Assembly (NCBI GenBank): GCA_017651265.1
Contig: JAGCDO010000008.1
Location: 48,983 to 112,982, forward strand
Direction of reading: 5' to 3'
Length of the DNA stretch: 64,000 nt
DNA from: Prevotella sp.
GTDB taxonomy: Bacteria; Bacteroidota; Bacteroidia; Bacteroidales; Bacteroidaceae
The notes under the pieces were generated by a model, which was given only the letters and a program-made list of their open reading frames with translations, was not told the DNA's origin and did not search any database. Position 1 is the stretch's first letter, and every line of letters begins with the position of its first letter. Made by a program: the position numbers and the translations under genes. Below, piece by piece: positions 1 to 64,000 of this stretch.

Positions 1-52
1 TGTAAAACAGCGGCGGCCACACATCTTAACGGTCGTCAGATCTTCCTCAGAC

Positions 53-1465
53 TTACTTCACGATTTTGTGCGAAATAAGCATGTTCCGAGGATCAAGAGC
101 CTCATCCAGCTTCTCTTGAGTCATCAGACCCTTCTCCAGAACGATATCGTAGATCGAGCGGTTGGTTTCCAAAGCTTCCTTGGCCACCTTCGTACTCGTC
201 TTGTAACCGATGTAGGGATTCAGTGCGGTTACGATACCGATGGAGTTCTTCACCATTTCATAACAACGTTCTTTATTGACGGTAATACCGAGGACACACT
301 CTTCGGTGAGGGTTTCAATGGCGTTCTTCAGCCACAGCAGACTCTCGATGAGCGACTCGGTGATAACGGGCTCCATCACATTAAGCTGCAGCTGACCGGC
401 TTCGGCAGCAAAGCTGACGGTGGTGTCGTTACCAATGACCTTGAAACATACCTGGTTCACCACCTCGGGGATTACAGGGTTCACCTTTCCTGGCATGATG
501 CTGGAACCGGGAGCCTTCGGGGGAAGGTTGATCTCGTTAAGACCGCAACGAGGACCAGAAGCCATGAGACGGAGGTCGTTACAGATCTTGGAGAGCTTGA
601 TGGCCAGACGCTTCAGGGCTGATGAGTAGCTGACGTAGGCTCCTGTATCGGGCGTAGCCTCTACAAGGTCGCTGGCAGATACGAAGGCCTCACCCGTGAG
701 CTTACTGAGGTTGGCAGCACAGAGCTTGGCAAAGCCGGGAACAGCATTCAGTCCGGTACCGATGGCGGTACCACCCATGTTGATCTCGTGGAGGAGCTTC
801 ACGTTGCGCTCAAGGTTGAGGATCTCTTCCTCGAGGTTATTGGCATAGGCGTTGAACTCCTGTCCGCTGGTCATAGGCACAGCATCCTGCAGCTGGGTAC
901 GACCCATCTTGATGACGTCCTTGAACTCCTCGCCTTTGTAGCGAAGGGCACTGATAAGACCCGTGAGGGCTGCCACCAGACTCTTGTTCATACGGATAAG
1001 AGCCAGACGGATAGTGGTGGGATAGACGTCGTTGGTTGACTGACCGCAGTTGCAGTGGTCGTTGGGGTAGCAATACTGGTAGTCGCCTTTCTCATGACCC
1101 ATGATCTCGAGGGCACGGTTGGCAATCACCTCGTTGGCATTCATGTTAACAGACGTTCCTGCACCGCCCTGCATCATGTCGATGGGGAAGTCCTCGTGGA
1201 ACTTACCGTCGATAATCTCGCGGCAAGCCTGTGAGATGGCTCCGGCAATCTCGTCATTGATCACACCGAGGGTGTGGTTGGTCTGCACGGCAGCGAGCTT
1301 CACATACGCAATGGCGATGATGAAATCGTGGTAACTGCGCATCTGCTTGCGCGAAATGTGGTAGTTGTTGATGGCACGCTGTGTCTGCACACCATAATAT
1401 GCTTCAACTGGTATTTTGAGTTCACCTAACAGGTCCGACTCAACGCGGAATTTCTTTTCTGACAT
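53..1465 (-). CDS. aspA: Aspartate ammonia-lyase
   Basis: A 470-aa protein that deaminates L-aspartate to fumarate and ammonia in the cytoplasm. The fumarase/aspartase signature GSSIMPGKVNP lies near residue 322, and the N-terminal half carries the substrate-binding TGTSVN-type segment (GAGTSVNMNANEV) and GQSTNDVYPT. Length matches the family. It is the last gene of a minus-strand run dcuB-asparaginase-porin-aspA with gaps of about 50-60 nt, which fits asparagine to aspartate to fumarate catabolism with C4-dicarboxylate exchange. Fumarase C is the closest alternative, but the neighbouring asparaginase and DcuB favour aspartase. Confidence 0.95.
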   Translation of the reverse strand: MSEKKFRVESDLLGELKIPVEAYYGVQTQRAINNYHISRKQMRSYHDFIIAIAYVKLAAVQTNHTLGVINDEIAGAISQACREIIDGKFHEDFPIDMMQGGAGTSVNMNANEVIANRALEIMGHEKGDYQYCYPNDHCNCGQSTNDVYPTTIRLALIRMNKSLVAALTGLISALRYKGEEFKDVIKMGRTQLQDAVPMTSGQEFNAYANNLEEEILNLERNVKLLHEINMGGTAIGTGLNAVPGFAKLCAANLSKLTGEAFVSASDLVEATPDTGAYVSYSSALKRLAIKLSKICNDLRLMASGPRCGLNEINLPPKAPGSSIMPGKVNPVIPEVVNQVCFKVIGNDTTVSFAAEAGQLQLNVMEPVITESLIESLLWLKNAIETLTEECVLGITVNKERCYEMVKNSIGIVTALNPYIGYKTSTKVAKEALETNRSIYDIVLEKGLMTQEKLDEALDPRNMLISHKIVK

Positions 1466-1526
1466 AATAATATTTTTTGAACTTTGATCTTTGAACTTTG
1501 AACTTTTATGATTACCTTAGACCATT
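1466..1526. repeat. Heptamer-type direct repeat between porin and aspA
   Basis: The porin-aspA spacer holds about four imperfect copies of a TTTGAAC-like heptamer (roughly 1478-1506), followed by TTTATGATTAC. A closely similar block occurs at 55043-55083. Seen directly; function unknown. Confidence 0.7.
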
Positions 1527-2696
1527 TTAGAACATCGGCAATTGCCAAATATAACCGAGTGAGATGCGGTTGGTGCTGTAATCGTCGAAACCAAAGGCCT
1601 TTCCCTTGTCGGTGTAGCTGTAATGACGTCCTACGTAGGTAAGGAAGAAGTGGAGGTTGCTGTTCTTCAGCGGATAGTACTCCAGACCGGCGAAGTAGCC
1701 TAATGCGGTGCGGTATTTACCCTTCTCTACATTACCGTTAGCCTTGGAAAGACCTTCGTTCTCGAGCATACCCTTCACGAAGAAGTTCCAACTCGGAGAG
1801 AAACGGTACTGTGCCTTCAGAACGAACGACAGGTATTCGGCATCGTTGCGGTGGCCACCCAGGGCGTTGTTACCTACAATGCTTGATACGATACCCTCAC
1901 GATCGATACCTTCACGCATGTACATCACATCGAAGAAGGCGTCGAAGTTGTTCACAGTAACCTCATTACCTAAGGCAATGTAATGACTCTGGTTGCCACG
2001 TGCCTGACTCATCAGTGAGTAGCTCCAGCGTGTCTTGAACACATCACCGAAATTACCGTTCCAGTTAGCTGTGTAAACCAGAGGCACCTTCGACTGCTCA
2101 TAGCCTTCGCCATACATATCGCTCATGCTGGCGCTACGGCTATCCAACACCTGCAGCTGCAACTGATGGTTGGGAGTTACCTGGAACTGGAAGTTGGCAC
2201 CAGTGAGGAAGTTACTCATATAGTCAACCATGTCGGAATACTCGTAGATCTCAATGGGGTTCAGGTCGAATTCCATACCACCATAGGCAGCGCATTGCTT
2301 ACCGAGGAACATAGAGAACTTGTCGTTTACCTTTACACCGATTCCTGCTACGTCGATGGATGATGAAGGCATGTTGTCGATGCCGTCAGGAGCAGGAGAG
2401 TTGTTGCGGTTCAGACGCTGACGCCAACGGAAAGAGAAGGTGTCGTTGATGTTTCCCTTTGCCTCGATGCGGATCTGGCGCATGTTGAACTTGGCGTTCT
2501 GGAAAGCGCCGTCGCTCTCGTTGACGTCGAAACTGTTGTTGAGGTTAAGCAGGAAATGGAAATTGTCCTGCTTCTTCTCTATATTCGTTACCTTCTCGAA
2601 CAGTGATTCCTCACCTGCCGAAGCGTCCTTATTCTGCTGTGCTTGAGCGGTCAGTGCAACGCACAACATCGTTCCAAATAATATACTCTTCTTCAT
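1527..2696 (-). CDS. Outer-membrane porin (phosphate-selective O/P-like)
   Basis: A 389-aa protein with an N-terminal signal peptide (MKKSILFGTMLCVALTAQAQ), then a sequence rich in alternating aromatic and polar beta-strands, ending in a terminal phenylalanine (WQLPMF) as outer-membrane beta-barrels do. A short coiled segment (SLFEKVTNIEKKQD) precedes the barrel, as in OprO/OprP-like porins. It sits between asparaginase and aspA, so it may admit asparagine, aspartate or dicarboxylates; this substrate assignment is inference from context only. Confidence 0.8.
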   Translation of the reverse strand: MKKSILFGTMLCVALTAQAQQNKDASAGEESLFEKVTNIEKKQDNFHFLLNLNNSFDVNESDGAFQNAKFNMRQIRIEAKGNINDTFSFRWRQRLNRNNSPAPDGIDNMPSSSIDVAGIGVKVNDKFSMFLGKQCAAYGGMEFDLNPIEIYEYSDMVDYMSNFLTGANFQFQVTPNHQLQLQVLDSRSASMSDMYGEGYEQSKVPLVYTANWNGNFGDVFKTRWSYSLMSQARGNQSHYIALGNEVTVNNFDAFFDVMYMREGIDREGIVSSIVGNNALGGHRNDAEYLSFVLKAQYRFSPSWNFFVKGMLENEGLSKANGNVEKGKYRTALGYFAGLEYYPLKNSNLHFFLTYVGRHYSYTDKGKAFGFDDYSTNRISLGYIWQLPMF

Positions 2697-2743
2697 AACT
2701 AAGAACTATAATATGAACTATAAATTGTGAACTATGAACTCAA

Positions 2744-3793
2744 TCAGTATTTCTTGAAGAGTTCCTGAATCTGAGTCCAGTCGTGTGTCTTGGTCAGAGC
2801 CAGCATCAGCAGCACGCGGGCCTTCTGAGGATTCAGGTCGAGAGAAGCCACGAAATGATACTTGGCATCGTCAACCTCACTGTTCAGACAGGTAGGACCA
2901 GTCGGGCAGCGTGAAGAACGTACAATCTGGATACCGCTCTGCTGAGCCTTGACAGCTACGTCGAACACGTCTTTGTAGAAGTTACCGTCGCCTACACCTG
3001 CCAGTACGATACCGTCGAACTTGGCATCAACAAAAGCCTGCATGGGCAGCGGAGAAGCATTGGCATAGCCGTAAACGATACCTACGTTAGGAAGCTTTTC
3101 CAGGTTGGTCACATCGAACTCCGACTTCGTCGTATGCGCATTGTTGGGAGTCTGAAGCATGTGGGCCTCACCATTGTAGATGTAGCCGATGATGCCTGAA
3201 GGACCGCCTTCGAAAGTGTCGCAATCAATGGTGTGGGTCTTGATGACCGTCTTGGCATCAAGCAGCTGGTTGTTCATGCAGCAGAGCACGCCCATGCCCT
3301 TAACGGCAGGTGAAACGGCTGCAGCTACGGCATTGTAGAGGTTGGCAGGACCATCAGCGCTGATGGCTGTTGAGGGACGCATAGAGCCAGCCAATATCAC
3401 AGGCTTATCGCTCTTTACGGTGAGGTTCAGGAAATAGGCTGTCTCTTCCATGGTGTCTGTTCCATGAGTAACCACAACACCGTCGTAACCTTCCTCATTG
3501 AGTAACTGATTGATGCGTTTGGCAAGCTTGAGCCACACCTCGTTGTTCATGTCCTGAGAACCGATGTTCACGAGCTGCTCACCACTGACGTCGGCCAGAT
3601 AGAGCATCTGGGGAACGGCATCGATAAGTGTCTGGATACCTACCTGTCCAGCGCTGTAGCTTGAAGAGGTTGATGACTGGCTGACACCTGCAATGGTACC
3701 GCCGGTAGCAATAATACGAATCTTTGGCTTAGCAACGATGTTGACAGAAACCAAGAGTGCCAAAAGCACGAAAATACCACGTAACTGTTTCAT
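2744..3793 (-). CDS. ansB: Type II L-asparaginase (periplasmic)
   Basis: A 349-aa enzyme that hydrolyses asparagine to aspartate and ammonia. It begins with a signal peptide (LRGIFVLLALLVSVNIVAK), then the first catalytic-threonine motif IIATGGTIAG near residue 28 and the second motif VVTHGTDTMEETAYF near residue 107, both complete. The export signal points to the periplasm. It supplies aspartate to the downstream aspA product, with dcuB just upstream in the same operon (50-nt gap). Confidence 0.95.
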   Translation of the reverse strand: MKQLRGIFVLLALLVSVNIVAKPKIRIIATGGTIAGVSQSSTSSSYSAGQVGIQTLIDAVPQMLYLADVSGEQLVNIGSQDMNNEVWLKLAKRINQLLNEEGYDGVVVTHGTDTMEETAYFLNLTVKSDKPVILAGSMRPSTAISADGPANLYNAVAAAVSPAVKGMGVLCCMNNQLLDAKTVIKTHTIDCDTFEGGPSGIIGYIYNGEAHMLQTPNNAHTTKSEFDVTNLEKLPNVGIVYGYANASPLPMQAFVDAKFDGIVLAGVGDGNFYKDVFDVAVKAQQSGIQIVRSSRCPTGPTCLNSEVDDAKYHFVASLDLNPQKARVLLMLALTKTHDWTQIQELFKKY

Positions 3794-3843
3794 AATACTA
3801 TTGTTTTAATGATTAGATAATAGAATTGTTATTTATTGTTTGA

Positions 3844-5202
3844 TTAATACAAGAAGGTAATGATGAGATATGCGACACCGATCGACACGAAGGTGGTGAT
3901 GAAACCGGAGAGCTGGAAAGAGTGGTTCAATACATACTTTCCGATTCTTGTGGTGCCCGTGCGGTCGAAGTTGATGGCGGCCACCTCGGTGGGGTAGTTG
4001 GGGATGAAGAAATAGCCGTTCACAGCAGGGAACATAGCTACCAGTGCCAGTGGGTTGATGCCTAAGGCCATACCCAGCGGGTAGAGGGTGCGCACGGTGG
4101 CTGCCTGAGAGAATAGCATGATGCTCATGAAGAACAGGGCGATGGCAAACAGGAACGGATACTGAGTAACGATGTCGGCAATGCCGTTCTTGAAGAACTC
4201 AATGTTTCCGTTGAAGAAGGTGTCGCCCATCCAGGCAATACCGAAGATGCTGACCATGGCGTTCATACCTGCACCGAAGATGTTTCCCTTCACGGCATCG
4301 CCCACATGGGCCTTGCCCACGATAAGGATCAGGGCGGCAATCGACATCATCAGGATTTCAATGGTCTGCGGCATTGACAAGCGCTGCAACTCTCCATCTA
4401 CCGTGAATGAGGGGCGCAGAGAAGGAACACTGCCGAACAGCACCACAAGGAACACACCAAAAAGGAATGCCCATACGGCACGTTTGGCGTATTTGTGCTG
4501 TGGGTTGGTGGCTGCGAGGCCGGTTTCTTCCGTTACATCCAAAGTCTCGTTCGGGTCGATCAGACCTTCCTTCACGCGGCGCTGGTATTCGGGATCGTCA
4601 ACCAGTTCTTTTCCAACGCGGTTCTGAACGAATGAGGAAACGAGAATGGCAATCAGCGATGCGGGGATGCAGACGAGCAGAATGTCTTTCAACTCAATGC
4701 CCTGACCGCCCAGTAGGTCGGTACTGATTACCGCTGCCGTTGCTGCCGACATAGGACTACCCGTGATTCCCAATGAAGCGGCAATGGTAGCCACGGTCAT
4801 GGGGCGCTCGGGACGGATCTTACTCTTGGTGGCAATCTCGGAAATGATAGGCAACAGCGAATACGAAGTGTGGGCTGTACCGGCCACAAGACAGAAGAGC
4901 CAAGTGGTAAGCGGACCGTAATACGTAATATGGTCGGGGTGCTTACGAAGGAATCTCGCAGCAAGACCAACCAGATAGTCAAGTCCGCCGGCAGCCTGCA
5001 ACGCCGCTGTAGCCGTAATGACACTCACAATGATAAGCATCACGTCGAGAGGAATGTTACCTGGTTTCAGTCCGAAAAGGAAGACGAGAATGAACACGCC
5101 GACCATACCGTAGATACCAAGTCCTATTCCTCCCACGCGAGCTCCGATAAAGATAAGCGCCAATACGATGAGTAGTTGGATAAGAATGATTGTTGTAGCC
5201 AT
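3844..5202 (-). CDS. dcuB: Anaerobic C4-dicarboxylate transporter, Dcu family
   Basis: A 452-aa polytopic inner-membrane protein with about ten to twelve hydrophobic segments. Family features are the N-terminal LIQLLIVLALIFIGARVGG, the TAHTSYSLLPIISEIA region near residue 110 and a conserved NYPTEVAAINFDRTG near residue 403. DcuA/DcuB exchange fumarate, malate or aspartate for succinate under anaerobic conditions. First gene of the asparagine/aspartate operon; a TAATTTTG -7-like box lies on the minus strand at 5244-5251. DcuA versus DcuB cannot be separated with certainty by eye. Confidence 0.9.
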   Translation of the reverse strand: MATTIILIQLLIVLALIFIGARVGGIGLGIYGMVGVFILVFLFGLKPGNIPLDVMLIIVSVITATAALQAAGGLDYLVGLAARFLRKHPDHITYYGPLTTWLFCLVAGTAHTSYSLLPIISEIATKSKIRPERPMTVATIAASLGITGSPMSAATAAVISTDLLGGQGIELKDILLVCIPASLIAILVSSFVQNRVGKELVDDPEYQRRVKEGLIDPNETLDVTEETGLAATNPQHKYAKRAVWAFLFGVFLVVLFGSVPSLRPSFTVDGELQRLSMPQTIEILMMSIAALILIVGKAHVGDAVKGNIFGAGMNAMVSIFGIAWMGDTFFNGNIEFFKNGIADIVTQYPFLFAIALFFMSIMLFSQAATVRTLYPLGMALGINPLALVAMFPAVNGYFFIPNYPTEVAAINFDRTGTTRIGKYVLNHSFQLSGFITTFVSIGVAYLIITFLY

Positions 5203-5243
5203 AAAGGTAATTAGTAAGATTGCTTTAGTTATGATTTCGGGGG

Positions 5244-5330
5244 CAAAATTAGAGATTATTTTTCGCCCCGTCTTTGCAAAAAACGAAAGAATATTTGCAA
5301 AATACGAAACTATTCATTATTTTTGCAAAA
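5244..5330. promoter_or_regulatory. Divergent dcu/AraC control region with 21-bp-spaced direct repeats
   Basis: Two near-identical 16-mers, TTTGCAAAAAACGAAA at 5273-5288 and TTTGCAAAATACGAAA at 5294-5309, are spaced 21 bp apart, two helical turns, which is typical of AraC-family sites; a third half copy TTTGCAAAA is at 5322-5330. For the plus strand, TTTG at 5294-5297 and TATTTTTG at 5318-5325 form a good Bacteroidetes promoter (20-nt spacer). A TAATTTTG box for the minus strand lies at 5244-5251. Binding by the adjacent AraC protein is inference. Confidence 0.6.
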
Positions 5331-5355
5331 CCTAACAGACTACAATAGCCTTTTG

Positions 5356-6246
5356 ATGTCAAGAATCTATACTTTGGCAGAGGTTTCCAGCATGCTACAG
5401 CATGATTATCCCTCTGGTGCCAGTGTAACGGTGGCAAGGATTGACGCATCCGCTTTGGAAAGGATTGAGAAGGAGCAGATCTGCGTGAATTTCTATACAC
5501 TGGTGCTCATCCAGAAGGGAGGGATGAGTTATGCCCTGAAAGGAAACCTGATAGAACTGGAAGAGAACGACCTCGTGCTGGTGCCGCCCAACTATCCTGT
5601 GAGCTATGATACTTATACAGACGATCTACTGGCTCTCAACCTGATGATAGAGGAGAACTACTACCATAAGGTGCTGCAGTTTGATACGAACCTGATGGAC
5701 ATGGAATATAGCTATGCCTATGATCTGCTGCCCGTGTTTCATCTGGATAAGAACAAAAAGGAAATGTTCCTGAATCTGAGCAAGCAGATCCAGAACACCA
5801 TCCGCATCCCTCATCTTTATCGTGAGGAAATGGTTGATCATCTGGTTCATGTGGTGCAGCTGCTCTTCAGCGAACTGCTCTATGGAGGCGAAATCCAACC
5901 TTCTCACGACTTGACGAACAAGCAGAGCATCTTCAAGATCTTCATCCATCTGGCTTCACGGAACTTCAAAAAGGAACGACAGATCAAGTTCTATGCCGAT
6001 AACCTGAACATCACCACCACTTATCTTTCACGCACGGTGAAGGAAATGTCGGGACAAACGGTCAACGCTTACCTCAACACTTTCTTATATAACGAGATCT
6101 GCAAGCTGCTCCGCTCTTCTTCATATAATATCAGCGAGATATCCGACATACTCTTCTTCAACGACCAGTCGGCCCTCACCAATTTCTTCAAGACGCGCTC
6201 GGGGATGACCCCCGTGGCCTACCGTCGCTCTTTTGAGGGAAAATAG
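5356..6246 (+). CDS. AraC-family transcriptional regulator
   Basis: About 296 aa. The N-terminal part looks like a cupin-type sensor (LIQKGGMSYALKGNLIELEE). The C-terminal ~100 residues form the two-helix-turn-helix AraC domain, with FYADNLNITTTYLSRTVKEM and ISEISDILFFNDQSALTNFF followed by KTRSGMTPVAYR. I chose the ATG at 5356; the longer frame would need a TTG at 5323 lying on the promoter box. It is divergent from the dcuB-ansB-porin-aspA operon and is likely its local regulator, by position only. Confidence 0.88.
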   Translation: MSRIYTLAEVSSMLQHDYPSGASVTVARIDASALERIEKEQICVNFYTLVLIQKGGMSYALKGNLIELEENDLVLVPPNYPVSYDTYTDDLLALNLMIEENYYHKVLQFDTNLMDMEYSYAYDLLPVFHLDKNKKEMFLNLSKQIQNTIRIPHLYREEMVDHLVHVVQLLFSELLYGGEIQPSHDLTNKQSIFKIFIHLASRNFKKERQIKFYADNLNITTTYLSRTVKEMSGQTVNAYLNTFLYNEICKLLRSSSYNISEISDILFFNDQSALTNFFKTRSGMTPVAYRRSFEGK

Positions 6247-6303
6247 AGAAGATCTCTTTCGCTTCCACCATCATCCGCCCTATTCTATCCACGGCTCCCA
6301 TCC

Positions 6304-6834
6304 TCACTCAAATCTAAGATAGATCTTTGAATTTGTATAATCAATAATAGCATGGTGGCTGTCAAGGAAGTCACTACCTAATATCCCATCAACCGTGCGC
6401 GAACGGTTCCTTTTGAACTCGGTGTTCGTATAGGAAATGTCCATCAGGTAAAGACTGTCGGTTTTCTCTTCATGATCATTCACCTGCAGCATAGCCGATG
6501 TCCTTACAAGTCGACTCACGGAGCCGATGCCTGCCGCATAATCCTTCGTCCCGAACACCTTAAGATCATATTTGTCTTTCTTGGATAAGTCAATCAAAGT
6601 AGCCCCACCTCCTGTATCGATAAGGAACACGCAAGGCTTCCCGTTCACATGCAGCGTAACCGTAATGTGCCCGGTCTTTGTCTTAAACATCGGAACCACA
6701 TCATACCCGTTAGCTAGCATAATACTGTCGTTCCTCACTGCCACAGCCATGCTCTCCACCTTATCCTGATTGCCCGTACAACCAGCAATCACGCAAAGCA
6801 TAACAAATAAGAACAGCTGCTTCATAGCTGGCAT
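6304..6834 (-). CDS. Retropepsin-like aspartic protease, lipoprotein
   Basis: About 176 aa. A signal peptide ends in a lipobox (LCVIAGC), so the protein is probably lipid-anchored. The motif FLIDTGGGATLIDLS is the hydrophobic-D-T/S-G active site of single-domain (dimeric) aspartyl proteases, and VDGILGSDFL is the typical second segment. I chose the ATG at 6834 (MPAMKQL) because the 5' leader plus ATGCCAGCTA is also found before the 18136-20619 gene; ATG at 6825 is also possible. The leader overlaps the end of the upstream AlbA_2 gene region. Confidence 0.75.
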   Translation of the reverse strand: MPAMKQLFLFVMLCVIAGCTGNQDKVESMAVAVRNDSIMLANGYDVVPMFKTKTGHITVTLHVNGKPCVFLIDTGGGATLIDLSKKDKYDLKVFGTKDYAAGIGSVSRLVRTSAMLQVNDHEEKTDSLYLMDISYTNTEFKRNRSRTVDGILGSDFLDSHHAIIDYTNSKIYLRFE

Positions 6835-6868
6835 AGTAGTTGACATGGATAGTAATGTAAGCATAATG

Positions 6869-8476
6869 TCATCGCTCAATTATTTCCCAATAGCCACCAC
6901 GGTCAGCACCGATGCGCTTAATGATACCGGCCTCTCGAAGTTTGCGGATTTGTTTCTCGACACCTCGTGCTGACATATCTATTTCCATGGCTATTTCTGC
7001 AGCTGATATTGTCGGCTTGTTCTTGATTAAATCAAGGATCTTCTCCGAACTTTTCTCCGAACCAGATGTGCTTTTCTCCGAACTTTTTGAGTCTTTCTCC
7101 GAACTTTTCTCCGAACCAAGCAAACCTTTCTCCGAACTTTTTGGGTTTGTTCCCGAACTTGTTCCCGAACTTTGGTCGCATCCTTCATGAACAGGAATTG
7201 TTACTAAGAAAGTCAGGCGATCATCGGTCGTTTCAAAGATAGCACGAGGCGAGCCATTCTCAGCCAGCTTGGCCTGAATGGTCGGAACGCCCGTTGAACG
7301 GCCTTCTGTCAAATCAAGTTCCTTCAAGAAGTCACCCAAACGCCGGTTGCGATAGCGGCGGCTCTTTAGCATGTCGCCCCTTTCAATGTCCTCTTTAGGA
7401 ATGCTGCGGTCGGGACCTGGACAGTTAAGGATTGATATTCCCGATGGCTCAATAGTTATCTCGATAGGCTCATGCTGCATGAAATCCCGATGATATACTG
7501 AATTCACAACAGCCTCTTCTATAGCGTCGTAGGGGTAGTTCCAAAAACGGTCTGCCTCTTGTCTCCCTGATACTTTGCGTACATGTTCTTTAAGTACATT
7601 GCTCTTGATATACCCCATCGTCTGTTTTATCATTTGTGGAACGCTACCTTTGAATGTCACTTCCGTGAAATTGTTCGGATCTTTAAGCTTACCATTAGGG
7701 AATGTCACCACGTCAATCTGAGTGTAGGGAAAGAACTTACTCGGATTCTCGCAAAACATCATGGCTGCCACGTTGCGAATCAAGCGGCTCTCTTTTGGGC
7801 CCGTGTATAGTTCCATCTGATCAAGAATCTTTGGAAGAGGCATAGTTGCCACTTCGTCAGCCAATCTGCTACCCGCTTTAACGAGATAGTCGCGAAGTAG
7901 CACCAGCGAAATGTCATCTAACTGAATATCGTCGTTGCCTCTCTCGTCAAATGGTACTCGGCTGGCCAATTCACGTAGTTCGTCCAGCACCTCTCCCTTG
8001 GCAATGATGCTGCTCGTCCCGCTGCGTATATAGAAGTACTCCTTACTACCGCTCTTTGCTGTCACATTCTCTGGAACTGAATACGGCCTGTTGATGCCAG
8101 CAGGACACCAAATCACTAGTACCTGCTTTCCATCTACCTCTTCAACGCTCGTCCTGGGCATGTAATAGGGTGTCATCTTGTTGTTATAGCCTACCATCTC
8201 CTGAAGGATACAGTCAATCTTCTCGACAGGTACACCCTCAACAGGTCGGATGGCCATACCTGTGTCTTCATCTGTGTCAACACCAACTACTATATATCCA
8301 CCGCCAAGATCATCAAAATCATTGGCGAAAGCACATACACTATGGTATATGCTTGGCGGATTCCAACCTTTCTTAAACTCAATTCTGTTGGACTCAATCT
8401 TCTGCTTGTTCAGCAGATTTTCTATGTTTATTGCCAGTGCCATATCCTTATTTCGTTTGCAAGAATACTCATTCAT
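6869..8476 (-). CDS. AlbA_2 (Schlafen-type) ATP-binding protein with wHTH tail
   Basis: 535 aa. The N-terminal 25-150 region (IEFKKGW..., GGYIVVGVDTDEDTG, YYMPRTSVEEVDGKQVLVI) is the AlbA_2/Slfn putative nucleic-acid-binding domain. The middle (DAIEEAVVNSVYHRDF, EITIEPSGISILNCPGP, RNRRLGDFLKELDLTEG) is the 'ATP-dependent helicase C-terminal-like' part. A low-complexity linker with repeated SSEK/GSEK units (about 440-470) precedes a winged helix (ISAAEIAMEIDMSARGVEKQ). These proteins are usually annotated as putative transcriptional regulators and are common in accessory regions. The start could instead be ATG 8443 (MALAIN). A CAAATGTA (-7 on minus) is at 8511-8518. Confidence 0.85.
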   Translation of the reverse strand: MNEYSCKRNKDMALAINIENLLNKQKIESNRIEFKKGWNPPSIYHSVCAFANDFDDLGGGYIVVGVDTDEDTGMAIRPVEGVPVEKIDCILQEMVGYNNKMTPYYMPRTSVEEVDGKQVLVIWCPAGINRPYSVPENVTAKSGSKEYFYIRSGTSSIIAKGEVLDELRELASRVPFDERGNDDIQLDDISLVLLRDYLVKAGSRLADEVATMPLPKILDQMELYTGPKESRLIRNVAAMMFCENPSKFFPYTQIDVVTFPNGKLKDPNNFTEVTFKGSVPQMIKQTMGYIKSNVLKEHVRKVSGRQEADRFWNYPYDAIEEAVVNSVYHRDFMQHEPIEITIEPSGISILNCPGPDRSIPKEDIERGDMLKSRRYRNRRLGDFLKELDLTEGRSTGVPTIQAKLAENGSPRAIFETTDDRLTFLVTIPVHEGCDQSSGTSSGTNPKSSEKGLLGSEKSSEKDSKSSEKSTSGSEKSSEKILDLIKNKPTISAAEIAMEIDMSARGVEKQIRKLREAGIIKRIGADRGGYWEIIER

Positions 8477-8611
8477 TCCGTTATTTAGACGAACTTTCGC
8501 CTATCGAGTACAAATGTAATCATTTTTACTCAACAAAGCAAGTAATGAGGGCATTTTCTGAAAATGAAACTTATTCTATATCTTTTTATTAGTAGATTGT
8601 TCCAAAACAAA

Positions 8612-8639
8612 TGCCACGGTGATGATCATCGCCATGGCA
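8612..8639 (-). terminator. Rho-independent terminator after the zinc-ribbon gene
   Basis: A nearly perfect inverted repeat centred on GATGATCATC with arms TGCCAYGG lies about 40 nt past the stop of the zinc-ribbon gene, followed on the minus strand by TTTGTTTT. Confidence 0.6.
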
Positions 8640-8676
8640 CACTCTTCATAAATAAATGTTTCGGATAAATAGTATC

Positions 8677-8943
8677 TCAATCCACCATCATGATCACTCC
8701 CGTTTCTTTCATCTTCTTACCACACTTGGGGCATCTTCCTTTTACTGGGTTCCACTTCACCAGCTTTTCAGAACTGCATTCAGGACATACGGTTTTCTCA
8801 GATGCCAGGAGACTCACGATCTCATGACAATCCTCACACATATAACTATCAATCTCACCCATCATCACCACATCGTGCCCTTTGGGATTGGCTTCTACGG
8901 TATAATCGCATGCCTCACATTTGTATTCTTTATACGTTGCCAT
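8677..8943 (-). CDS. Small zinc-ribbon protein
   Basis: 88 aa with four CxxC knuckles: CEAC, CEDC, CPEC and CPKC, i.e. two zinc-ribbon-like sites. The middle (VVMMGEIDSYMCEDCHEIVSLL) resembles small Bacteroidales zinc-ribbon proteins of unknown role. It follows the DUF2971 gene with a 47-nt gap and ends at a hairpin terminator, so it may be the last gene of the 9-15 kb operon or independently transcribed. No function can be assigned. Confidence 0.8.
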   Translation of the reverse strand: MATYKEYKCEACDYTVEANPKGHDVVMMGEIDSYMCEDCHEIVSLLASEKTVCPECSSEKLVKWNPVKGRCPKCGKKMKETGVIMMVD

Positions 8944-8990
8944 ATCTCAATTCTTTTATATCGTTTGCAAGTTTACTAAAACTATCCCAA

Positions 8991-10079
8991 TTACCGCAAA
9001 GGAATAACTTTTAAGCTGTATTTTCTGCTATTCCTGTCCAAAACGACATCATACTCCTTGATTCCTTTTGATTTTGCAATTATTCTGAAATGCTCTTTAT
9101 AGCGCTCTTCCATTTCTGGCCCATAATAGATTGCCTTCAAATAACCCATATCAGGAATGCTAATGAAATCTTGGTTGAGAGAATCTTTATCTATTTTTAG
9201 CATTCTCCATTCTCTTTCATGTGAATATTCCACCTCGTCTTTATACAAATACATTTTTATAAAGTACATAGAATCAATTGGGAATCGCTGATGCAATTGT
9301 GTCTTAAACAATTCAAAGACTTCTTTATATGCTGCCTCTGGTTGAATGCTATCAACATAATCTGTTATACATATTCTGTCTATCATTTCTGTTGCATCCA
9401 TCATCTGAGGGGAATATATTATAGGGTATAGATTTACATTTAATGCATACCATTTCCTGAAATCATATTCTAACGCGAAGCCTTTATACCCATCAGCATA
9501 ATGGTCCCACATGAATTTTGAATCAATCTTTTCTGTAAAGCATCCTATCTTGGTATATCTGTTATTTCTTGGCCAGACTTCCTGCTTCTGGATTTCAGAT
9601 TTCATTTGTTCTAAGAACCCCTCATAATCAGTCCTAAGCGAATTAACTATCTCGCTGTTAGTTGTTTTAGAGTTTATCAATTCCAATAATTTGCTCTTTA
9701 TTGGGCTGTCGGGAAATGCTGCGGGATTACTTTTCGCTATTTGCACGATGTATGACATTGTTATTGAAAAAGCAACCGTAAATCTGTCAGGCAATGTCTT
9801 ATAATCATAGAATACATTCGAGTCGTATTTATCAGAGAACTTATCTGCAACACACATTGAAATAGTACCTTGCTCAAAAGAAATCAATTCGTCTATTCCA
9901 CATTTCCTAAAACGAAAGAGTTTTGTAGGAATATGCGGCTGAACAAAGTCATGCAATTCTCTAAGAATCTTTAAACTTTCTTCTTGTGCAAGATTAGCTG
10001 GTGAGTATGTTTTTTCCATCAATCTTGCGAACTCTTTTTTGAATAGAGTCTTGGTATGTGATACTTTTCCTTTTTCCAT
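8991..10079 (-). CDS. DUF2971 family protein
   Basis: 362 aa. The family hallmark is visible: PTKLFRFRKCGIDELISFEQ near residue 54, then MWDHYADGYKGFALEYDF near residue 187 and YSHEREWRMLKID near residue 290. DUF2971 proteins are of unknown biochemistry and are often found in defence neighbourhoods. It begins 6 nt after the KAP NTPase gene, which suggests translational coupling and joint function. AT-rich like the rest of this operon. Confidence 0.85.
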   Translation of the reverse strand: MEKGKVSHTKTLFKKEFARLMEKTYSPANLAQEESLKILRELHDFVQPHIPTKLFRFRKCGIDELISFEQGTISMCVADKFSDKYDSNVFYDYKTLPDRFTVAFSITMSYIVQIAKSNPAAFPDSPIKSKLLELINSKTTNSEIVNSLRTDYEGFLEQMKSEIQKQEVWPRNNRYTKIGCFTEKIDSKFMWDHYADGYKGFALEYDFRKWYALNVNLYPIIYSPQMMDATEMIDRICITDYVDSIQPEAAYKEVFELFKTQLHQRFPIDSMYFIKMYLYKDEVEYSHEREWRMLKIDKDSLNQDFISIPDMGYLKAIYYGPEMEERYKEHFRIIAKSKGIKEYDVVLDRNSRKYSLKVIPLR

Positions 10080-10085
10080 ACTATT

Positions 10086-11510
10086 CTATGTTTTCTTTGT
10101 ATCGCACAATGCGGCCAAATTAATACAAGTTGAGAACTCACTTAAACACCACCTTACAGTCTCTTCAATATCTAATTCTTCTATCTTTACAAGATTAGAG
10201 CTAACCCATGTATCAGCAGGACTAACTGAAACTTCGGTGATAATACCATTCTCACTTTTTACAGTTACGGAGTATTTTTCAGTGCCATAACTGAATTCGG
10301 TGAATTCCCTATTATTCATGATTGCATATAAGGGATATGATAGTCTCATATACTCCTGACACATTATTCTCCTTTCTCCCTTTGACATATGCGTAATCTT
10401 CGTTTTTAAGTCCGTCACGATTTCATCTACAGACATTCCGCACTCCACCATATAAATAATAAGATGGAAAAGTGGCAAAGATGTTGAGAATTTCATGTGT
10501 TTATACTCAAAGGAATCACTTCTGATTCTGTCTTGAGTGTCAAACATCGTAAGTTTTTTCAAATCTCTGATAGATAAATTATGAATCTTCATCCAAAATT
10601 TGGAGAATGTCATGAAAATATGACTAACACCTAGCTTTTTTGATAATTCTCGTTCTATTTGTATGGCGATAAAGGGCTGAATGCTGTATTTAAACGGCTC
10701 TCTAGACAAGAATTTGCTCATATAACCTTCATAACATGCATCTTTTCCGTAAAAATGATGGAATATATGTGCTGTCGTTTCATAGTCCATCACCAAAACA
10801 ATATTATCAAAACCAAATTTGTTCGTAACTACATCTGGTGTCGTAGTGTCATCAATATGTGCACTCAAAACGTTTAAAATGCGAAATAGATGTTTAGGAT
10901 CAAGACGGTCTAAATCTTCTATTATCAAAACTGCCTTTTTCTTCTTCCATTCTGGACCATTCATCGCATGATCTTTTTTCATCCAATCAATCGCATTTCG
11001 TATCAATGATGTATATCCGTCATTTTCATAGATACTGCCTTTGATTTGAGAAAATAAGGCTAGATATTTGTCCCCGGTATGTTTCTTTTCTTTGTATTCT
11101 TTCTTCTTTTCACAGAACTTTTGAAAAACTATATCATAAAATGCGCCTCCTGGGATAAATGACAAAAGGAAAGCAACCAACGCTTTTATATCTTCAAAGT
11201 TGAAAAGTGAATCAAATACGGCATTAAGATCTACATTGTCAAGCAACCCCTCTTTATCTAATTGGACTATAATATCCCGCTTTATATATTCAAATATATC
11301 TTCATTTTTAGCAACAGAATAATTAACAGGATATATTGTAAAGAACTTATATTCTTTATTTAGTTCTTCATTATTCCTTAATTGATTAAGCAAATAAGTT
11401 TTCCCATCTCCAAATTTTGCCGACAGGATGATTCTATCTGTTGTCGCGAGGTATTGAGAGAAATCCTTTATCTTTTCTTCCAAGTTTATTTCCTTAATCT
11501 CTATTTTCAT
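10086..11510 (-). CDS. KAP family P-loop NTPase
   Basis: 474 aa. Walker A is AKFGDGKTYLL (residues 31-41) and Walker B with the KAP-type extension is AVLIIEDLDRLDP (193-205). A hydrophobic stretch at about 111-129 sits between Walker A and B, where KAP NTPases often carry membrane segments. KAP NTPases are STAND-like ATPases found in several bacterial defence contexts. Third gene of an operon with the methyltransferase (51-nt gap) and DUF2971 (6-nt gap). Confidence 0.85.
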   Translation of the reverse strand: MKIEIKEINLEEKIKDFSQYLATTDRIILSAKFGDGKTYLLNQLRNNEELNKEYKFFTIYPVNYSVAKNEDIFEYIKRDIIVQLDKEGLLDNVDLNAVFDSLFNFEDIKALVAFLLSFIPGGAFYDIVFQKFCEKKKEYKEKKHTGDKYLALFSQIKGSIYENDGYTSLIRNAIDWMKKDHAMNGPEWKKKKAVLIIEDLDRLDPKHLFRILNVLSAHIDDTTTPDVVTNKFGFDNIVLVMDYETTAHIFHHFYGKDACYEGYMSKFLSREPFKYSIQPFIAIQIERELSKKLGVSHIFMTFSKFWMKIHNLSIRDLKKLTMFDTQDRIRSDSFEYKHMKFSTSLPLFHLIIYMVECGMSVDEIVTDLKTKITHMSKGERRIMCQEYMRLSYPLYAIMNNREFTEFSYGTEKYSVTVKSENGIITEVSVSPADTWVSSNLVKIEELDIEETVRWCLSEFSTCINLAALCDTKKT

Positions 11511-11561
11511 ATTTCTTTATCCTAGAATAGTTGATTCAACTTTATCTTTAACTTAACATTT

Positions 11562-14162
11562 TCATTTTTTCAAGAATCCATATTCATATACTTTTTGCTC
11601 AATTTGCTTGGCGAGTTCTTTTTGCTTTTGGCGGAGGTCAGTAATGAGAGTAGTGTATGTCTGGTCATCACTTTCTGTGTTCATCTGTTGCTTGCCGCTT
11701 TTGGTGGTTTTCGTACCTTGGAAATAGAGGCGGATGTCATAGAATGATGCATTGGGCTTTTCTTTGGCGATGGGTTGCTGATGATAGTAGCGCCAAAGTT
11801 CACGGCCAGCATCCATAACGGCTTGGGCTTCGGCTGACAAGGTTAATGGGACGGTGCCGTCGAGATTTTTTGTGGGAATGGAAACGACTGACTCGTCAAA
11901 GACATCTGCCACATGATAGTTTTTGCTGTCTTTTTCGTATTCCTTCTGTTCTTCTTCTGTTCGGACTGTCTTTTTGATTCGTCCGTGTATAAAGTCACTC
12001 ATGAAATGACTCTCGAATTTCTCCTTAGCATTAACCTCTTCTTCAGTGAAAGGGATCCAGTGGTTTGTTCCATGTTCACTGCTAATGCGATTCTGTCCGT
12101 GAAAAAGGGTATAGATGAGACAATCTGTCTGAAACTCTATGTCTGTTTGCCAGTCATTATGTGGATAGAGAAATTGATCACGATCATTCAACCAATCGGC
12201 CTCTATACAAAGCCGAACTGCAAAATAAGTTACCATTGGGATGATATTGTTAGGAGTTATCCAGTTCCCTTTTACTTGTTTGAGGTCATTGTCAGAGGGC
12301 TTGAGAGTGATGAATACACCTTTATTGTTTTGGAAGTCTGTTCCTAAATAACGTAAATAAGCATAATGTTCCTCTATCTTATTGTAGTATTGACGCAACC
12401 AGTTAATAATAAACAAATCTTCATCATAAGAATACAAGTTCTTTTTTCCAAGATATTCGCCTTTTGCATCGTATACATCTGCTTCTGCTTGCCTAAAGAA
12501 TACTTCAGTTCCAGTATGCCATATTTGGAAGCCTATAGGAAAGTTGCCTTTTACATTGTCAAATGTATTGGCAGGAACTAAGAAAAATCGCCCGGGCTTC
12601 GCCCGGAACTCCCTACGGAACTCACGGAAGTTAGGTGCTTGCACTATTTTCAAAGTTGAAAATAGTGCAAGCACCGTTGTAGGGAGTTCGTTCACAATTC
12701 TTGCATAGAATTGGGCGAAAAGTTCATTCCCAGCTCTTCCTAAACGATTCTTGTATTTTTCTAGAACTGCAGATTTTGAAAGGCCAACTCTATTCTGACC
12801 ACTTCCTGTAACAGTTCTGGCGTTGCTTGCTTCTGCATATGGTGGATTAATATAGATAACGAGTTTTTCCCGTTTCTCTGGGTCTTGAATAATATCTTGT
12901 AGTGATTTGGGAAGTTTCGATTTCTTTGTTACGTTTCCTTCCTTATCCACTTCATCTAATAGTGGATCATTGAGAAAATCAAATTGAAATACATGGCTTT
13001 CCAACAAGTTCGCTCCGCCATTATCTTTATCTCTTGCAGCTGCATTCATGGTGTCAATGCGTTGAAGCATAGCCTGAACGTCAGCCTTGTCAATTGTTGA
13101 GGCGTATATATTGTATTTGTTTGTAAGTCCTGCTAACAGGTTGCCTGTACCAGCGCAGCAATCCCAAACGTAATACTCATCTTGCCAGTCTTCACCTAAT
13201 TCTGCTGCTATATACTGTTGTGAGAGTTCTACCCATCGTGCTGGTGTAAAGAAACTGCCTTTACGTTCACGTACATCCTGTGGTACAAGTAAGTCTCGAC
13301 GATTTACAATGTCGTCCCAGTATTCGCGACGTGGAGGACGGGCATAGCGATTCCAAAACTGGGTATGCGCTTGTTGATTATCTGTAAATTGGGCTTTGGT
13401 AAAATCTTCCAATCCAAAGTCGTTGATACGACGGTCTAATAAATAGTGATTATCGTGCAACAATACAAATAGTTTTTCGCTAAGCGTGTTATTCTCTTTT
13501 GAAAGAATATCAGCAAGATAGAAATCTGCATCGATGATGCCTGCTTGCTTGGCTGCTTCCCAGTTGATATTAATAGTTGGTTTTACTGCTTCAAGCCATT
13601 TTAAATAAATATGGGTGAAATTATTTTTGTTGATACGAATATGACGTACTCCGATTTTTCGCAACGCGAAATTCTTCTTTATGAAGTACACCAGTTCCTT
13701 AGCATCCCTTTCATAATTATATATTTCAAGTCCATGATGTAACGCATCATTCAATAATTCTTTGAGTTGTTTAAACTCTTTTGTCGTATGGTCACTTGGG
13801 GCAACATTCCAATTGAAGTCATTTTGGCGTAAAACGTCTAAAATAGTACTATAAGGTAAGAACGCCATTTTCTCAGCGTCGAAAGCACCAAGAAAAGCAG
13901 GAGGCAGAATTGTATCTTGCGGGCGTTCCTTTCCTAATGTAAGGATTAATTGGATTAAGGAATCATAAATATCCTGGCTAGTTCCTTTCTTTGCTTCTGC
14001 CCAAAGCAATGACTCTGCTTCATTCAGCCCCAGAGGGTCTGCAGGAATGGACACACAAAAATCAATACGTCCGATAATCTGAGTCGTATCGAAACCTTCA
14101 AAGAGATCATGAGCTACTTTATTCTTTAGTTCCTCTTCTAAAATATTGCCGTAGTATGCCAT
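11562..14162 (-). CDS. Type IIG-like restriction-modification enzyme (N6-adenine methyltransferase)
   Basis: 866 aa. SAM-binding motif I is WDCCAGTGNLLAG (about 333-345), preceded by KGSFFTPARW (motif X-like), and the N6-adenine catalytic motif IV is INPPYAE (438-444). An N-terminal ESLLWAEAKKG (50-60) could be the E-x-K of a PD-(D/E)XK nuclease, so a one-chain type IIG enzyme is likely. The C-terminal half would hold target recognition. It starts 3 nt after the GIY-YIG/DUF4268 gene. A large perfect palindrome interrupts codons about 495-520 without breaking the frame. Confidence 0.8.
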   Translation of the reverse strand: MAYYGNILEEELKNKVAHDLFEGFDTTQIIGRIDFCVSIPADPLGLNEAESLLWAEAKKGTSQDIYDSLIQLILTLGKERPQDTILPPAFLGAFDAEKMAFLPYSTILDVLRQNDFNWNVAPSDHTTKEFKQLKELLNDALHHGLEIYNYERDAKELVYFIKKNFALRKIGVRHIRINKNNFTHIYLKWLEAVKPTININWEAAKQAGIIDADFYLADILSKENNTLSEKLFVLLHDNHYLLDRRINDFGLEDFTKAQFTDNQQAHTQFWNRYARPPRREYWDDIVNRRDLLVPQDVRERKGSFFTPARWVELSQQYIAAELGEDWQDEYYVWDCCAGTGNLLAGLTNKYNIYASTIDKADVQAMLQRIDTMNAAARDKDNGGANLLESHVFQFDFLNDPLLDEVDKEGNVTKKSKLPKSLQDIIQDPEKREKLVIYINPPYAEASNARTVTGSGQNRVGLSKSAVLEKYKNRLGRAGNELFAQFYARIVNELPTTVLALFSTLKIVQAPNFREFRREFRAKPGRFFLVPANTFDNVKGNFPIGFQIWHTGTEVFFRQAEADVYDAKGEYLGKKNLYSYDEDLFIINWLRQYYNKIEEHYAYLRYLGTDFQNNKGVFITLKPSDNDLKQVKGNWITPNNIIPMVTYFAVRLCIEADWLNDRDQFLYPHNDWQTDIEFQTDCLIYTLFHGQNRISSEHGTNHWIPFTEEEVNAKEKFESHFMSDFIHGRIKKTVRTEEEQKEYEKDSKNYHVADVFDESVVSIPTKNLDGTVPLTLSAEAQAVMDAGRELWRYYHQQPIAKEKPNASFYDIRLYFQGTKTTKSGKQQMNTESDDQTYTTLITDLRQKQKELAKQIEQKVYEYGFLKK
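12592..12689. repeat. Nested palindromes inside the methyltransferase gene
   Basis: Arms of 20 bp, perfectly complementary, at 12634-12653 and 12656-12675 (2-nt centre), lie inside a further perfect 11-bp pair GAACTCCCTAC 12606-12616 / 12679-12689. Next to them is CCGGGC-TTC-GCCCGG (12592-12606). All within an open reading frame. Confidence 0.9.
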
Positions 14163-14165
14163 AAA

Positions 14166-14978
14166 TTATGCGTATTTTTGCATTGCTTTCTTTATTTTAA
14201 TACAGATGTCGTATAGCCATAATAGCGCATCCTGCCATTGCGACTTGTCATCCATATCGAAAGGTTTATAGGTAACGAATCTACAAGCCTTTGATGCCTC
14301 GCGCCACTCTATTTCACCACCAATCTCTATCTCCAATTCATGAGAATGCTCTCGGATCTTGTTGAAAAAAGACTTGTTGGCAGGAATATAAACACCTGCT
14401 GTCAGTTCGTGTTTCTGTCTGCTTGCTGTCAAACATATATGATACTCAGATGAGCCAATACTCAAATCGTACCAATGCTGTGGATTTGCTTTCCTAATAG
14501 AAAACTCCTTATAAAATGCAGTGTGGTTAATAGCATGAGCATTAAACTCTTCCCAAAACTTTAGTTGTAACTCTGACGTATCTGAAATGCTAATTCGTGA
14601 TGACTTCTCGGCCTTGTCTGTGTCTGGATTAATGGGAAGATTACTTTCATATTCGATGATTTCAGCATCATCTATAGCCATAGCAATATCGCGGAAGATG
14701 TCGAGGGCCATCTGTGGAGGTACATTGAAGAACTCGCGGTTTTGGCGGATGCGCAAATCGGTGAGGCGATCAATGGTCTTATGCACCAACTTCTCCACCT
14801 CGTTGTATTTCGTAGTCTTCATCGTGGCGAATATCTCGAAAGGCAAGGGTACGGCAGTATTATCCAGTTCCTTGCTTCTCACATCCACAGGACGTGAACT
14901 CTTACCGATCTTCACCCAATCCTCTCGGAAGCTTGGATTGGTTAATATGTATACGTATCCAGGTTCTTTGGTGTTCAT
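14166..14978 (-). CDS. GIY-YIG (T5orf172) nuclease-DUF4268 fusion
   Basis: About 270 aa. Residues 5-85 (GYVYILTNPSFREDWVKIGK ... ELDNTAVPLPFEI ... VEKLVHKTID) match the T5orf172/Mug113 branch of GIY-YIG nucleases. The C-terminal ~140 residues (LKFWEEFNAH ... HWYDLSIGSSEYHICLTAS ... CRFVTYKPFDMD) match DUF4268. I chose ATG 14978 because the upstream extension is low-complexity and hydrophobic and lies over a TATATTTG box (minus strand, 15001-15008). First gene of the operon with the methyltransferase, KAP NTPase and DUF2971; possibly the nuclease or target-sensing partner. Confidence 0.8.
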   Translation of the reverse strand: MNTKEPGYVYILTNPSFREDWVKIGKSSRPVDVRSKELDNTAVPLPFEIFATMKTTKYNEVEKLVHKTIDRLTDLRIRQNREFFNVPPQMALDIFRDIAMAIDDAEIIEYESNLPINPDTDKAEKSSRISISDTSELQLKFWEEFNAHAINHTAFYKEFSIRKANPQHWYDLSIGSSEYHICLTASRQKHELTAGVYIPANKSFFNKIREHSHELEIEIGGEIEWREASKACRFVTYKPFDMDDKSQWQDALLWLYDICIKIKKAMQKYA

Positions 14979-15030
14979 TTCGTATTTAATTATTTCGATG
15001 CAAATATACAAAAATAATTGGATAAGAATG

Positions 15031-15153
15031 AGGGTTTGCTTGTTTTTATTCGAAATAATATAAATTGGCGTCTGTCTCAAGTAATCCACGCATATTCCTC
15101 CGCCATATTAGTGTAATTACATGATTACCAGAAGAATCGGGGCGGAGGAATTT
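15031..15153. repeat. 123-bp direct repeat, copy 1
   Basis: About 85-90% identical to 15569-15691 in the same orientation. Its right half is a hairpin with perfect 11-bp arms ATTCCTCCGCC (15094-15104) and GGCGGAGGAAT (15141-15151). A shorter copy of the same hairpin is at 33942-33998. A 14-bp perfect palindrome GTCAGGTACCTGAC follows at 15166-15179. Confidence 0.9.
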
Positions 15154-15243
15154 AAGATGCCAAGGGTCAGGTACCTGACATCACGAATACCAGTTATATA
15201 TAACAAAAAAAAGGGAAAAATTTTTCGTTTCGATTATTTTCAT

Positions 15244-15251
15244 TAACTTTG
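15244..15251 (+). promoter_or_regulatory. -7 box for the 69-aa ORF
   Basis: TAACTTTG matches the Bacteroidetes -7 element TAnnTTTG, about 70 nt before the ATG at 15322; no clear TTTG -33 element is seen. Confidence 0.45.
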
Positions 15252-15321
15252 TACCGTTTTCACATGCAAAGATAATGGTACAAACAGGACCTGCCAACAT
15301 TTCGCAAAAACAAAAGGAGAA

Positions 15322-15531
15322 ATGAAAAACTATGAGTTTTATAAGAACAACCCTAAGGATACCATATATTGGGTAGATGACCCAGAAACGATAGGTGTAC
15401 ACCTATTCTCGTTCGACAAGAAGAAGGTGTTCAACTTGTTTGCTGACTACCCGCATAAGCTTACCGCAAAACAGCGGGAAGTGTTTGACCAGGAGAACCC
15501 TCAATGGAGGGATTTCTTTGCTGACAGATAA
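15322..15531 (+). CDS. Small hypothetical protein (69 aa)
   Basis: A 69-aa acidic and aromatic-rich protein (MKNYEFYKNNPKDTIYWVDD ...). An AAAGGAG-like ribosome-binding site precedes the ATG and the codon use looks genuine. I do not recognise a confirmed family. It lies alone between the two 123-bp direct repeats (15031-15153 and 15569-15691), so it may be cargo of a small repeat-flanked unit. No function assigned. Confidence 0.6.
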   Translation: MKNYEFYKNNPKDTIYWVDDPETIGVHLFSFDKKKVFNLFADYPHKLTAKQREVFDQENPQWRDFFADR

Positions 15532-15568
15532 TAACAATAAGCAAGCGTGACGGAATCACGTGCTGACA

Positions 15569-15691
15569 AGGGTTTGCTTGTTTTTATTAGAAATAATTGT
15601 AATTAGCGTCTGTCTTAAGTAATCCACACTTATTCCTCCGCCAAATTAGTGTAATCGCATGATTACCAGAAGAATCGGGGCGGAGGAATTT
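15569..15691. repeat. 123-bp direct repeat, copy 2
   Basis: Second copy of the 15031-15153 repeat. Its hairpin arms are at 15632-15642 and 15679-15689. It marks the left end of the VirE/HU unit, and the corresponding hairpin (33942-33998) marks the left end of the deleted second unit. Confidence 0.9.
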
Positions 15692-16053
15692 GAGGGGGGA
15701 ATGGATTGGAAAAGGGTGGGGTGATAGGCGGGAAACTATCTGGGAATAGGAAAGCTGTTTGTTGTATGCTAGAAGGTGGCAAGGGGAGGGTAAAAGGGCG
15801 TCTAACTAATCTGCCACTTAAGTCGGAAGATGATGGAACAGGAGTCGGAAGCAATTAGGACTTAAGTCGCAGGTTGTTAGAACTGAAGTGGCAGATTAGA
15901 AAGGTGGTGTCTTTCTTGGCGATGGAAGGGTGCTTATTGTTGGTTAGAACGTAGGAAAAATCTTTATCTTTTTCAGTGGCTTTTTCATGGTGTAACTATT
16001 GCAATCGGATGCGTTTTGTATTACCTTTGCATCAGAATTAAATCGTTAATACA
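15692..16053 (+). promoter_or_regulatory. Long structured leader/promoter region of the VirE-like gene
   Basis: No gene. It holds a perfect 13-bp inverted repeat TAATCTGCCACTT (15807-15819) / AAGTGGCAGATTA (15886-15898) enclosing further ACTTAAGTCG motifs, and a TACCTTTG -7 box at 16022-16029. About 270 bp of it (15780-16053) is nearly identical to 34090-34362. Confidence 0.7.
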
Positions 16054-17316
16054 ATGGGAATAATAGACTATTTATCTAAATTAGTATGGGAACACTTAGA
16101 GAGTGAGATGGACCGGATGAAGGTGTCCACCATGAAGTCTGTAACCAAAGACCGCTATGCGGAACGTCAAAAATCAATGCTACGACCTGTGCATGATATG
16201 GCGCAGTTCGTGACGGATAACTTCGACTTTCGCCATAACGTTGTGCGCGACCTCTATGAGTATCGGCGAAAGGGGAGTGATGACGGGTGGAAACTGGTGG
16301 ATAACAGACAGATGAACTCTATCAACTGCCGTATTCAGGACGATGGTGAGATCTTCTGTCTGTCGAGCTATGTACGGCAACGTATAGAGAGCGACTTGGC
16401 AAAGGATTATCATCCTGTACGTGAGTATCTTAACAGGATACGCGGCTGTTGGGATGGGAAGACAGATTATATTACTGACTTCGCCCGCCGTATCAGTCAG
16501 TCGGACTACTGTCAGCGCATGGTGCGCATCTGGCTACGTGCCGTTGTTGCCCAATGGTTAGGGGCTGATTGTCACCACGCCAATGCTGTGATGTTGTTGC
16601 TCGTCAGTGAACGACAGGGCTTAGGCAAGAGCACATTCTTCGCCTCGATGCTGCCCAAAGAGATAGTTGACTACTATACGGATGATTTCAACCTGAAGGC
16701 GAAGGGCAATGCGTATCGTAAGATGGTGGAATATGCACTTGTTAGTCTTGATGAGTTTGAAAAAATCGGACACAAGAAGATGCCTGAGCTGAAATCAATG
16801 ATGCAGACAATGAAACCCAGTTTTATCGGTGCCTATAAGAAGAACTTCAATCAGCTGCCTCGAATCGCCTCGTTTGTAGGTACCACGAATGAGCGTCATG
16901 TGTTAACCGACCGTACCGGATCGCGTCGTTTCCTGATTTTGGAACCTGATGGTAATATCGACGTGGAAGGCATTTGTCATGACCAGCTATATGCCCAGGT
17001 GCTGCATGAGGTGGAAACATTGCATCTGCCCTACTGGTTCTCGAAAGAAGAGGAGGCTGAAATGGAACGTCATAACAAGGACTATTATGTGTTGAATGCC
17101 GTGGAACTGCTATTCCTGCAGCATTTTACGATTCCCAAGCATAAGGAAGAGGGAACGTTTATGAGTGGAGCCGAGATTATCCGTGAGTTGGGGAAGTATT
17201 CCAGGAAGACGATGGAGGGCGTGACCACCAATAGTTTCGGGCGAATGATGACACGGTTAGGGGTTCAGCGAGTTGGGCATCACGATACCGACGGCTATAT
17301 TGTAAAGGTAGCATAA
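16054..17316 (+). CDS. VirE/VapE-like P-loop NTPase
   Basis: 420 aa. Walker A is SERQGLGKSTFFASM near residues 187-201 and Walker B-like ALVSLDEFEKIG near 228; then SFVGTTNERHVLTDRTGSRR matches the sensor/arginine-finger part of virulence-associated E (phage primase-type, superfamily 3-like) NTPases. In Bacteroidales such proteins pair with HU-like proteins. It converges on the HU-like gene with a shared bidirectional terminator between them. The role is unknown; a replication or mobile-element function is inference. The first 63 codons are duplicated at 34363. Confidence 0.8.
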   Translation: MGIIDYLSKLVWEHLESEMDRMKVSTMKSVTKDRYAERQKSMLRPVHDMAQFVTDNFDFRHNVVRDLYEYRRKGSDDGWKLVDNRQMNSINCRIQDDGEIFCLSSYVRQRIESDLAKDYHPVREYLNRIRGCWDGKTDYITDFARRISQSDYCQRMVRIWLRAVVAQWLGADCHHANAVMLLLVSERQGLGKSTFFASMLPKEIVDYYTDDFNLKAKGNAYRKMVEYALVSLDEFEKIGHKKMPELKSMMQTMKPSFIGAYKKNFNQLPRIASFVGTTNERHVLTDRTGSRRFLILEPDGNIDVEGICHDQLYAQVLHEVETLHLPYWFSKEEEAEMERHNKDYYVLNAVELLFLQHFTIPKHKEEGTFMSGAEIIRELGKYSRKTMEGVTTNSFGRMMTRLGVQRVGHHDTDGYIVKVA

Positions 17317-17334
17317 CGACATACCCTATAAAAT

Positions 17335-17394
17335 TGCTCCGCCAACAACCTGCTGACTGTAAGTCAATTAGGCGAGTTGGCGGAGCATTTTTTT
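17335..17394. terminator. Bidirectional terminator between VirE-like and HU-like genes
   Basis: Perfect 12-bp arms TGCTCCGCCAAC (17335-17346) and GTTGGCGGAGCA (17376-17387), followed by seven Ts on the plus strand and preceded by AAAA, so it can act both ways between the convergent genes. Confidence 0.8.
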
Positions 17395-18052
17395 ATTCCC
17401 ATCCGTAGCGATAATAGACGTAAGTAGTGCCCTGTTTCTTACAATAGTATTTAGAGAAAGGCTCTGCGATGATGTTATCGAGCCATTTCTGGGCGCGATA
17501 GGCAGTGATGTTCAGTTCGTACTCCATCTGCTTACGCGTGATGGAATGGTGCTCTTTCAGGTAGTTGTCAAGGAACTTAATAATCTCTTCACGTTGATAT
17601 GGCTGGTTCCTGCCTGCCACCCCTCTTCCATATTTGTTATGTGTCGATGTGTTGTCCCTTAGCGCTTTGACAAAACTGGGATCAGGCGTGAACGATACCC
17701 CCTGCACCTCCACGTCGTTGGCGGTGATCTTATCAGGGTCGGTGAAGTGAGGTTTCAGCGGATTACCATTCTCGTCGTATCTCATCTTTAGTCCTACTTT
17801 CATCTGGAAGGTGCCGAGACCGTCGATGCGGAACCGTTTGTTTTCCCTCAGTTGCTCGATAATCTCATCTTTCAAGATGATGAGCGATGAGAACATCATC
17901 GTGGTATTACAAGTGTTGTGATACTTCAGGTGGTCTAGGAAAGCCCTTTCGTTCATGGTGCCTTCTGGCATGTGACGTACCTGATAAGTAGTGTTCCCGT
18001 CGTTGTCGGGCTGCGGATTGGGGAAAATGCCGTATTTGATTCTGTCTGCCAT
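17393..18052 (-). CDS. HU-like DNA-binding protein
   Basis: 219 aa. The N-terminal part is of the Bacteroidetes extended HU type: YQVRHMPEGTMNERAFLDHL, SLIILKDEIIEQLRENKRFR, IDGLGTFQMKVGL, and GVSFTPDPSFVKALRD. The C-terminal ~70 residues (REEIIKFLDNYLKEHHSITR ... AYRAQKWLDNII) look like a winged helix. Probably binds DNA. Convergent with the VirE-like gene. A CAAAGGTA (-7 on minus) lies at 18072-18079. The first ~30 codons reappear at 34551-34642. Confidence 0.8.
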   Translation of the reverse strand: MADRIKYGIFPNPQPDNDGNTTYQVRHMPEGTMNERAFLDHLKYHNTCNTTMMFSSLIILKDEIIEQLRENKRFRIDGLGTFQMKVGLKMRYDENGNPLKPHFTDPDKITANDVEVQGVSFTPDPSFVKALRDNTSTHNKYGRGVAGRNQPYQREEIIKFLDNYLKEHHSITRKQMEYELNITAYRAQKWLDNIIAEPFSKYYCKKQGTTYVYYRYGWE

Positions 18053-18085
18053 AGTTGTGATTTATTGTGCACAAAGGTACAAAAA

Positions 18086-18116
18086 AATCCGCATAAACAA
18101 GTAGTCTATGCGGATT
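18086..18116 (-). terminator. Terminator of the 18136-20619 gene
   Basis: Arms AATCCGCATA (18086-18095) and TATGCGGATT (18107-18116), followed by T7 on the minus strand. An almost identical hairpin lies at 34747-34777 after dnaK, at the right edge of the second VirE/HU unit. Confidence 0.8.
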
Positions 18117-18135
18117 AATTTATATAGTAATGGTT

Positions 18136-20619
18136 TTATTCGACAACGACCTTACGACCATTCACGATGTAGAGTCCCTTCGTGGGATGTTCTACGCGAC
18201 GACCTTGTAGGTCGTAGTAATAATGGTCAATGGCCGACGGTGAATTGTCTATGCTCTCAATGCCTGTGGTTATGCCCGACGCAGCGTTATCTTTTACCAA
18301 CATCAACATCTCCTCGAGCTGCATGACTTCTGCTTCCTCATCAGCGATGGCGGAAATCTCGAAGCGGAAATACTGGTAGGCCTTGTTGCTGGCATTGTTG
18401 AAATTGAAGGTGTAGTGGGCGAAGTTCTTATCCTTCATGGTTTCATCGTTATTCACTTCGGCAATGACCGTCCAGTTTGTGTCACCTTCGTTCTTCGCCT
18501 TGATCTTCCAGTTGCGTGGGTTACGCCCTGCATATTCTTCGGTGTCGTTACCTGTTATCAGCACGTACTGATTGGGGATGACAGGTTTGGCGGTATGGAA
18601 CTCCACGAAGCAGGGGTGGTTCTCATCATATTTCCCAAACGCCACGCACCATTTGCTGTCGTCATCCTCTGTATACTTGCCGTCTAACAGGCGTGTGGGT
18701 CCTTCCTCATTGTCCTCCTTACCCATTGTATATTCTACGAAATCATCATCCCCCTCAACGCCATAGATGCATCCTCTTGTCACGGTGAAGGCCGTTGTAC
18801 CCTCAAGGAGTGTCATGTTGCCGATACCATAGAAGACATGAATGGTCACGTCGGAACTGGGCATGAGGAATGTATAGCTGCCGTTTTGATTGTCGGTGCA
18901 GCTGACGGCCGTGTTGTCTGCCTGAGTAACCTTGAAGCTCTTTATGATCAAACCATCGGGAATGCTGACGTTGCTGACGGTGACCTTTGATCCGGTCTTG
19001 TAATAGTCTTCATCAATAACAACAGGGTCGGAACTTACCTTCATCTTGTTCGTATCATAATGGATATTAAAGGCAATCTGCTGGCGGGTTGTCTTGAGGG
19101 TGACATCGTGCGCAGGCATAACGAATGAGCATATGCCATCAGAGGTAATGTTACAGTACTCTTCATGGTAGCCGTCGTTATCGGTATAACAGTAGTAAGC
19201 ACTCTGTAATTGCAAATAATCTTCCACATCGACGGTGAAGTTGATGGTGGTGCCAGGTGCATAGAGGCGATCCTCTTCTTCGTTATCAATGTCTATGTTT
19301 TCATTTTTCCAGCCGATGAAGAATTTCTCTCGGGTGGCCACAGCTGAAACGATAACGTTTTGGGCGGGCATGATAAATGACCATACATCATCGTCTTCGT
19401 AGTCTTCGTTTATATTCACCTCGACATCATCGCCATCCTCAGTCGTCACCGACACGCTTGTCACATGGTAGCCGTTGACGACCAAGAGTTCTATCTCTTC
19501 ATCTTCCCTTGCCTGATTGTGATCAAACTCCAGACAGGGAGGGTTGTAGCTTCCTGCGAGGGTGATGGTGTATCGTGGGATATTTAGGGGTATAAAAGCG
19601 ATGTCATCCTCGATTTCGCCATTCCAATACCATCCTTCATACATTACGTCTTCATCGTTTTCGTTGACGAACTCTTTCTGAAACGTAACAGCGCTATTAT
19701 TAAATGAATGGATAAAAATTCGGTCGGAGTCGGGATTCGTCCAAGAAAGGGTAATGTCGCCTCCACCATTCTCGCCATCGTAACCCTCCTCGCTCTCACC
19801 TCCGTAGCCTCCACCTATGCTGCCTTCAACACAAACGTAGCCGCCATAGATGTTAACGTGACCATCGCCGCCATTGCCACCGTTTGTTTCTTTCCACCCT
19901 TTGGCGCCGTTGCCACCACCCATGTTTCCATAAACATGAATGTAGCCGCCATAAATACTGATGTTGTCAACGTCGCCGCCGCCACCACCGCTGCGTCTAA
20001 AAAATTCTTCAGCATCATCATCAAAAATGCAGGTGCCGCCATCGCCGCCCCCCATGTCGCCATGAACTTTAATGTTGCCGCCAAAGATGTTGATGGTGCC
20101 AGCGCTTTGACCATATTTGCCATAAAATTGATCATCATTCTCTCCATGTCCGCCAATGGCGGCATCACGTCCATTGTGGCTATCATCTCCTTCTCCAATT
20201 GAGGCAACGAGACTTCCCTTGTCATCACCAGCACTTTGTGCATAGATGTTGAGCGTTTTACCTTCAGGTACTTCGATGCCTTTTTGTACTTCGAGGGTGC
20301 AACCGTCTCCTAGAATGATGTTTACCGTGCCATTGACAGTGATACGGTCATATATCCAAACGTAATCATCAACGTAATACCAGCCTTCTTCAAGTTTATA
20401 AATACTATTTTCAAGTAAATCATTACTGAGCACCGAGTATTCAACAGTTCTCTTTATCTGTTCTCCCTCTGGAGCAGTGGGGTCGTAATACACGATTCCT
20501 TCTTCTTCCTCCTCTTCCTGCGCCCACGCTACGGTGGTGGGGACAAATGTGGTGAACACACTCACGAACAGCGTCATGACTGTCCGCATCATCATGGTTG
20601 AAATCTTTTTAGCTGGCAT
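18136..20619 (-). CDS. Large secreted glycine-rich protein with Prevotella-type C-terminal tail
   Basis: 827 aa. A signal peptide (VMTLFVSVFTTFVPTTVAWA) is followed by an acidic EEEEEE stretch, then repeated beta-type units of the form INIFGGNIKVHGDMGGGDGG / ISIYGGYIHVYGNMGGGNGA / VNIYGGYVCVEGSIGGGYGG (about 170-280). Domains rich in TITLAG-like and FIMPAQNV / FVMPAHDV / FLMPSSDV repeats follow, then an F5/8-type segment (WKIKAKNEGDTNWTVIAEV). The end, DLQGRRVEHPTKGLYIVNGR, is a tail shared by many secreted Prevotella proteins and probably acts as a sorting signal. Surface or secreted role inferred; ligand unknown. Confidence 0.75.
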   Translation of the reverse strand: MPAKKISTMMMRTVMTLFVSVFTTFVPTTVAWAQEEEEEEGIVYYDPTAPEGEQIKRTVEYSVLSNDLLENSIYKLEEGWYYVDDYVWIYDRITVNGTVNIILGDGCTLEVQKGIEVPEGKTLNIYAQSAGDDKGSLVASIGEGDDSHNGRDAAIGGHGENDDQFYGKYGQSAGTINIFGGNIKVHGDMGGGDGGTCIFDDDAEEFFRRSGGGGGDVDNISIYGGYIHVYGNMGGGNGAKGWKETNGGNGGDGHVNIYGGYVCVEGSIGGGYGGESEEGYDGENGGGDITLSWTNPDSDRIFIHSFNNSAVTFQKEFVNENDEDVMYEGWYWNGEIEDDIAFIPLNIPRYTITLAGSYNPPCLEFDHNQAREDEEIELLVVNGYHVTSVSVTTEDGDDVEVNINEDYEDDDVWSFIMPAQNVIVSAVATREKFFIGWKNENIDIDNEEEDRLYAPGTTINFTVDVEDYLQLQSAYYCYTDNDGYHEEYCNITSDGICSFVMPAHDVTLKTTRQQIAFNIHYDTNKMKVSSDPVVIDEDYYKTGSKVTVSNVSIPDGLIIKSFKVTQADNTAVSCTDNQNGSYTFLMPSSDVTIHVFYGIGNMTLLEGTTAFTVTRGCIYGVEGDDDFVEYTMGKEDNEEGPTRLLDGKYTEDDDSKWCVAFGKYDENHPCFVEFHTAKPVIPNQYVLITGNDTEEYAGRNPRNWKIKAKNEGDTNWTVIAEVNNDETMKDKNFAHYTFNFNNASNKAYQYFRFEISAIADEEAEVMQLEEMLMLVKDNAASGITTGIESIDNSPSAIDHYYYDLQGRRVEHPTKGLYIVNGRKVVVE

Positions 20620-20708
20620 AGTAGTTGAACAATGAATTGTTAATAGTTTATTGCTGCAAAGATAGTGTAAAATCCGGATAAAACAAAGGGAATGCCCATT
20701 TTAATGAT
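20605..20708 (-). promoter_or_regulatory. Promoter/leader module A
   Basis: Minus-strand promoter for the 18136-20619 gene: -33 TTTG (20684-20687), 19-nt spacer, -7 TATCTTTG (20657-20664). The segment 20651-20708 is about 80% identical to 22322-22379, and the leader end TCAACTACTATGCCAGCTA also occurs at the start of the 6304-6834 gene. Confidence 0.75.
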
Positions 20709-20745
20709 CATCTGCCGTTGAAACGTGATGGGTTGGGACAAAAAA

Positions 20746-20773
20746 AGAGATGCAGACATGAGCCTGCATCTCT
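20746..20773 (-). terminator. Terminator after the DUF5677 gene
   Basis: Arms AGAGATGCAG (20746-20755) and CTGCATCTCT (20764-20773) with a T6-T7 run on the minus strand, about 100 nt past the stop of the DUF5677 gene. Confidence 0.7.
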
Positions 20774-20868
20774 TCTCTATGATGGTTAAGTGGAATTTTA
20801 TTTCACCTCCTCGAAATTCAACGTCACTGTGTATCAGTAAGTTGTGAATCGATGGTACAAATAAGGTA

Positions 20869-21864
20869 CTATTTTTTTAATAATTTAAACTTCTTTTCCC
20901 CTCTCATTGCGTCTTCGTACATACCAATTGCAAACCGTCTTGGTTCTTCAAGTTTGTCATACATGGCTTTAATCTCAGGGACCAATTTCATGTAATCTAC
21001 GATGAATATACTCATGAACGCCAATACACATTGTGTAGCATGTGGAGCCATAATAGATGTGTCTGCACGATTGTCGTTCTTGAAAGCGTCACGAAATTGG
21101 AAGATTGACACATATGATGGATGGCCGTGAAGACTAAAATATGAATATGTACCTTTCAACATGTTATTCTTTATGCGAAGTAGTTTATCTGCATCATCAT
21201 AATTAACAAACTCTAATGAGTTGTCTTCTTTAAATATATAACGGAATTTCTTGCCAAATGCATTTTTTATAATGTTCTTTGTTTGCTGATCTAATTCAGA
21301 ATACAAGTCAGTTCCTTCAATCTCTCTCAAACATTCATCTATATCCTTTTGCTCTTCAGCAACCCTTTCTGGGTTATGACTACGCATTTCCTCATCTATG
21401 TTCTTTAGTCTCTCAGAAAGGCCATGAGCCATAAAAAGATTATATAATATTGCTTTTTTGTCTTCTGAATCAGGGATTACAAATAAGATCTCGAACGCAA
21501 TAACGGACTCATAGATTCTCCTAGCTACCGAAAAAAGAACAGACGGATCAACAATCGGGTTAAGCCGATCAATTCCTTTATTATAGCCTACACCATCAAG
21601 CAATGATAGAAAATGAAAGCCTTCACTAAACAATGTCTGCATCCAGATATTGCGATCGTCCTCAATATAGGATGTGGCTTTACGTCCTTCGGGGGATTTT
21701 ATGACATCAAAGTAGAAATCAAGCATCACAGTTAGGTACTGTTTACAATCGTCAATTGTGTCCAACTGAATAAACTTTTGAACTTCTTTAATTGTTAGCT
21801 GCTTTTCGGATCTCGACTTAAGCAAATCTGATAATTTTATCAGTTGTTCCTTGCTAAACTCCAT
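20869..21864 (-). CDS. DUF5677-like protein
   Basis: 331 aa, largely alpha-helical. The segments ARRIYESVIAFEILFVIP, YSYFSLHGHPSYVSIFQFRD and TQCVLAFMSIFIVDYMKL resemble DUF5677/DUF5070-type proteins, which have conserved His/Arg residues and unknown function and are often seen in accessory islands. It begins 3 nt after the small wHTH gene, so the two are probably cotranscribed. AT-rich. The family assignment is tentative. Confidence 0.55.
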   Translation of the reverse strand: MEFSKEQLIKLSDLLKSRSEKQLTIKEVQKFIQLDTIDDCKQYLTVMLDFYFDVIKSPEGRKATSYIEDDRNIWMQTLFSEGFHFLSLLDGVGYNKGIDRLNPIVDPSVLFSVARRIYESVIAFEILFVIPDSEDKKAILYNLFMAHGLSERLKNIDEEMRSHNPERVAEEQKDIDECLREIEGTDLYSELDQQTKNIIKNAFGKKFRYIFKEDNSLEFVNYDDADKLLRIKNNMLKGTYSYFSLHGHPSYVSIFQFRDAFKNDNRADTSIMAPHATQCVLAFMSIFIVDYMKLVPEIKAMYDKLEEPRRFAIGMYEDAMRGEKKFKLLKK

Positions 21865-21867
21865 TAT

Positions 21868-22248
21868 CTATTTCCCTATTTTGATAACCCATTTACCTTC
21901 CTTGCGTCCATCTTGACGCTCGATATTGATGCCAAGTTTCCTAATAGCCGTAAACTCTCGTTGGATAGTCTTATCGGACACCTTAAGCTTTCTGGACATT
22001 TCTATTAGAGTCGCTTCTGGCGATGTACATATTAACTCGAGTATAACTATCTGTCTTTCAGACAGTTCTTTTAGGACATCTTTCTGGACATCTTTTAGGA
22101 CATTCTTTAGGACATCAGACATTTTTGCAGGTGTATTTACAGGTGCATTAGCAATATCATCATCCTCTGGTTCACGAACAATGACACTAAATGCTGTAAC
22201 CAGATTGACATTGAATTCGGCAACAGGACTTTGGTTCTCCTTCAGCAA
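21868..22248 (-). CDS. Orphan wHTH tail of an AlbA_2-type protein
   Basis: About 126 aa from a TTG codon; no in-frame ATG exists upstream. The start (LLKENQSPVAEFNVNLVTAF) matches the segment that in AlbA_2/RecG-like proteins precedes the linker. A repeated VLKNVLKDVQKDVLKE linker and a winged helix (ATLIEMSRKLKVSDKTIQRE) follow. It therefore looks like a protein that has lost its AlbA_2 and ATPase-like parts. The region upstream keeps the leader CAACTACT but not the ATGCCAGCT start seen elsewhere. Either a relic or a small DNA-binding regulator of the DUF5677 gene 3 nt downstream. Confidence 0.55.
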   Translation of the reverse strand: MLKENQSPVAEFNVNLVTAFSVIVREPEDDDIANAPVNTPAKMSDVLKNVLKDVQKDVLKELSERQIVILELICTSPEATLIEMSRKLKVSDKTIQREFTAIRKLGINIERQDGRKEGKWVIKIGK

Positions 22249-22321
22249 ATTCTTTATTATTTCTTCCGTATGATGGATGCTTACTAGTAGTTGACATAGA
22301 ATATAATCAGTAAATCATTAA

Positions 22322-22379
22322 TTGCTGCAAAGATAATGTATAATTTGGATAAAACAAAGAGAATACCCCATTTAATGAT
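22322..22379 (-). promoter_or_regulatory. Promoter/leader module B
   Basis: Minus-strand promoter for the wHTH/DUF5677 pair: -33 TTTG (22355-22358), 19-nt spacer, -7 TATCTTTG (22328-22335). About 80% identical to module A at 20651-20708. Confidence 0.75.
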
Positions 22380-22425
22380 TGCTTGCAGTTTCGCTACTCA
22401 ATTACTTTACATCCTTGAAAGTTGT

Positions 22426-23133
22426 TTATGCCATTAAGCGTTCAAGTTTGTTTTTCCACTTCTCCCAATGGGGCATTTCCTTGGTAAGAAGTGCATAGAA
22501 CTCCTTATTATGGCTGCGATGGATGAGGTGGCATAATTCATGAGTGATAACATACTCAATGCAACACCTTGGAGCACATATCAGTCGAAGGTTTAGTGTG
22601 ATGTGCCCATCTATTGTACAATATCCCCATCGTTTTTCCATTTTCTTAATGGAAAGACTTTGGGGCTTTACGCCATAAATAGAAAATTGTTCAATAATTG
22701 GTTGAGCATACTCATGAAACTTGATGTTGGCTCGTTGGCGATACCAAGTCTGTAACAGCATACCTGCATCCTTTTTTTGACGACATTCTATCTCAATGAT
22801 ATTATTCTGATAATGGACAGCATTCACATTGCTCTCCCTTACCCTGAGCATATACTGGCGCCCTAAGTAGAGATGCGATTCTCCACTAATATACTGGCGT
22901 TTCGTTGTAGGTGTGCCGAATGACTCAAAGAACCGCTTTTGTTTGAGAATCCAACTAGCTCTTTTGCGCACTTTCTTTTGAATCTGTTCTAAGGTTGCAT
23001 TTATAGGTGCCTTCAGACAGACGGTACTATCCGGATTGACACAAATGCTCAGTGTCTTTCTTGGGGCAAATACTATATCATAATTGATAATAGTAGCTCC
23101 ATATTGTATGTGGTCTCTTGTTATTTGATCCAT
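22426..23133 (-). CDS. YgjP-like zinc metalloprotease (M48/SprT-like)
   Basis: 235 aa. The zinc motif HELCHLIHRSHNKEFYALL near residue 192 is the HExxH of the YgjP/DUF45 family, with KKMEKRWGYCTIDGHITLNL just before it, as is usual. Genes of this family very often accompany type I restriction operons. It overlaps the start of its upstream neighbour hsdR by 13 nt, so it is translationally coupled and the last gene of the 11-kb operon. Its role in the restriction system is unknown. Confidence 0.88.
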   Translation of the reverse strand: MDQITRDHIQYGATIINYDIVFAPRKTLSICVNPDSTVCLKAPINATLEQIQKKVRKRASWILKQKRFFESFGTPTTKRQYISGESHLYLGRQYMLRVRESNVNAVHYQNNIIEIECRQKKDAGMLLQTWYRQRANIKFHEYAQPIIEQFSIYGVKPQSLSIKKMEKRWGYCTIDGHITLNLRLICAPRCCIEYVITHELCHLIHRSHNKEFYALLTKEMPHWEKWKNKLERLMA

Positions 23134-26100
23134 ATCTTAGCCACATCTACACAACCATCGATAATAACATCCATATCATCGAATGAAAAATCAACTCCGT
23201 ATTTTCGCTTGACATTATCAATCAATTCGTCTTCCAGTTCAATTTTCATTTTTCCGATGATATCACTTTTGGATTGCCAATCTACTAAAATAGCATTGTC
23301 AACAATAACCGCTTTACGAATGATTTCGTCAAAAGCCTTAGTTGTAGCAAGAGCCATTTCTTTAATTGGCTGATCTGGGAAGAGTCGTTTGTAATTCTCT
23401 AAGGCAATTCCATAATATGCTTTACCAGCATTGTTGTGCTCCAATTCTGCAGGCAGTTCGCTGTCAGTATGATTCAGTACGTCTTCCTTAAACTGCAACA
23501 TTCTTTCCAGATATTCATTGTCGCTCAGGCGGCCTTGTTCGTATGCTTCAATAGCCTCACGAATCAGTTGAGAGAATTTCTTGTAGAAGGCAGGGTCAGA
23601 ATCCATATTCTCTTTAATATATTTAGAGGTACGCGTAGCAATAGTATCTGCCTTTGCTGCAGTTCCAACAATACTGTCAACCTCTTTCTGGAAGTCTTCT
23701 GTATCAAAGATGTTTACCAGTTTCGTAATCACTCTTACCTCGTCGCTTTCCACGTGACGGTTGATGAGTTTCTCAATTCTTGCCTCATATTTCGTATAAT
23801 CAACAGCATCAGAATAACGTAACTGAACAGAAGTACGTAGTTTGGCAAACATACGCAAGTCTTCTTTGTATCGTTCAATCGTCTTTTCTTCAGTATTCTC
23901 ATGGAACTCTTTAGTGGAAAGAGCCAATTGGAGTACAGAGGAGAAAGCGGTCAAACGGTCATAGAACTCATGGCGTCTGTCTTCTAGTCTTAAAGACTGG
24001 GCGTATGCTTCCAAGTCACGTTTGTTTGGGATAGTCTTAAACAAATCCCATAAGTCGGCATTCTTTTGAGGAAGTTCTGCAATCTTGTCACTAACAGGGG
24101 CAAGGGTTTCACGGAATACTTCTTTGTCTTCCTCATCATATTCAGAATAAATGCTTAGCGCGTCATCCAATTCTGCTAACACTCCGTAGTAGTCGATGAT
24201 ATAGCCATAGTCCTTATCGTCACAATTACGATTGACACGGGCAACTGCTTGTAATAGTGTATGCCCTGTCAGATGACGGTCAATATACATGACAGTTACC
24301 TTGGGCTCATCAAATCCTGTTAGCAATTTATCCACAACGATCATAATCTCTGGATCTTCCTGTCCCTTGAATCTGGCAATCAGATTCTCCTGATATTTGT
24401 GTGGAGCTCCATGCTCATCCATCATCTTTTTCCAGAAGGCTTTTACCTCCTCAGGTGTCCCTCCGTAGGCCGTTTCTTCACCCTCGCGATCGTCTGGTGC
24501 TGTAATCAACACTTCTGATGTTACCTTGCCTATTTCATCTAGATATTTCTTATAGAGTATGGCTACTTTTTTCTTCGGAGTTACTAGCATGGCCTTAAAT
24601 CCAGTACTCTTCCAGTTGTCTGCGTAATGCTCTGAAATGTCTGTTGCTATTGAAAAGATTCGCTGTTCTGTCTGATTCAAGATATCTGTTCGAGAGAATT
24701 TCTTTTTTAAATCCACAGATTGTTCTTCCGTCAAGTCCTCACATACACGATCGAAGAAACTGTCGATAGGCCCCTCTGTAACTGACTGCGGCACAATGCG
24801 CCCTTCATAAAGTAATGGCACTACTGCATGGTCTTCTACCGCTTGTTTGACTGTATATACAGGTTTGATAATGCCGCCAAAGGTACGAGCCGTATTCTTG
24901 TCCTTCTTCATCAAAGGTGTACCAGTAAAGGCTATCTTACATGCATTGGGCAGCACACGATTCATCTGTATGGCCATTTCCTTATACTGGCTGCGATGAG
25001 CCTCGTCTATCAGAATAAAGATATTCGGATCAGTCAACGGTTGCTTGATTTTCTTGATGGCCGTTGCAAACTTGTTGATAATGGTTGTAATGACGGAATC
25101 TGTATTACTTTCCAATAACTCTACCAGTTTGATACCAGTTGTTGCATTCTCCACATCCTTACCACATTTGCGGAAAGTTTTCGTGATTTGGGCATCCAGG
25201 TCTGTACGGTCTGTCACTAAGACAATCCTTGGATTCTGTACAACAGTAGCAATTTTTTGTGCCAGCATCACCATTGTCAGTGATTTGCCGCTTCCCTGTG
25301 TGTGCCATACTACACCACCATTGCGTTTACCTGCCTCAATTCGTTTCACTCGCTCAACAATTTCTTTCACCGTGAAGTATTGCTGGTAGCGAGCCAATTT
25401 CTTGACGCCTGCATCATAAAGTGTGAAATGGAAGATAAGTTCCAGCAATCGCTTAGGGCGACAGAGATTGTAGATATATTCGTCCTGTGGGGTCGGTGTA
25501 CGCACTTCCTCGCTGTCTTTATTGACAATATCCAAGAGTTTTTTTTGATACTCCAACTCCTCTTCCTTATTGATATGCATCTCGCGCCATTTGCACCAGA
25601 ACTTCTGAGCAGAACCAGTGGTGGCATAACTTCCGAAATTATTGCCGATAGCCAACAATAGTGCACTGTATACATATAGCCCCCTGATGCCATCATCCTG
25701 CTGATTGCGCAGATGCTGTGAAATAGCCTGCTCCTCTGCTCCCTTGATATCTGGTCGTTTACACTCTATCACCACCAGAGGAATACCGTTCACGAACAGC
25801 ACGATGTCAGGACGGTAGGTGTCAGCAATGCCGGTACGGGTAACTGCAAACTCCTCTGTTACGTGATAAACATTGTTTTCAGGGTGTTCCCAGTCAATAT
25901 AGCGCATCGTATAGGTTTTCTTGTCCCCATCAATACTCTGCTCAAAAGCCTTTCCAAGCGTTAGCATGTTATATACTGCCTCATTGCCACTTAGATAACC
26001 GCCTTCCATTGGCACATTCCGCATGGCTATCACGCCGTTCTCAATGTTCTGTTCTGAGAATCGTTCCTCCTTGCGACTGCCCACCCGTATGGAGTTCAAT

Positions 26101-26267
26101 TCTCGCAACTGCCGTCTCAGCACCTCTTCCAACAACACATTGGAAGTCTTTCCGCCTCGCATCATCAACGCTTCCTCTGGCGAAAGATACTGATAGCCCA
26201 ACTTCTGCAACAACTCCAAAGCCGGCTTTTGGCTTATATCGTTTTCCTTGAATGATATTCTATCCAT
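23121..26267 (-). CDS. hsdR: Type I restriction enzyme R subunit
   Basis: 1048 aa. The N-terminal nuclease PD-(D/E)XK is seen as YRPDIVLFVNGIPLVVIECK near residues 153-172. Helicase motif I is WHTQGSGKSLTMVML near 320 and motif II is ILIDEAHRSQY near 421, followed by TGTPLMKKD and LTGFDEPKV and the HTLLQAVARVNR motif VI region. It cuts and translocates DNA with HsdM/HsdS. Length is normal, and no frameshift is seen. Here it is separated from hsdS by the Pycsar-like genes and a short wHTH ORF, 7 nt after the latter. Confidence 0.95.
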   Translation of the reverse strand: MDRISFKENDISQKPALELLQKLGYQYLSPEEALMMRGGKTSNVLLEEVLRRQLRELNSIRVGSRKEERFSEQNIENGVIAMRNVPMEGGYLSGNEAVYNMLTLGKAFEQSIDGDKKTYTMRYIDWEHPENNVYHVTEEFAVTRTGIADTYRPDIVLFVNGIPLVVIECKRPDIKGAEEQAISQHLRNQQDDGIRGLYVYSALLLAIGNNFGSYATTGSAQKFWCKWREMHINKEEELEYQKKLLDIVNKDSEEVRTPTPQDEYIYNLCRPKRLLELIFHFTLYDAGVKKLARYQQYFTVKEIVERVKRIEAGKRNGGVVWHTQGSGKSLTMVMLAQKIATVVQNPRIVLVTDRTDLDAQITKTFRKCGKDVENATTGIKLVELLESNTDSVITTIINKFATAIKKIKQPLTDPNIFILIDEAHRSQYKEMAIQMNRVLPNACKIAFTGTPLMKKDKNTARTFGGIIKPVYTVKQAVEDHAVVPLLYEGRIVPQSVTEGPIDSFFDRVCEDLTEEQSVDLKKKFSRTDILNQTEQRIFSIATDISEHYADNWKSTGFKAMLVTPKKKVAILYKKYLDEIGKVTSEVLITAPDDREGEETAYGGTPEEVKAFWKKMMDEHGAPHKYQENLIARFKGQEDPEIMIVVDKLLTGFDEPKVTVMYIDRHLTGHTLLQAVARVNRNCDDKDYGYIIDYYGVLAELDDALSIYSEYDEEDKEVFRETLAPVSDKIAELPQKNADLWDLFKTIPNKRDLEAYAQSLRLEDRRHEFYDRLTAFSSVLQLALSTKEFHENTEEKTIERYKEDLRMFAKLRTSVQLRYSDAVDYTKYEARIEKLINRHVESDEVRVITKLVNIFDTEDFQKEVDSIVGTAAKADTIATRTSKYIKENMDSDPAFYKKFSQLIREAIEAYEQGRLSDNEYLERMLQFKEDVLNHTDSELPAELEHNNAGKAYYGIALENYKRLFPDQPIKEMALATTKAFDEIIRKAVIVDNAILVDWQSKSDIIGKMKIELEDELIDNVKRKYGVDFSFDDMDVIIDGCVDVAKIWIK

Positions 26268-26274
26268 ATTTGCC

Positions 26275-26634
26275 CTATTTTTCTATTTCCCAGTGCCCAC
26301 TATAACCACTTCCTACATATTTAATATGAGGCAATTTTGCAAGATGACGTTTAATTGTAGCAACCCCTTTATTACTCAAACTTGCCAATTCCTCAGTTGT
26401 CACTTTGGGATTTTTCTTTATCTGAGTCTCTATCCAAGCATCAAGGGTATCACCTTGGGTATCACCTTGAGTATCACCTTGAGTGACATCTTGAGTGACA
26501 TCTTGAGTGACATCATCAACAGTTGAGAAAACATTCACTTCAAAAACGGTTAACTTAGAAACATCAAAAACAGCTTCCTCGTTATTATTTTCTTGAAGCA
26601 TTTCTTGTACACGCCTGATTCCCTGATTAAACAT
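26275..26634 (-). CDS. Orphan wHTH tail of an AlbA_2-type protein (inside hsd operon)
   Basis: 119 aa. The start FNQGIRRVQEMLQENNNEEA equals the 'GRGI.RVQEMLKENG' region of AlbA_2/RecG-like proteins, then comes a DVTQDVTQDVTQGDTQGDTQ linker (26455-26520, a 12-nt repeat) and a winged helix (VTTEELASLSNKGVATIKRH). The catalytic-like upstream domains are absent. It sits between the membrane effector (23-nt gap) and hsdR (7-nt gap). It may be a relic or a regulator of the operon. Confidence 0.6.
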   Translation of the reverse strand: MFNQGIRRVQEMLQENNNEEAVFDVSKLTVFEVNVFSTVDDVTQDVTQDVTQGDTQGDTQGDTLDAWIETQIKKNPKVTTEELASLSNKGVATIKRHLAKLPHIKYVGSGYSGHWEIEK

Positions 26635-26657
26635 TTCAAATGCTTTTCGGCATTAGT

Positions 26658-27209
26658 TTATTTCAATAAAACTACAAAAAACACTAAACAAACAAACAAC
26701 AATAAGCCCCATTTTAGATACTTGGTGCTCTTATTGTAAAACTTGAATTTTTCATCACATATTTTTGCACAAATATGTATTTGAGAAAGTTTGTCTTGAT
26801 CGAATTCCTCTTCTGATATACTATTTACTCTTTCGATATATTTTTCTTTGGACAATTCCGCTATCTTTCTAAAGAAGATAATGGAATCATTAGGACATTC
26901 GAGATTAGCCTTTAACGATGATATAGCAAAAAGACAACATAGTGTCATAGATAAGACAAACCCGATTAATGCCAAAAACATACAGGTAGATAATAAACTA
27001 AAACCTCCGATGCCATTTTGCCAATAATTTATTATGTTCTTGATTTCTGTTTCAACACCACTTAATATATAGTCACTTGTAAATGTTGTGGATACAAGAA
27101 TTCCCATAAACGCAAGAACTATAGATGCTTTTGTGTCGCAGTTATTTGTCCAACCAATAATTTGATTATGTGTTTCAGTACTATACTCTATTATTTGTTT
27201 TGTCTTCAT
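26658..27209 (-). CDS. Pycsar-like membrane effector (DUF5706/PycTM type)
   Basis: 183 aa with three predicted membrane helices: about 28-48, 71-97 and 165-182. The N-terminal NQIIGWTNNCDTKASIVLAF resembles the 'W.D.KAS' motif of DUF5706 Pycsar effectors, and the cytosolic loop has FFRKIAELSKEKYIERVNSI, also typical. In Pycsar systems a cyclic pyrimidine nucleotide activates such proteins to damage the inner membrane on phage infection. The gene starts 9 nt after the nearest cyclase gene. The identification is by motif; no search was run. Confidence 0.75.
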   Translation of the reverse strand: MKTKQIIEYSTETHNQIIGWTNNCDTKASIVLAFMGILVSTTFTSDYILSGVETEIKNIINYWQNGIGGFSLLSTCMFLALIGFVLSMTLCCLFAISSLKANLECPNDSIIFFRKIAELSKEKYIERVNSISEEEFDQDKLSQIHICAKICDEKFKFYNKSTKYLKWGLLLFVCLVFFVVLLK

Positions 27210-27218
27210 AACCTTTTA

Positions 27219-27950
27219 TTATATAGTCCAATAATAATTAGTTTTAAAATAAATCTCATTTTTCCCATTGTATGTAAAAGAATAGCGTTCCCACATATCT
27301 ATCTTTTCTTTTCCAAAATAGCCATTATCTTTTACGTGGTATTTTACATCGTCTAAAAGATTATTATATACGAATTCCGAAATTCCTATATTATGGTTAG
27401 ATTCGCAATTATCGCTAATCTTAGTGGATTTATTTACAGCATTACCGATCCATATTAAATCTTTGGTCTCATCAGTACCACCGACACCTACTTTTGTTGC
27501 TAGAATCTTCCCATCATCAATGCCAATGCCAAAATCTATATCAGTATAATTTTTCAAATTGTCATTTAGCAAAGTTTTAATAGCATATTTCATTTGCATT
27601 GCAGCTTTGACGGCGTTTGACAACGATTGTTTTGTTGTTCCTTGATAAAATACTAACAAACTATCGCCATTAAAGCTACGTATTTCACCTCCTGTAGCTT
27701 TTGCAATCTTGACAATGGCGTGATAGTATAGCATGTGTATCTTTGCCACAACTCTTTTCCTGTGTGTATTCAAAATAGCAGTTGACCCTCTCATGTCTAT
27801 ATATAGAACAGTAGCCTCAAACTCTAATCCTTTGCAACCAAAAGTGAGTTTGCTGTTAGAAATAGTTGGCACGTACGAAACTTCCTCAACTTGAAAAGTT
27901 TCAGATTCTATTTCTTTTGCTTTTTTAATTATGTCTTCTTTCAATGTCAT
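27219..27950 (-). CDS. Class III nucleotidyl cyclase (Pycsar PycC-like), effector-proximal
   Basis: 243 aa. The two metal aspartates are present: YIDMRGSTAIL (about residue 52) and SFNGDSLLVFY (about residue 96). IWIGNAVNKSTKIS holds the conserved Asn, while the usual transition-state Arg is Lys. The 'IDMRGST' form is that seen in Pycsar cyclases, which make cCMP or cUMP. No receiver, HAMP or membrane part. It lies 5 nt from a second cyclase and 9 nt from the effector gene. The product base cannot be deduced here. Confidence 0.8.
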   Translation of the reverse strand: MTLKEDIIKKAKEIESETFQVEEVSYVPTISNSKLTFGCKGLEFEATVLYIDMRGSTAILNTHRKRVVAKIHMLYYHAIVKIAKATGGEIRSFNGDSLLVFYQGTTKQSLSNAVKAAMQMKYAIKTLLNDNLKNYTDIDFGIGIDDGKILATKVGVGGTDETKDLIWIGNAVNKSTKISDNCESNHNIGISEFVYNNLLDDVKYHVKDNGYFGKEKIDMWERYSFTYNGKNEIYFKTNYYWTI

Positions 27951-27955
27951 GTTTA

Positions 27956-28702
27956 TTAATTTGAGTTATCTTTTAACCAGTTGTCAATAACTGTTAATAT
28001 TATGTTTCCTGTGTAAAAATCGTCAGAAAGATGTGGTTTTCTTAGCATTTCTTGATAAGGGATACCATAAGTTCCACATTTGCCATACAAATCATCGTAA
28101 ACTTCATTAGAGACAACGATTACTTCATTTCCATTTTTATTTGCAATATTGCACAAATTAGAAGCCTGATTAACAACATCGCCCATCCACACTACATCAT
28201 TTAAACCACTACCCTTAAAGCCAGCTTGAATCATTAGCGCTTTTCCACTTGCGAGACCGATGCCTATTTTGATAGGCGACCATCCTTTTTGTTCTAGTTT
28301 GTGATTTAATATTTGAACAACGCCATTAATAGTATATGCGGCTTGAAAAGGTTGCATAACATCGTCTTTGGTGTTGTGACTAAAAATACCACTAACACAG
28401 TCACCGACAATATTAATCTCTTTGCAATTGCTGAAATCCTGCATAATTGCTGTTAATTCAGAAATGTAGCTTCTATAAATTCTGGCAAGCACTCTTTTTT
28501 GATGTTGTTCTGGTAATTTTGATGAAGACCGAATGTCAACAAATATGGCATAACAATCCACATAAAAACCATTGGAATATGTAAGTCTATTCCTTGCTGG
28601 AATATCTTCACATTCTTGATAATCATTGTGGTTATTCAAATAGTCATCAATTCTACTGATGCTATCTAAATAATTGTAATCAAATTCACTTTTTACTTCC
28701 AT
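27956..28702 (-). CDS. Second class III nucleotidyl cyclase (Pycsar-like)
   Basis: 248 aa. Metal aspartates are in FVDIRSSSKLPEQH and INIVGDCVSGIF. MGDVVNQASNL has the conserved Asn, but the transition-state Arg position is Asn, which differs from its neighbour. It shares only moderate identity with the 27219-27950 protein, so it is not a recent tandem duplicate. It starts 4 nt after hsdS. Since class III cyclases work as dimers with composite sites, a heterodimer with its neighbour is possible; alternatively it serves a lost effector. Confidence 0.78.
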   Translation of the reverse strand: MEVKSEFDYNYLDSISRIDDYLNNHNDYQECEDIPARNRLTYSNGFYVDCYAIFVDIRSSSKLPEQHQKRVLARIYRSYISELTAIMQDFSNCKEINIVGDCVSGIFSHNTKDDVMQPFQAAYTINGVVQILNHKLEQKGWSPIKIGIGLASGKALMIQAGFKGSGLNDVVWMGDVVNQASNLCNIANKNGNEVIVVSNEVYDDLYGKCGTYGIPYQEMLRKPHLSDDFYTGNIILTVIDNWLKDNSN

Positions 28703-28706
28703 AATT

Positions 28707-29903
28707 CTATAATATCCTCCTTTTACCTGTTAATAATACCTGCATCAGCCCCTTTTTCTGCGCCTGCATGGCCGCCAGTTTTTGTTTTTGTATCTCGATT
28801 TCTTTGTCAGCATTAACCAATACCGACGCAATAGCGTTTTGTTCTTCGATTGATGGAATTGTAATTCTCATATTCAAAACTTCTATTTTTGAAATATTAA
28901 ACCTTGTAGACCCTTGAGCACTTTTGTACATTTCTTTTCTGAAGTCATCGCCACGGAAAAGATATGATGCATATACAGGAACTATAGATTTAAAATCATT
29001 CAATCTATACCCAAAGCAAAAGCTATTCAAATACGTATTTTGAACTTCATTTAGTAACACAGAAGTCATACCTACTTCATCAGGGGTTTCTGAAGAAACA
29101 GTAAAGAAAACATCTCCATATTGTACTTGCTCTTGCTTTTCAGATGGCAGAATTCGAACTTGACCTAGGTTGTCAATGTCAATTTTCCCATTTGAAAACA
29201 CATTCATATATGTGATAAACAGAGCGTTTCCGTTTTCAAAATCTTCTTTGTTTTTATTTACCAAACCTCCATATGCGGTACCTGCATCCCCCAACCTCAC
29301 TTCCTTCCACTCTCCACCAAACACTTTCAGACGTTTCTTCCCCGTGAGCAGTTGCTGCATCAATGCGCGTTTGCGCAATTTGAGTTTTTCAATCAATTCT
29401 GATTGCTTCTCTATGGCTGAATCCCATAATTCTAAAACTTTAACAATACAACCTTGCTCTTCTATTGGTGGAATAGCAATCTTTGAAACATGAACATCAT
29501 TCCTGTTTAATGTCGGTACACCAGAGCCTGAGGAAAATTTAGATAACCCTATATACTTATATACATAATAAACATACTTAGGGTTATTACCTTTAAAATC
29601 AGTTACCCATAAAGATGTATTATGAGGCCAATAGTCTGATTCCACATAAGTCACTTTGCCAATAGTTCCAGAGCGTCCTGTGACTACTCCTGGTCCTTTT
29701 GCTTTATACTCAATATGAAAGTTAAGTATCCCATTTGAGTATACTACAGGATATGCGCCTTTTACTATCTTTTCAGTAGGAAGGTCGAATCCTCTTTGCA
29801 ATGGGGCAAAGTCAAGAATTCTCTTCACTTCCCATTCCTTTGGAATGATGCCGAGTGGAGAGTCCTTATAGCCTTGTGGTACATGTTTACTTTTATCCGT
29901 CAT
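28707..29903 (-). CDS. hsdS: Type I restriction enzyme specificity subunit
   Basis: About 398 aa. Two target-recognition domains, each followed by a conserved helix: IEEQGCIVKVLELWDSAIEK ... LMQQLLTGKKRL, and IEEQNAIASVLVNADKEIEI ... LMQVLLTGKRR. This defines a full-length, bipartite HsdS. I chose ATG 29903 (MTDKSKHVPQG) because it makes a classical ATGA overlap with the upstream 77-aa gene. It sets the recognition site for HsdM and HsdR. Confidence 0.92.
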   Translation of the reverse strand: MTDKSKHVPQGYKDSPLGIIPKEWEVKRILDFAPLQRGFDLPTEKIVKGAYPVVYSNGILNFHIEYKAKGPGVVTGRSGTIGKVTYVESDYWPHNTSLWVTDFKGNNPKYVYYVYKYIGLSKFSSGSGVPTLNRNDVHVSKIAIPPIEEQGCIVKVLELWDSAIEKQSELIEKLKLRKRALMQQLLTGKKRLKVFGGEWKEVRLGDAGTAYGGLVNKNKEDFENGNALFITYMNVFSNGKIDIDNLGQVRILPSEKQEQVQYGDVFFTVSSETPDEVGMTSVLLNEVQNTYLNSFCFGYRLNDFKSIVPVYASYLFRGDDFRKEMYKSAQGSTRFNISKIEVLNMRITIPSIEEQNAIASVLVNADKEIEIQKQKLAAMQAQKKGLMQVLLTGKRRIL

Positions 29904-30133
29904 CTGTTGTAATATTGTTGTAGGAACGCCTGTATAGCCTGCTGTTGTCTCTGTTGTGCTTCTATCCATTCAGTCAAGAAACGCTGAAAATGATCAGCAG
30001 CCTCATGTTGGTCTATAGCATTACACATCTGTTCCGCTGTTTGCGGAGGGAAGTTGTTCCTAATAATAGACTTACCTATCTCATTAGAGATTTTATTGCC
30101 TACTATATTATATAAATCTTGTATTGTAATCAT
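29900..30133 (-). CDS. Small hypothetical protein (77 aa) between fic and hsdS
   Basis: 77 aa, helical and glutamine-rich at its end (EAQQRQQQAIQAFLQQYYNR). It overlaps both neighbours by 4 nt (ATGA with fic at 30130-30133 and with hsdS at 29900-29903), which strongly argues that it is translated. I do not recognise a family. By position it could be a partner or antitoxin of the Fic protein or an accessory subunit of the restriction complex; that is inference. Confidence 0.75.
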   Translation of the reverse strand: MITIQDLYNIVGNKISNEIGKSIIRNNFPPQTAEQMCNAIDQHEAADHFQRFLTEWIEAQQRQQQAIQAFLQQYYNR

Positions 30134-31506
30134 ATTTCTGTTGCTTTTTGGATTGTTGTTAAAACATAATTCTTAATATCTTTGATAAAGTTGTCGAGTT
30201 GAGAAAGAGTAGGATAAGTCCCATATCTATATGTAGTACCATTAAATGTATAGTGTTGTAAGTCAAAAAATACACTTGCCTTTAAACGAATAGGGATGTC
30301 TTTCATTTTATAAATAGACTTAACACCCTGTAAATTGATATGTAACATGATTGATTGAGCATCTTTTAATATTTCCATATTTTTTTCTGGCATTTCAGAA
30401 CTCAAGTCTTCTTTGCTATTAAGTTTGAAGAATCCTGTTCCGTTAATCTGATCCCGATCTTTTGTCATGAAATAATGGATGGTCAGCGTATTATAAAAGG
30501 CAATAGCAGGATTTAACGCATTAATTATTCTATCCGTCAACTGCCTATGGAACTTATTAAACACATCTATTTTATCTTGAGGAGTTACGATATGAGCATC
30601 TTGAGGTATTTCTTTCTTAGCATTTCGTTCGATGATTCTCAATTGCTTCTCAAAATCATCCTCTTCTTCAATGCTTTCGCCTTTTGCAGCCTTGATAGAA
30701 ATAGTTAAAGCTCTTTCTAGGCAATTTGACATATATTCAACAAAAGGTGCAATCTGCTCTAACGAAGCATGTGCTCCATCTGCAGGTATTCTTCCAACAA
30801 CCATATCACAACGATTAAGTGCAACAAGATAATTAGTCTTGTCTGCACTTTTTACTACGATCATTGGGTATCCGTGACGATGTAAAATGTAGTTGACAAT
30901 TAATCTTGATACACGTCCATTTCCATCTTCGAAAGGATGAATACGAATATATCTATAATGAAATAGCGTAGCTATTTCTATCGGGCTCATTAGGCCCTTT
31001 TGATCTTCTTCATTGTACCATTGAACTAAATCTGTCATTAAGGCAGGGGTTTCTTCTGGTGATGCATATTCAAAAATCTCCCCTGTAACAGTTTTGACAG
31101 AGTTGGGACGTGTCTTGTAGATACCTGCATGTACAGTATATGTGCGTACAGATCCATCAGGATAAACTCGCTGCTCTTCATAATCTTCTCTTAATAAAGT
31201 ATGATGAAGTTCACGAATGAACGATTCTGTTAAAGGTCTATCTTTGTCTTCTGCTTCCAATCGTATCATTTTTAAACCAACATTAGAGGCTTTCATTTCT
31301 TCCAAGTCCTTCATGTTGGCATTGTCCACAACTTGGCCAAACATCAGAAGGAATTCTGTCTGCCCATAAGTAAGAGTGTTACCCTCAATGTGATTAGAGT
31401 TATAGTTAAACTCTAACATGAATTTTTGATCTAGCCTTCTTTGATCACTTTCTTTAAGTGGCTGAAGAGATTGCCACTCCTTGAATAACTCATCAATCTT
31501 TTTCAT
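30130..31506 (-). CDS. Fic family protein (class II, N-terminal inhibitory motif)
   Basis: About 458 aa. The catalytic Fic motif is complete: HPFEDGNGRVSR (HPFxDGNGRxxR). An inhibitory-helix motif SNHIEGN ((S/T)xxxE(G/N)) lies upstream near residue 47, as in self-inhibited class II Fic proteins. Fic enzymes usually transfer AMP to protein targets. I chose ATG 31506 (MKKIDEL); the frame further upstream opens with TTG. It is embedded in the hsd operon between hsdM and hsdS, a position seen for Fic genes in other type I loci. Target unknown. Confidence 0.88.
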   Translation of the reverse strand: MKKIDELFKEWQSLQPLKESDQRRLDQKFMLEFNYNSNHIEGNTLTYGQTEFLLMFGQVVDNANMKDLEEMKASNVGLKMIRLEAEDKDRPLTESFIRELHHTLLREDYEEQRVYPDGSVRTYTVHAGIYKTRPNSVKTVTGEIFEYASPEETPALMTDLVQWYNEEDQKGLMSPIEIATLFHYRYIRIHPFEDGNGRVSRLIVNYILHRHGYPMIVVKSADKTNYLVALNRCDMVVGRIPADGAHASLEQIAPFVEYMSNCLERALTISIKAAKGESIEEEDDFEKQLRIIERNAKKEIPQDAHIVTPQDKIDVFNKFHRQLTDRIINALNPAIAFYNTLTIHYFMTKDRDQINGTGFFKLNSKEDLSSEMPEKNMEILKDAQSIMLHINLQGVKSIYKMKDIPIRLKASVFFDLQHYTFNGTTYRYGTYPTLSQLDNFIKDIKNYVLTTIQKATEI

Positions 31507-31538
31507 ATCTTGTTGTTCTTTAATTTCTACCAATCAAT

Positions 31539-31566
31539 ACCATTTCGTGGACATCCACGAAATGGT
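31539..31566. promoter_or_regulatory. Perfect intercistronic hairpin between hsdM and fic
   Basis: 12-bp perfect arms ACCATTTCGTGG (31539-31550) and CCACGAAATGGT (31555-31566) with a 4-nt loop fill the hsdM-fic gap. No T-run follows on either strand, so mRNA processing, stability or a protein-binding site is more likely than termination. Confidence 0.6.
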
Positions 31567-31569
31567 TGT

Positions 31570-33099
31570 CTAATATCCTAATTGCTTTAAATACTCTTTC
31601 ATTTTGGCCTGCACCTCTGCCAATTCTGTCTCTAACTGCTCTATTTCTTTCTGAACAGCAGGGATGTCGATTTCTGCCTCTTCCTCGTAGGTATCAACAT
31701 AACGAGGGATGTTGAGATTGAAATCATTCTCGTGAATATCATCAGGAGTAGCGACAAAGGCATACTTGTCTTCGGCTACACCTGGAGCGAATTCGCCATC
31801 GACAAACTTTTGATAGGTCGTTACGATATGTTCAATGTCTTTTTCACGAAGTTTGTTCTGATTCTTGCCGTTCTCGTACTCTCGACTGGCATCAACAAAC
31901 AATACGTTTTCTGAGTTGCGACCTTTACGAAAAATAGCAATAGCTGCAGGAATGCCTGTACCATAGAAAAGGTTGGCAGGTAAGCCAATGACAGCCTCCA
32001 ACGTATGTTCATTCTCAAGGATATACTGACGAATCTTTCCTTCACTGCCTCCACGAAAGAGAACACCATGAGGAATAATGACACCAACCTTGCCACCATT
32101 ATCGTCAGCCACTTCCAGCATGTGACTGATAAAGGCCCAGTCACCCTTGCTCTTTGGTGGAATGCCACGCCAGAAACGGTTGTATGGGTCGCTGGCTGCT
32201 TCCTCTGCTCCCCACTTGTCGAGAGAGAATGGGGGATTGGCAACTACTGTATCGAACTTCATCAGTTTGTCGTTGACCTTCAACTTGGGATTGCGTAGCG
32301 TATCGCCCCATCTGATGACAGCATTGTCAAAGCCATGCAGGAACATATTCATCATCGCCAAAGCCCACGTACTACCATTGACTTCCTGGCCATAGAGCGA
32401 GAAGTTGTTGTTTCCCACTTCCTTTCCTGCCTTAATCAGTAAAGAGCCAGAACCACAAGTGACATCACAGATGCGAGCACCAGGCTTACTCTTAGTGAGT
32501 TTGGCGAGTAGGGTGGAGACTTCTGCTGGTGTAAAGAAGTCACCAGCTTTCTTACCTGCCTCTCCAGCAAAGGTAGAAACAAGATACATGTAGGCATCAC
32601 CAATGATGTCGTTGTTCTCTAAATGCGACTCATCCAAATCCAAATCGCGGAAATCTTGTAACAAATTCTTTAGACGGGCATTCTTTTCTTTGGGCTCACC
32701 CAAGTTGGCACTATTAAAGCTTATATTGCGGAAAATACTGCTACCGTCTTCGCTGCTCATCTTCTCGCGGTTGACATCTTCAAGATCGGCTAAAGCCTCG
32801 TCTATCAGTTCGCCAATATTCGTGGCATTCCTGTTGTCGTAAAGGAAGTCAAACGAACTTCTTTGGGGTACAACAAATCGTTCATGACGCATGGCTCGCT
32901 CAGAACGTTCCTTATCACTATTATATTTAATAAGGTATTCGTTCAGTTTAGACTTATAGACGTCACTCACATATTTCAGGAAAAGCATGGTGAGGATGTA
33001 ATCCTTGTATTGACTCGGATCAATCACACCACGGAAAGTGTCGCAGGCTTTCCAGACAGTGCGGTTAATGTCTTCTTGGGTTATCTTCTTAATATCCAT
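31570..33099 (-). CDS. hsdM: Type I restriction enzyme methyltransferase subunit
   Basis: 509 aa. SAM motif I is ICDVTCGSGSLLIKAG near residue 210 and catalytic motif IV is VVANPPFSLDKWG near 287, both complete; GDFFTPAEVSTLLAKL precedes motif I as in HsdM. N-terminal helical HsdM_N domain (WKACDTFRGVIDPSQYKDYI). It methylates adenines at the HsdS-defined site. It lies between the half-length S gene (5-nt gap) and fic. Confidence 0.95.
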   Translation of the reverse strand: MDIKKITQEDINRTVWKACDTFRGVIDPSQYKDYILTMLFLKYVSDVYKSKLNEYLIKYNSDKERSERAMRHERFVVPQRSSFDFLYDNRNATNIGELIDEALADLEDVNREKMSSEDGSSIFRNISFNSANLGEPKEKNARLKNLLQDFRDLDLDESHLENNDIIGDAYMYLVSTFAGEAGKKAGDFFTPAEVSTLLAKLTKSKPGARICDVTCGSGSLLIKAGKEVGNNNFSLYGQEVNGSTWALAMMNMFLHGFDNAVIRWGDTLRNPKLKVNDKLMKFDTVVANPPFSLDKWGAEEAASDPYNRFWRGIPPKSKGDWAFISHMLEVADDNGGKVGVIIPHGVLFRGGSEGKIRQYILENEHTLEAVIGLPANLFYGTGIPAAIAIFRKGRNSENVLFVDASREYENGKNQNKLREKDIEHIVTTYQKFVDGEFAPGVAEDKYAFVATPDDIHENDFNLNIPRYVDTYEEEAEIDIPAVQKEIEQLETELAEVQAKMKEYLKQLGY

Positions 33100-33104
33100 A
33101 TCTG

Positions 33105-33686
33105 TTATTTTTTTAATTCGTTAATAAGTATCTGGTTTGTGATTTGCATCCGCTTTTTTGCAATCGCTTCCAAAATCTCTTTTTCCCGCTTCTGCAAAAA
33201 AGAAAGTTCCACTATTCGTCGCTGAGTCTCATGATCGGGAATGATGATTTCCAAATTCTCTAATGTCGGTTTGTGTATGAGAGGTGTTCCCGTTCCTGCT
33301 TGTTCTGTCTTGACGGCAGCGACTACACTGGGATGATTCAGATACCAACATAAGTATTTTGGGCTTATAATGTTTGAACGAAGTCTAATAGAATATAAGG
33401 TGGTAGAGGGGACTGCGGGAATTTTAAGTTCGAAAACTTTGCATAAATAAGTTGTTCCTTTACCAGCAAATAGCAGATCGCCATTCCTAAGCAAATAGTT
33501 GTCAAGCTTGGGGGTGTATTCAATACGGGTGGCTGTTGTCTCTGGCGAGGACATCAATAGGTCTTTTACCTGCAAGCAGAAAACCTTACCCGCCGGCGAC
33601 CCTTTTAAATATATGCCAGAGGATAATTCTGCAATTTCATGCAGCTTAACTTTTTTCTTAGTATTTTTGTTACTAATAGTAATCAT
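33105..33686 (-). CDS. Half-length HsdS-like protein (single target-recognition domain)
   Basis: About 193 aa. One recognition domain (LHEIAELSSGIYLKG ... LENLEIIIPDHETQRRIVEL) plus one conserved helix (LQKREKEILEAIAKKRMQIT). A full HsdS has two such halves; this has one. It could dimerise to form a second specificity or act as a decoy or regulator. First gene of the 11-kb operon. ATG 33686 is preferred to 33713. The TATATTTG box at 33691-33698 is only 5 nt away, so either the mRNA is almost leaderless or the real promoter is elsewhere. Confidence 0.75.
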   Translation of the reverse strand: MITISNKNTKKKVKLHEIAELSSGIYLKGSPAGKVFCLQVKDLLMSSPETTATRIEYTPKLDNYLLRNGDLLFAGKGTTYLCKVFELKIPAVPSTTLYSIRLRSNIISPKYLCWYLNHPSVVAAVKTEQAGTGTPLIHKPTLENLEIIIPDHETQRRIVELSFLQKREKEILEAIAKKRMQITNQILINELKK

Positions 33687-33690
33687 AATG

Positions 33691-33718
33691 CAAATATAGT
33701 GATTTTGATTCAAATCAC
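33691..33718 (-). promoter_or_regulatory. Putative promoter with palindromic operator at head of the hsd operon
   Basis: TATATTTG (minus; 33691-33698) directly adjoins GTGATTTTGATTCAAATCAC (33699-33718), a palindrome with 7-bp perfect arms GTGATTT/AAATCAC. A site for a repressor of the operon is plausible; not proven. Confidence 0.45.
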
Positions 33719-33922
33719 CAAATAATTATCAATTATTTTTTAGTAAAAGGATTACTTTTGATTTAAATGGGCGTAAAACCTATCAATTTGGGCAATTACT
33801 ATAGCAACTGCTGGTTTTTACTCGGTAGTTTGTCATGAATGCGCCAGAGGTAACCCATTCTCTTCCTGTAGAAGAAAACCCTCAGATTAAGATTGCTGAG
33901 TTTTATTATAGAAGGAATAACC

Positions 33923-34362
33923 TCTTAAGTATTCCGCTCATATTCCTCCGCCAATTCGTGTAATCACATGATTTCCAGAACAATCGAGGCGGAGGAATTT
34001 CATGAGAGTATGTAGTGGAGAGGGGTGGGGGAAGAAGATGGTGGCTATTTGGTATTAAGAAGGTGGTTTGTTGAGTAAGACAAGGTGGCTAGGGGAGGGT
34101 AAAAGGGCATCTAACTAATCTGCGACTTAAGTCGGAAGATAATAGAACTGGAGTCGGAAGATGCTGCTACTTAAGTCGCAGGTTGTTAGAACTGAAGTGG
34201 CAGATTAGAAAGGTGGTGTCTTTCTTGGCGATGGAAGGGTGGTTATTGTTGGTTAGAACGCAGGAAAAATCTTTATTTTTTTCAGTGGCTTTTTCAGGGT
34301 GTAACTATTGCAATAGGATGCGTTTTGTATTAACTTTGCATTAGAATTAAATCGTTAATACA
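33923..34362. repeat. Second copy of the VirE/HU unit: left part and leader
   Basis: Gene-free. Holds the ATTCCTCCGCC hairpin (33942-33952 / 33988-33998), the TAATCTGC...GCAGATTA inverted repeat (34116 to 34207) and about 270 bp nearly identical to 15780-16053, including the TAACTTTG -7 box before ATG 34363. 33719-33922 shows no recognisable feature. Confidence 0.85.
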
Positions 34363-34550
34363 ATGGGAATAATAGACTATTTATCTAAATTAGTATGGGA
34401 ACACTTAGAGAGTGAGATGGACAGGATGAAGGTGTCCACCATGAAGTCTGTAACCAAAGACCGCTATGCGGAACGTCAGAAATCAATGCTGCGACCTGTG
34501 CATGATATGGCGCAGTTCGTGACGAAAAATTTCGACTTTCGCCATAATGT
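34363..34550 (+). pseudogene. Truncated VirE-like gene (5' 63 codons)
   Basis: Identical except for a few bases to codons 1-63 of the 16054-17316 gene, up to DFRHNV. The frame then runs into the antisense of the HU-like gene and stops at 34629. The NTPase core is missing. The junction is at about 34548-34552; relative to the intact copy about 1.72 kb (about 16239-17960) is deleted. Confidence 0.9.
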
Positions 34551-34642
34551 CCTTCTGGTGTGTGCCGTACCTGATAGATGGTGTTCCCGTCGTTGTTGGG
34601 CTGAGGGTTGGGATAAATGCCGTATTTGATTCTGTCTGCCAT
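34551..34642 (-). pseudogene. Truncated HU-like gene (5' ~30 codons)
   Basis: Codons 1-30 of the HU-like gene at 17393-18052 (MADRIKYGIYPNPQPNNDGN ...), with the same CAAAGGTA box upstream (34660-34667). Beyond codon 30 it reads into antisense VirE sequence. Inactive as an HU protein. Confidence 0.88.
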
Positions 34643-34667
34643 AGTTGTGATTTATTGTGCAAAGGTA

Positions 34668-34740
34668 CGGATAAGTGAGCGAAAAACCAAATTTATTTGG
34701 ATTTTTCCGAGCGGGAGTACCTTCGGCGAAGCCAAAGTTA
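34668..34740. repeat. REP-like insert next to the HU remnant
   Basis: About 75 bp absent from copy 1. It contains CCAAATTTATTTGG (a 14-bp near palindrome) and a CCGAGCGGGAGTACC...GGCGAAGCC segment. A related string (AGCGAAGCGGCAAAGCCGAGCGG) is inserted at 39933-39955. Confidence 0.6.
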
Positions 34741-34746
34741 CAAAAA

Positions 34747-34777
34747 AATCCGCATAAACAAGCAGTCTATGCGGATT
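34747..34777 (-). terminator. Terminator after dnaK
   Basis: Arms AATCCGCATA (34747-34756) and TATGCGGATT (34768-34777), then T7 on the minus strand, 21 nt past the dnaK stop. Sister of 18086-18116. Confidence 0.85.
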
Positions 34778-34797
34778 CTTTTATCTATTTTTTATAA

Positions 34798-36714
34798 TTA
34801 CTTCACCTCCTCGAAGTCAGCATCCTGTACCTCCTCGTTGGGGTTCGACTGTGCTTGCTGACCGCCCTGGAAACCAGCGCCTGCGTTGGGATCTGCACCC
34901 GGCTGACCGGCACCAGCCTGCTGGTACATCTTAGCTGATGCAGCCTGCATGACCTGGTTGAGGTTGTTAATGGCGTTGTCAATGGCAGTGGTGTCACCAC
35001 TCTTGTGGGCATCCTTCAACTGCTGTACGGCAGCCTCCACGTTAGCCTTGTCGGCACCCAGCTTATCACCATTCTCGTTGAGGAAGGTCTCGGTCTGGAA
35101 GATCATCGAGTCGGCCTGGTTCATCTTATCGATGCGCTCACGCTCACGCTTATCGTTCTCGGCATTCTGCTCAGCCTCAGCCTTCATACGGTTGATCTCA
35201 TCCTGAGAAAGACCGCTGGAAGCCTCGATGCGGATAGCCTGCTCCTTACCGGTAGCCTTATCCTTGGCAGATACCTTGAGGATACCGTTGGCGTCGATGT
35301 CGAAGGTTACCTCGATCTGAGGAATACCACGGCGTGCGGGAGCGATACCGGTGAGGTTGAACTGACCGATTGACTTGTTCTGTGCAGCCATCGGGCGCTC
35401 ACCCTGCAGTACATGGATGGTTACCTCGGTCTGGTTGTCGGCTGCGGTAGAGAAGGTCTCGCTCTTCTTGCAAGGAATGGTTGTGTTAGCCTCAATGAGC
35501 TTAGTCATCACACCACCCAGTGTCTCAATACCCAGTGTCAGCGGAGTAACGTCGAGCAATACGATGTCGCCCACGCCACCTTCCTTGTTCAGGATGGCAC
35601 CCTGGATAGAAGCACCTACGGCCACCACCTCGTCGGGGTTCACACCCTTTGAAGGCTCCTTACCGAAGTAGTTCTTCACCAGTGTCTGCACGGCAGGGAT
35701 ACGACTTGAACCACCCACGAGGATCACCTCATCGATGTCGGCTGTTGACAGCTTGGCATCAGCGATAGCCTTTTGACAAGGAGCCAGACAAGCCTGGATA
35801 AGATCATGTGCCAACTGTTCGAACTTAGCACGTGTCAAGGTCTTCACCAAGTGCTTGGGAACACCAGCCACCGGCATGATATACGGCAGGTTGATTTCGG
35901 TGCTTGTAGAAGAAGACAGCTCGATCTTTGCCTTCTCGGCAGCCTCCTTCAGACGCTGCATAGCCATCGGATCGTCCTTGAGGTTTGCACCCTCATCATT
36001 CTTGAACTCCTGTACCAGCCAGTCGATGATTACCTGGTCGAAGTCGTCACCACCCAGGTGAGTATCACCATTGGTAGAGAGCACCTCGAACACACCGCCA
36101 CCGAACTCCAGGATAGAAATATCGAATGTACCACCACCCAGGTCGAACACCGCAATCTTCATGTCCTTGTTAGCCTTGTCAACACCGTAAGCCAGTGCAG
36201 CGGCAGTAGGCTCGTTGACGATACGCAGTACGTTCAGACCGGCGATCTGTCCAGCCTCCTTGGTAGCCTGACGCTGAGAGTCGGAGAAGTAAGCCGGTAC
36301 GGTAATCACAGCATCCGTCACCTCCTGTCCGAGATAATCCTCGGCAGTCTTCTTCATCTTCTGCAGTACCATGGCAGAGATCTCCTGCGGTGTATATTTA
36401 CGACCTTCGATCTCTACACGCGGATAACCATTCTCGTTAACCACTGTATAAGGAACGCGAGAGATTTCCTTCTCGGTCTGCTGCCAGTTCTCACCCATGA
36501 AACGCTTGATAGAGTACACGGTGTTCTTCGGATTGGTGATAGCCTGACGCTTTGCCGGGTCACCGATCTTGCGCTCACCGCCCTGTACGAAACCCACCAC
36601 TGAAGGAGTGGTGCGCTTACCTTCACTGTTTGCAATCACTACAGGCTCGTTACCCTCGAATACGGCAACGCAGCTGTTTGTAGTACCTAAGTCAATTCCA
36701 ATTACTTTTCCCAT
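34798..36714 (-). CDS. dnaK: Chaperone DnaK (Hsp70)
   Basis: 638 aa. N-terminal signature [17 protein letters not shown], then [17 protein letters not shown] and [14 protein letters not shown] give the three Hsp70 signatures. The substrate domain and a C-terminal helical lid end in a Gly/Gln-rich tail and [12 protein letters not shown]. Normal length. It uses ATP cycles to fold proteins in the cytoplasm, with DnaJ and GrpE (not in this window). No CIRCE element is seen in the 120 nt upstream. Confidence 0.98.
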
Positions 36715-36757
36715 TGTTGTATTGTTTTTTATTGTTTATATGCTTGAAAAATCACTC

Positions 36758-36777
36758 ACGACTGGAAAGTCAGTCGT
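36758..36777 (-). terminator. Terminator after the PIF1-like helicase gene
   Basis: Arms ACGACTG (36758-36764) and CAGTCGT (36771-36777), 57 nt past the helicase stop, followed by GATTTTT on the minus strand. Separates the helicase from dnaK. Confidence 0.55.
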
Positions 36778-36833
36778 TAGGCAAGAAGCAAATCATATGC
36801 CAACAGGTTTGTAATAGGAAAAGAATGACAGTG

Positions 36834-38951
36834 TTATGACAGATTGTCACGATTCTGGTTCACGAAGGTATTGACGATTTCGAGGATATCCATTCCGTAT
36901 TTCTTCACAGTGGTGCGCCCCACATACTGCACAGCCATCAGCGATGGTAGGGTAGTGGGCACCTCATTTACGATGTTGACGAGCGCACGATACTGGATGA
37001 TGTTATTGGCGTTCGTCTCGTACATCATCGCCTTTTTCTCACGCCACACGATGAGTCGTTTATACAGTTCAGGATACCTGATATCCGATTTGTTGATCTG
37101 TCTTTTACCCTTGCGTTTCTGTTTGCCCGAGCTCTCCTCGATAGCCTCAAGGGCAGCCTTCGCCTTGAAGTGCAGGTAGTTGGCCGTGCTGAAGCCCTCG
37201 TTGTGAATCATCAGCAGCGTGCGGCGCTTCATCTCATACGTCATGACCAGGTCGGCCAATGCCTCGTCGAACCGTTTCTGGTTCGCCTTGTTATCAGTGG
37301 TCACACTCGTCTCCTTCAACAGCTTCTGCAGTACATCCATCATTGTCTTGTGGAAATAGGCGGCGCTGCGTGTTACCCTTTCCAGGAAAGGCTGGGCATG
37401 CAGCTGTTCCGGTGACATGCTACCCATCACACCCATCCACTTGGCAGCCACGGTCATCACCTCGTTACTGATACTTTCCATGGCGATGCGATGCTGGCGA
37501 CAGAGGGTAGGGAACTGCCGGAAGAAATACTCGTCGAGCACCCTGCTCATCCACTGCTCCTTCTGGAGAAGGTCAGAGAAGTCGAACAACTCCCGCAGCT
37601 GTTCCTGATAATACTGTTCCTTGAGTTGAGGCAGCAGACTGATGCTGCGTTCCGCTTCTGTCTCCTGTTGCGAGATATAGCTGTTGATGCGCGGATCGTT
37701 GAACACCGCCCGTTCTTTGAGTCTGCTGGCCAGGATAAGACCTTCGAGCGACTTACATCTGCTCAGGGCCACATACACCTGTCCTGAGGCGAACGACAGA
37801 CTCGCATCGATGATGGCCCGTTCAAAGGTGAGTCCCTGACTCTTATGAATGGTAATGGCCCAAGCCAGTCGGAGGGGATACTGACTGAATGTGCCCTGTA
37901 TCTCCGTCTCTATCTCCTTCGTCTTCTCGTTGAGCACATACTTCGCGTTCTCCCATTCCATGGGCTCCACCTCAATGTCGAAGTCATCATCCGGACAACG
38001 CACGGTGATGCCCTTACTGGTGATCTTCGTGACATGACCGATCTTTCCGTTGAAGAAAGCGTGAGCCGGTGTGGGATCGTTCTTTACGAACATCACCTGT
38101 GCCCCCTCTTTCAGCATCAGTTCCGTGTCGGTGGGATAAGCATATTCAGGGAAGGTCCCTTCGATCTTCGCTTGGAAGGTATGAGCCGGCGTGGACAGAC
38201 GTTCCAGCTGCTGCTCATTATACTGCTGCGCCATGTTGTTATGTGTGGTCAGGCGGATATATCCCTCCTCTTCCTTGGGACGGAAGTCGGGCTGATAGCG
38301 TTGGTTCAGCTGTTCAAAGATCTCCTTTGTTGCCCTTCCCTCGCGGATACTGTTCAGCAGGTGCAGGAACTGTTCGTCACTCTGACGGTACACCTGTTTC
38401 AGTTCGATGGTGACATACGGTGTCTGCTGAAGCGCACGACTGCCGAAGAAGAACGGTGTATCATAGTATTTGCTGATGAGTTGCGCATCCTGTTCCGTAA
38501 CCACAGGAGCCAGCTGCTGCAAGTCACCGATCATTAACAGCTGAACGCCGCCAAACGGCTTGCGGTGATTGCGGTAACGGCGTAAGACATTGTCGATGGC
38601 ATCCAGCAGATCGCTGCGCACCATACTGATCTCGTCGATCACCAATAAATCGAGTGTCTGGATGATGCTCCGCTTCTCCTTGCTGAAGTCGAACTTCGAC
38701 TGGTAGGTAGCCTCTGGAACATAAGGTGACAGCGGCAATTGGAAGAACGAATGTATCGTCACGCCACCGGCGTTGATAGCTGCCACACCTGTTGGTGCCA
38801 CTACCACCATTCGTTTCGGCGTTTTCTCTCTCAGTGCTTTCAGAAAAGTCGTCTTTCCTGTTCCTGCCTTCCCTGTCAGGAAGATGCTGGTGCCCGTATT
38901 ACTTACGAAATCCCATGCCAACCGCAGTTCTTTGTTTTGTTGTTTTTCCAT
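36834..38951 (-). CDS. PIF1-like ATP-dependent DNA helicase with HRDC-type C-terminus
   Basis: About 705 aa. Walker A is FLTGKAGTGKTTFLKAL near residues 24-40, followed by VVVAPTGVAAINAGGVTIHS; Walker B is LLVIDEISMVRSDLLDAI. LRLAWAITIHKSQGLTFERA and GQVYVALSRCKSLEGL are the C-terminal SF1B motifs. The last ~80 residues (LYKRLIVWREKKAMMYETNA ... SLMAVQYVGRTTVKKYG) look like HRDC/helix-turn-helix. Start at ATG 38951 (MEKQQNK). Probably a housekeeping genome-stability helicase. A TATCTTTG box lies at 39027-39034 (minus). Confidence 0.9.
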   Translation of the reverse strand: MEKQQNKELRLAWDFVSNTGTSIFLTGKAGTGKTTFLKALREKTPKRMVVVAPTGVAAINAGGVTIHSFFQLPLSPYVPEATYQSKFDFSKEKRSIIQTLDLLVIDEISMVRSDLLDAIDNVLRRYRNHRKPFGGVQLLMIGDLQQLAPVVTEQDAQLISKYYDTPFFFGSRALQQTPYVTIELKQVYRQSDEQFLHLLNSIREGRATKEIFEQLNQRYQPDFRPKEEEGYIRLTTHNNMAQQYNEQQLERLSTPAHTFQAKIEGTFPEYAYPTDTELMLKEGAQVMFVKNDPTPAHAFFNGKIGHVTKITSKGITVRCPDDDFDIEVEPMEWENAKYVLNEKTKEIETEIQGTFSQYPLRLAWAITIHKSQGLTFERAIIDASLSFASGQVYVALSRCKSLEGLILASRLKERAVFNDPRINSYISQQETEAERSISLLPQLKEQYYQEQLRELFDFSDLLQKEQWMSRVLDEYFFRQFPTLCRQHRIAMESISNEVMTVAAKWMGVMGSMSPEQLHAQPFLERVTRSAAYFHKTMMDVLQKLLKETSVTTDNKANQKRFDEALADLVMTYEMKRRTLLMIHNEGFSTANYLHFKAKAALEAIEESSGKQKRKGKRQINKSDIRYPELYKRLIVWREKKAMMYETNANNIIQYRALVNIVNEVPTTLPSLMAVQYVGRTTVKKYGMDILEIVNTFVNQNRDNLS

Positions 38952-39026
38952 AGATATTCTTTTCAACAGATGTCAATCATGGTAGATTGCCCTCCATTTT
39001 TTCATAAATAATGTTTATTTCACGTG

Positions 39027-39085
39027 CAAAGATACACATTATTTGTCATTCTGCGTACAACGTTCATGTTTTTTTACTATATTTG
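39027..39085. promoter_or_regulatory. Divergent promoters: helicase (minus) and AAA ATPase (plus)
   Basis: Minus strand -7 TATCTTTG at 39027-39034; plus strand -7 TATATTTG at 39078-39085, about 20 nt before the ATG at 39107. Confidence 0.6.
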
Positions 39086-39106
39086 CGCTAGAAATACGTT
39101 TGGAGT

Positions 39107-39919
39107 ATGAAGTACGCGGATTATATTGAGCAAATAGAGATCGACTCCCTTTGGAGTGGTAAGAAGCACATTATCTGGGATCTCGACCGCAGGGTAAATA
39201 TCCTGAGCGGAATCAACGGCGTGGGCAAGAGCACCATCATCAACAAGGTGGTGAAGAGTGTCTGTATGAACGGTGACGTGCAGAACCATCTGCTGAAGGG
39301 CGTGCATGTGAAGACACATCCCGCTGATGCCACCCATATCCGTTTCGACGTCATCCGTTCGTTCGACCGTCCTATCCTCAATGCCGAGACGGTGAACAAG
39401 ATGGATATCAATCTGGCCACCGAGCTCGACTGGCAGTTGTTCAAGCTGCAGCGGAAATACCTCGACTACCAAGTGAACATGGGTAATAAGATTATCTCTG
39501 TGCTGCAAAGCGGTACTACCGATTCTGCCGAGCAGGCTCAGCTGATCAGTGCGCCGAAGAAGAAGTTCCAGGATATGATAGACGACCTCTTCAAGGACAC
39601 GGGTAAGGCCATCGTCCGCACGGAGAACGAGATTCGTTTCTCGCAGATCGGTGAGACCCTGGTGCCCTATCAGCTGTCAAGCGGTGAGAAGCAGATGCTG
39701 GCCATCCTGCTCACGGTATTGGTGGAGGACATGCAGCCTTATGTGCTGTTCATGGACGAGCCCGAGGTGAGTCTGCACATCGACTGGCAGCAGCGGTTGA
39801 TTGATATGATTCTCGATCTGAATCCCAACGTGCAGATTATCCTCACCACCCATTCGCCGGCAGTCATCATGAACGGCTGGATGGATCATGTCACTGAGGT
39901 GAGCGATATTACGAGTTGA
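39107..39919 (+). CDS. AAA/ABC-type ATPase (PARIS AriA-like or OLD-like)
   Basis: 270 aa. Walker A NILSGINGVGKSTIINKV (about 31-48), ABC signature LSSGEKQMLAILLTVL (about 188-203) and Walker B YVLFMDEPEVSLHIDWQQ, then IILTTHSPAVI (H-switch). This is the AAA_21/RecF-like layout. The next gene encodes a DUF4435 TOPRIM-type protein, so the pair resembles the AriA-AriB arrangement of PARIS anti-phage systems. The ATPase is shorter than I expect for AriA, and the pair may be a related core system. The promoter is its own. Confidence 0.8.
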   Translation: MKYADYIEQIEIDSLWSGKKHIIWDLDRRVNILSGINGVGKSTIINKVVKSVCMNGDVQNHLLKGVHVKTHPADATHIRFDVIRSFDRPILNAETVNKMDINLATELDWQLFKLQRKYLDYQVNMGNKIISVLQSGTTDSAEQAQLISAPKKKFQDMIDDLFKDTGKAIVRTENEIRFSQIGETLVPYQLSSGEKQMLAILLTVLVEDMQPYVLFMDEPEVSLHIDWQQRLIDMILDLNPNVQIILTTHSPAVIMNGWMDHVTEVSDITS

Positions 39920-39983
39920 TAGTTCTTCGCGTAGCGAAGCGGCAAAGCCGAGCGGACAGTTGAAAAATGAAAAAAAAGCGACC
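39920..39983 (+). repeat. Inserted REP-like string between the ATPase and DUF4435 genes
   Basis: The spacer reads GTTGATAGTT, then a TTCGC-GTA-GCGAA hairpin and a CGGCAAAGCCGAGCGG segment, then GACAGTTGAAAA. Without the middle part it would be a GTTGATA/GTTGACA heptamer run like that at 51914-51950, so the middle looks inserted. Confidence 0.5.
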
Positions 39984-41012
39984 GTGGCGAAAAAACTAAG
40001 GGAAAATATCACATCGGATTATATGGAAGCCGCCAATCGTCTTAATTCCAAGAAGACGAAGCGGAGGATCGTAGCTTACGTGGAGAGCTACGATGATGTG
40101 TTCTTTTGGCGCACCGTGTTCAGTCAGTTCGAGAACGACCAGCGCTATTTCGAGGTGATGCTGCCTTCGCGCCACCGTTTGGAACGCGGTAAGAAATCGG
40201 TACTGATGCGGTTGCTGGCTAAGAATGCGGGTAGTGATCTTGTATGCTGTGTGGATGCCGACTACGACTATCTGATTCAAGGCGTTACCGAGACGAGCCG
40301 AACCATGCTGGGCAGTCCGTATGTGTTTCACACCTATGCCTACGCCATCGAGAACCTGCAGTGTTATGCTCCTTCGCTACGTACCGTCTGCGTGGCCGTG
40401 ACACTGAACGATCATGAGATCTTCGACTTCAACGATTTCCTGGCCCGCTATTCCGAAGCTATCTTCCCCTTGTTCGTATGGAGCATCTGGTATTACAGGC
40501 GCCCCATCTACACCGAGTTCACCATCACTGATTTCAATAAGGTCATTGAGCTGGGTGGCTTCAACCTCGATAACCCGATGGCCTGCATCAAACATGTGCG
40601 CAGAAAGGTATATGTCAGGGTGGGGGATCTTCAGAAGAAGAACCCCGATGCCAAGGAGAGCTATCTGGACTTGAAGCGGGAGCTGATAGAAGAGCTGGGC
40701 GTAACTCCCCAGACCACCTATTTATATATACAGGGTCATCATCTGTTTGAGAAGCTGGTGCTGCCCGTGATGGGAAAGGTATGTGCACGACTGATTCGCG
40801 ACCGTGAGATGGAGATTCGCCGACAGTCGGTACACAGCACCCAGATGCGCAACGAACTGTCGTGCTACAGTCATAGCACGCAGGACATTGCGCAGATGCT
40901 CAAAAAGAATATGGGCTATCTTGTCTCAGATCCCTTCAGGCAGATTCTTTCCGACGTGCAGATGTTCTTTACACGTAAGTCTCAAGGAACCGAATCGAGC
41001 CCGACACCTTGA
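39984..41012 (+). CDS. DUF4435 TOPRIM-type protein (PARIS AriB-like)
   Basis: About 342 aa. A TOPRIM-like site is visible: the glutamate in VAYVESYDDVFFW (near residue 33) and the DxD in LVCCVDADYDYL (near residue 93). AYAIENLQCYAPSL and FEKLVLPVMGKVCARLI follow. In PARIS, AriB is released from AriA and cleaves host tRNA. The start is uncertain: no ATG exists before 40023; GTG 39984 gives a natural MAKKLRENI start and TTG 39960 is also open. Its 3' end overlaps manA tail-to-tail by 44 nt. Confidence 0.78.
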   Translation: MAKKLRENITSDYMEAANRLNSKKTKRRIVAYVESYDDVFFWRTVFSQFENDQRYFEVMLPSRHRLERGKKSVLMRLLAKNAGSDLVCCVDADYDYLIQGVTETSRTMLGSPYVFHTYAYAIENLQCYAPSLRTVCVAVTLNDHEIFDFNDFLARYSEAIFPLFVWSIWYYRRPIYTEFTITDFNKVIELGGFNLDNPMACIKHVRRKVYVRVGDLQKKNPDAKESYLDLKRELIEELGVTPQTTYLYIQGHHLFEKLVLPVMGKVCARLIRDREMEIRRQSVHSTQMRNELSCYSHSTQDIAQMLKKNMGYLVSDPFRQILSDVQMFFTRKSQGTESSPTP

Positions 41013-41931
41013 TTTCCTTCGTGGTGGCAGGAATGAGCACGCTTTCTCCCATTTGCAGAGAAGTCTCGTTCCCCTCCTCATCCACAAGCACACCCTCACC
41101 TTTCAGTCCGATAAGAATCACGAAGCTGTCCAGCTCACTGTAGTCGAGTATCATCGGCTCATCGAGATCGTACAGCGAGGTACTGAAATACGGGCATTCC
41201 ACCAAGGGAACCCCCATGTTCTTCATCGGCTTGTAATGCGTGCAGTAGTCATCTTCCACCTTGAAATGAATACTCTCTGCCGCCTTTTCGGTGTGCAGTT
41301 CGCGAAGATTTCCGTTCTTATCCTTCCGGTTATAGTCAAAGATGCGGTAGGTAAGGTCGCTGGTTTGCTGAATCTCTGTCAGGAAACAGCCAGCACCAAC
41401 GGCATGGATACGTCCGGCCGGCAGGAAGAACACGTCGCCTTCCCTTGCCTGGTATTTCGCCAGCGCCTCGCATATCGTACCGTTTTCAACCATCTCCTTG
41501 TAGGTCTCAGGAGTCAACTCACGTTTCAGTCCGCAATACAGGAAACCATTCGGGTCGGAGTTCATGATATACCACATCTCCGATTTCCCATGTTTCTCTC
41601 CATGGCGCACAGCCGTCTCGTCGTCAGGGTGTACCTGAATACTCAGGTCTTGTTGTGCATCGATGAATTTCACCAAAAGCGGGAATTCATCCCCGAAGCG
41701 CTGGTAGTTTTCCTTTCCCACCAGGTCGGCTTTCATTTCATGAACAAGTACATTGAGGCTTTTGCCTTTCATCGGACCGTCTTTCACGACGGTTTCAAAA
41801 TCTTTTACGCCAGATATTTCCCAGCTCTCCCCCACCTGTTGCATCTTGTCGGGGAGGTGTTTGAAGGGAATAATTCTGTCGCCACCCCATAAGGTGGTTT
41901 TCAATACAGGTTTAAATTTTAACGGTTGCAT
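40969..41931 (-). CDS. manA: Mannose-6-phosphate isomerase, class I
   Basis: 320 aa. Opening PVLKTTLWGGDRIIPFK, GESWEISG, then zinc-site segments LSIQVHPDDETA and EMWYIMN, and FFLPAGRIHAVGAGCFLTEI with the catalytic region. It interconverts mannose-6-phosphate and fructose-6-phosphate. The short (about 320-aa) form is typical for Bacteroidetes and Firmicutes. Convergent with, and overlapping, the DUF4435 gene; 17 nt from trkH. Confidence 0.93.
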   Translation of the reverse strand: MQPLKFKPVLKTTLWGGDRIIPFKHLPDKMQQVGESWEISGVKDFETVVKDGPMKGKSLNVLVHEMKADLVGKENYQRFGDEFPLLVKFIDAQQDLSIQVHPDDETAVRHGEKHGKSEMWYIMNSDPNGFLYCGLKRELTPETYKEMVENGTICEALAKYQAREGDVFFLPAGRIHAVGAGCFLTEIQQTSDLTYRIFDYNRKDKNGNLRELHTEKAAESIHFKVEDDYCTHYKPMKNMGVPLVECPYFSTSLYDLDEPMILDYSELDSFVILIGLKGEGVLVDEEGNETSLQMGESVLIPATTKEIKVSGSIRFLETYV

Positions 41932-41948
41932 TTTATCAGTTATGTTGT

Positions 41949-43406
41949 TTAATGGTCTTTCCAGAACGAGGGTGTGAAGAGTACTACCACTGTGAAGATC
42001 TCAAGACGACCCATGAGCATCAGCAGGGAAAGCAACCACTTCACAAGGTCAGGTAGAATATTCCATGACATCGTAGGACCGATTTCCAGTCCCAGGGTAG
42101 GTCCTACATTACTTGCACAACTCAGGGCAATGGTAAACGAGTTGGTGCTGTCCACACCAGTCAGGATCATAATGAAATAAGATACGAGTGCCAACATGAA
42201 ATAGGCAGCGAAGAAGGCCATCAGTGTCATCTGCTGACCATAGGTTACGTTGATGCCGTTTACTTTCACGGGAAGAACGGCTCTGGGATGGAGGATGTGC
42301 TTCAACTCGTTCTGCATGATTTTCAGTATCATCACGCCACGGACGCACTTGATACCGCCTGCCGTACTGCCGGCACATCCGCCGAAAACCATGCAGACAC
42401 TGAGTACCACCCAAGTGATATGGTGCCATTGGGCTGCATCATCATTGAAGACACCTGTCGTGGTGATGAATGAAACCACCTGGAACAACGAGTTTTTGAT
42501 GGCCTCGCTCAGTGTATAGTGGTTGTATCTGAGCAGGAAGAAGGTGATAAACGCAGTGGCTAAGATAATCAGTGAGCAGTAGAGTTTCAGCTCCGTATTC
42601 TTGAAGAACTGCTTGACGCGCCCTTTGAAGATCAACGAATAGAGCATCGTAAAACTGACTCCCGAAAGGAACATGAAGACGATGGTTGTATAGTCGATGA
42701 GCGCGCTATGGTAGTATCCCGTGGAATCGCTGTGGGTGGAGAAACCGCCTGTAGCGGTGGTGGTCATGGCGTAGTTCAGACAGTCGAACAGTCCCATGCC
42801 CGAGAGATAGTAACAGAGGGCGCATCCAACGGTCAGGAACAAGTAGATGCTCCAGATCCATTGTGCCGTGGTACTCAGTCGTGGGTGCATCTTGGCACGT
42901 ATCGGTCCTGTGGCCTCTGCTGAGAACACCTTCACGTTACCGCCCATCAGCGAGGGGATGATGGCGATGGTGAAGAACACGATTCCCAAGCCACCTATCC
43001 ACTGTGTCATGGTGCGCCAGAACAGCAGGCCGTGCGGCAGTATTTCCACTTCGTCGAGGATGCTGCATCCTGTCGTGGTAAAGCCCGAGATGGTCTCGAA
43101 ATAGGCGTTGGTGAAATCACTGATATATCCACTGATGATGAAGGGTAGTGAGCCGAACAGACTGAAGATGATCCAGGTGAGGGTTACCAGCAGGTACGCC
43201 TCGCGTCTGCCCAACGAGTTCTCCGATTTCCTGCCCAGGAACCGCAGTCCGATACCCCCCATGAAGGTCAGGATTACGGCAATGATGAATGCCATGGAGT
43301 CGTCTTCCCTCATGTAAAGGGAGATGCCCATACACCACATCATCATCACTGCCTCGATGTAGAGCAGCGTACCGATAATCTTATAGATGATCCTGTAGTT
43401 CAGCAT
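41949..43406 (-). CDS. trkH: Potassium uptake protein TrkH
   Basis: 485 aa, polytopic. Selectivity-filter-like loops: TTTGCSILDE, TTATGGFSTHSD, TTTGVFNDD and SNVGPTLG regions, the four pore loops of TrkH/KtrB. CAGSTAGGIKCVR is the conserved segment following the third filter. Passive K+ conduction gated by TrkA. Start codon overlaps the trkA stop by one nt (TAATG), so the two are coupled. Confidence 0.95.
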   Translation of the reverse strand: MLNYRIIYKIIGTLLYIEAVMMMWCMGISLYMREDDSMAFIIAVILTFMGGIGLRFLGRKSENSLGRREAYLLVTLTWIIFSLFGSLPFIISGYISDFTNAYFETISGFTTTGCSILDEVEILPHGLLFWRTMTQWIGGLGIVFFTIAIIPSLMGGNVKVFSAEATGPIRAKMHPRLSTTAQWIWSIYLFLTVGCALCYYLSGMGLFDCLNYAMTTTATGGFSTHSDSTGYYHSALIDYTTIVFMFLSGVSFTMLYSLIFKGRVKQFFKNTELKLYCSLIILATAFITFFLLRYNHYTLSEAIKNSLFQVVSFITTTGVFNDDAAQWHHITWVVLSVCMVFGGCAGSTAGGIKCVRGVMILKIMQNELKHILHPRAVLPVKVNGINVTYGQQMTLMAFFAAYFMLALVSYFIMILTGVDSTNSFTIALSCASNVGPTLGLEIGPTMSWNILPDLVKWLLSLLMLMGRLEIFTVVVLFTPSFWKDH

Positions 43407-44749
43407 TACTTGAAGAATTTCTCAATTTTCGACATGTGGATATCGTAGCAGAACACCACTACGGAGTCGCCCGCCTCGATCTGCGTATTACCTGATACCA
43501 GGAATCCCTCGCCGTGCCGTACCAGTCCACCGATGGTAGCTCCCTTGGGCAGCCCGAGCTCGAACACTTTCTTCCTTGTCACCTTCGAACCCTGTTGTGC
43601 GGTGAACTCCGCCACATCGGCATTGGCCGACATCAGGAAACGGATATTGTTCACATCGGCATCGAGCATCATCTGGTAGATATAGCTGGCGGCCAAGGCT
43701 TTCTTGTTCACGATGGTGCCGATATCCAGACTCTCTGCCATGCTCACATAGTCGAGGTTCTCCACCATCGCCACCGTCTTGCGCACACCCAGTCGTTTGG
43801 CGGTCATACAAGCCAGGATGTTGGTCTCGGCATTGCCCGTCAGCGCCACGAAGGCCTGTGTATTCTTGATACCCTCCTCGTTGAGTAAGGAGAGGTCGCG
43901 GCCGTCGCCGTTAATAACCATCACACGGTCGGTGTCCACCAGTTCGTTCAGTTTCTGGCATCTGGCCTCGTCCAACTCGATGATCTTCGCGTTCATGTAT
44001 TCAGGCATCAGTTCCGTGGCACGTACGGCAGAGGCTCCTCCGCCCATGATCATCACGTTCTTTACATCCACATAGTGCTCCTTTCCTACAATCTTGCGGA
44101 TATAGGGGATATAGTTACGGGTGGTCATGAAGTAGGCCAGGTCGTAGATCTTCAGCACATCATCACCTCGCGGGATGATGGTCTCGTCGCCTCGTTTGAT
44201 GGCCACGATATGATAAGGCGATTCCGGCTTGCAGAGATCCTTTAGCGGTTCGTTCAGGATTTCGCAGGTCTCGCGTAGCTTGATGCCTAACATGACCAGC
44301 GCCCCGTCGTGCACATCCCACCGCTGACGCACCCACGACATCTTCAGTCCGTTGGCGATATCGCGTGCTGCCAGGTTCTCAGGATAGATGCGTGACGAGA
44401 TGCCCACCTTCTCGAAGAAACCGTCCAACTTGGGATCAATATATTCAAAGTTGTCAACCTTGGCCACGGTACGTTTGGCACCCAGGGCCTTGGCCAGCAT
44501 ACAGGCATTCATGTTCAGGTTCTCATCACGCGTCACGGCGATGAAGAGGTCGGCCCCCGACACCCCCGCATCCTTCAGCGTCTGGATTTTCGATGCTGAG
44601 GCATGCACCGTCATGAGGTCGTATTCACTGCTGATACTGGCCAGTCGCTCCTCGTCACTGTCAATGAGCACGGTATCCTCGTGGTTGCGCGACAACAACT
44701 GAGCCAGATGGGTTCCAATGGCATAGGCGCCTGCAATGATGATCTTCAT
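43406..44749 (-). CDS. trkA: Trk system potassium uptake protein TrkA
   Basis: 447 aa with two RCK/TrkA-N Rossmann domains (KIIIAGAYAIGTHLAQLLSR at 2-21 and VMIMGGGASAVRATELM near 230), each followed by a TrkA-C domain. The first Gly-rich loop is GAYAIG. Cytoplasmic NAD/ATP-binding gate of TrkH, encoded directly downstream. Full length. Confidence 0.95.
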   Translation of the reverse strand: MKIIIAGAYAIGTHLAQLLSRNHEDTVLIDSDEERLASISSEYDLMTVHASASKIQTLKDAGVSGADLFIAVTRDENLNMNACMLAKALGAKRTVAKVDNFEYIDPKLDGFFEKVGISSRIYPENLAARDIANGLKMSWVRQRWDVHDGALVMLGIKLRETCEILNEPLKDLCKPESPYHIVAIKRGDETIIPRGDDVLKIYDLAYFMTTRNYIPYIRKIVGKEHYVDVKNVMIMGGGASAVRATELMPEYMNAKIIELDEARCQKLNELVDTDRVMVINGDGRDLSLLNEEGIKNTQAFVALTGNAETNILACMTAKRLGVRKTVAMVENLDYVSMAESLDIGTIVNKKALAASYIYQMMLDADVNNIRFLMSANADVAEFTAQQGSKVTRKKVFELGLPKGATIGGLVRHGEGFLVSGNTQIEAGDSVVVFCYDIHMSKIEKFFK

Positions 44750-44772
44750 ATGCTTTGATATATAGTTTTTGA

Positions 44773-46707
44773 TTAGGTGGTTGATGGTTGATCAGACAAG
44801 AGCTTGTTGATGGCGTTGGCAATGGATTCTGCATCGATGCCCGTGATATGGCGCAGCTCTTCTACCGTACCATGCTCCACAAAGGTGTCGGGCAGACCTA
44901 AGCGTACCACCTGCGGGTGGTAATGGTGGTCGTTCATCCATTCCAGAACCGCACTGCCCAATCCGCCGTTTCTTGCCCCGTCTTCCACGGTCACCACATA
45001 CTTGAACTTCTTTCCCACCTCATGCAGGATCTGCTCGTCGAGCGGCTTCAGGAAACGCATGTCGTAGTGAGCAATACTTAGAGGTGAGAGGTGAGAGGTG
45101 AGAAGTGAGGTAATGGCCTTGGTTACCTCGTTACCGATGGGTCCGATACTCAGCATAGCTACATCGTTACCGTCTTGCAGCTTTCTTCCTGTACCTATGG
45201 TGATCTCCTCGAACGGACAGCGCCACTGTACAATCGTGCCGCAGCCGCGCGGATAGCGGATCACGAACGTGCCCTTTCCCGGCAACTGGGCTGTGTACAT
45301 CAGCTTGCGCAGCTCATGCTCATCCATGGGCGATGCGATGGTGAGGTTCGGAATGGGGCGCAAGGCCGCCATGTCGAACGCACCATGATGGGTGGCCCCG
45401 TCCTCTCCTACCAGTCCGGCCCTGTCGAAACAGAGTACCACGGGCAGGTTCAGGATGGCCGCATCGTGGATGATATTGTCGTATGCCCGTTGGGCGAACG
45501 CGCTATAGATATTACAGAACGGCAGCAGTCCGTCTTTGGCCATACCGGCCGAGAACGTCACGGCATGTCCTTCGGCGATTCCCACGTCGAAGGTGCGTTC
45601 GGGCATCTCCTTCATCATGATATTCAACGAACAGCCTGTGGGCATGGCCGGTGTCACCCCGACGATTCTGGGGTTCTGCTTGGCCAACTCCAGTAAGGTC
45701 TCTCCGAACACATCCTGGAACTTCGGTGGTTTGTTACCGTCGTTGCTCACAATGCGTTCACCGGTATCAGGGTCGAACTTCCCCGGTGCGTGCCACACGG
45801 TGACATCCTTCTCTGCCGGTGCATAGCCATGACCTTTCTGGGTATGCAGGTGCAGCAGCTTCGGTCCCTTCATGTCCTTCAGCTGGCGCAGGATGCGCAC
45901 CACTTCCTTGACGTCATGTCCGTCGAACGGACCGAAGTAGCGGATATTCATACCCTCGAAGATGTTCTGCTGATGACTGATGGCGCTCTTCACCGCATTG
46001 CTCAGTCGGATAAGCCCTTTCCTGCGGTTATCTTCCAACATACCCTTACCATGCAGCCACCGCGACGCCTTGAAGCGGATGCGGTTATAGGTCTCGTTGG
46101 TGTTCAGGTGAATCAGATATTCCTTCATACCGCCCACGGAGCGGTCGATCGACATATTATTATCGTTCAGGATAATCAGCAGGTCGTTGGGCGAGGAAGA
46201 CACGTTGTTCAGTCCTTCGAACGCCAGTCCGCCCGACATGGCCCCGTCGCCAATCACGGCCACCACCTTCCTCATCTTCCCGTCGGTGTCCTCCTGCATG
46301 GCAGCCACGGCCATACCTAAGGCCGCAGAGATACTGTTCGAGGCATGTCCACAAGTAAAGGTATCGTATTCGCTCTCCTTGGGCGAGGGGAAGGGCATGA
46401 TGCCATGCAGCTTACGGTTGGTGCAGAACTGCTCGCGCCTGCCAGTGAGAATCTTATGACCATATGCTTGGTGCCCCACGTCCCACACAATGCGGTCGTC
46501 GGGGGTATTGAAAACGTAGTGCAGGGCTACCGTCAGCTCCACCACACCCAGACTGGATGCTAAATGACCGGGGTTCACCGACAGCTCCTTCACGATGTCC
46601 TCGCGAAGTTCCTTGCACAGCTCTGGCAGTTCTTCTACCTTGAGTTTCCGTAGCTCTTCCGGCGTATTGATCTTGTTCAGTAAATCGAAATTCGATATGT
46701 CTGTCAT
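44773..46707 (-). CDS. dxs: 1-deoxy-D-xylulose-5-phosphate synthase
   Basis: 644 aa from ATG 46707 ([12 protein letters not shown]). TPP motif [16 protein letters not shown] (GDG...N), [11 protein letters not shown], and the transketolase-like pyrimidine domain ([20 protein letters not shown]). It condenses pyruvate and glyceraldehyde-3-phosphate in the MEP isoprenoid pathway. A TACCTTTG -7 box lies on the minus strand at 46730-46737. The gene ends 24 nt before trkA starts, so dxs-trkA-trkH-manA may be cotranscribed. A short reiterated GAGAGGTGAGAGGTGAGAAG stretch (45081-45106) encodes the [12 protein letters not shown] segment. Confidence 0.96.
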
Positions 46708-46775
46708 ATAAATATGCCAATAAACATGGCAAAGGTACAAAGAATCAGTATAAATTCCAAATTTTTTCGGGTTTT

Positions 46776-47756
46776 TCAGAAATACCACCTCAAACCGCCA
46801 GTCAAGAGCAATGCACCCTTGGCATACACGTCGTCTTCCTCTTTGACAATCACCTCATCAGGTCGCTTGAAAGTACCTACCACGTATCCAGCCTCTATAC
46901 CGATGCCGAAATGACGTGTGATCATGTAATCCACATCAGCGGTGAAATGAAAGCCCAGTCCGCTCTGCTTATGAAAGTTCTTGATGGTATAGCGGTTATA
47001 TCCAACACCGAAACTGATGTCGTAAAGCCAGTTACGCTTGTTTCCAAAGACTTCCGACCAACTTGCTGTGGCACCGATATAATCCATGCGGTAGTTCCCT
47101 AACTTGGAACAGGTGGCGTCGTGATGCATATAAGTGAAGCCCATATACGTGTTGTTTCCTAAGATCAGGCACTCGTAGCCTGCTAGCACACTGCTTCCTA
47201 ACCTGGGGCGGTACAGGTTGTCATACGTCTCAATCTTATCGGGATCCCACCCTAAACCAAAGTTTGCCCTTAACCTGTTGATGGGTGGGCGCGAGAGGAT
47301 CTGTTTCTGGTAGAATCGCTCCTCTGCTTCCTGCATGGCTTCCAGTTGCGAAACGAAATCATTTTCAGTAACGAACACCAGTGAATCGGGATCGATTTTC
47401 CCTGCCAACAGGATATTTCCGGCGATCTGATGACAGGAACCATGCCTTAATGAGGGCGTTTGATGCTGTACGATCTGGAAACCGTTACCGCCAACCTTGG
47501 CTGATTCCTTGATGGCCAACGACTTCACATAATCATAGTTGCAATGGGTGGTCGTACCACGGTCAATCACGGCTACGTATCCCAAGGTCATGGCATCCGC
47601 AGGGATGGAGTCCTCGGGCTCATACACCACCACGTTCTCAACACTTTTCTCTGGATATGTCATCAAAATATCGGTCAGCACCCTTGGCTGACACCCTGTA
47701 AGCATGATGATTCCCATCACCCCAAATCCAATCTTTACAATCGTTTCTTTCATCAT
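46776..47756 (-). CDS. Outer-membrane beta-barrel lipoprotein of unknown function
   Basis: 326 aa. Signal with lipobox (GIIMLTGC). The N-terminal ~150 residues hold a YbjQ-like or stress-type alpha/beta part ([20 protein letters not shown] ... [10 protein letters not shown]). The C-terminal ~170 residues are beta-strand rich and end in GGLRWYF, as outer-membrane barrels do. Divergent from the 47976 gene; TACATTTG -7 on minus at 47774-47781. Function not known. Confidence 0.65.
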
Positions 47757-47930
47757 CGTTAGGTTTTAACATGCAAATGTACAAAGAAAACCGCAATAAC
47801 GAAAGAAGTTGGGGAAGAAAAACAAGTTTTCCTTTTGCATTTCTCTCGTTTATTGCATAAAATCTTCACGCTCGAGTAAACAAATTTATTTGTTTTCTTC
47901 TCGCTTAATCAGATTTTTCGTATCTTTGCA

Positions 47931-47938
47931 CAATGATA
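47931..47938 (+). promoter_or_regulatory. -7 box of the GLUG-type secreted protein gene
   Basis: TATCTTTG, 38 nt before the ATG at 47976; no matching -33 TTTG at the usual distance. Confidence 0.5.
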
Positions 47939-47975
47939 CTATTAACCATTTTATAATAATAAAAACCAAAACGCT

Positions 47976-49895
47976 ATGTTAGTTACAAAACGAATCCTCA
48001 TCACGCTGATCACCCTCGTGATTACGAGTACAGGAGCATGGGCTCTTAGTCAAGATACAGATGGGTATTATCTCATTGGCTCGTTACAGGACTGGAAGGA
48101 CTTTGCTAATCTTGTCAACACCCAATATCCTGGAAAGAAAGATGCCCGTATGACCGCTGATATTGATTTGGGAACAGATCAAACAATGTTGGGAAGGGGC
48201 ACTGACCCAAACACATATTATTATCTAGGAGAATTTGACGGACAAGGGCATACGCTAACCATCGCCTATCAAGGTGAACTAGGTTATCAATTCTATGCAG
48301 CGCCTTTCCGACATGCAAGTTTGTGTGAAATTAGAAACCTAAATGTGAAAGGAACGATATCTGTTTATAACAAGATCAACCAAATTTATGTTGGCGGAAT
48401 AGTAGGGTATTCAACCTCGACTTGCAAAATAAAGAATTGTCACGTAGATGTGGATTTTATATCGCCAGCTGCTGCACAATTTAATATCAATTATAGCAGT
48501 TTGGTAGGTTGTGCAAGTTCCAATGCAATCATATCTGACTGTATGGTGGAGGGGAATGTAAAAGGCAAAGATGGTATTTCGACTTATTATAGCCCTTTCA
48601 TCGGTCTTATCACTTTCATCAATTCATCAACTCCATCTTCTATTACGACCAGTCTTTCCACTGCAACGACAGAGAATGTGTCGTTGGTTACTGGAGCGTT
48701 TCGATCAGTAGATGGCCCCCAGACAGGTATGACTAATGTTTATAGTCGGTATGTGGGTGCTTCAAAAGAGCAGCAGTGTACTGCTTGGTCGGAAGAACAA
48801 CTCACCAACGGCTATATCGCTTATAAGTTACAAAACGGGCGCAGCAATCTTGTATGGGGGCAGAAAATCGGTACTGATGCTACTCCTATCTTTACAACGA
48901 TAGAAAGTAAACGCGTTTATCGTACCACCAATGGTTTTACCAATATTTCTACCCAAGCAAGTTCAGGTATTAAGAGGGATACTGAAGGTTATTATCTAAT
49001 TGATGATTGTCTCGATTGGGAGGATTTTGCCACCATTGCCGAGAATACTCCGACGGCCAAGGCCCGTATGATCGCTGATGTTGATTTGGGCTATACCCAG
49101 ATAAAGGTGGGTGTCACGAACCCATTCCAAGGCACTTTTGATGGCCAGGGACACATTTTGACCGTTCACTATCTGCCATCAACAACCTATAGCTCTCCAT
49201 TCCCCCAAACCGCTGGCGGGGCAGTTATTAAGAACCTGCGCTTTGCAGGCACTTTGGAGAATGTTTCCAGTAACCGTCCTGCACTCGTCAGCATACATAA
49301 CAATGGCATCTTGAATATTGAAAAGGTATGGAGCTCTGTTGATATTACTTCCACCATAACAGAATGGGATGAGTCAGCCGCATTCGTAGCCTGTTGCAAT
49401 GGTACCATTAACATCAACGACTGCATGTTTACAGGAAGTATCACAAGTAGCGGTGAAGAAGCTGGTTGCTTTGTAGGTGGTGTTCATAGTAATAATGTCT
49501 ACATTAACAACTGTCTTTCCACGGCGACGTTTAATCTTACAGGTAATAATCCTGGTCTGCGTGGAATATACAACAACACTTATATTCTGCGATTCCCTCC
49601 TGCTGCCATTTCTCCCGAAATGCAGTGTACAACCAGCGAATTGTATAACGGTTCTATTATCACCAAACTGCAGGCAGGTCGTTCGGAAAGAATCTGGGTG
49701 CAGGATGCTGAAACAGGATTACCGTCGCTGAAGATTTTCGCCAATTCTCCATCTATTACGACGGGGATTGATAGAGGAAAACTGTTCGTTGGGGATATAA
49801 CTGGGTGGTACACTATCAATGGACAAAAGCTAAGTGGTAAACCCACAAAGAAGGGTGTGTATATTATAAATGGCAAGAAAACCATTGTTGATTAA
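47976..49895 (+). CDS. Secreted GLUG-like repeat protein with C-terminal sorting-type tail
   Basis: 639 aa. Signal peptide (ILITLITLVITSTGAWA). Two similar halves each begin with a DTDGYYLIGSLQDWKDFANL / DTEGYYLIDDCLDWEDFATI unit followed by beta-helix-type repeats with GLUG-like motifs (VGGIVGYSTSTCKIKNCHV). Ends in WYTINGQKLSGKPTKKGVYI, the tail shared with the proteins at 18136 and 53133. Likely surface-exposed or secreted, possibly adhesive; substrate unknown. Confidence 0.75.
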   Translation: MLVTKRILITLITLVITSTGAWALSQDTDGYYLIGSLQDWKDFANLVNTQYPGKKDARMTADIDLGTDQTMLGRGTDPNTYYYLGEFDGQGHTLTIAYQGELGYQFYAAPFRHASLCEIRNLNVKGTISVYNKINQIYVGGIVGYSTSTCKIKNCHVDVDFISPAAAQFNINYSSLVGCASSNAIISDCMVEGNVKGKDGISTYYSPFIGLITFINSSTPSSITTSLSTATTENVSLVTGAFRSVDGPQTGMTNVYSRYVGASKEQQCTAWSEEQLTNGYIAYKLQNGRSNLVWGQKIGTDATPIFTTIESKRVYRTTNGFTNISTQASSGIKRDTEGYYLIDDCLDWEDFATIAENTPTAKARMIADVDLGYTQIKVGVTNPFQGTFDGQGHILTVHYLPSTTYSSPFPQTAGGAVIKNLRFAGTLENVSSNRPALVSIHNNGILNIEKVWSSVDITSTITEWDESAAFVACCNGTININDCMFTGSITSSGEEAGCFVGGVHSNNVYINNCLSTATFNLTGNNPGLRGIYNNTYILRFPPAAISPEMQCTTSELYNGSIITKLQAGRSERIWVQDAETGLPSLKIFANSPSITTGIDRGKLFVGDITGWYTINGQKLSGKPTKKGVYIINGKKTIVD

Positions 49896-49951
49896 TGGTT
49901 AATTGCAATTATGTCTAATTTATATAATTGGTAAAGAAGAAAGTATAAACA

Positions 49952-51388
49952 ATGAAAAGGAAACAATTGTTAATGACGGGAGGACTGTTGATGGCATGCC
50001 TCATCGCAAACGCCCAACAGAAAGACGGCGGTATCTCCAAACAGATGCTGCAGGAGATCCAGCAGTCGCAGACCATGCTGCCGCAGGACAAGGCGCTGTT
50101 CAACGCACTGGCTTCGAACAAGATAGACGACCTGGCGAAGAACTTTGAGCATCAGAACCTGCTCGACACGCATTTCAGTGTGGAAACGCCTTCGCAGAGT
50201 ATTACCGACCAGAAGAGCTCCGGGCGCTGTTGGATGTTCAGCGGACTGAATGTGCTGCGTTCGAACTTCACCTCGCGCAAAGACTCACTGCTGGGCTTCG
50301 TGCCGGCAAAGAGTAATGTGCAGCTGGAGTTCTCACAGGATTACCTCTTTATCTACGACCAGCTGGAGAAGGCGAACCTGTTCCTGCAGGGTGTGATCGA
50401 CCATGGTAAGAAACCCATTGACGACCAGCGGGTGCAGTTCTTCTTTAAGTCGCCTATCGGCGATGGCGGTACTTTCTGTGGCGTGGCCGACCTCACCGAG
50501 AAATACGGACTGGTGCCGAAGGCAGTGATGCCCGAGACCTACTCGGCCGACAACACCTCGAAGATGGCACAGATCATCAAGAGTAAGCTGCGTGAGCAGG
50601 GCTTGCAGCTGCGTGAGATGGTGCAGGCAGGTAAGAGCGCCAAGGAGATCAACAAGGCCAAGACAGAGGCGCTGGGCGTGATCTACAAGATGATTACCAT
50701 GAACCTGGGACAGCCGGTGAAGGAGTTTACCTATACCTTCCGCGATAAGGACGGCAAGGCTATCGGAGAGCCCAAGACCTATACCCCGCAGAGCTTCTAC
50801 AAGGCGGTGGTAGGCGAACCGTTGAACGGCTCGTTTATCATGGTGATGAACGACCCGCGGCGCGAGTATTACAAGACCTACGAGGTGGAATACGACCGCC
50901 ATACCTACGACGGTACTAACTGGGTATATCTGAACTTGCCGATGGATGACATCGAAAAGCTGGCTATTGCCTCACTCAAGGATGGACGAAAGCTCTACAG
51001 CAGCTACGATGTAGGTAAGCAGCTCGACCGTCCTCGCGGCTATGCCGATCTGGAGAATTTCGACTATGCATCGCTGTTCAACACTACCTTCTCCATGGAT
51101 AAGGCGCAGCGCATCTCTACTTTCGACAGCGGTTCTACCCATGCCATGACACTTACCGCCGTGGATCTGGACGCTAACGGGAAGGCTACGAAATGGAAGG
51201 TGGAGAACTCTTGGGGCGCTACTTGGGGACAGCGAGGCTGTCTGATTATGACCGACCGCTGGTTCCGTGAGTATATGTTCCGCTTGGTGGTTGACAAGAA
51301 GTATGTGTCTGCCGACATGCTCAGGATGGCTGCACAGAAACCTGTCATGGTGATGCCCGAAGACCCGCTGTTCCAAGTGGATGAATAA
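49952..51388 (+). CDS. C1-family aminopeptidase (PepC/bleomycin hydrolase-like), exported
   Basis: 478 aa with a signal peptide (LLMTGGLLMACLIANAQ). The papain-type triad is complete: Cys in DQKSSGRCWMFSGLN near residue 92, His in GSTHAMTLTAVD near 395 and Asn in VENSWGATWG near 415. Length and layout match bleomycin hydrolase/PepC. The export signal suggests a periplasmic peptidase, common in Bacteroidales. Confidence 0.9.
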   Translation: MKRKQLLMTGGLLMACLIANAQQKDGGISKQMLQEIQQSQTMLPQDKALFNALASNKIDDLAKNFEHQNLLDTHFSVETPSQSITDQKSSGRCWMFSGLNVLRSNFTSRKDSLLGFVPAKSNVQLEFSQDYLFIYDQLEKANLFLQGVIDHGKKPIDDQRVQFFFKSPIGDGGTFCGVADLTEKYGLVPKAVMPETYSADNTSKMAQIIKSKLREQGLQLREMVQAGKSAKEINKAKTEALGVIYKMITMNLGQPVKEFTYTFRDKDGKAIGEPKTYTPQSFYKAVVGEPLNGSFIMVMNDPRREYYKTYEVEYDRHTYDGTNWVYLNLPMDDIEKLAIASLKDGRKLYSSYDVGKQLDRPRGYADLENFDYASLFNTTFSMDKAQRISTFDSGSTHAMTLTAVDLDANGKATKWKVENSWGATWGQRGCLIMTDRWFREYMFRLVVDKKYVSADMLRMAAQKPVMVMPEDPLFQVDE

Positions 51389-51440
51389 GAAACTTTGTTA
51401 AAAAACAAGGGAAAGTAGTACCGATTAAAAAATAATGTGC

Positions 51441-51448
51441 TATATTTG
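51441..51448 (+). promoter_or_regulatory. -7 box of the DUF4332 gene
   Basis: TATATTTG, 53 nt before the ATG at 51502. Confidence 0.5.
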
Positions 51449-51501
51449 TCACACCTTAGTCAACAAGGATTTTTTATGTTTAACAAAAAATATTATCTAT
51501 C

Positions 51502-51909
51502 ATGAAGTACAAGATTATCGACGTTGAGGGCATTGGTCCCGTGTATGCAGAGAAACTGTTGGCAGCAGGTATCGTTGATACTGACATTCTGCTGGAGAAA
51601 TGTGCAAAACCAGCTGGTCGTAAGGCTCTCGAAGAGGAGACAGGCATCAGTGGCAAACTCATCCTGACTTGGACCAACCATTGCGACCTGATGCGCATCA
51701 ATGGCATTGGTCCGCAGTTCTCAGAACTGTTGGAGGCTGCTGGTGTGGATACCGTAAAGGAACTGAAACATCGTGTTCCCGCTAATCTGCAGGCAAAACT
51801 TGAAGAGATTAACGCACAGAAGAATCTCGTGAACCGCGTTCCCGCTCTGAAGGAAGTGGAGAAGATGATTGCCCAGGCCAACGAGCTTCCGGGCGTGATG
51901 GAATACTAA
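51502..51909 (+). CDS. DUF4332 helix-hairpin-helix protein
   Basis: 135 aa. Two helix-hairpin-helix-like units: DVEGIGPVYAEKLLAAGIVD (6-25) and RINGIGPQFSELLEAAGVDT (58-77), the DUF4332 layout. Probably a nucleic-acid or ruler-type scaffold domain; no known reaction. Followed by a hairpin terminator. Confidence 0.88.
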   Translation: MKYKIIDVEGIGPVYAEKLLAAGIVDTDILLEKCAKPAGRKALEEETGISGKLILTWTNHCDLMRINGIGPQFSELLEAAGVDTVKELKHRVPANLQAKLEEINAQKNLVNRVPALKEVEKMIAQANELPGVMEY

Positions 51910-51913
51910 TCAA

Positions 51914-51950
51914 GTTGACAGTTGACAGTTGATAGTTGATAGTTGACAGT
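51914..51950. repeat. GTTGACA/GTTGATA heptamer run
   Basis: Five tandem heptamers after the DUF4332 stop; an inverted counterpart (AACTATCAACTGTCAACTATC) lies at 52058-52079, so the two can pair around the terminator. Confidence 0.8.
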
Positions 51951-51989
51951 TAAAAATCAACTGATAAGAGTTAACTGATAAAAAAGAGT

Positions 51990-52041
51990 GGAGAGTTTGC
52001 TACCGCAATGACTGGCGCGGAAACAAACTCTCCATTTTTTA
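51990..52041 (+). terminator. Terminator of the DUF4332 gene
   Basis: Arms GGAGAGTTTG (51990-51999) and CAAACTCTCC (52024-52033), then ATTTTTTATT. Confidence 0.8.
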
Positions 52042-52077
52042 TTGCTATGCGATAGAAAACTATCAACTGTCAACTAT

Positions 52078-52106
52078 CGAAAAGCTTGTATTAAACAAGC
52101 TTTTCG
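52078..52106 (-). terminator. Hairpin spanning the ddh stop codon
   Basis: Perfect 12-bp arms CGAAAAGCTTGT (52078-52089) and ACAAGCTTTTCG (52095-52106), 5-nt loop, overlapping the last codons of ddh. Possible terminator or mRNA-stabilising hairpin; the T-run is short. Confidence 0.5.
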
Positions 52107-52990
52107 ATCAAGTCTGCTCTTTCGCCTGGCAGCATATCGATGACAGGCAGTTCGATCATGGTGTAGCAACCGGGCTGCTGGCGCATGGAGGCGCGGGCCA
52201 CATTAACCAGTACTTGAGCGGTGAGTGCGGGGTTGTTGATACTCATGTTGAACTCCAGACGCTGGTTCTGTGTCTTTCCGCTTACACCCTTTCTTACCAG
52301 GTGTACGCCATGTCCCATATCCTTAACAGCATCTACCGACTCCACGGCAAATACATGGGTCTCGTCGTTGGCGAAATACGGGTCGGCCTTGATGGCAGCA
52401 GTTACATCTTCCAACTTAGCACCATCTTCCAATTCCACATACACCATTCTGCGGTGAATACCCTCACCCAGAGGAATGGTCATCGACAAAGCGTTCTTCA
52501 CACCTTCCTTGGAGCGAACGCATACGCTGTGGCCCATCGACATACCCGGTCCGAAGTTCGTATAAGAAAGACCTTTGGGAGCCAGACTCTGCATCAAGGT
52601 GCGCACAATACTGTCGGATCCTGGATCCCAGCCTGCAGCAATCACGCTCACCGTACCGGTCTGCTTGTTCACTTCCATCAGTCGTTCACGATAACCGCGG
52701 ATATTGGTATGAATATCAAAGCTGTCAACGGTATTGATACCCAACGGCAGAATCTGCTTGGCATACTCCTCACACGAGCGGGTAGGGGTGGCCAGGATAG
52801 CCACATCCACATCCTTCAGCTCCTTGATGTCCTTCACTACGTCGTAGGCGGCCAGCTCAGCTGGTTTGTCCTCTGCACCCTTGCGGCGCACCACGCCTGC
52901 AATCTCAAAGTCTGCCGAAGCCTCCAGTGCCTCGATGGTAAATTTTCCGATGTTGCCGTAACCTACTACGGCTGCTCTGATTTTCTTCAT
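52091..52990 (-). CDS. ddh: meso-diaminopimelate dehydrogenase
   Basis: 299 aa. N-terminal Rossmann loop VVGYGNIGKFTIEAL, then VSVIAAGWDPGSDSIVRTL, GPGMSMGHSVCVRS and GEGIHRRMVYVELE, typical of DAP dehydrogenase. It makes meso-diaminopimelate from tetrahydrodipicolinate with NADPH in one step for lysine and cell-wall synthesis. TAATTTTG -7 box on the minus strand at 53031-53038. Confidence 0.93.
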   Translation of the reverse strand: MKKIRAAVVGYGNIGKFTIEALEASADFEIAGVVRRKGAEDKPAELAAYDVVKDIKELKDVDVAILATPTRSCEEYAKQILPLGINTVDSFDIHTNIRGYRERLMEVNKQTGTVSVIAAGWDPGSDSIVRTLMQSLAPKGLSYTNFGPGMSMGHSVCVRSKEGVKNALSMTIPLGEGIHRRMVYVELEDGAKLEDVTAAIKADPYFANDETHVFAVESVDAVKDMGHGVHLVRKGVSGKTQNQRLEFNMSINNPALTAQVLVNVARASMRQQPGCYTMIELPVIDMLPGERADLIEKLV

Positions 52991-53132
52991 TTTACTTACG
53001 TTTATAATGAGTTTGTATTGTTTGCGGTTGCAAAATTACATAATTCCTCACAAAAACATTTCTTTTTGATAAAGAATTTGCAAAAAACCACTATTTTTTA
53101 TGATTCCTCCATGCACGATGATTGTCAGGAGG

Positions 53133-54971
53133 TCATCTGATAATCACTTTCCTTCCGTTACGGATGTAGATGCCTGCCTTTTGCGGTTGCTGAACCCGCT
53201 GTCCTTGTATGGTATAGAGCGGGGAGGAAGGATGATGATCTGTATGACTGCCCATGTTGGGGATATCGGTAGCCACCATGTCGTTTACCCCGAAGCATAC
53301 ATTGACGGAGCTGTAGTTGGCTATCGGGTCGAAACCGAACTCGGTAATCATCCTTGTATGCTGCTCATCGGTAATGTTCCACGTGAAGTTGTCCTTATCT
53401 GTAACATCATCCGGTACGTTGATGTTGACAACATCCTTTGCGAGAATAAATAAGGTCTTGCCACTCTTGTTCTTCAGGTATATTTCGCTGCTAAGTCCAA
53501 CAGAGTAGTTCAACACCCCGAAGAGAGCCAACCCCATAACGGTTGTCACTTTCTTTTCGATAAGATTATTAAAAGGTTGGGTAGGTGTGTCGCCAACGGG
53601 GAATGAAACCTTCAGCGACTCATTGGGCTTTGCCACGTTGAACTTTACCTGCAACTGATTACAGTCTGCATAAGGGTCATACCCCAACATCGAGATAAGC
53701 AACAGGTGATGGTTGGTATTTAGCTGACAGGAAACATTGTCGGCTGAGGTAACACCAGGGAACACATTGATCCTATTACCATCTGTAGTAATGGCAAGCA
53801 GATTCTTCCCGTTGTTGGTAACCAAGACGTTTCTTGAGCTGGCCTCTAACCCTAATGCACCAAAAATCGACATGATCTCAACCATACCCAGAGAAGCCTC
53901 GTCAAACTCATCTTTTTCATGCAGTCGTTTGGTAAAGGTAAGCGTTTTTGTCTGAGAGGGAGCCGACAGGTTGAATGCCAGTTTCACAGTCTTGTATTCC
54001 TCTAGGGGGATGACTCCATCCTCCGTTATCTCCAAGGCATTGTGGTTCTCGTTGGTCAGATTATAGGTTACATTGTTTGCCGAGCTGACGTTCGGAAATA
54101 CGGTGAGATTATTCTCGCTCAGTGCCAGCAGATTCTTCTCTTGATAGCTGTAGGTAATGTAATTAGGATCGGTATTGGCTACCGACTTCAGTACGTTAAA
54201 CTTCACCAGACAGTCCAATGCCAGTTTTTGATCCTCACTCAAGTCATCCGTGTTCATCAGTCGTTTGCTGATGGTAAAGGTCAGTGTTTTGGTAGGCGTT
54301 ACCTTCTTCTTGATAGCCACCCATTCCCCTTTCACGATTTCACCCTGCGTGTCCACCACGGTTCCTTCAACCACCTTCGCGTTGAACGGTCTGATGATTT
54401 CCAGCGGCTCATTAATACCAATGGTGGCAAAGTTACAAATGGCGCCTTCGTTTCCAAAGGCATATAACTGTGTGCTTTCACCCGTTATACCGAGCACATT
54501 GCCAAAATCTTGTGCAAAGATACCCATGTATCCCCCTTTAGCTTTCACTACCGCACCGCCATTAATGATGAGTCTGGTTATACGGTTGATCAGACGGATA
54601 CCATATTCCTGACCATCAAGCATCAGTTGTCCGGCACCTGTAATGGTGGCTGCAGCCGTTACGTGCAAGGCAGCTACACCGCCTTTAATGGTGTTCTTGC
54701 CGACAATCTTTACAGTAATTCCTCCCACACCTAAGCTAATACCTTGTCCCTCCGTTACTTCAATGATAGCATTGTTGAGCGTAAGAACATTTTCCGAGGG
54801 ATCGTAAGTGATGCTACCGCCCTTGACTCCCTTCAGTTGCGATAGCTTGTTGATGTTACTGCTGGTTACCTGATTCCCAGCTACATAAAGGTTGTAATTC
54901 TCTGCGCCTTGCACCTGCATGTTCACGGCAAAAAGCAAGGCTGCCATTAGTGCGATGATTGCTTTTTTCAT
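53133..54971 (-). CDS. Secreted carbohydrate-binding-like/beta-rich protein with C-terminal tail
   Basis: About 612 aa from ATG 54971 (MKKAIIALMAALLFAVNMQV, a signal peptide); the frame further upstream covers the promoter. N-terminal 20-210: a YNLYVAGNQVTSSNINKL-type domain with beta-helix-like turns. Then three similar ~100-residue units (LTFTISKRLMNTDDLSED, LTFTKRLHEKDEFDEA, KVSFPVGDTPTQ). Ends in YTIQGQRVQQPQKAGIYIRN, the tail shared with 18136 and 47976. TACCTTTG -7 box on the minus strand at 55027-55034. Surface role inferred. Confidence 0.75.
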   Translation of the reverse strand: MKKAIIALMAALLFAVNMQVQGAENYNLYVAGNQVTSSNINKLSQLKGVKGGSITYDPSENVLTLNNAIIEVTEGQGISLGVGGITVKIVGKNTIKGGVAALHVTAAATITGAGQLMLDGQEYGIRLINRITRLIINGGAVVKAKGGYMGIFAQDFGNVLGITGESTQLYAFGNEGAICNFATIGINEPLEIIRPFNAKVVEGTVVDTQGEIVKGEWVAIKKKVTPTKTLTFTISKRLMNTDDLSEDQKLALDCLVKFNVLKSVANTDPNYITYSYQEKNLLALSENNLTVFPNVSSANNVTYNLTNENHNALEITEDGVIPLEEYKTVKLAFNLSAPSQTKTLTFTKRLHEKDEFDEASLGMVEIMSIFGALGLEASSRNVLVTNNGKNLLAITTDGNRINVFPGVTSADNVSCQLNTNHHLLLISMLGYDPYADCNQLQVKFNVAKPNESLKVSFPVGDTPTQPFNNLIEKKVTTVMGLALFGVLNYSVGLSSEIYLKNKSGKTLFILAKDVVNINVPDDVTDKDNFTWNITDEQHTRMITEFGFDPIANYSSVNVCFGVNDMVATDIPNMGSHTDHHPSSPLYTIQGQRVQQPQKAGIYIRNGRKVIIR

Positions 54972-55042
54972 TGTTGTCTTGTCTGTTTTTTTAAGTGTTA
55001 TAATAATGAATAGGCTTGTTAGGGTGCAAAGGTACGCTTTTT

Positions 55043-55083
55043 TCTTTGAACTTTGAACTTTGAACATTGAACTTTATGATTAC
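55043..55083. repeat. CTTTGAA heptamer block upstream of the secreted-protein promoter
   Basis: Four imperfect CTTTGAA units followed by TTTATGATTAC, matching 1478-1512 over about 35 bp. Confidence 0.75.
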
Positions 55084-55398
55084 TTTTATGGAATTTTAAG
55101 AACCAAAAGGCCAAGGGATTAAAGACCAAAGAACCAAGATTTAATGTATATTGATTCTCGTGGTGATTGGCGCAAAGATAAACATGCAGCATGGCCTTTC
55201 TGCATTCTGATTTTTGTGTGAGATAAAAAAAGTAGTCGGTTCTATGAGAGAAAACACGAACACGGATGACACGGATCTGACCTCACTCCTTGAAGATTTC
55301 ATATTTCGATTTACAAAAAACACGCAAAGGTACACAAAAAATCCCTGAAACCCTAATAAATAAAGGAAAAATGATCAGTTCCAACATACACTAAAGGT

Positions 55399-55735
55399 AC
55401 ACCAACATACACTATAGGGGCTTCAACATACACGCAACATACACGCCGACGAGTTGTTGTGAAGATAAGTGGCAGTTGTTGTTAAGACAACCATGAGTAA
55501 ACCGGCACTTTACTGGGAGTTTGTTACGTTCAAACTCAAAAAATCTCGAGAGAATTTTTGAGTAAGTGGCCTGTTTACTATGAGAAAGAAGCCTAGTTTC
55601 TTCTTATTCCCACGTTGGGAACTAACTATTCCCACGTTGGGAACTTTTTATTCCCATGTTGGGAACAATAAGTCGTATGTAAATCTCGCGTGTATGTTGC
55701 GTGTATGTTGAAGCCCCTATAGTGTATGTTGGTGT
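55399..55735. repeat. 337-bp element with 48-bp perfect terminal inverted repeats
   Basis: Arms at 55399-55446 and 55688-55735 are exact reverse complements over 48 bp and contain CAACATACAC units. The 241-bp centre holds three 15-bp palindromes TTCCCAYGTTGGGAA at 55607, 55629 and 55651 (22-bp period). No transposase ORF inside. Either a MITE-like unit or a regulatory structure. Further GTGTATGTTG units follow to about 55808. Confidence 0.9.
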
Positions 55736-55875
55736 ATGTTGCGTGTATGTTGAGAACACCCATTTTCCTCGTATATATAGGCGTTTCCAGCAAAATCCGT
55801 GTATGTTGCGCCAGTTTTTATATTCAGAATTGGAAAAAGATAGGTTTTGCATGGCGAAACCTATGGTTTTAGCCT

Positions 55876-55941
55876 CCAATACCTATGGTTTCAGGCGCCA
55901 ATACCTATGGTTTCAGGCGCCAATACCTACGTTATTGGAAC
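55876..55941. repeat. 22-bp tandem repeat
   Basis: CCAATACCTATGGTTTCAGGCG at 55876-55897 and 55898-55919, with a third, diverged unit from 55920; a partial unit precedes it. 55942-56066 and 55084-55398 show nothing further that I can call. Confidence 0.85.
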
Positions 55942-56066
55942 GCAAAATCATAGGTATTAGGAACGGGTTGATCCTCCACTACCGATGAAAAACAGCTACG
56001 GGTTGTAGCAGATATCAAAGTGGATGAGCGTTACTTGTTCTTATCGATCTCTTCATGGGCATTATC

Positions 56067-56429
56067 TCAATAACCCAACATGGCAGCAGGTGTTATACCC
56101 AATGTCATACAGAGCAGACGGGCTATCTTTAGCGTCGGCTCCGCACGACCTGATACATAGTCACTGATACGTGACTGACTAACACCAATCTCCTGTGCCA
56201 ACTGCTTCTGGCTCATGTTCTTCTCTACTAATGACAACTGAATTAACTGGGCAACAGTTGGCTTTGAAATTGGGAAGTGCTCCTTCTCATAATCAATCAC
56301 CACATCCGACATCATCGTCAACTCTATGGCATTGCGATCGTTGGCAGGCGTGTTGTCGTCAACCAACGGAAGCAGTTCCTCTATTCTTGCCAATGCGAAC
56401 TCATACTGTTCTTTCGTAATCTTTGCCAT
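56067..56429 (-). CDS. higA: HigA-type antitoxin (XRE helix-turn-helix)
   Basis: 120 aa. C-terminal HTH: NMSQKQLAQEIGVSQSRISD (about 72-91) followed by YVSGRAEPTLKIARLLC, ending ITPAAMLGY. The N-terminal half is helical. It follows the HigB-like toxin gene by 15 nt, the usual toxin-first order of higBA, and is expected to neutralise the toxin and repress the shared promoter. Confidence 0.85.
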   Translation of the reverse strand: MAKITKEQYEFALARIEELLPLVDDNTPANDRNAIELTMMSDVVIDYEKEHFPISKPTVAQLIQLSLVEKNMSQKQLAQEIGVSQSRISDYVSGRAEPTLKIARLLCMTLGITPAAMLGY

Positions 56430-56444
56430 AACATTTCCTCCTTA

Positions 56445-56744
56445 TTAAATTGTTGAAGCATCTATCTTATCGTATTCACTATGCGTACCTACAAAGCGGA
56501 TGAAGATATGTCCTATCGTGAACTTAACGACAACCACGAGACGATATTTATTGCCTCGGATATTAAAGACATAATGCTGGTTTCCAACATAATCAGTGGC
56601 GGGGAAATCCACCTTGATATCCGACAGATTCTTCCATCCTGCCTTTTCGGCTATATCATACCAGCGTTCTAAAGCAGCTTGGGAGTCCCCATGTCCTTCA
56701 GCGCTATAGAATTCCACCAGTTTTCTATGTGATACTATTCTCAT
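56445..56744 (-). CDS. higB: HigB-type mRNA interferase toxin (RelE superfamily)
   Basis: 99 aa from ATG 56744 (MRIVSHRKLVEFYSAEGHGD). The segments ALERWYDIAEKAGWKNLSDI and NIRGNKYRLVVVVKF, then IFIRFVGTHSEYDKID, match HigB ribosome-dependent mRNA interferases. First gene of the pair with HigA. The promoter and a palindromic operator lie just upstream (56764-56796). Confidence 0.87.
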   Translation of the reverse strand: MRIVSHRKLVEFYSAEGHGDSQAALERWYDIAEKAGWKNLSDIKVDFPATDYVGNQHYVFNIRGNKYRLVVVVKFTIGHIFIRFVGTHSEYDKIDASTI

Positions 56745-56763
56745 TGTACTCGATTTTGTGCTG

Positions 56764-56796
56764 CAAAGATACGAAATTGTTTTGAAATTCAAAACA
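56764..56796 (-). promoter_or_regulatory. higBA promoter with palindromic operator
   Basis: -7 TATCTTTG (56764-56771), 18-nt spacer, -33 TTTG (56790-56793). The palindrome TGTTTTGA-AAT-TCAAAACA (56778-56796) covers the spacer and the -33 element and is the likely HigA/HigBA site. Confidence 0.7.
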
Positions 56797-57143
56797 AATC
56801 ACCATATATTTTTTGAATTATAATATTTTGACATTGACAACTACGCTTAGATGGCCGCACAGACCTTCACGAGCCAGTAAAGGGAACCCCACCCCAGCCC
56901 TAATGGCACCGGCATCGTTTTTGCCTCGTGATAACACATGTCCTTATCTTTTCCCACAAATCACTTGGAAGTTATTGAAATAATCGCTATATTTGCGGTA
57001 TCGTTTAAAAATAACCTATGAGGACGGATTAGGACAACCTATTGTAGATTGCAGACCTCCTTGAAGTGGACATTAAAGAGTTCTTGTCAAAGAATACAAG
57101 CGGTATCATTTTTCTCAAGAATATAAGTAAAAGTGAATATATT
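56797..57143 (+). promoter_or_regulatory. Upstream region of the TerB/GHKL/helicase operon
   Basis: No gene seen. A TATATTTG -7 box at 56988-56995 would give a leader of about 140 nt before ATG 57144; no good -33 TTTG. Nothing else recognised. Confidence 0.4.
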
Positions 57144-57482
57144 ATGGAGTATACAAAAGAACAGAAAATGGCAATGTCCAAGGTGTTATTGGACATAGTG
57201 AGCGTTGATGAGCATATTGATGCCCGAGAAACTATGTATTTCGAGAGTATTAAGCAAGAGCTTCAATTGACAACCCAAGATCATTTCGACATCTTGCATC
57301 TCAACACTCTTAAATGCTTAAGCATCATAAAAGCGATGACAATTGAGCAAAAAACTGGATTTGCCACAATGATGCGCAAAATGATCATAGCGGATGAGTA
57401 TATTGACCCTAATGAGGCAGCATCTTTCTACGATATATGCGAATTTATCCATATTAATGGAATAGGTTTAACAATTAAATAG
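57144..57482 (+). CDS. TerB-like small protein
   Basis: About 112 aa from ATG 57144 (MEYTKEQKMAMSK). It is helical with paired acidic motifs: SVDEHIDARETMYFESI near the start and IADEYIDPNEAASFYDICEF near the end, the TerB-type repeated D-x-x-D/E metal-binding pattern. TerB domains occur in stress and phage-defence operons. The next gene starts 8 nt after its stop, so it is coupled to the GHKL ATPase. The ORF further upstream lacks a convincing start. Confidence 0.75.
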   Translation: MEYTKEQKMAMSKVLLDIVSVDEHIDARETMYFESIKQELQLTTQDHFDILHLNTLKCLSIIKAMTIEQKTGFATMMRKMIIADEYIDPNEAASFYDICEFIHINGIGLTIK

Positions 57483-57490
57483 AGTATATT

Positions 57491-60400
57491 ATGAGCGCCA
57501 GCCAAGATTTTATCAAGAAGTTGCAAAAAGAGCGCACGGATTACAACCATGCCTCACAAGTTCGAATGCAAGCTAAATCACTTCTTCAATTATCCGTTGG
57601 AATATATACAGAACCAGAAAGATTCGTATATGAACTACTTCAGAATGCAGTTGACGCCTTTTCTGATACAGAAAGTAATACCTTAAATATCCTTATTAAG
57701 GCAGAAGAGGACCGATTCATTTTCATGCATAATGGAAAAGCCTTTGACTCAAAGGATGTTGAAGGAATAAGTGATGTTGGAAATGGTACCAAATCTAAAG
57801 ACAGTAAAAAAATAGGTTATAAAGGTATTGGTTTTAAGTCTGTGTTCATGCCATCTGTTGATCATGTTGGAATAATCAGTGGGCAATACTGCTTTGAGTT
57901 TGATAAACACAAGGCTTGTTCACTTATGCCAAAATTCCCTCCAAGTGAGGGAGTTCTCGAACCCAATGATGTTCCGTGGCAGGTTATTCCTATCGACGCA
58001 CCACATCTTCAAGAGTTGAGCCTACCTGGCTTTAATGTTATCACGATTGTATATACTAAAGAAGCTAATCTTATTGCCACACAAATTGAAAGATTGTTTT
58101 CAGACCTGCAATTTTTACTATTTTTGAGAAGTAATAATGTCATCATTAGCTTTGAACGGAACGGACAGCATATTTTAAATGTAGGAAAAGAACAGACCTG
58201 CGCCAACAGTAGCACATTGTCCAAAGTGATATTACATAAAAATGGGCAACCACAGAGCACTTGGATGCTTTATACAAAAGATGTCCCTGTTCCTGCTGAG
58301 GTCAAAACAGCTCTTGAGAATGATTTCAATACCCCTGATAAGCTAAAGGGTGCGGAAAGGGTTGAAATATCATTTGCTGTTCAAATAAATAATGATGAAG
58401 TTGTTCCGTTAAAGAATACTTCTGTTTTCACGTTTTTGCCCACATCTTACCGTGGATTACGAGAACCATTCTTGATCAACTCCAATTTCATTACAGACGC
58501 AGGTCGCCAGCAACTTCACCAAGAGAGTGAATGGAACAAGCTCATCTTTAGAAAGATTCCTGAATTGTATTTGGATTTCGTCTCAAAGTTCTCGCAAATA
58601 TATTCCAACTATACGGAAGTCTTACCTACAATCTATCCTGACAATGATACATTAGTTGGGGTATACCGAAATGCTTTACAAAATGCCTTCGACTCAATTG
58701 CTTTCGTTCCAAATCGTAATGGTAATTGTCTTCTGAAAATCGGAGAAACTTTGGTAGATAGAACGGGCATTTCTAGGGGTGTTATTCCCATTGAGCGAAT
58801 GTTGAAACATCTCAACAGAAAAATGGGGGGGCATTTTACGATAGATAGTTTTGTAGAAAATGAGGGGATTGTGGCGTATGCTCACAACATAATCAACCTG
58901 TTTGACAGAGAAGATTTGGTACAACTTCTTGCTGATAATGCTATTACTTCAAATATTTCTATTCAAGATGACATAAAGCTGATTCGATTCTTATACCAAT
59001 TCTTCCAGCAATCATCTCTTGATTCATATAAAGGATCCCTTAAAGATACATCTGTTCTATATGATACAAATGGACATCTCAGACGTTTTGATGAACTATT
59101 TTTTCCGTCTAACTTCCAAGAGCAAAATGAAGAAATGTCGGATGTAGCTTTATTGGATGAAGAAATATACAATAACATCAAAAATGAAACCTCAATAGTT
59201 ACATGGTTGGCATCTCTAGGAATACGAGATTTATCAAACACGTCTTTTGTCGATTATCTTTTTGCGCACCATGATTATATTACAGTTGAAAATGCTCTTT
59301 CTATAGGAAGATTCTTGTTTAGTGTGTGGAAACAAGAAAACTTCTTAGAGAAAGCATCATACAAAGAAGAAGTAAAGAACCTTTATTTCCTTGCCAAAGA
59401 TGGCCAGTTACGACCTATAAGCAATCTGTACCTTGGCAGTATGTATAGGCCTGATGACGACATGGAACCCATCAATCAACAGCCCGATTTGTATGTATCA
59501 GATGATTATCCCGAATATGGAGATTTTGAGGATTGGTCTTTCTTCTTAAAGAAATGCGGAGCAATAGACAAAATAGGTATGGTCACTAAGGATTATACCA
59601 CAGAAGAATTGGGGTTTAGCTTCATTAAAAAAACAGCAGAGTCATTTAGGGATTGCCCACATCAGTATTCTAACTATTGGGGATATAAGAACCCCATTAT
59701 CAATATTCATTTTAAGGTTTCCTACTTCACGTTTATTGACTTTCACAATGCGAATTATGATTTAGATAAGTTCATCTTTTCCAAAGTCTTATCAATGAAC
59801 CGTAGTGAATGGAGTACTAGTGATAAGGTTTATGGTAACATTAACTACTGGGGGAATAGGGTTGAACGGACTTTGAAAGAATTCGCTCCTTATGAATATA
59901 AAAGTCAATACAACTCTTTCCTTGAATATATAATAGCTAATGAACAAAAGTTCCCTACCACTCAAGGCACCTCTATTTCTCCTAGTGAAATATTCATTAA
60001 CAATCCTACTACGGAAGAATTGGGAGGCAAATATTTGCCTATATTAGCTATAGATGCTAAAGTTCATGAGAGTTGGCGATCTATTCTTCCTTTTAAAATG
60101 AACCTGACAATAAATGATTTGTTGGATGTCCTGGAAAGAATCTCAATGAATGATGATGATGAAGACAAGGATGCAAAAAAGGAACGCATATCCAAAATTT
60201 ATCGCGAAATAATTGATAGAGACGAACAGTGCTCTCCAAGTATTAGAGAATGGGCGAAAACTCACAGTATTCTTTCCCATTCCGGGGACTTTCTTCCAGC
60301 CTCGGAGTTGACCTATATCACTGTCGATGGCTTTAAAAATAGTGAAAACAAGGTATACTGCGAAAAGATAGGTAAAGATTATCGAGAAAAGTTGCTCCAA

Positions 60401-61465
60401 CTGCTTCGAACATTTGGTGTTCAAGTCATTACGCAAAAAGATATAACTACAGAATTCACTAATTCCGTCGAAAACGAAGAGCTTAAAACACAATTATTAA
60501 AGAAGTTGCAATACCTTGCCGTATTGCGTGATAATTCGAAATTAGAATTCGAAGAGAAGAAAGCAGAACTAGATAGTAAGATACAGAAAACTCATTTTTT
60601 CAAATGTGATTCTATATCTTTGACATATGGTGTAGACAAGGATACCATTTCAAAGTCCACGTTCTCAAAGGGAGACTGCTTTTATTATACAGGAAGGATT
60701 ACACCTGCGCTTATGGAGCCGCTGTTATCACCTCTATGTAGTCATCTTAACTTGGGAAGCAGTAATGACGGCAAATTGATGGTGATTCTTATAACTGACG
60801 ATCATCAATCTCTTGTTGATTATCTCGCAGACTGCGGCTACGACGTGAGCAAGTTAATCGAACCTTCAGTTGAATTGACCGTTAATAAAAGCGGTGCTAG
60901 TGGATCGCAAGAAATTACCTTGCCCACAGAAGAGGTGGACGTGCGCGAATTAGGAAATGTTGAAATAGAAAAGCAGAAAGAAGTCAATAAGGAGGCTCGT
61001 ATTCATGCCAAGCCATACCTTGCTGCACATGGTTATGATGTTTCTTCGTGGGAACCAGAAACATCCCTGCCAGATTTAGTCAGTGTCATCAAAGATCCTA
61101 ATGGCAACCCAATCAATGTAGTAATCCGTAGCGCAAAACAGCGTTATATCCATCTTTCAGCATCATCATTTGAGACTTTAATGTCTAATCCAAATAATCT
61201 ACTCATTGTAGAAAACAATCAAGGTATCCGACCGGTAACTTTTGAGGAATTGTTCGGAAACGACTCTAACGTCAACCTAATATTTGATGCACGCCATACG
61301 CCCAGAGAGTATTTCCAGGCACTAGCGATTATTTTCAAATACGTTAAGAATACTGAATTCGTTGTTAGAGATCCACACTTCTCAGCTTATGAGGAGATTA
61401 AAGGATTTGGTTTGGAGATGAAGAATGATGGAACAATATTAATTGCCACAAACGAAGATATTTAA
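57491..61465 (+). CDS. Giant sacsin-like GHKL ATPase (putative defence protein)
   Basis: 1324 aa. The N-terminal GHKL fold is clear: N-box RFVYELLQNAVDAFSD (44-59), G1 region IFMHNGKAFDSKDVEGISDV and G2 KKIGYKGIGFKSVFM (106-120), as in sacsin/HSP90-type ATPases. The large middle is unassigned. The C-terminal ~180 residues (EARIHAKPYLAAHGYDVSSW, NPINVVIRSAKQRYIHLS, NNLLIVENN) resemble a DUF3883-type (NOV_C) nuclease-fold domain, but the usual E-x-K is replaced by V-I-R, so it may be inactive. Its stop is 2 nt before the helicase start. AT-rich. Confidence 0.8.
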   Translation: MSASQDFIKKLQKERTDYNHASQVRMQAKSLLQLSVGIYTEPERFVYELLQNAVDAFSDTESNTLNILIKAEEDRFIFMHNGKAFDSKDVEGISDVGNGTKSKDSKKIGYKGIGFKSVFMPSVDHVGIISGQYCFEFDKHKACSLMPKFPPSEGVLEPNDVPWQVIPIDAPHLQELSLPGFNVITIVYTKEANLIATQIERLFSDLQFLLFLRSNNVIISFERNGQHILNVGKEQTCANSSTLSKVILHKNGQPQSTWMLYTKDVPVPAEVKTALENDFNTPDKLKGAERVEISFAVQINNDEVVPLKNTSVFTFLPTSYRGLREPFLINSNFITDAGRQQLHQESEWNKLIFRKIPELYLDFVSKFSQIYSNYTEVLPTIYPDNDTLVGVYRNALQNAFDSIAFVPNRNGNCLLKIGETLVDRTGISRGVIPIERMLKHLNRKMGGHFTIDSFVENEGIVAYAHNIINLFDREDLVQLLADNAITSNISIQDDIKLIRFLYQFFQQSSLDSYKGSLKDTSVLYDTNGHLRRFDELFFPSNFQEQNEEMSDVALLDEEIYNNIKNETSIVTWLASLGIRDLSNTSFVDYLFAHHDYITVENALSIGRFLFSVWKQENFLEKASYKEEVKNLYFLAKDGQLRPISNLYLGSMYRPDDDMEPINQQPDLYVSDDYPEYGDFEDWSFFLKKCGAIDKIGMVTKDYTTEELGFSFIKKTAESFRDCPHQYSNYWGYKNPIINIHFKVSYFTFIDFHNANYDLDKFIFSKVLSMNRSEWSTSDKVYGNINYWGNRVERTLKEFAPYEYKSQYNSFLEYIIANEQKFPTTQGTSISPSEIFINNPTTEELGGKYLPILAIDAKVHESWRSILPFKMNLTINDLLDVLERISMNDDDEDKDAKKERISKIYREIIDRDEQCSPSIREWAKTHSILSHSGDFLPASELTYITVDGFKNSENKVYCEKIGKDYREKLLQLLRTFGVQVITQKDITTEFTNSVENEELKTQLLKKLQYLAVLRDNSKLEFEEKKAELDSKIQKTHFFKCDSISLTYGVDKDTISKSTFSKGDCFYYTGRITPALMEPLLSPLCSHLNLGSSNDGKLMVILITDDHQSLVDYLADCGYDVSKLIEPSVELTVNKSGASGSQEITLPTEEVDVRELGNVEIEKQKEVNKEARIHAKPYLAAHGYDVSSWEPETSLPDLVSVIKDPNGNPINVVIRSAKQRYIHLSASSFETLMSNPNNLLIVENNQGIRPVTFEELFGNDSNVNLIFDARHTPREYFQALAIIFKYVKNTEFVVRDPHFSAYEEIKGFGLEMKNDGTILIATNEDI

Positions 61466-61467
61466 CT

Positions 61468-63675
61468 ATGCAGTATACAAGAGAACAGCAGGAAAAGTTC
61501 CTTGATGAGGAGTTATCCGCAATATCAGAGAAATATATTAAACTAATTAGTAAGAAGGCCATTGCTTTGATGGAGAGTGGTGAAGTGTTCGTCTCTCAAT
61601 ATTTAAAAACGGACGAACAGGGATGTGTCATCTTGAAGATGCGCAATTCTCGAGGCCTGCCAAGAAAGGGAGACTATTTCTGCGCCGCTTTGTTCATTGG
61701 AGAGATGTGTAAGTTCAGAAATTGGGGAGACTATTCTTGGGCTGACTTAAGGCGAAAGTTCCAAAAGGAATTTTCGGAAGTGTACTGTGCCTGGCTTGGG
61801 AAAACTGATGATCCTGATTTTTCCTTCGTAGGAATCAAAGGAGTCTCTCTGGATCTTTCGAACGAGCTAAGGCCAGAGTGTATCCTTGTTCTTGGACCCC
61901 AGGAACCGCCGATTAAGTATTACCAAAATCTTATTAGCATTGTGCGTGCCGAACCTGCAGATAGCGTAGTCGGCAAAATGATGGATTATGATTCTCAGCT
62001 AGTTAAATGGAATCCTGTTAATCTATCCGCAAAAAACAGTACAGGAGAGTTCTTTCGTGGGCAACTGTCATTGACTGATGAAATAGTTGTCCAAGGGCCT
62101 CCCGGTACAGGTAAAACATATAAAATGGCTAAAATGATAGCTGGTCTTCCAGAGAATGCCAGCGTTCTTGTTACAGCACTGACTAATCGAGCATTAATGG
62201 AGTTGGCTGGGAAGGATTCATTAGAAAAAATGCTCGAAGAAGGGCGAGTCTATAAAACCAGTCTAACAACGGATGAGCAAAGAGAAATACCCAAACTTCA
62301 ACAAATCGATGGGGCTGATATCCATTGTGTCCCTGGAAACCTTTCTTTGGCAACGTTCTATGCGGCTTCCAACTGGGCCAAAGTGATAATTGATCAGCCT
62401 CCTTTTGATTATGTCATTATGGATGAAGCCAGTCAAGGATTCTTTGTAATGGTTTGTGCAGCAAAAAAATTAGGCAAGAAGGTTATCTGGATTGGAGACC
62501 AATGCCAGATGCCACCAGTCATTAACATGAACCCAGACAAATTATTAGAGAAGAATTGGAGACCACTTTCGTCAGGATTCAAAACTCTTTGCGAGAACTT
62601 CTCATACCCGAGTTATTTGCTAGGCGATACTTACCGCCTTTCTGAAAGAGCATGTGCTTTTACAGGTATCTTCTATGATGGTGCACTGCGTTCGGTCGCT
62701 GACAAACATGATGATTTGCCTATTACGAATCTTTCTCCAGGCGGTGGGCCATCACTCTTGACACTTCCGCTTGAATCAGGAAATCGTGCCCCGGAAAAAA
62801 TGATTGATGAGGTTCTGAATATGGTTAAAGCTATTCTAGCGTACAATTCCAAGTTGGAGATAGCCATTCTTTCAAAGTTCAGAGCCACAGTTAAGAATAT
62901 GCAGCGGGCATTTATCAACCTTTATGGGGAGCAGAAAAATGTCTTAATTGATACTGTTGAGAGAGTACAAGGACTTACCTGCGATGTGTGTTTCTTCTGT
63001 ATACCAAACGATTTGCAGTATATGTCTCTGGAAAAGCCTTTATTCAATGTGGCTACAAGCCGCTCTGTTTTCAACACAGTCATCGTTTGTGATGAAAACA
63101 TGTTGGACACGGTTGATATGGATATTGATGTGCGCAATTATTTGGAGCGTGCGAAATCAAACTCTATTCCAAAAATTGAAAAGCCAGAAGAAGATGACCA
63201 AAAGCCGAGGCTTAAGGTGCTTGGAAAGATAGATCCCTCCTTGCTTGAGCGAAAAAAAAAGGAAATAAGCAAACTTAAACGAAACTATTATGTGATTGAT
63301 ACAAATGTATTCGTAAAATGTCCAGATATCATTGATCGAATAAAAAAAGACTATCCCGTTATCCTATCTGCAAAGGTTGCTGATGAACTTGATAAAATGA
63401 AAATAAAGCTTGATGAACAAGGTAAAAGAAACGCAGAAAAGGCGCTTCGTTACCTAAATTCTTCATTAAAACATAAAATCATATATGAGTTGGCTGACAC
63501 ATCACTATTGCCACATGATTTTGATAAGAAGTCTGCTGACAATATGATTCTTTCTGTCGCTCTTAAATACAAAAGTGAAAACCCGATAATCCTCACTTCT
63601 GATAATGGGCTTCAATTAAAAGCAAAGATTTTAAAAATCAGCACAGTTAATTTGAAAGATTTTCTTAAGAGATAG
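61468..63675 (+). CDS. UPF1/DNA2-like SF1 helicase fused to a PIN nuclease
   Basis: 735 aa. Walker A VVQGPPGTGKTYKM (207-220), Walker B DYVIMDEASQGFF (314-326), WIGDQCQMPPV (motif III), TYRLSERACAF, and DTVERVQGLTCDVCFF (motif V-VI region). From about residue 605 a PIN domain: VIDTNVF, KVADELDK, SADNMIL and TSDNGL supply the four acidic residues, all present. Such helicase-PIN pairs suggest RNA or nucleic-acid degradation. It is the third gene of the operon. The N-terminal ~200 residues are unassigned. Confidence 0.83.
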   Translation: MQYTREQQEKFLDEELSAISEKYIKLISKKAIALMESGEVFVSQYLKTDEQGCVILKMRNSRGLPRKGDYFCAALFIGEMCKFRNWGDYSWADLRRKFQKEFSEVYCAWLGKTDDPDFSFVGIKGVSLDLSNELRPECILVLGPQEPPIKYYQNLISIVRAEPADSVVGKMMDYDSQLVKWNPVNLSAKNSTGEFFRGQLSLTDEIVVQGPPGTGKTYKMAKMIAGLPENASVLVTALTNRALMELAGKDSLEKMLEEGRVYKTSLTTDEQREIPKLQQIDGADIHCVPGNLSLATFYAASNWAKVIIDQPPFDYVIMDEASQGFFVMVCAAKKLGKKVIWIGDQCQMPPVINMNPDKLLEKNWRPLSSGFKTLCENFSYPSYLLGDTYRLSERACAFTGIFYDGALRSVADKHDDLPITNLSPGGGPSLLTLPLESGNRAPEKMIDEVLNMVKAILAYNSKLEIAILSKFRATVKNMQRAFINLYGEQKNVLIDTVERVQGLTCDVCFFCIPNDLQYMSLEKPLFNVATSRSVFNTVIVCDENMLDTVDMDIDVRNYLERAKSNSIPKIEKPEEDDQKPRLKVLGKIDPSLLERKKKEISKLKRNYYVIDTNVFVKCPDIIDRIKKDYPVILSAKVADELDKMKIKLDEQGKRNAEKALRYLNSSLKHKIIYELADTSLLPHDFDKKSADNMILSVALKYKSENPIILTSDNGLQLKAKILKISTVNLKDFLKR

Positions 63676-64000
63676 ATTATAATGTTACTAATATGTACGA
63701 ATGACATTAGGCAAAACCATATAATACTTTTGCTATGCATTTTGTTCTAGAACAATAAATTCACGAACATAGAGTCCGCAAGTACAAGTGTTGAAAAGAA
63801 TAATGGATTACATAAAATACAATAAGTCGTCTTTTGAAATAAAGAAAGATTGTCTTGAGCATGGCGAAAACGGAGCATTGCCACCCACTTTGGACGGTTC
63901 AATCCATCCACTTTTGAGTCTGAAATCGGCTTAAAAATGGCTTAAAAAACGGAGCATTGCCGTTCAATATCGCCAAAAATGCCGAAAAACGCTCAAAAAA
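63676..64000. other. Downstream region without a supported gene
   Basis: An AT-rich stretch. An AAAACGGAGCATTGCC string occurs twice (63867-63882 and 63946-63961; 79-bp period), and a 43-codon ORF runs from ATG 63803 to a TAA near 63934. I see no family and would not call it a gene. The window ends within A-rich sequence. Confidence 0.5.

Follow-up and report, generated by a model that had tools for sequence, protein, structure and literature searches.

The window analyzed here is a 64,000 nt stretch of a Prevotella sp. contig, and near its downstream end lie three consecutive genes on the plus strand, preceded by a divergently oriented gene pair. The features are as follows:

56067..56429, minus strand: HTH antitoxin (HigA-like) gene, 120 aa, outside the system (HTH_3, E 1.2e-14)
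56445..56744, minus strand: HigB-type toxin gene, divergent neighbour, outside the system (PF09907, E 2.2e-31; PADLOC PD-Lambda-2_A, E 1.4e-34)
57144..57482, plus strand: gene for a TerB-like protein, 112 aa (PF05099, E 1.3e-5)
57491..61465, plus strand: gene for a Tiamat (TmtA)-type GHKL / sacsin-like ATPase, 1324 aa (PADLOC PDLC03972 and motifs)
60935..61462, plus strand: C-terminal module of the GHKL protein, residues 1149-1324, predicted to fold like a nuclease, D/E-x-K absent; proposed docking module
61468..63675, plus strand: gene for an Upf1/Sen1-like SF1 helicase with a C-terminal PIN_4 domain, 735 aa (motifs, structural matches)
63289..63672, plus strand: PIN_4 domain of the helicase, residues 608-735 (Pfam match 608-729; PF13638, E 1.7e-21)

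The ORF coordinates bear out the preliminary description of three closely spaced genes on one strand, with gaps of 8 nt (TerB-like/GHKL) and 2 nt (GHKL/helicase-PIN), and the neighbouring higBA-type pair it mentioned is indeed present, about 400 nt upstream. The start of the TerB-like gene is annotated at ATG 57144, and an in-frame GTG at 57066 would lengthen the protein by 26 aa. The contig ends 325 nt past the helicase-PIN gene, and the operon is visible only up to that point. The AT-richness reported for the genes is real (36-40% GC across 56-64 kb versus 42-55% across 34-56 kb) but does not set them apart from the 8-34 kb region, much of which is equally AT-rich. A type I restriction-modification (R-M) set is found in the window at 23-33 kb. 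The toxin gene matches the A type of PD-Lambda-2, but its partner, at 120 aa, covers only positions 9-118 of the 402-position profile and is not the 402-aa B type, so the pair was not assigned to that system.

The GHKL protein matches the PADLOC model for TmtA (PDLC03972) with an E-value of 9.6e-268, and the homology extends across residues 5-1195 (profile 4-1149 of 1302). Judged by its sequence it is a relative of Tiamat (TmtA), a single-gene system reportedly described by Millman et al. 2022. The statement that no named system could be matched is therefore true of the gene set as a whole but not of the GHKL gene. All four helicase-linked GHKL proteins submitted to PADLOC (window, L031, L034 and L057) score against TmtA. 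Similarity to sacsin is also evident (Pfam SACS, E 3.2e-11; NCBIfam sacsin-type ATP-binding domain, E 2.9e-21), and the ATPase motifs are intact, with the N-box ELLQNAVD from residue 48, HNGKAF from 80 and GYKGIGF from 109. The difference from Tiamat lies at the C-terminus. In the nearest stand-alone TmtA, that of locus L056, which is of similar size, the profile is matched up to position 1302 of 1302 and the protein ends in a NOV_C/DUF3883 nuclease (E 3.5e-19) with its D/E-x-K motif intact, whereas the match stops at 1149 in the window protein and at 1160 in L057, short of the C-terminal end. A domain search detected no NOV_C in the window protein, which ends in a different module that is without the motif. 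A second difference is the helicase gene, which directly follows the GHKL gene in the window and in 20 related loci. In PMC12926258 and PMC10482375 the mechanism of Tiamat is given as unknown.

The third gene product carries AAA_11/AAA_12 and PIN_4 domains (Pfam). Its helicase motifs are GPPGTGKT from residue 210, MDEAS from 318, VERVQG from 497 and NVATSR from 527, and its PIN motifs are IDTN (610), DELD (639), SADN (689) and TSDN (710). The acidic residues D611, E640, D691 and D712 of the PIN domain are invariant in all 10 aligned rows. Among the 21 related loci defined below, 15 helicases have a PIN tail, those of L058, L080, L081, L082, L083 and L132/L133 being without one, and 13 of these 15 (the window and 12 of the 14 others) have the full set of four motif patterns; in L079 the tail is cut short and retains one of the four patterns, and L125 is without one pattern. 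The best structural matches of the window helicase are Sen1, SETX, IGHMBP2 and UPF1; Dna2 is also among the matches, as are the Upf1-Nmd4 complexes 8rd3 and 9qdq. Nmd4 is a PIN-family protein. The helicase core also resembles MkoA of Mokosh (PADLOC, E 4.7e-22; residues 293-554 on MkoA 773-1082 of 1112). Membership in Mokosh (MkoA/MkoC) was rejected: the best-matching stretches lie in the core alone, there is no full-length match to MkoA or MkoC, and the window protein has a PIN tail and a GHKL partner. The PLD domain that PMC10952713 lists for Mokosh was not found in the trio by Pfam or PADLOC, up to the contig end 325 nt downstream.

A search of public genomes with the helicase returned 10 loci. 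Counting the genome of origin each time, related helicases occur in 10 of 393 genomes of the order (11 places, E<=1e-60), 6 of 295 of the class and 2 of 395 of the phylum (both at E<=1e-40). After removal of duplicates there were 21 places with an unfragmented helicase (window, L031-L039, L057, L058, L076, L077, L079-L083, L125 and L132/L133), a count that includes G775 although it is split by a contig break, and leaves out L040 (a contig fragment), L078 (a duplicate of L031), G617/L084 (a broken helicase fragment with no GHKL) and L099 (a contig from a viral collection that cuts the helicase and has a truncated GHKL upstream). PIN-only proteins in G803 and G947, which match the PIN part and have no GHKL neighbour, were likewise kept out. 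Immediately upstream of the helicase gene, all 21 places have a related GHKL gene or, where a contig edge intervenes, its C-terminal end; the L125 contig covers only the last 224 aa of the GHKL, and the L076 GHKL is a partial ORF of 1197 aa with no N-box. The gap between the two genes ranges from -14 to +12 nt (15 loci measured) and the complete GHKL proteins of these loci from 1324 to 2479 aa. G132 encodes a fusion of a TmtA-type GHKL with an SF1 helicase, a single protein of 2307 aa. The conserved unit, as read from these gene orders, is the GHKL-helicase pair, found in Bacteroidota. The part of the preliminary interpretation that is upheld is the regular association of a GHKL ATPase with an Upf1-type helicase(-PIN), and several of the loci also have known defence genes nearby.

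Helicase-linked GHKL proteins share a C-terminal module, the predicted fold of which resembles that of a nuclease. A profile of the module, with each sequence left out of the profile in turn, recovered it in 11 of 12 rows (E<=5e-14), the exception being L057 (E 0.38), and it was found in all 10 helicase-linked GHKL proteins outside the profile (E<=1.1e-13; L032, L033, L035, L037-L039, L076, L099, L125 and L132), giving 21 of 22. It was found neither in 10 GHKL proteins without a helicase partner (best E 0.21), the loci of which have no relative of the window helicase, nor in the fused protein of G132. Across 359 Bacteroidales genomes the profile hit 14 places, ten of them strongly (E<1e-30) and all ten preceding a helicase, but nine of these are rows of the search profile, so the genome search proves little. 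At three weak places (E 2.4e-10 to 2.7e-5) the GHKL gene is followed by one for an OLD-like AAA_15/AAA_21 ATPase, and in two of the three another small gene is also present (matching OLD-like TOPRIM or DUF4276, in each case under the Pfam cut-off). These three GHKL proteins were matched by an unfiltered hmmsearch (E 3.3e-10, 2.9e-8 and 9.9e-6) and not by a filtered one. The fourth weak place, in G561, has no GHKL in the stretch examined and was regarded as spurious. Because the module also occurs, weakly, in GHKL proteins with OLD-like partners, it marks partner-linked GHKLs, mostly yet not solely those linked to a helicase.

Foldseek, queried with the model of the module, returned nothing significant, and a comparison of the module with the NOV_C profile was weak. 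The D/E-x-K motif, a pattern defined after inspection of L056, is present in none of 20 helicase-linked GHKL proteins. The module may descend from an active nuclease; as four distant GHKL proteins without a helicase also have no D/E-x-K, the main basis for a loss is the contrast with L056.

Divergence of the helicase core across 18 loci correlated with that of the module (rho 0.724) and with those of the ATPase (0.559) and middle (0.535) regions. In a set of 10 loci, chosen after the 18-locus set was planned by removing eight members of one clade, the correlation with the module was 0.571 (6 of 1000 permutations as high), versus -0.07 for the ATPase and -0.144 for the middle region. L076, L125 and L132 were left out of the test. 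Helicase divergence tracks the module, and not the ATPase, in ten diverse loci, and adjacency on the DNA could by itself be the source of this co-divergence.

The surroundings of the pair were surveyed by scanning chosen genes, with no random control loci. A gene for an AbiP2-type reverse transcriptase is present in L037 (the next gene, within 5 nt) and in L035, and its start is recognizable by similarity in L039. Argonaute and PDC-S02 lie directly upstream of the pair in L057. Other neighbours are a type I specificity subunit in L036 (over 5 kb from the pair), a type II methyltransferase in L079, a WYL protein in L032, and DEAD-box helicases in L082, L083 and L133, with an MZB domain in the latter two loci. 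PADLOC designates the L133 enzyme DruE-like, a DrmD-like SNF2 protein is found in L132, and type IIG R-M genes or parts of them occur in L132 and L082.

Viral sequences yielded nothing when the window GHKL or helicase was used as a single-sequence query, and no match to a TerB alignment. A helicase alignment retrieved 25 viral loci, of which L099 alone was close (45% identity, the helicase being cut by the contig end). L099 adjoins a putative integrase-like gene, and its GHKL has no N-terminal ATPase part. In plasmids, the helicase matched 36 records and the GHKL 14, none at 80% coverage.

The reading we favour, tentatively and at a little under an even chance, takes the core of the locus to be an anti-phage module of two genes, a form of Tiamat coupled to a helicase, in which the GHKL protein is the sensor, its C-terminal module provides docking and the helicase(-PIN) is the effector. 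The GHKL protein would act as an ATP-driven sensor or clamp, and its C-terminal module, with a nuclease-like fold and no recognizable catalytic motif, would dock the helicase. Sensing of infection would change the conformation of the GHKL protein and license the helicase to load on nucleic acid. The ATPase may then work via its partner rather than by a nuclease of its own. A helicase with a PIN domain would cut nucleic acid, most likely RNA, either phage transcripts or, in abortive infection, host RNA; RNA is suggested by the matches to Sen1, SETX and UPF1, including the Upf1-Nmd4 complexes, and by S1 domains in two loci. The six of the 21 systems that have no PIN domain would have to rely on helicase activity, by itself or together with a separate nuclease. 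The sequences themselves show the pairing, the common module, the domain identities, which motifs are present or absent, and the co-divergence of helicase and module; to these the model would add docking, sensing, an RNA target and a role against phage, a role with which the defence genes near several of the pairs agree.

The effector could instead act on DNA, in a Dna2-like or R-M-like manner, with the GHKL protein forming loops in DNA or clamping it, as has been suggested for MORC/paraMORC operons. According to Iyer et al. 2008 (PMC2292703), those GHKL operons encode superfamily II helicases and nucleases and were predicted to be R-M systems, the GHKL-associated nucleases being either fused or separate. 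The two have in common a GHKL ATPase, a helicase and a nuclease in one operon, and differ in that superfamily II helicases and DNases occur there, and an SF1 Upf1-like helicase, a PIN domain and a sacsin/TmtA-type GHKL here. The window helicase is UPF1-like SF1, not superfamily II, and the locus was not placed among those operons. In favour of a DNA target are this precedent, Dna2 among the structural matches, and three PIN-less loci with a neighbouring DEAD-box helicase, of which two additionally have type IIG R-M genes or portions of these. The better matches to Sen1, SETX, IGHMBP2 and UPF1, the S1 domains, and the presence of PIN in place of an REase or HNH nuclease speak against it, and we consider a DNA effector unlikely.

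Slightly less probable is a cellular role, in which the pair would be an RNA quality-control or stress system, with Upf1-SMG6-like decay licensed by an Hsp90/sacsin-like chaperone, and not an anti-phage system. Eukaryotic UPF1 has PIN partners (SMG6/Nmd4), and the combination of an Upf1-type helicase with a PIN domain is a likeness to these and to Sen1/SETX; yet the window protein is one polypeptide, bacterial and paired with a GHKL protein, making this a distant analogy and no orthology. The UPF1-like helicase with its PIN domain, the sacsin-like GHKL and the S1 domains of two loci are consistent with such a role. The sparse occurrence (10 of 393, 6 of 295 and 2 of 395 genomes, as above), the defence genes in several neighbourhoods and the kinship of the GHKL protein to TmtA are better accommodated by a horizontally acquired defence system.

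That the TerB-like gene, the GHKL gene and the helicase-PIN gene form a true unit, a three-part system like Shango, is quite improbable. The gaps of 8 and 2 nt would fit a unit, and in PMC10250203 Shango consists of TerB, an ATPase and a helicase, so that in both cases a TerB-like gene adjoins an ATPase and a helicase; TerB domains are listed also for Shango and Bunzi in a table of PMC10952713. The Shango helicase is of the DEAD/DEAH-box type, and in the present loci TerB is not conserved with the pair. The trio matches no Sng model, and the helicase had no match to SngC, a model that is in the library, up to E 1; the TerB-like protein matches Pfam TerB and no PADLOC model, in a library that may be without one for SngA. 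In a tblastn search of all loci examined (E<=0.1), which a strongly diverged TerB could escape and in which the sequence upstream of the L125 GHKL is off the contig, similarity to the TerB-like protein was found, among the pair loci, only in the window and as a remnant in L033 (E 8e-4). Eight of 149 related genomes carry a homologue, the genome of origin among them, and none of the five loci examined, from the seven other genomes, has the GHKL-helicase pair. The neighbours there are putative TIR-like proteins (L097), a putative P-loop helicase-like gene (L093), and putative DUF488-like and helicase-like genes with TerB on the opposite strand (L094, L095); in L096 the homologue accompanies a helicase that PADLOC calls PDC-M16A. 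Since TerB is not conserved beside the pair and its homologues lie in other operons, the original view of the three genes as one unit was abandoned. Scattering without co-conservation, which had been named as evidence against a system, applies to TerB and not to the GHKL and helicase genes (21 of 21), while no single named system covers the trio. On the favoured reading the TerB-like gene is an exchangeable accessory outside the conserved core; it looks like a mobile add-on. Weakest of all, and very unlikely, is plain Tiamat, in which the GHKL protein needs no partner for defence and the helicase gene is a passenger: the TmtA match (E 1e-267) and the existence of a stand-alone TmtA of similar size (L056) agree with it, but the pairing in 21 of 21 loci, the C-terminus unlike that of L056 and the G132 fusion do not.

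In profile searches of the window proteins, no PADLOC, Pfam or NCBIfam model named the GHKL-helicase pair. No description of the GHKL and SF1 helicase-PIN pair, the C-terminal module or the OLD-like partner was found in the literature searched, the coverage of which excluded most subscription papers and, for some queries, extended to the top-ranked matches only. What appears new is the pairing with an SF1 helicase-PIN protein, the common C-terminal module and the alternative OLD-like partner, a GHKL protein of the Tiamat kind being already known.

More speculatively, and with less confidence than in the two-gene module itself, Tiamat-type GHKLs might be a plug-in immune platform that carries either a DUF3883 nuclease of its own or a non-catalytic docking end recruiting exchangeable effectors encoded next door. 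One type of effector would be an Upf1-like helicase, PIN-tailed or not, and the other an OLD-like AAA ATPase, alone or accompanied by a TOPRIM-like protein; the helicase-PIN branch would be a bacterial UPF1/PIN-like immune complex that destroys RNA. If this is true, pair loci should not be annotated as plain Tiamat, nor TerB as a core gene, and a bacterial Upf1-PIN effector becomes testable. The stand-alone and partner-linked forms would then offer a handle on the mechanism of Tiamat, and comparing them would point to an enzyme having turned into an adaptor within an immune protein.

A TmtA-type GHKL and an SF1 helicase, the kinds of protein that form the pair in the window, are joined in another genome as one 2307-aa protein, and this fusion lacks the C-terminal module of helicase-linked GHKLs. 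In other loci the pair adjoins DEAD-box helicase genes within larger arrays, or has an AbiP2-type reverse transcriptase gene as its immediate neighbor.

L065:2227-9150, GHKL-helicase fusion
L082:101-15281, array with DEAD-box helicase genes
L083:4198-18042, array with DEAD-box helicase genes
L132:918-14910 with L133:205-7318, array with DEAD-box helicase genes
L037:8046-12066, reverse transcriptase beside pair
L035:493-2166, reverse transcriptase beside pair
L039:11959-12227, reverse transcriptase beside pair, by similarity only

The DEAD-box helicase gene of the L133 array is DruE-like, and the L132 and L082 arrays hold DrmD-like SNF2 and/or type IIG restriction-modification (R-M) genes or parts of them. 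A contig from a viral collection (L099:2739-8367) carries a GHKL missing its N-terminal ATPase part, a helicase 45% identical to that of the window and, by our own reading, a putative integrase gene.

Relatives of the window's genes and domains were also found in other settings. Three GHKL genes whose products carry the same C-terminal module have an OLD-like AAA_15/AAA_21 ATPase gene after them, and two of the three additionally a small OLD-TOPRIM-like or DUF4276-like gene. Different proteins that have no GHKL neighbor bear PIN domains sharing about 60% identity with the PIN tail in the window, and TerB-like genes of the window's type occur in several unrelated, defense-like gene clusters of the same genus.

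L153:3-5394, GHKL and OLD-like ATPase
L154:4282-9590, GHKL and OLD-like ATPase
L155:773-5770, GHKL and OLD-like ATPase
L130:405-1490, PIN domain
L131:8906-10063, PIN domain
L093:2672-3046, TerB-like
L094:8404-8742, TerB-like
L095:8355-8690, TerB-like
L096:8327-8728, TerB-like
L097:8227-8625, TerB-like

The window itself has an AT-rich stretch (8991-33099), whose genes include those for a KAP NTPase, a T5orf172/DUF4268 protein, a VapE-like protein and a type I R-M set.

23121-26267, HsdR
28707-29969, HsdS
31570-33099, HsdM
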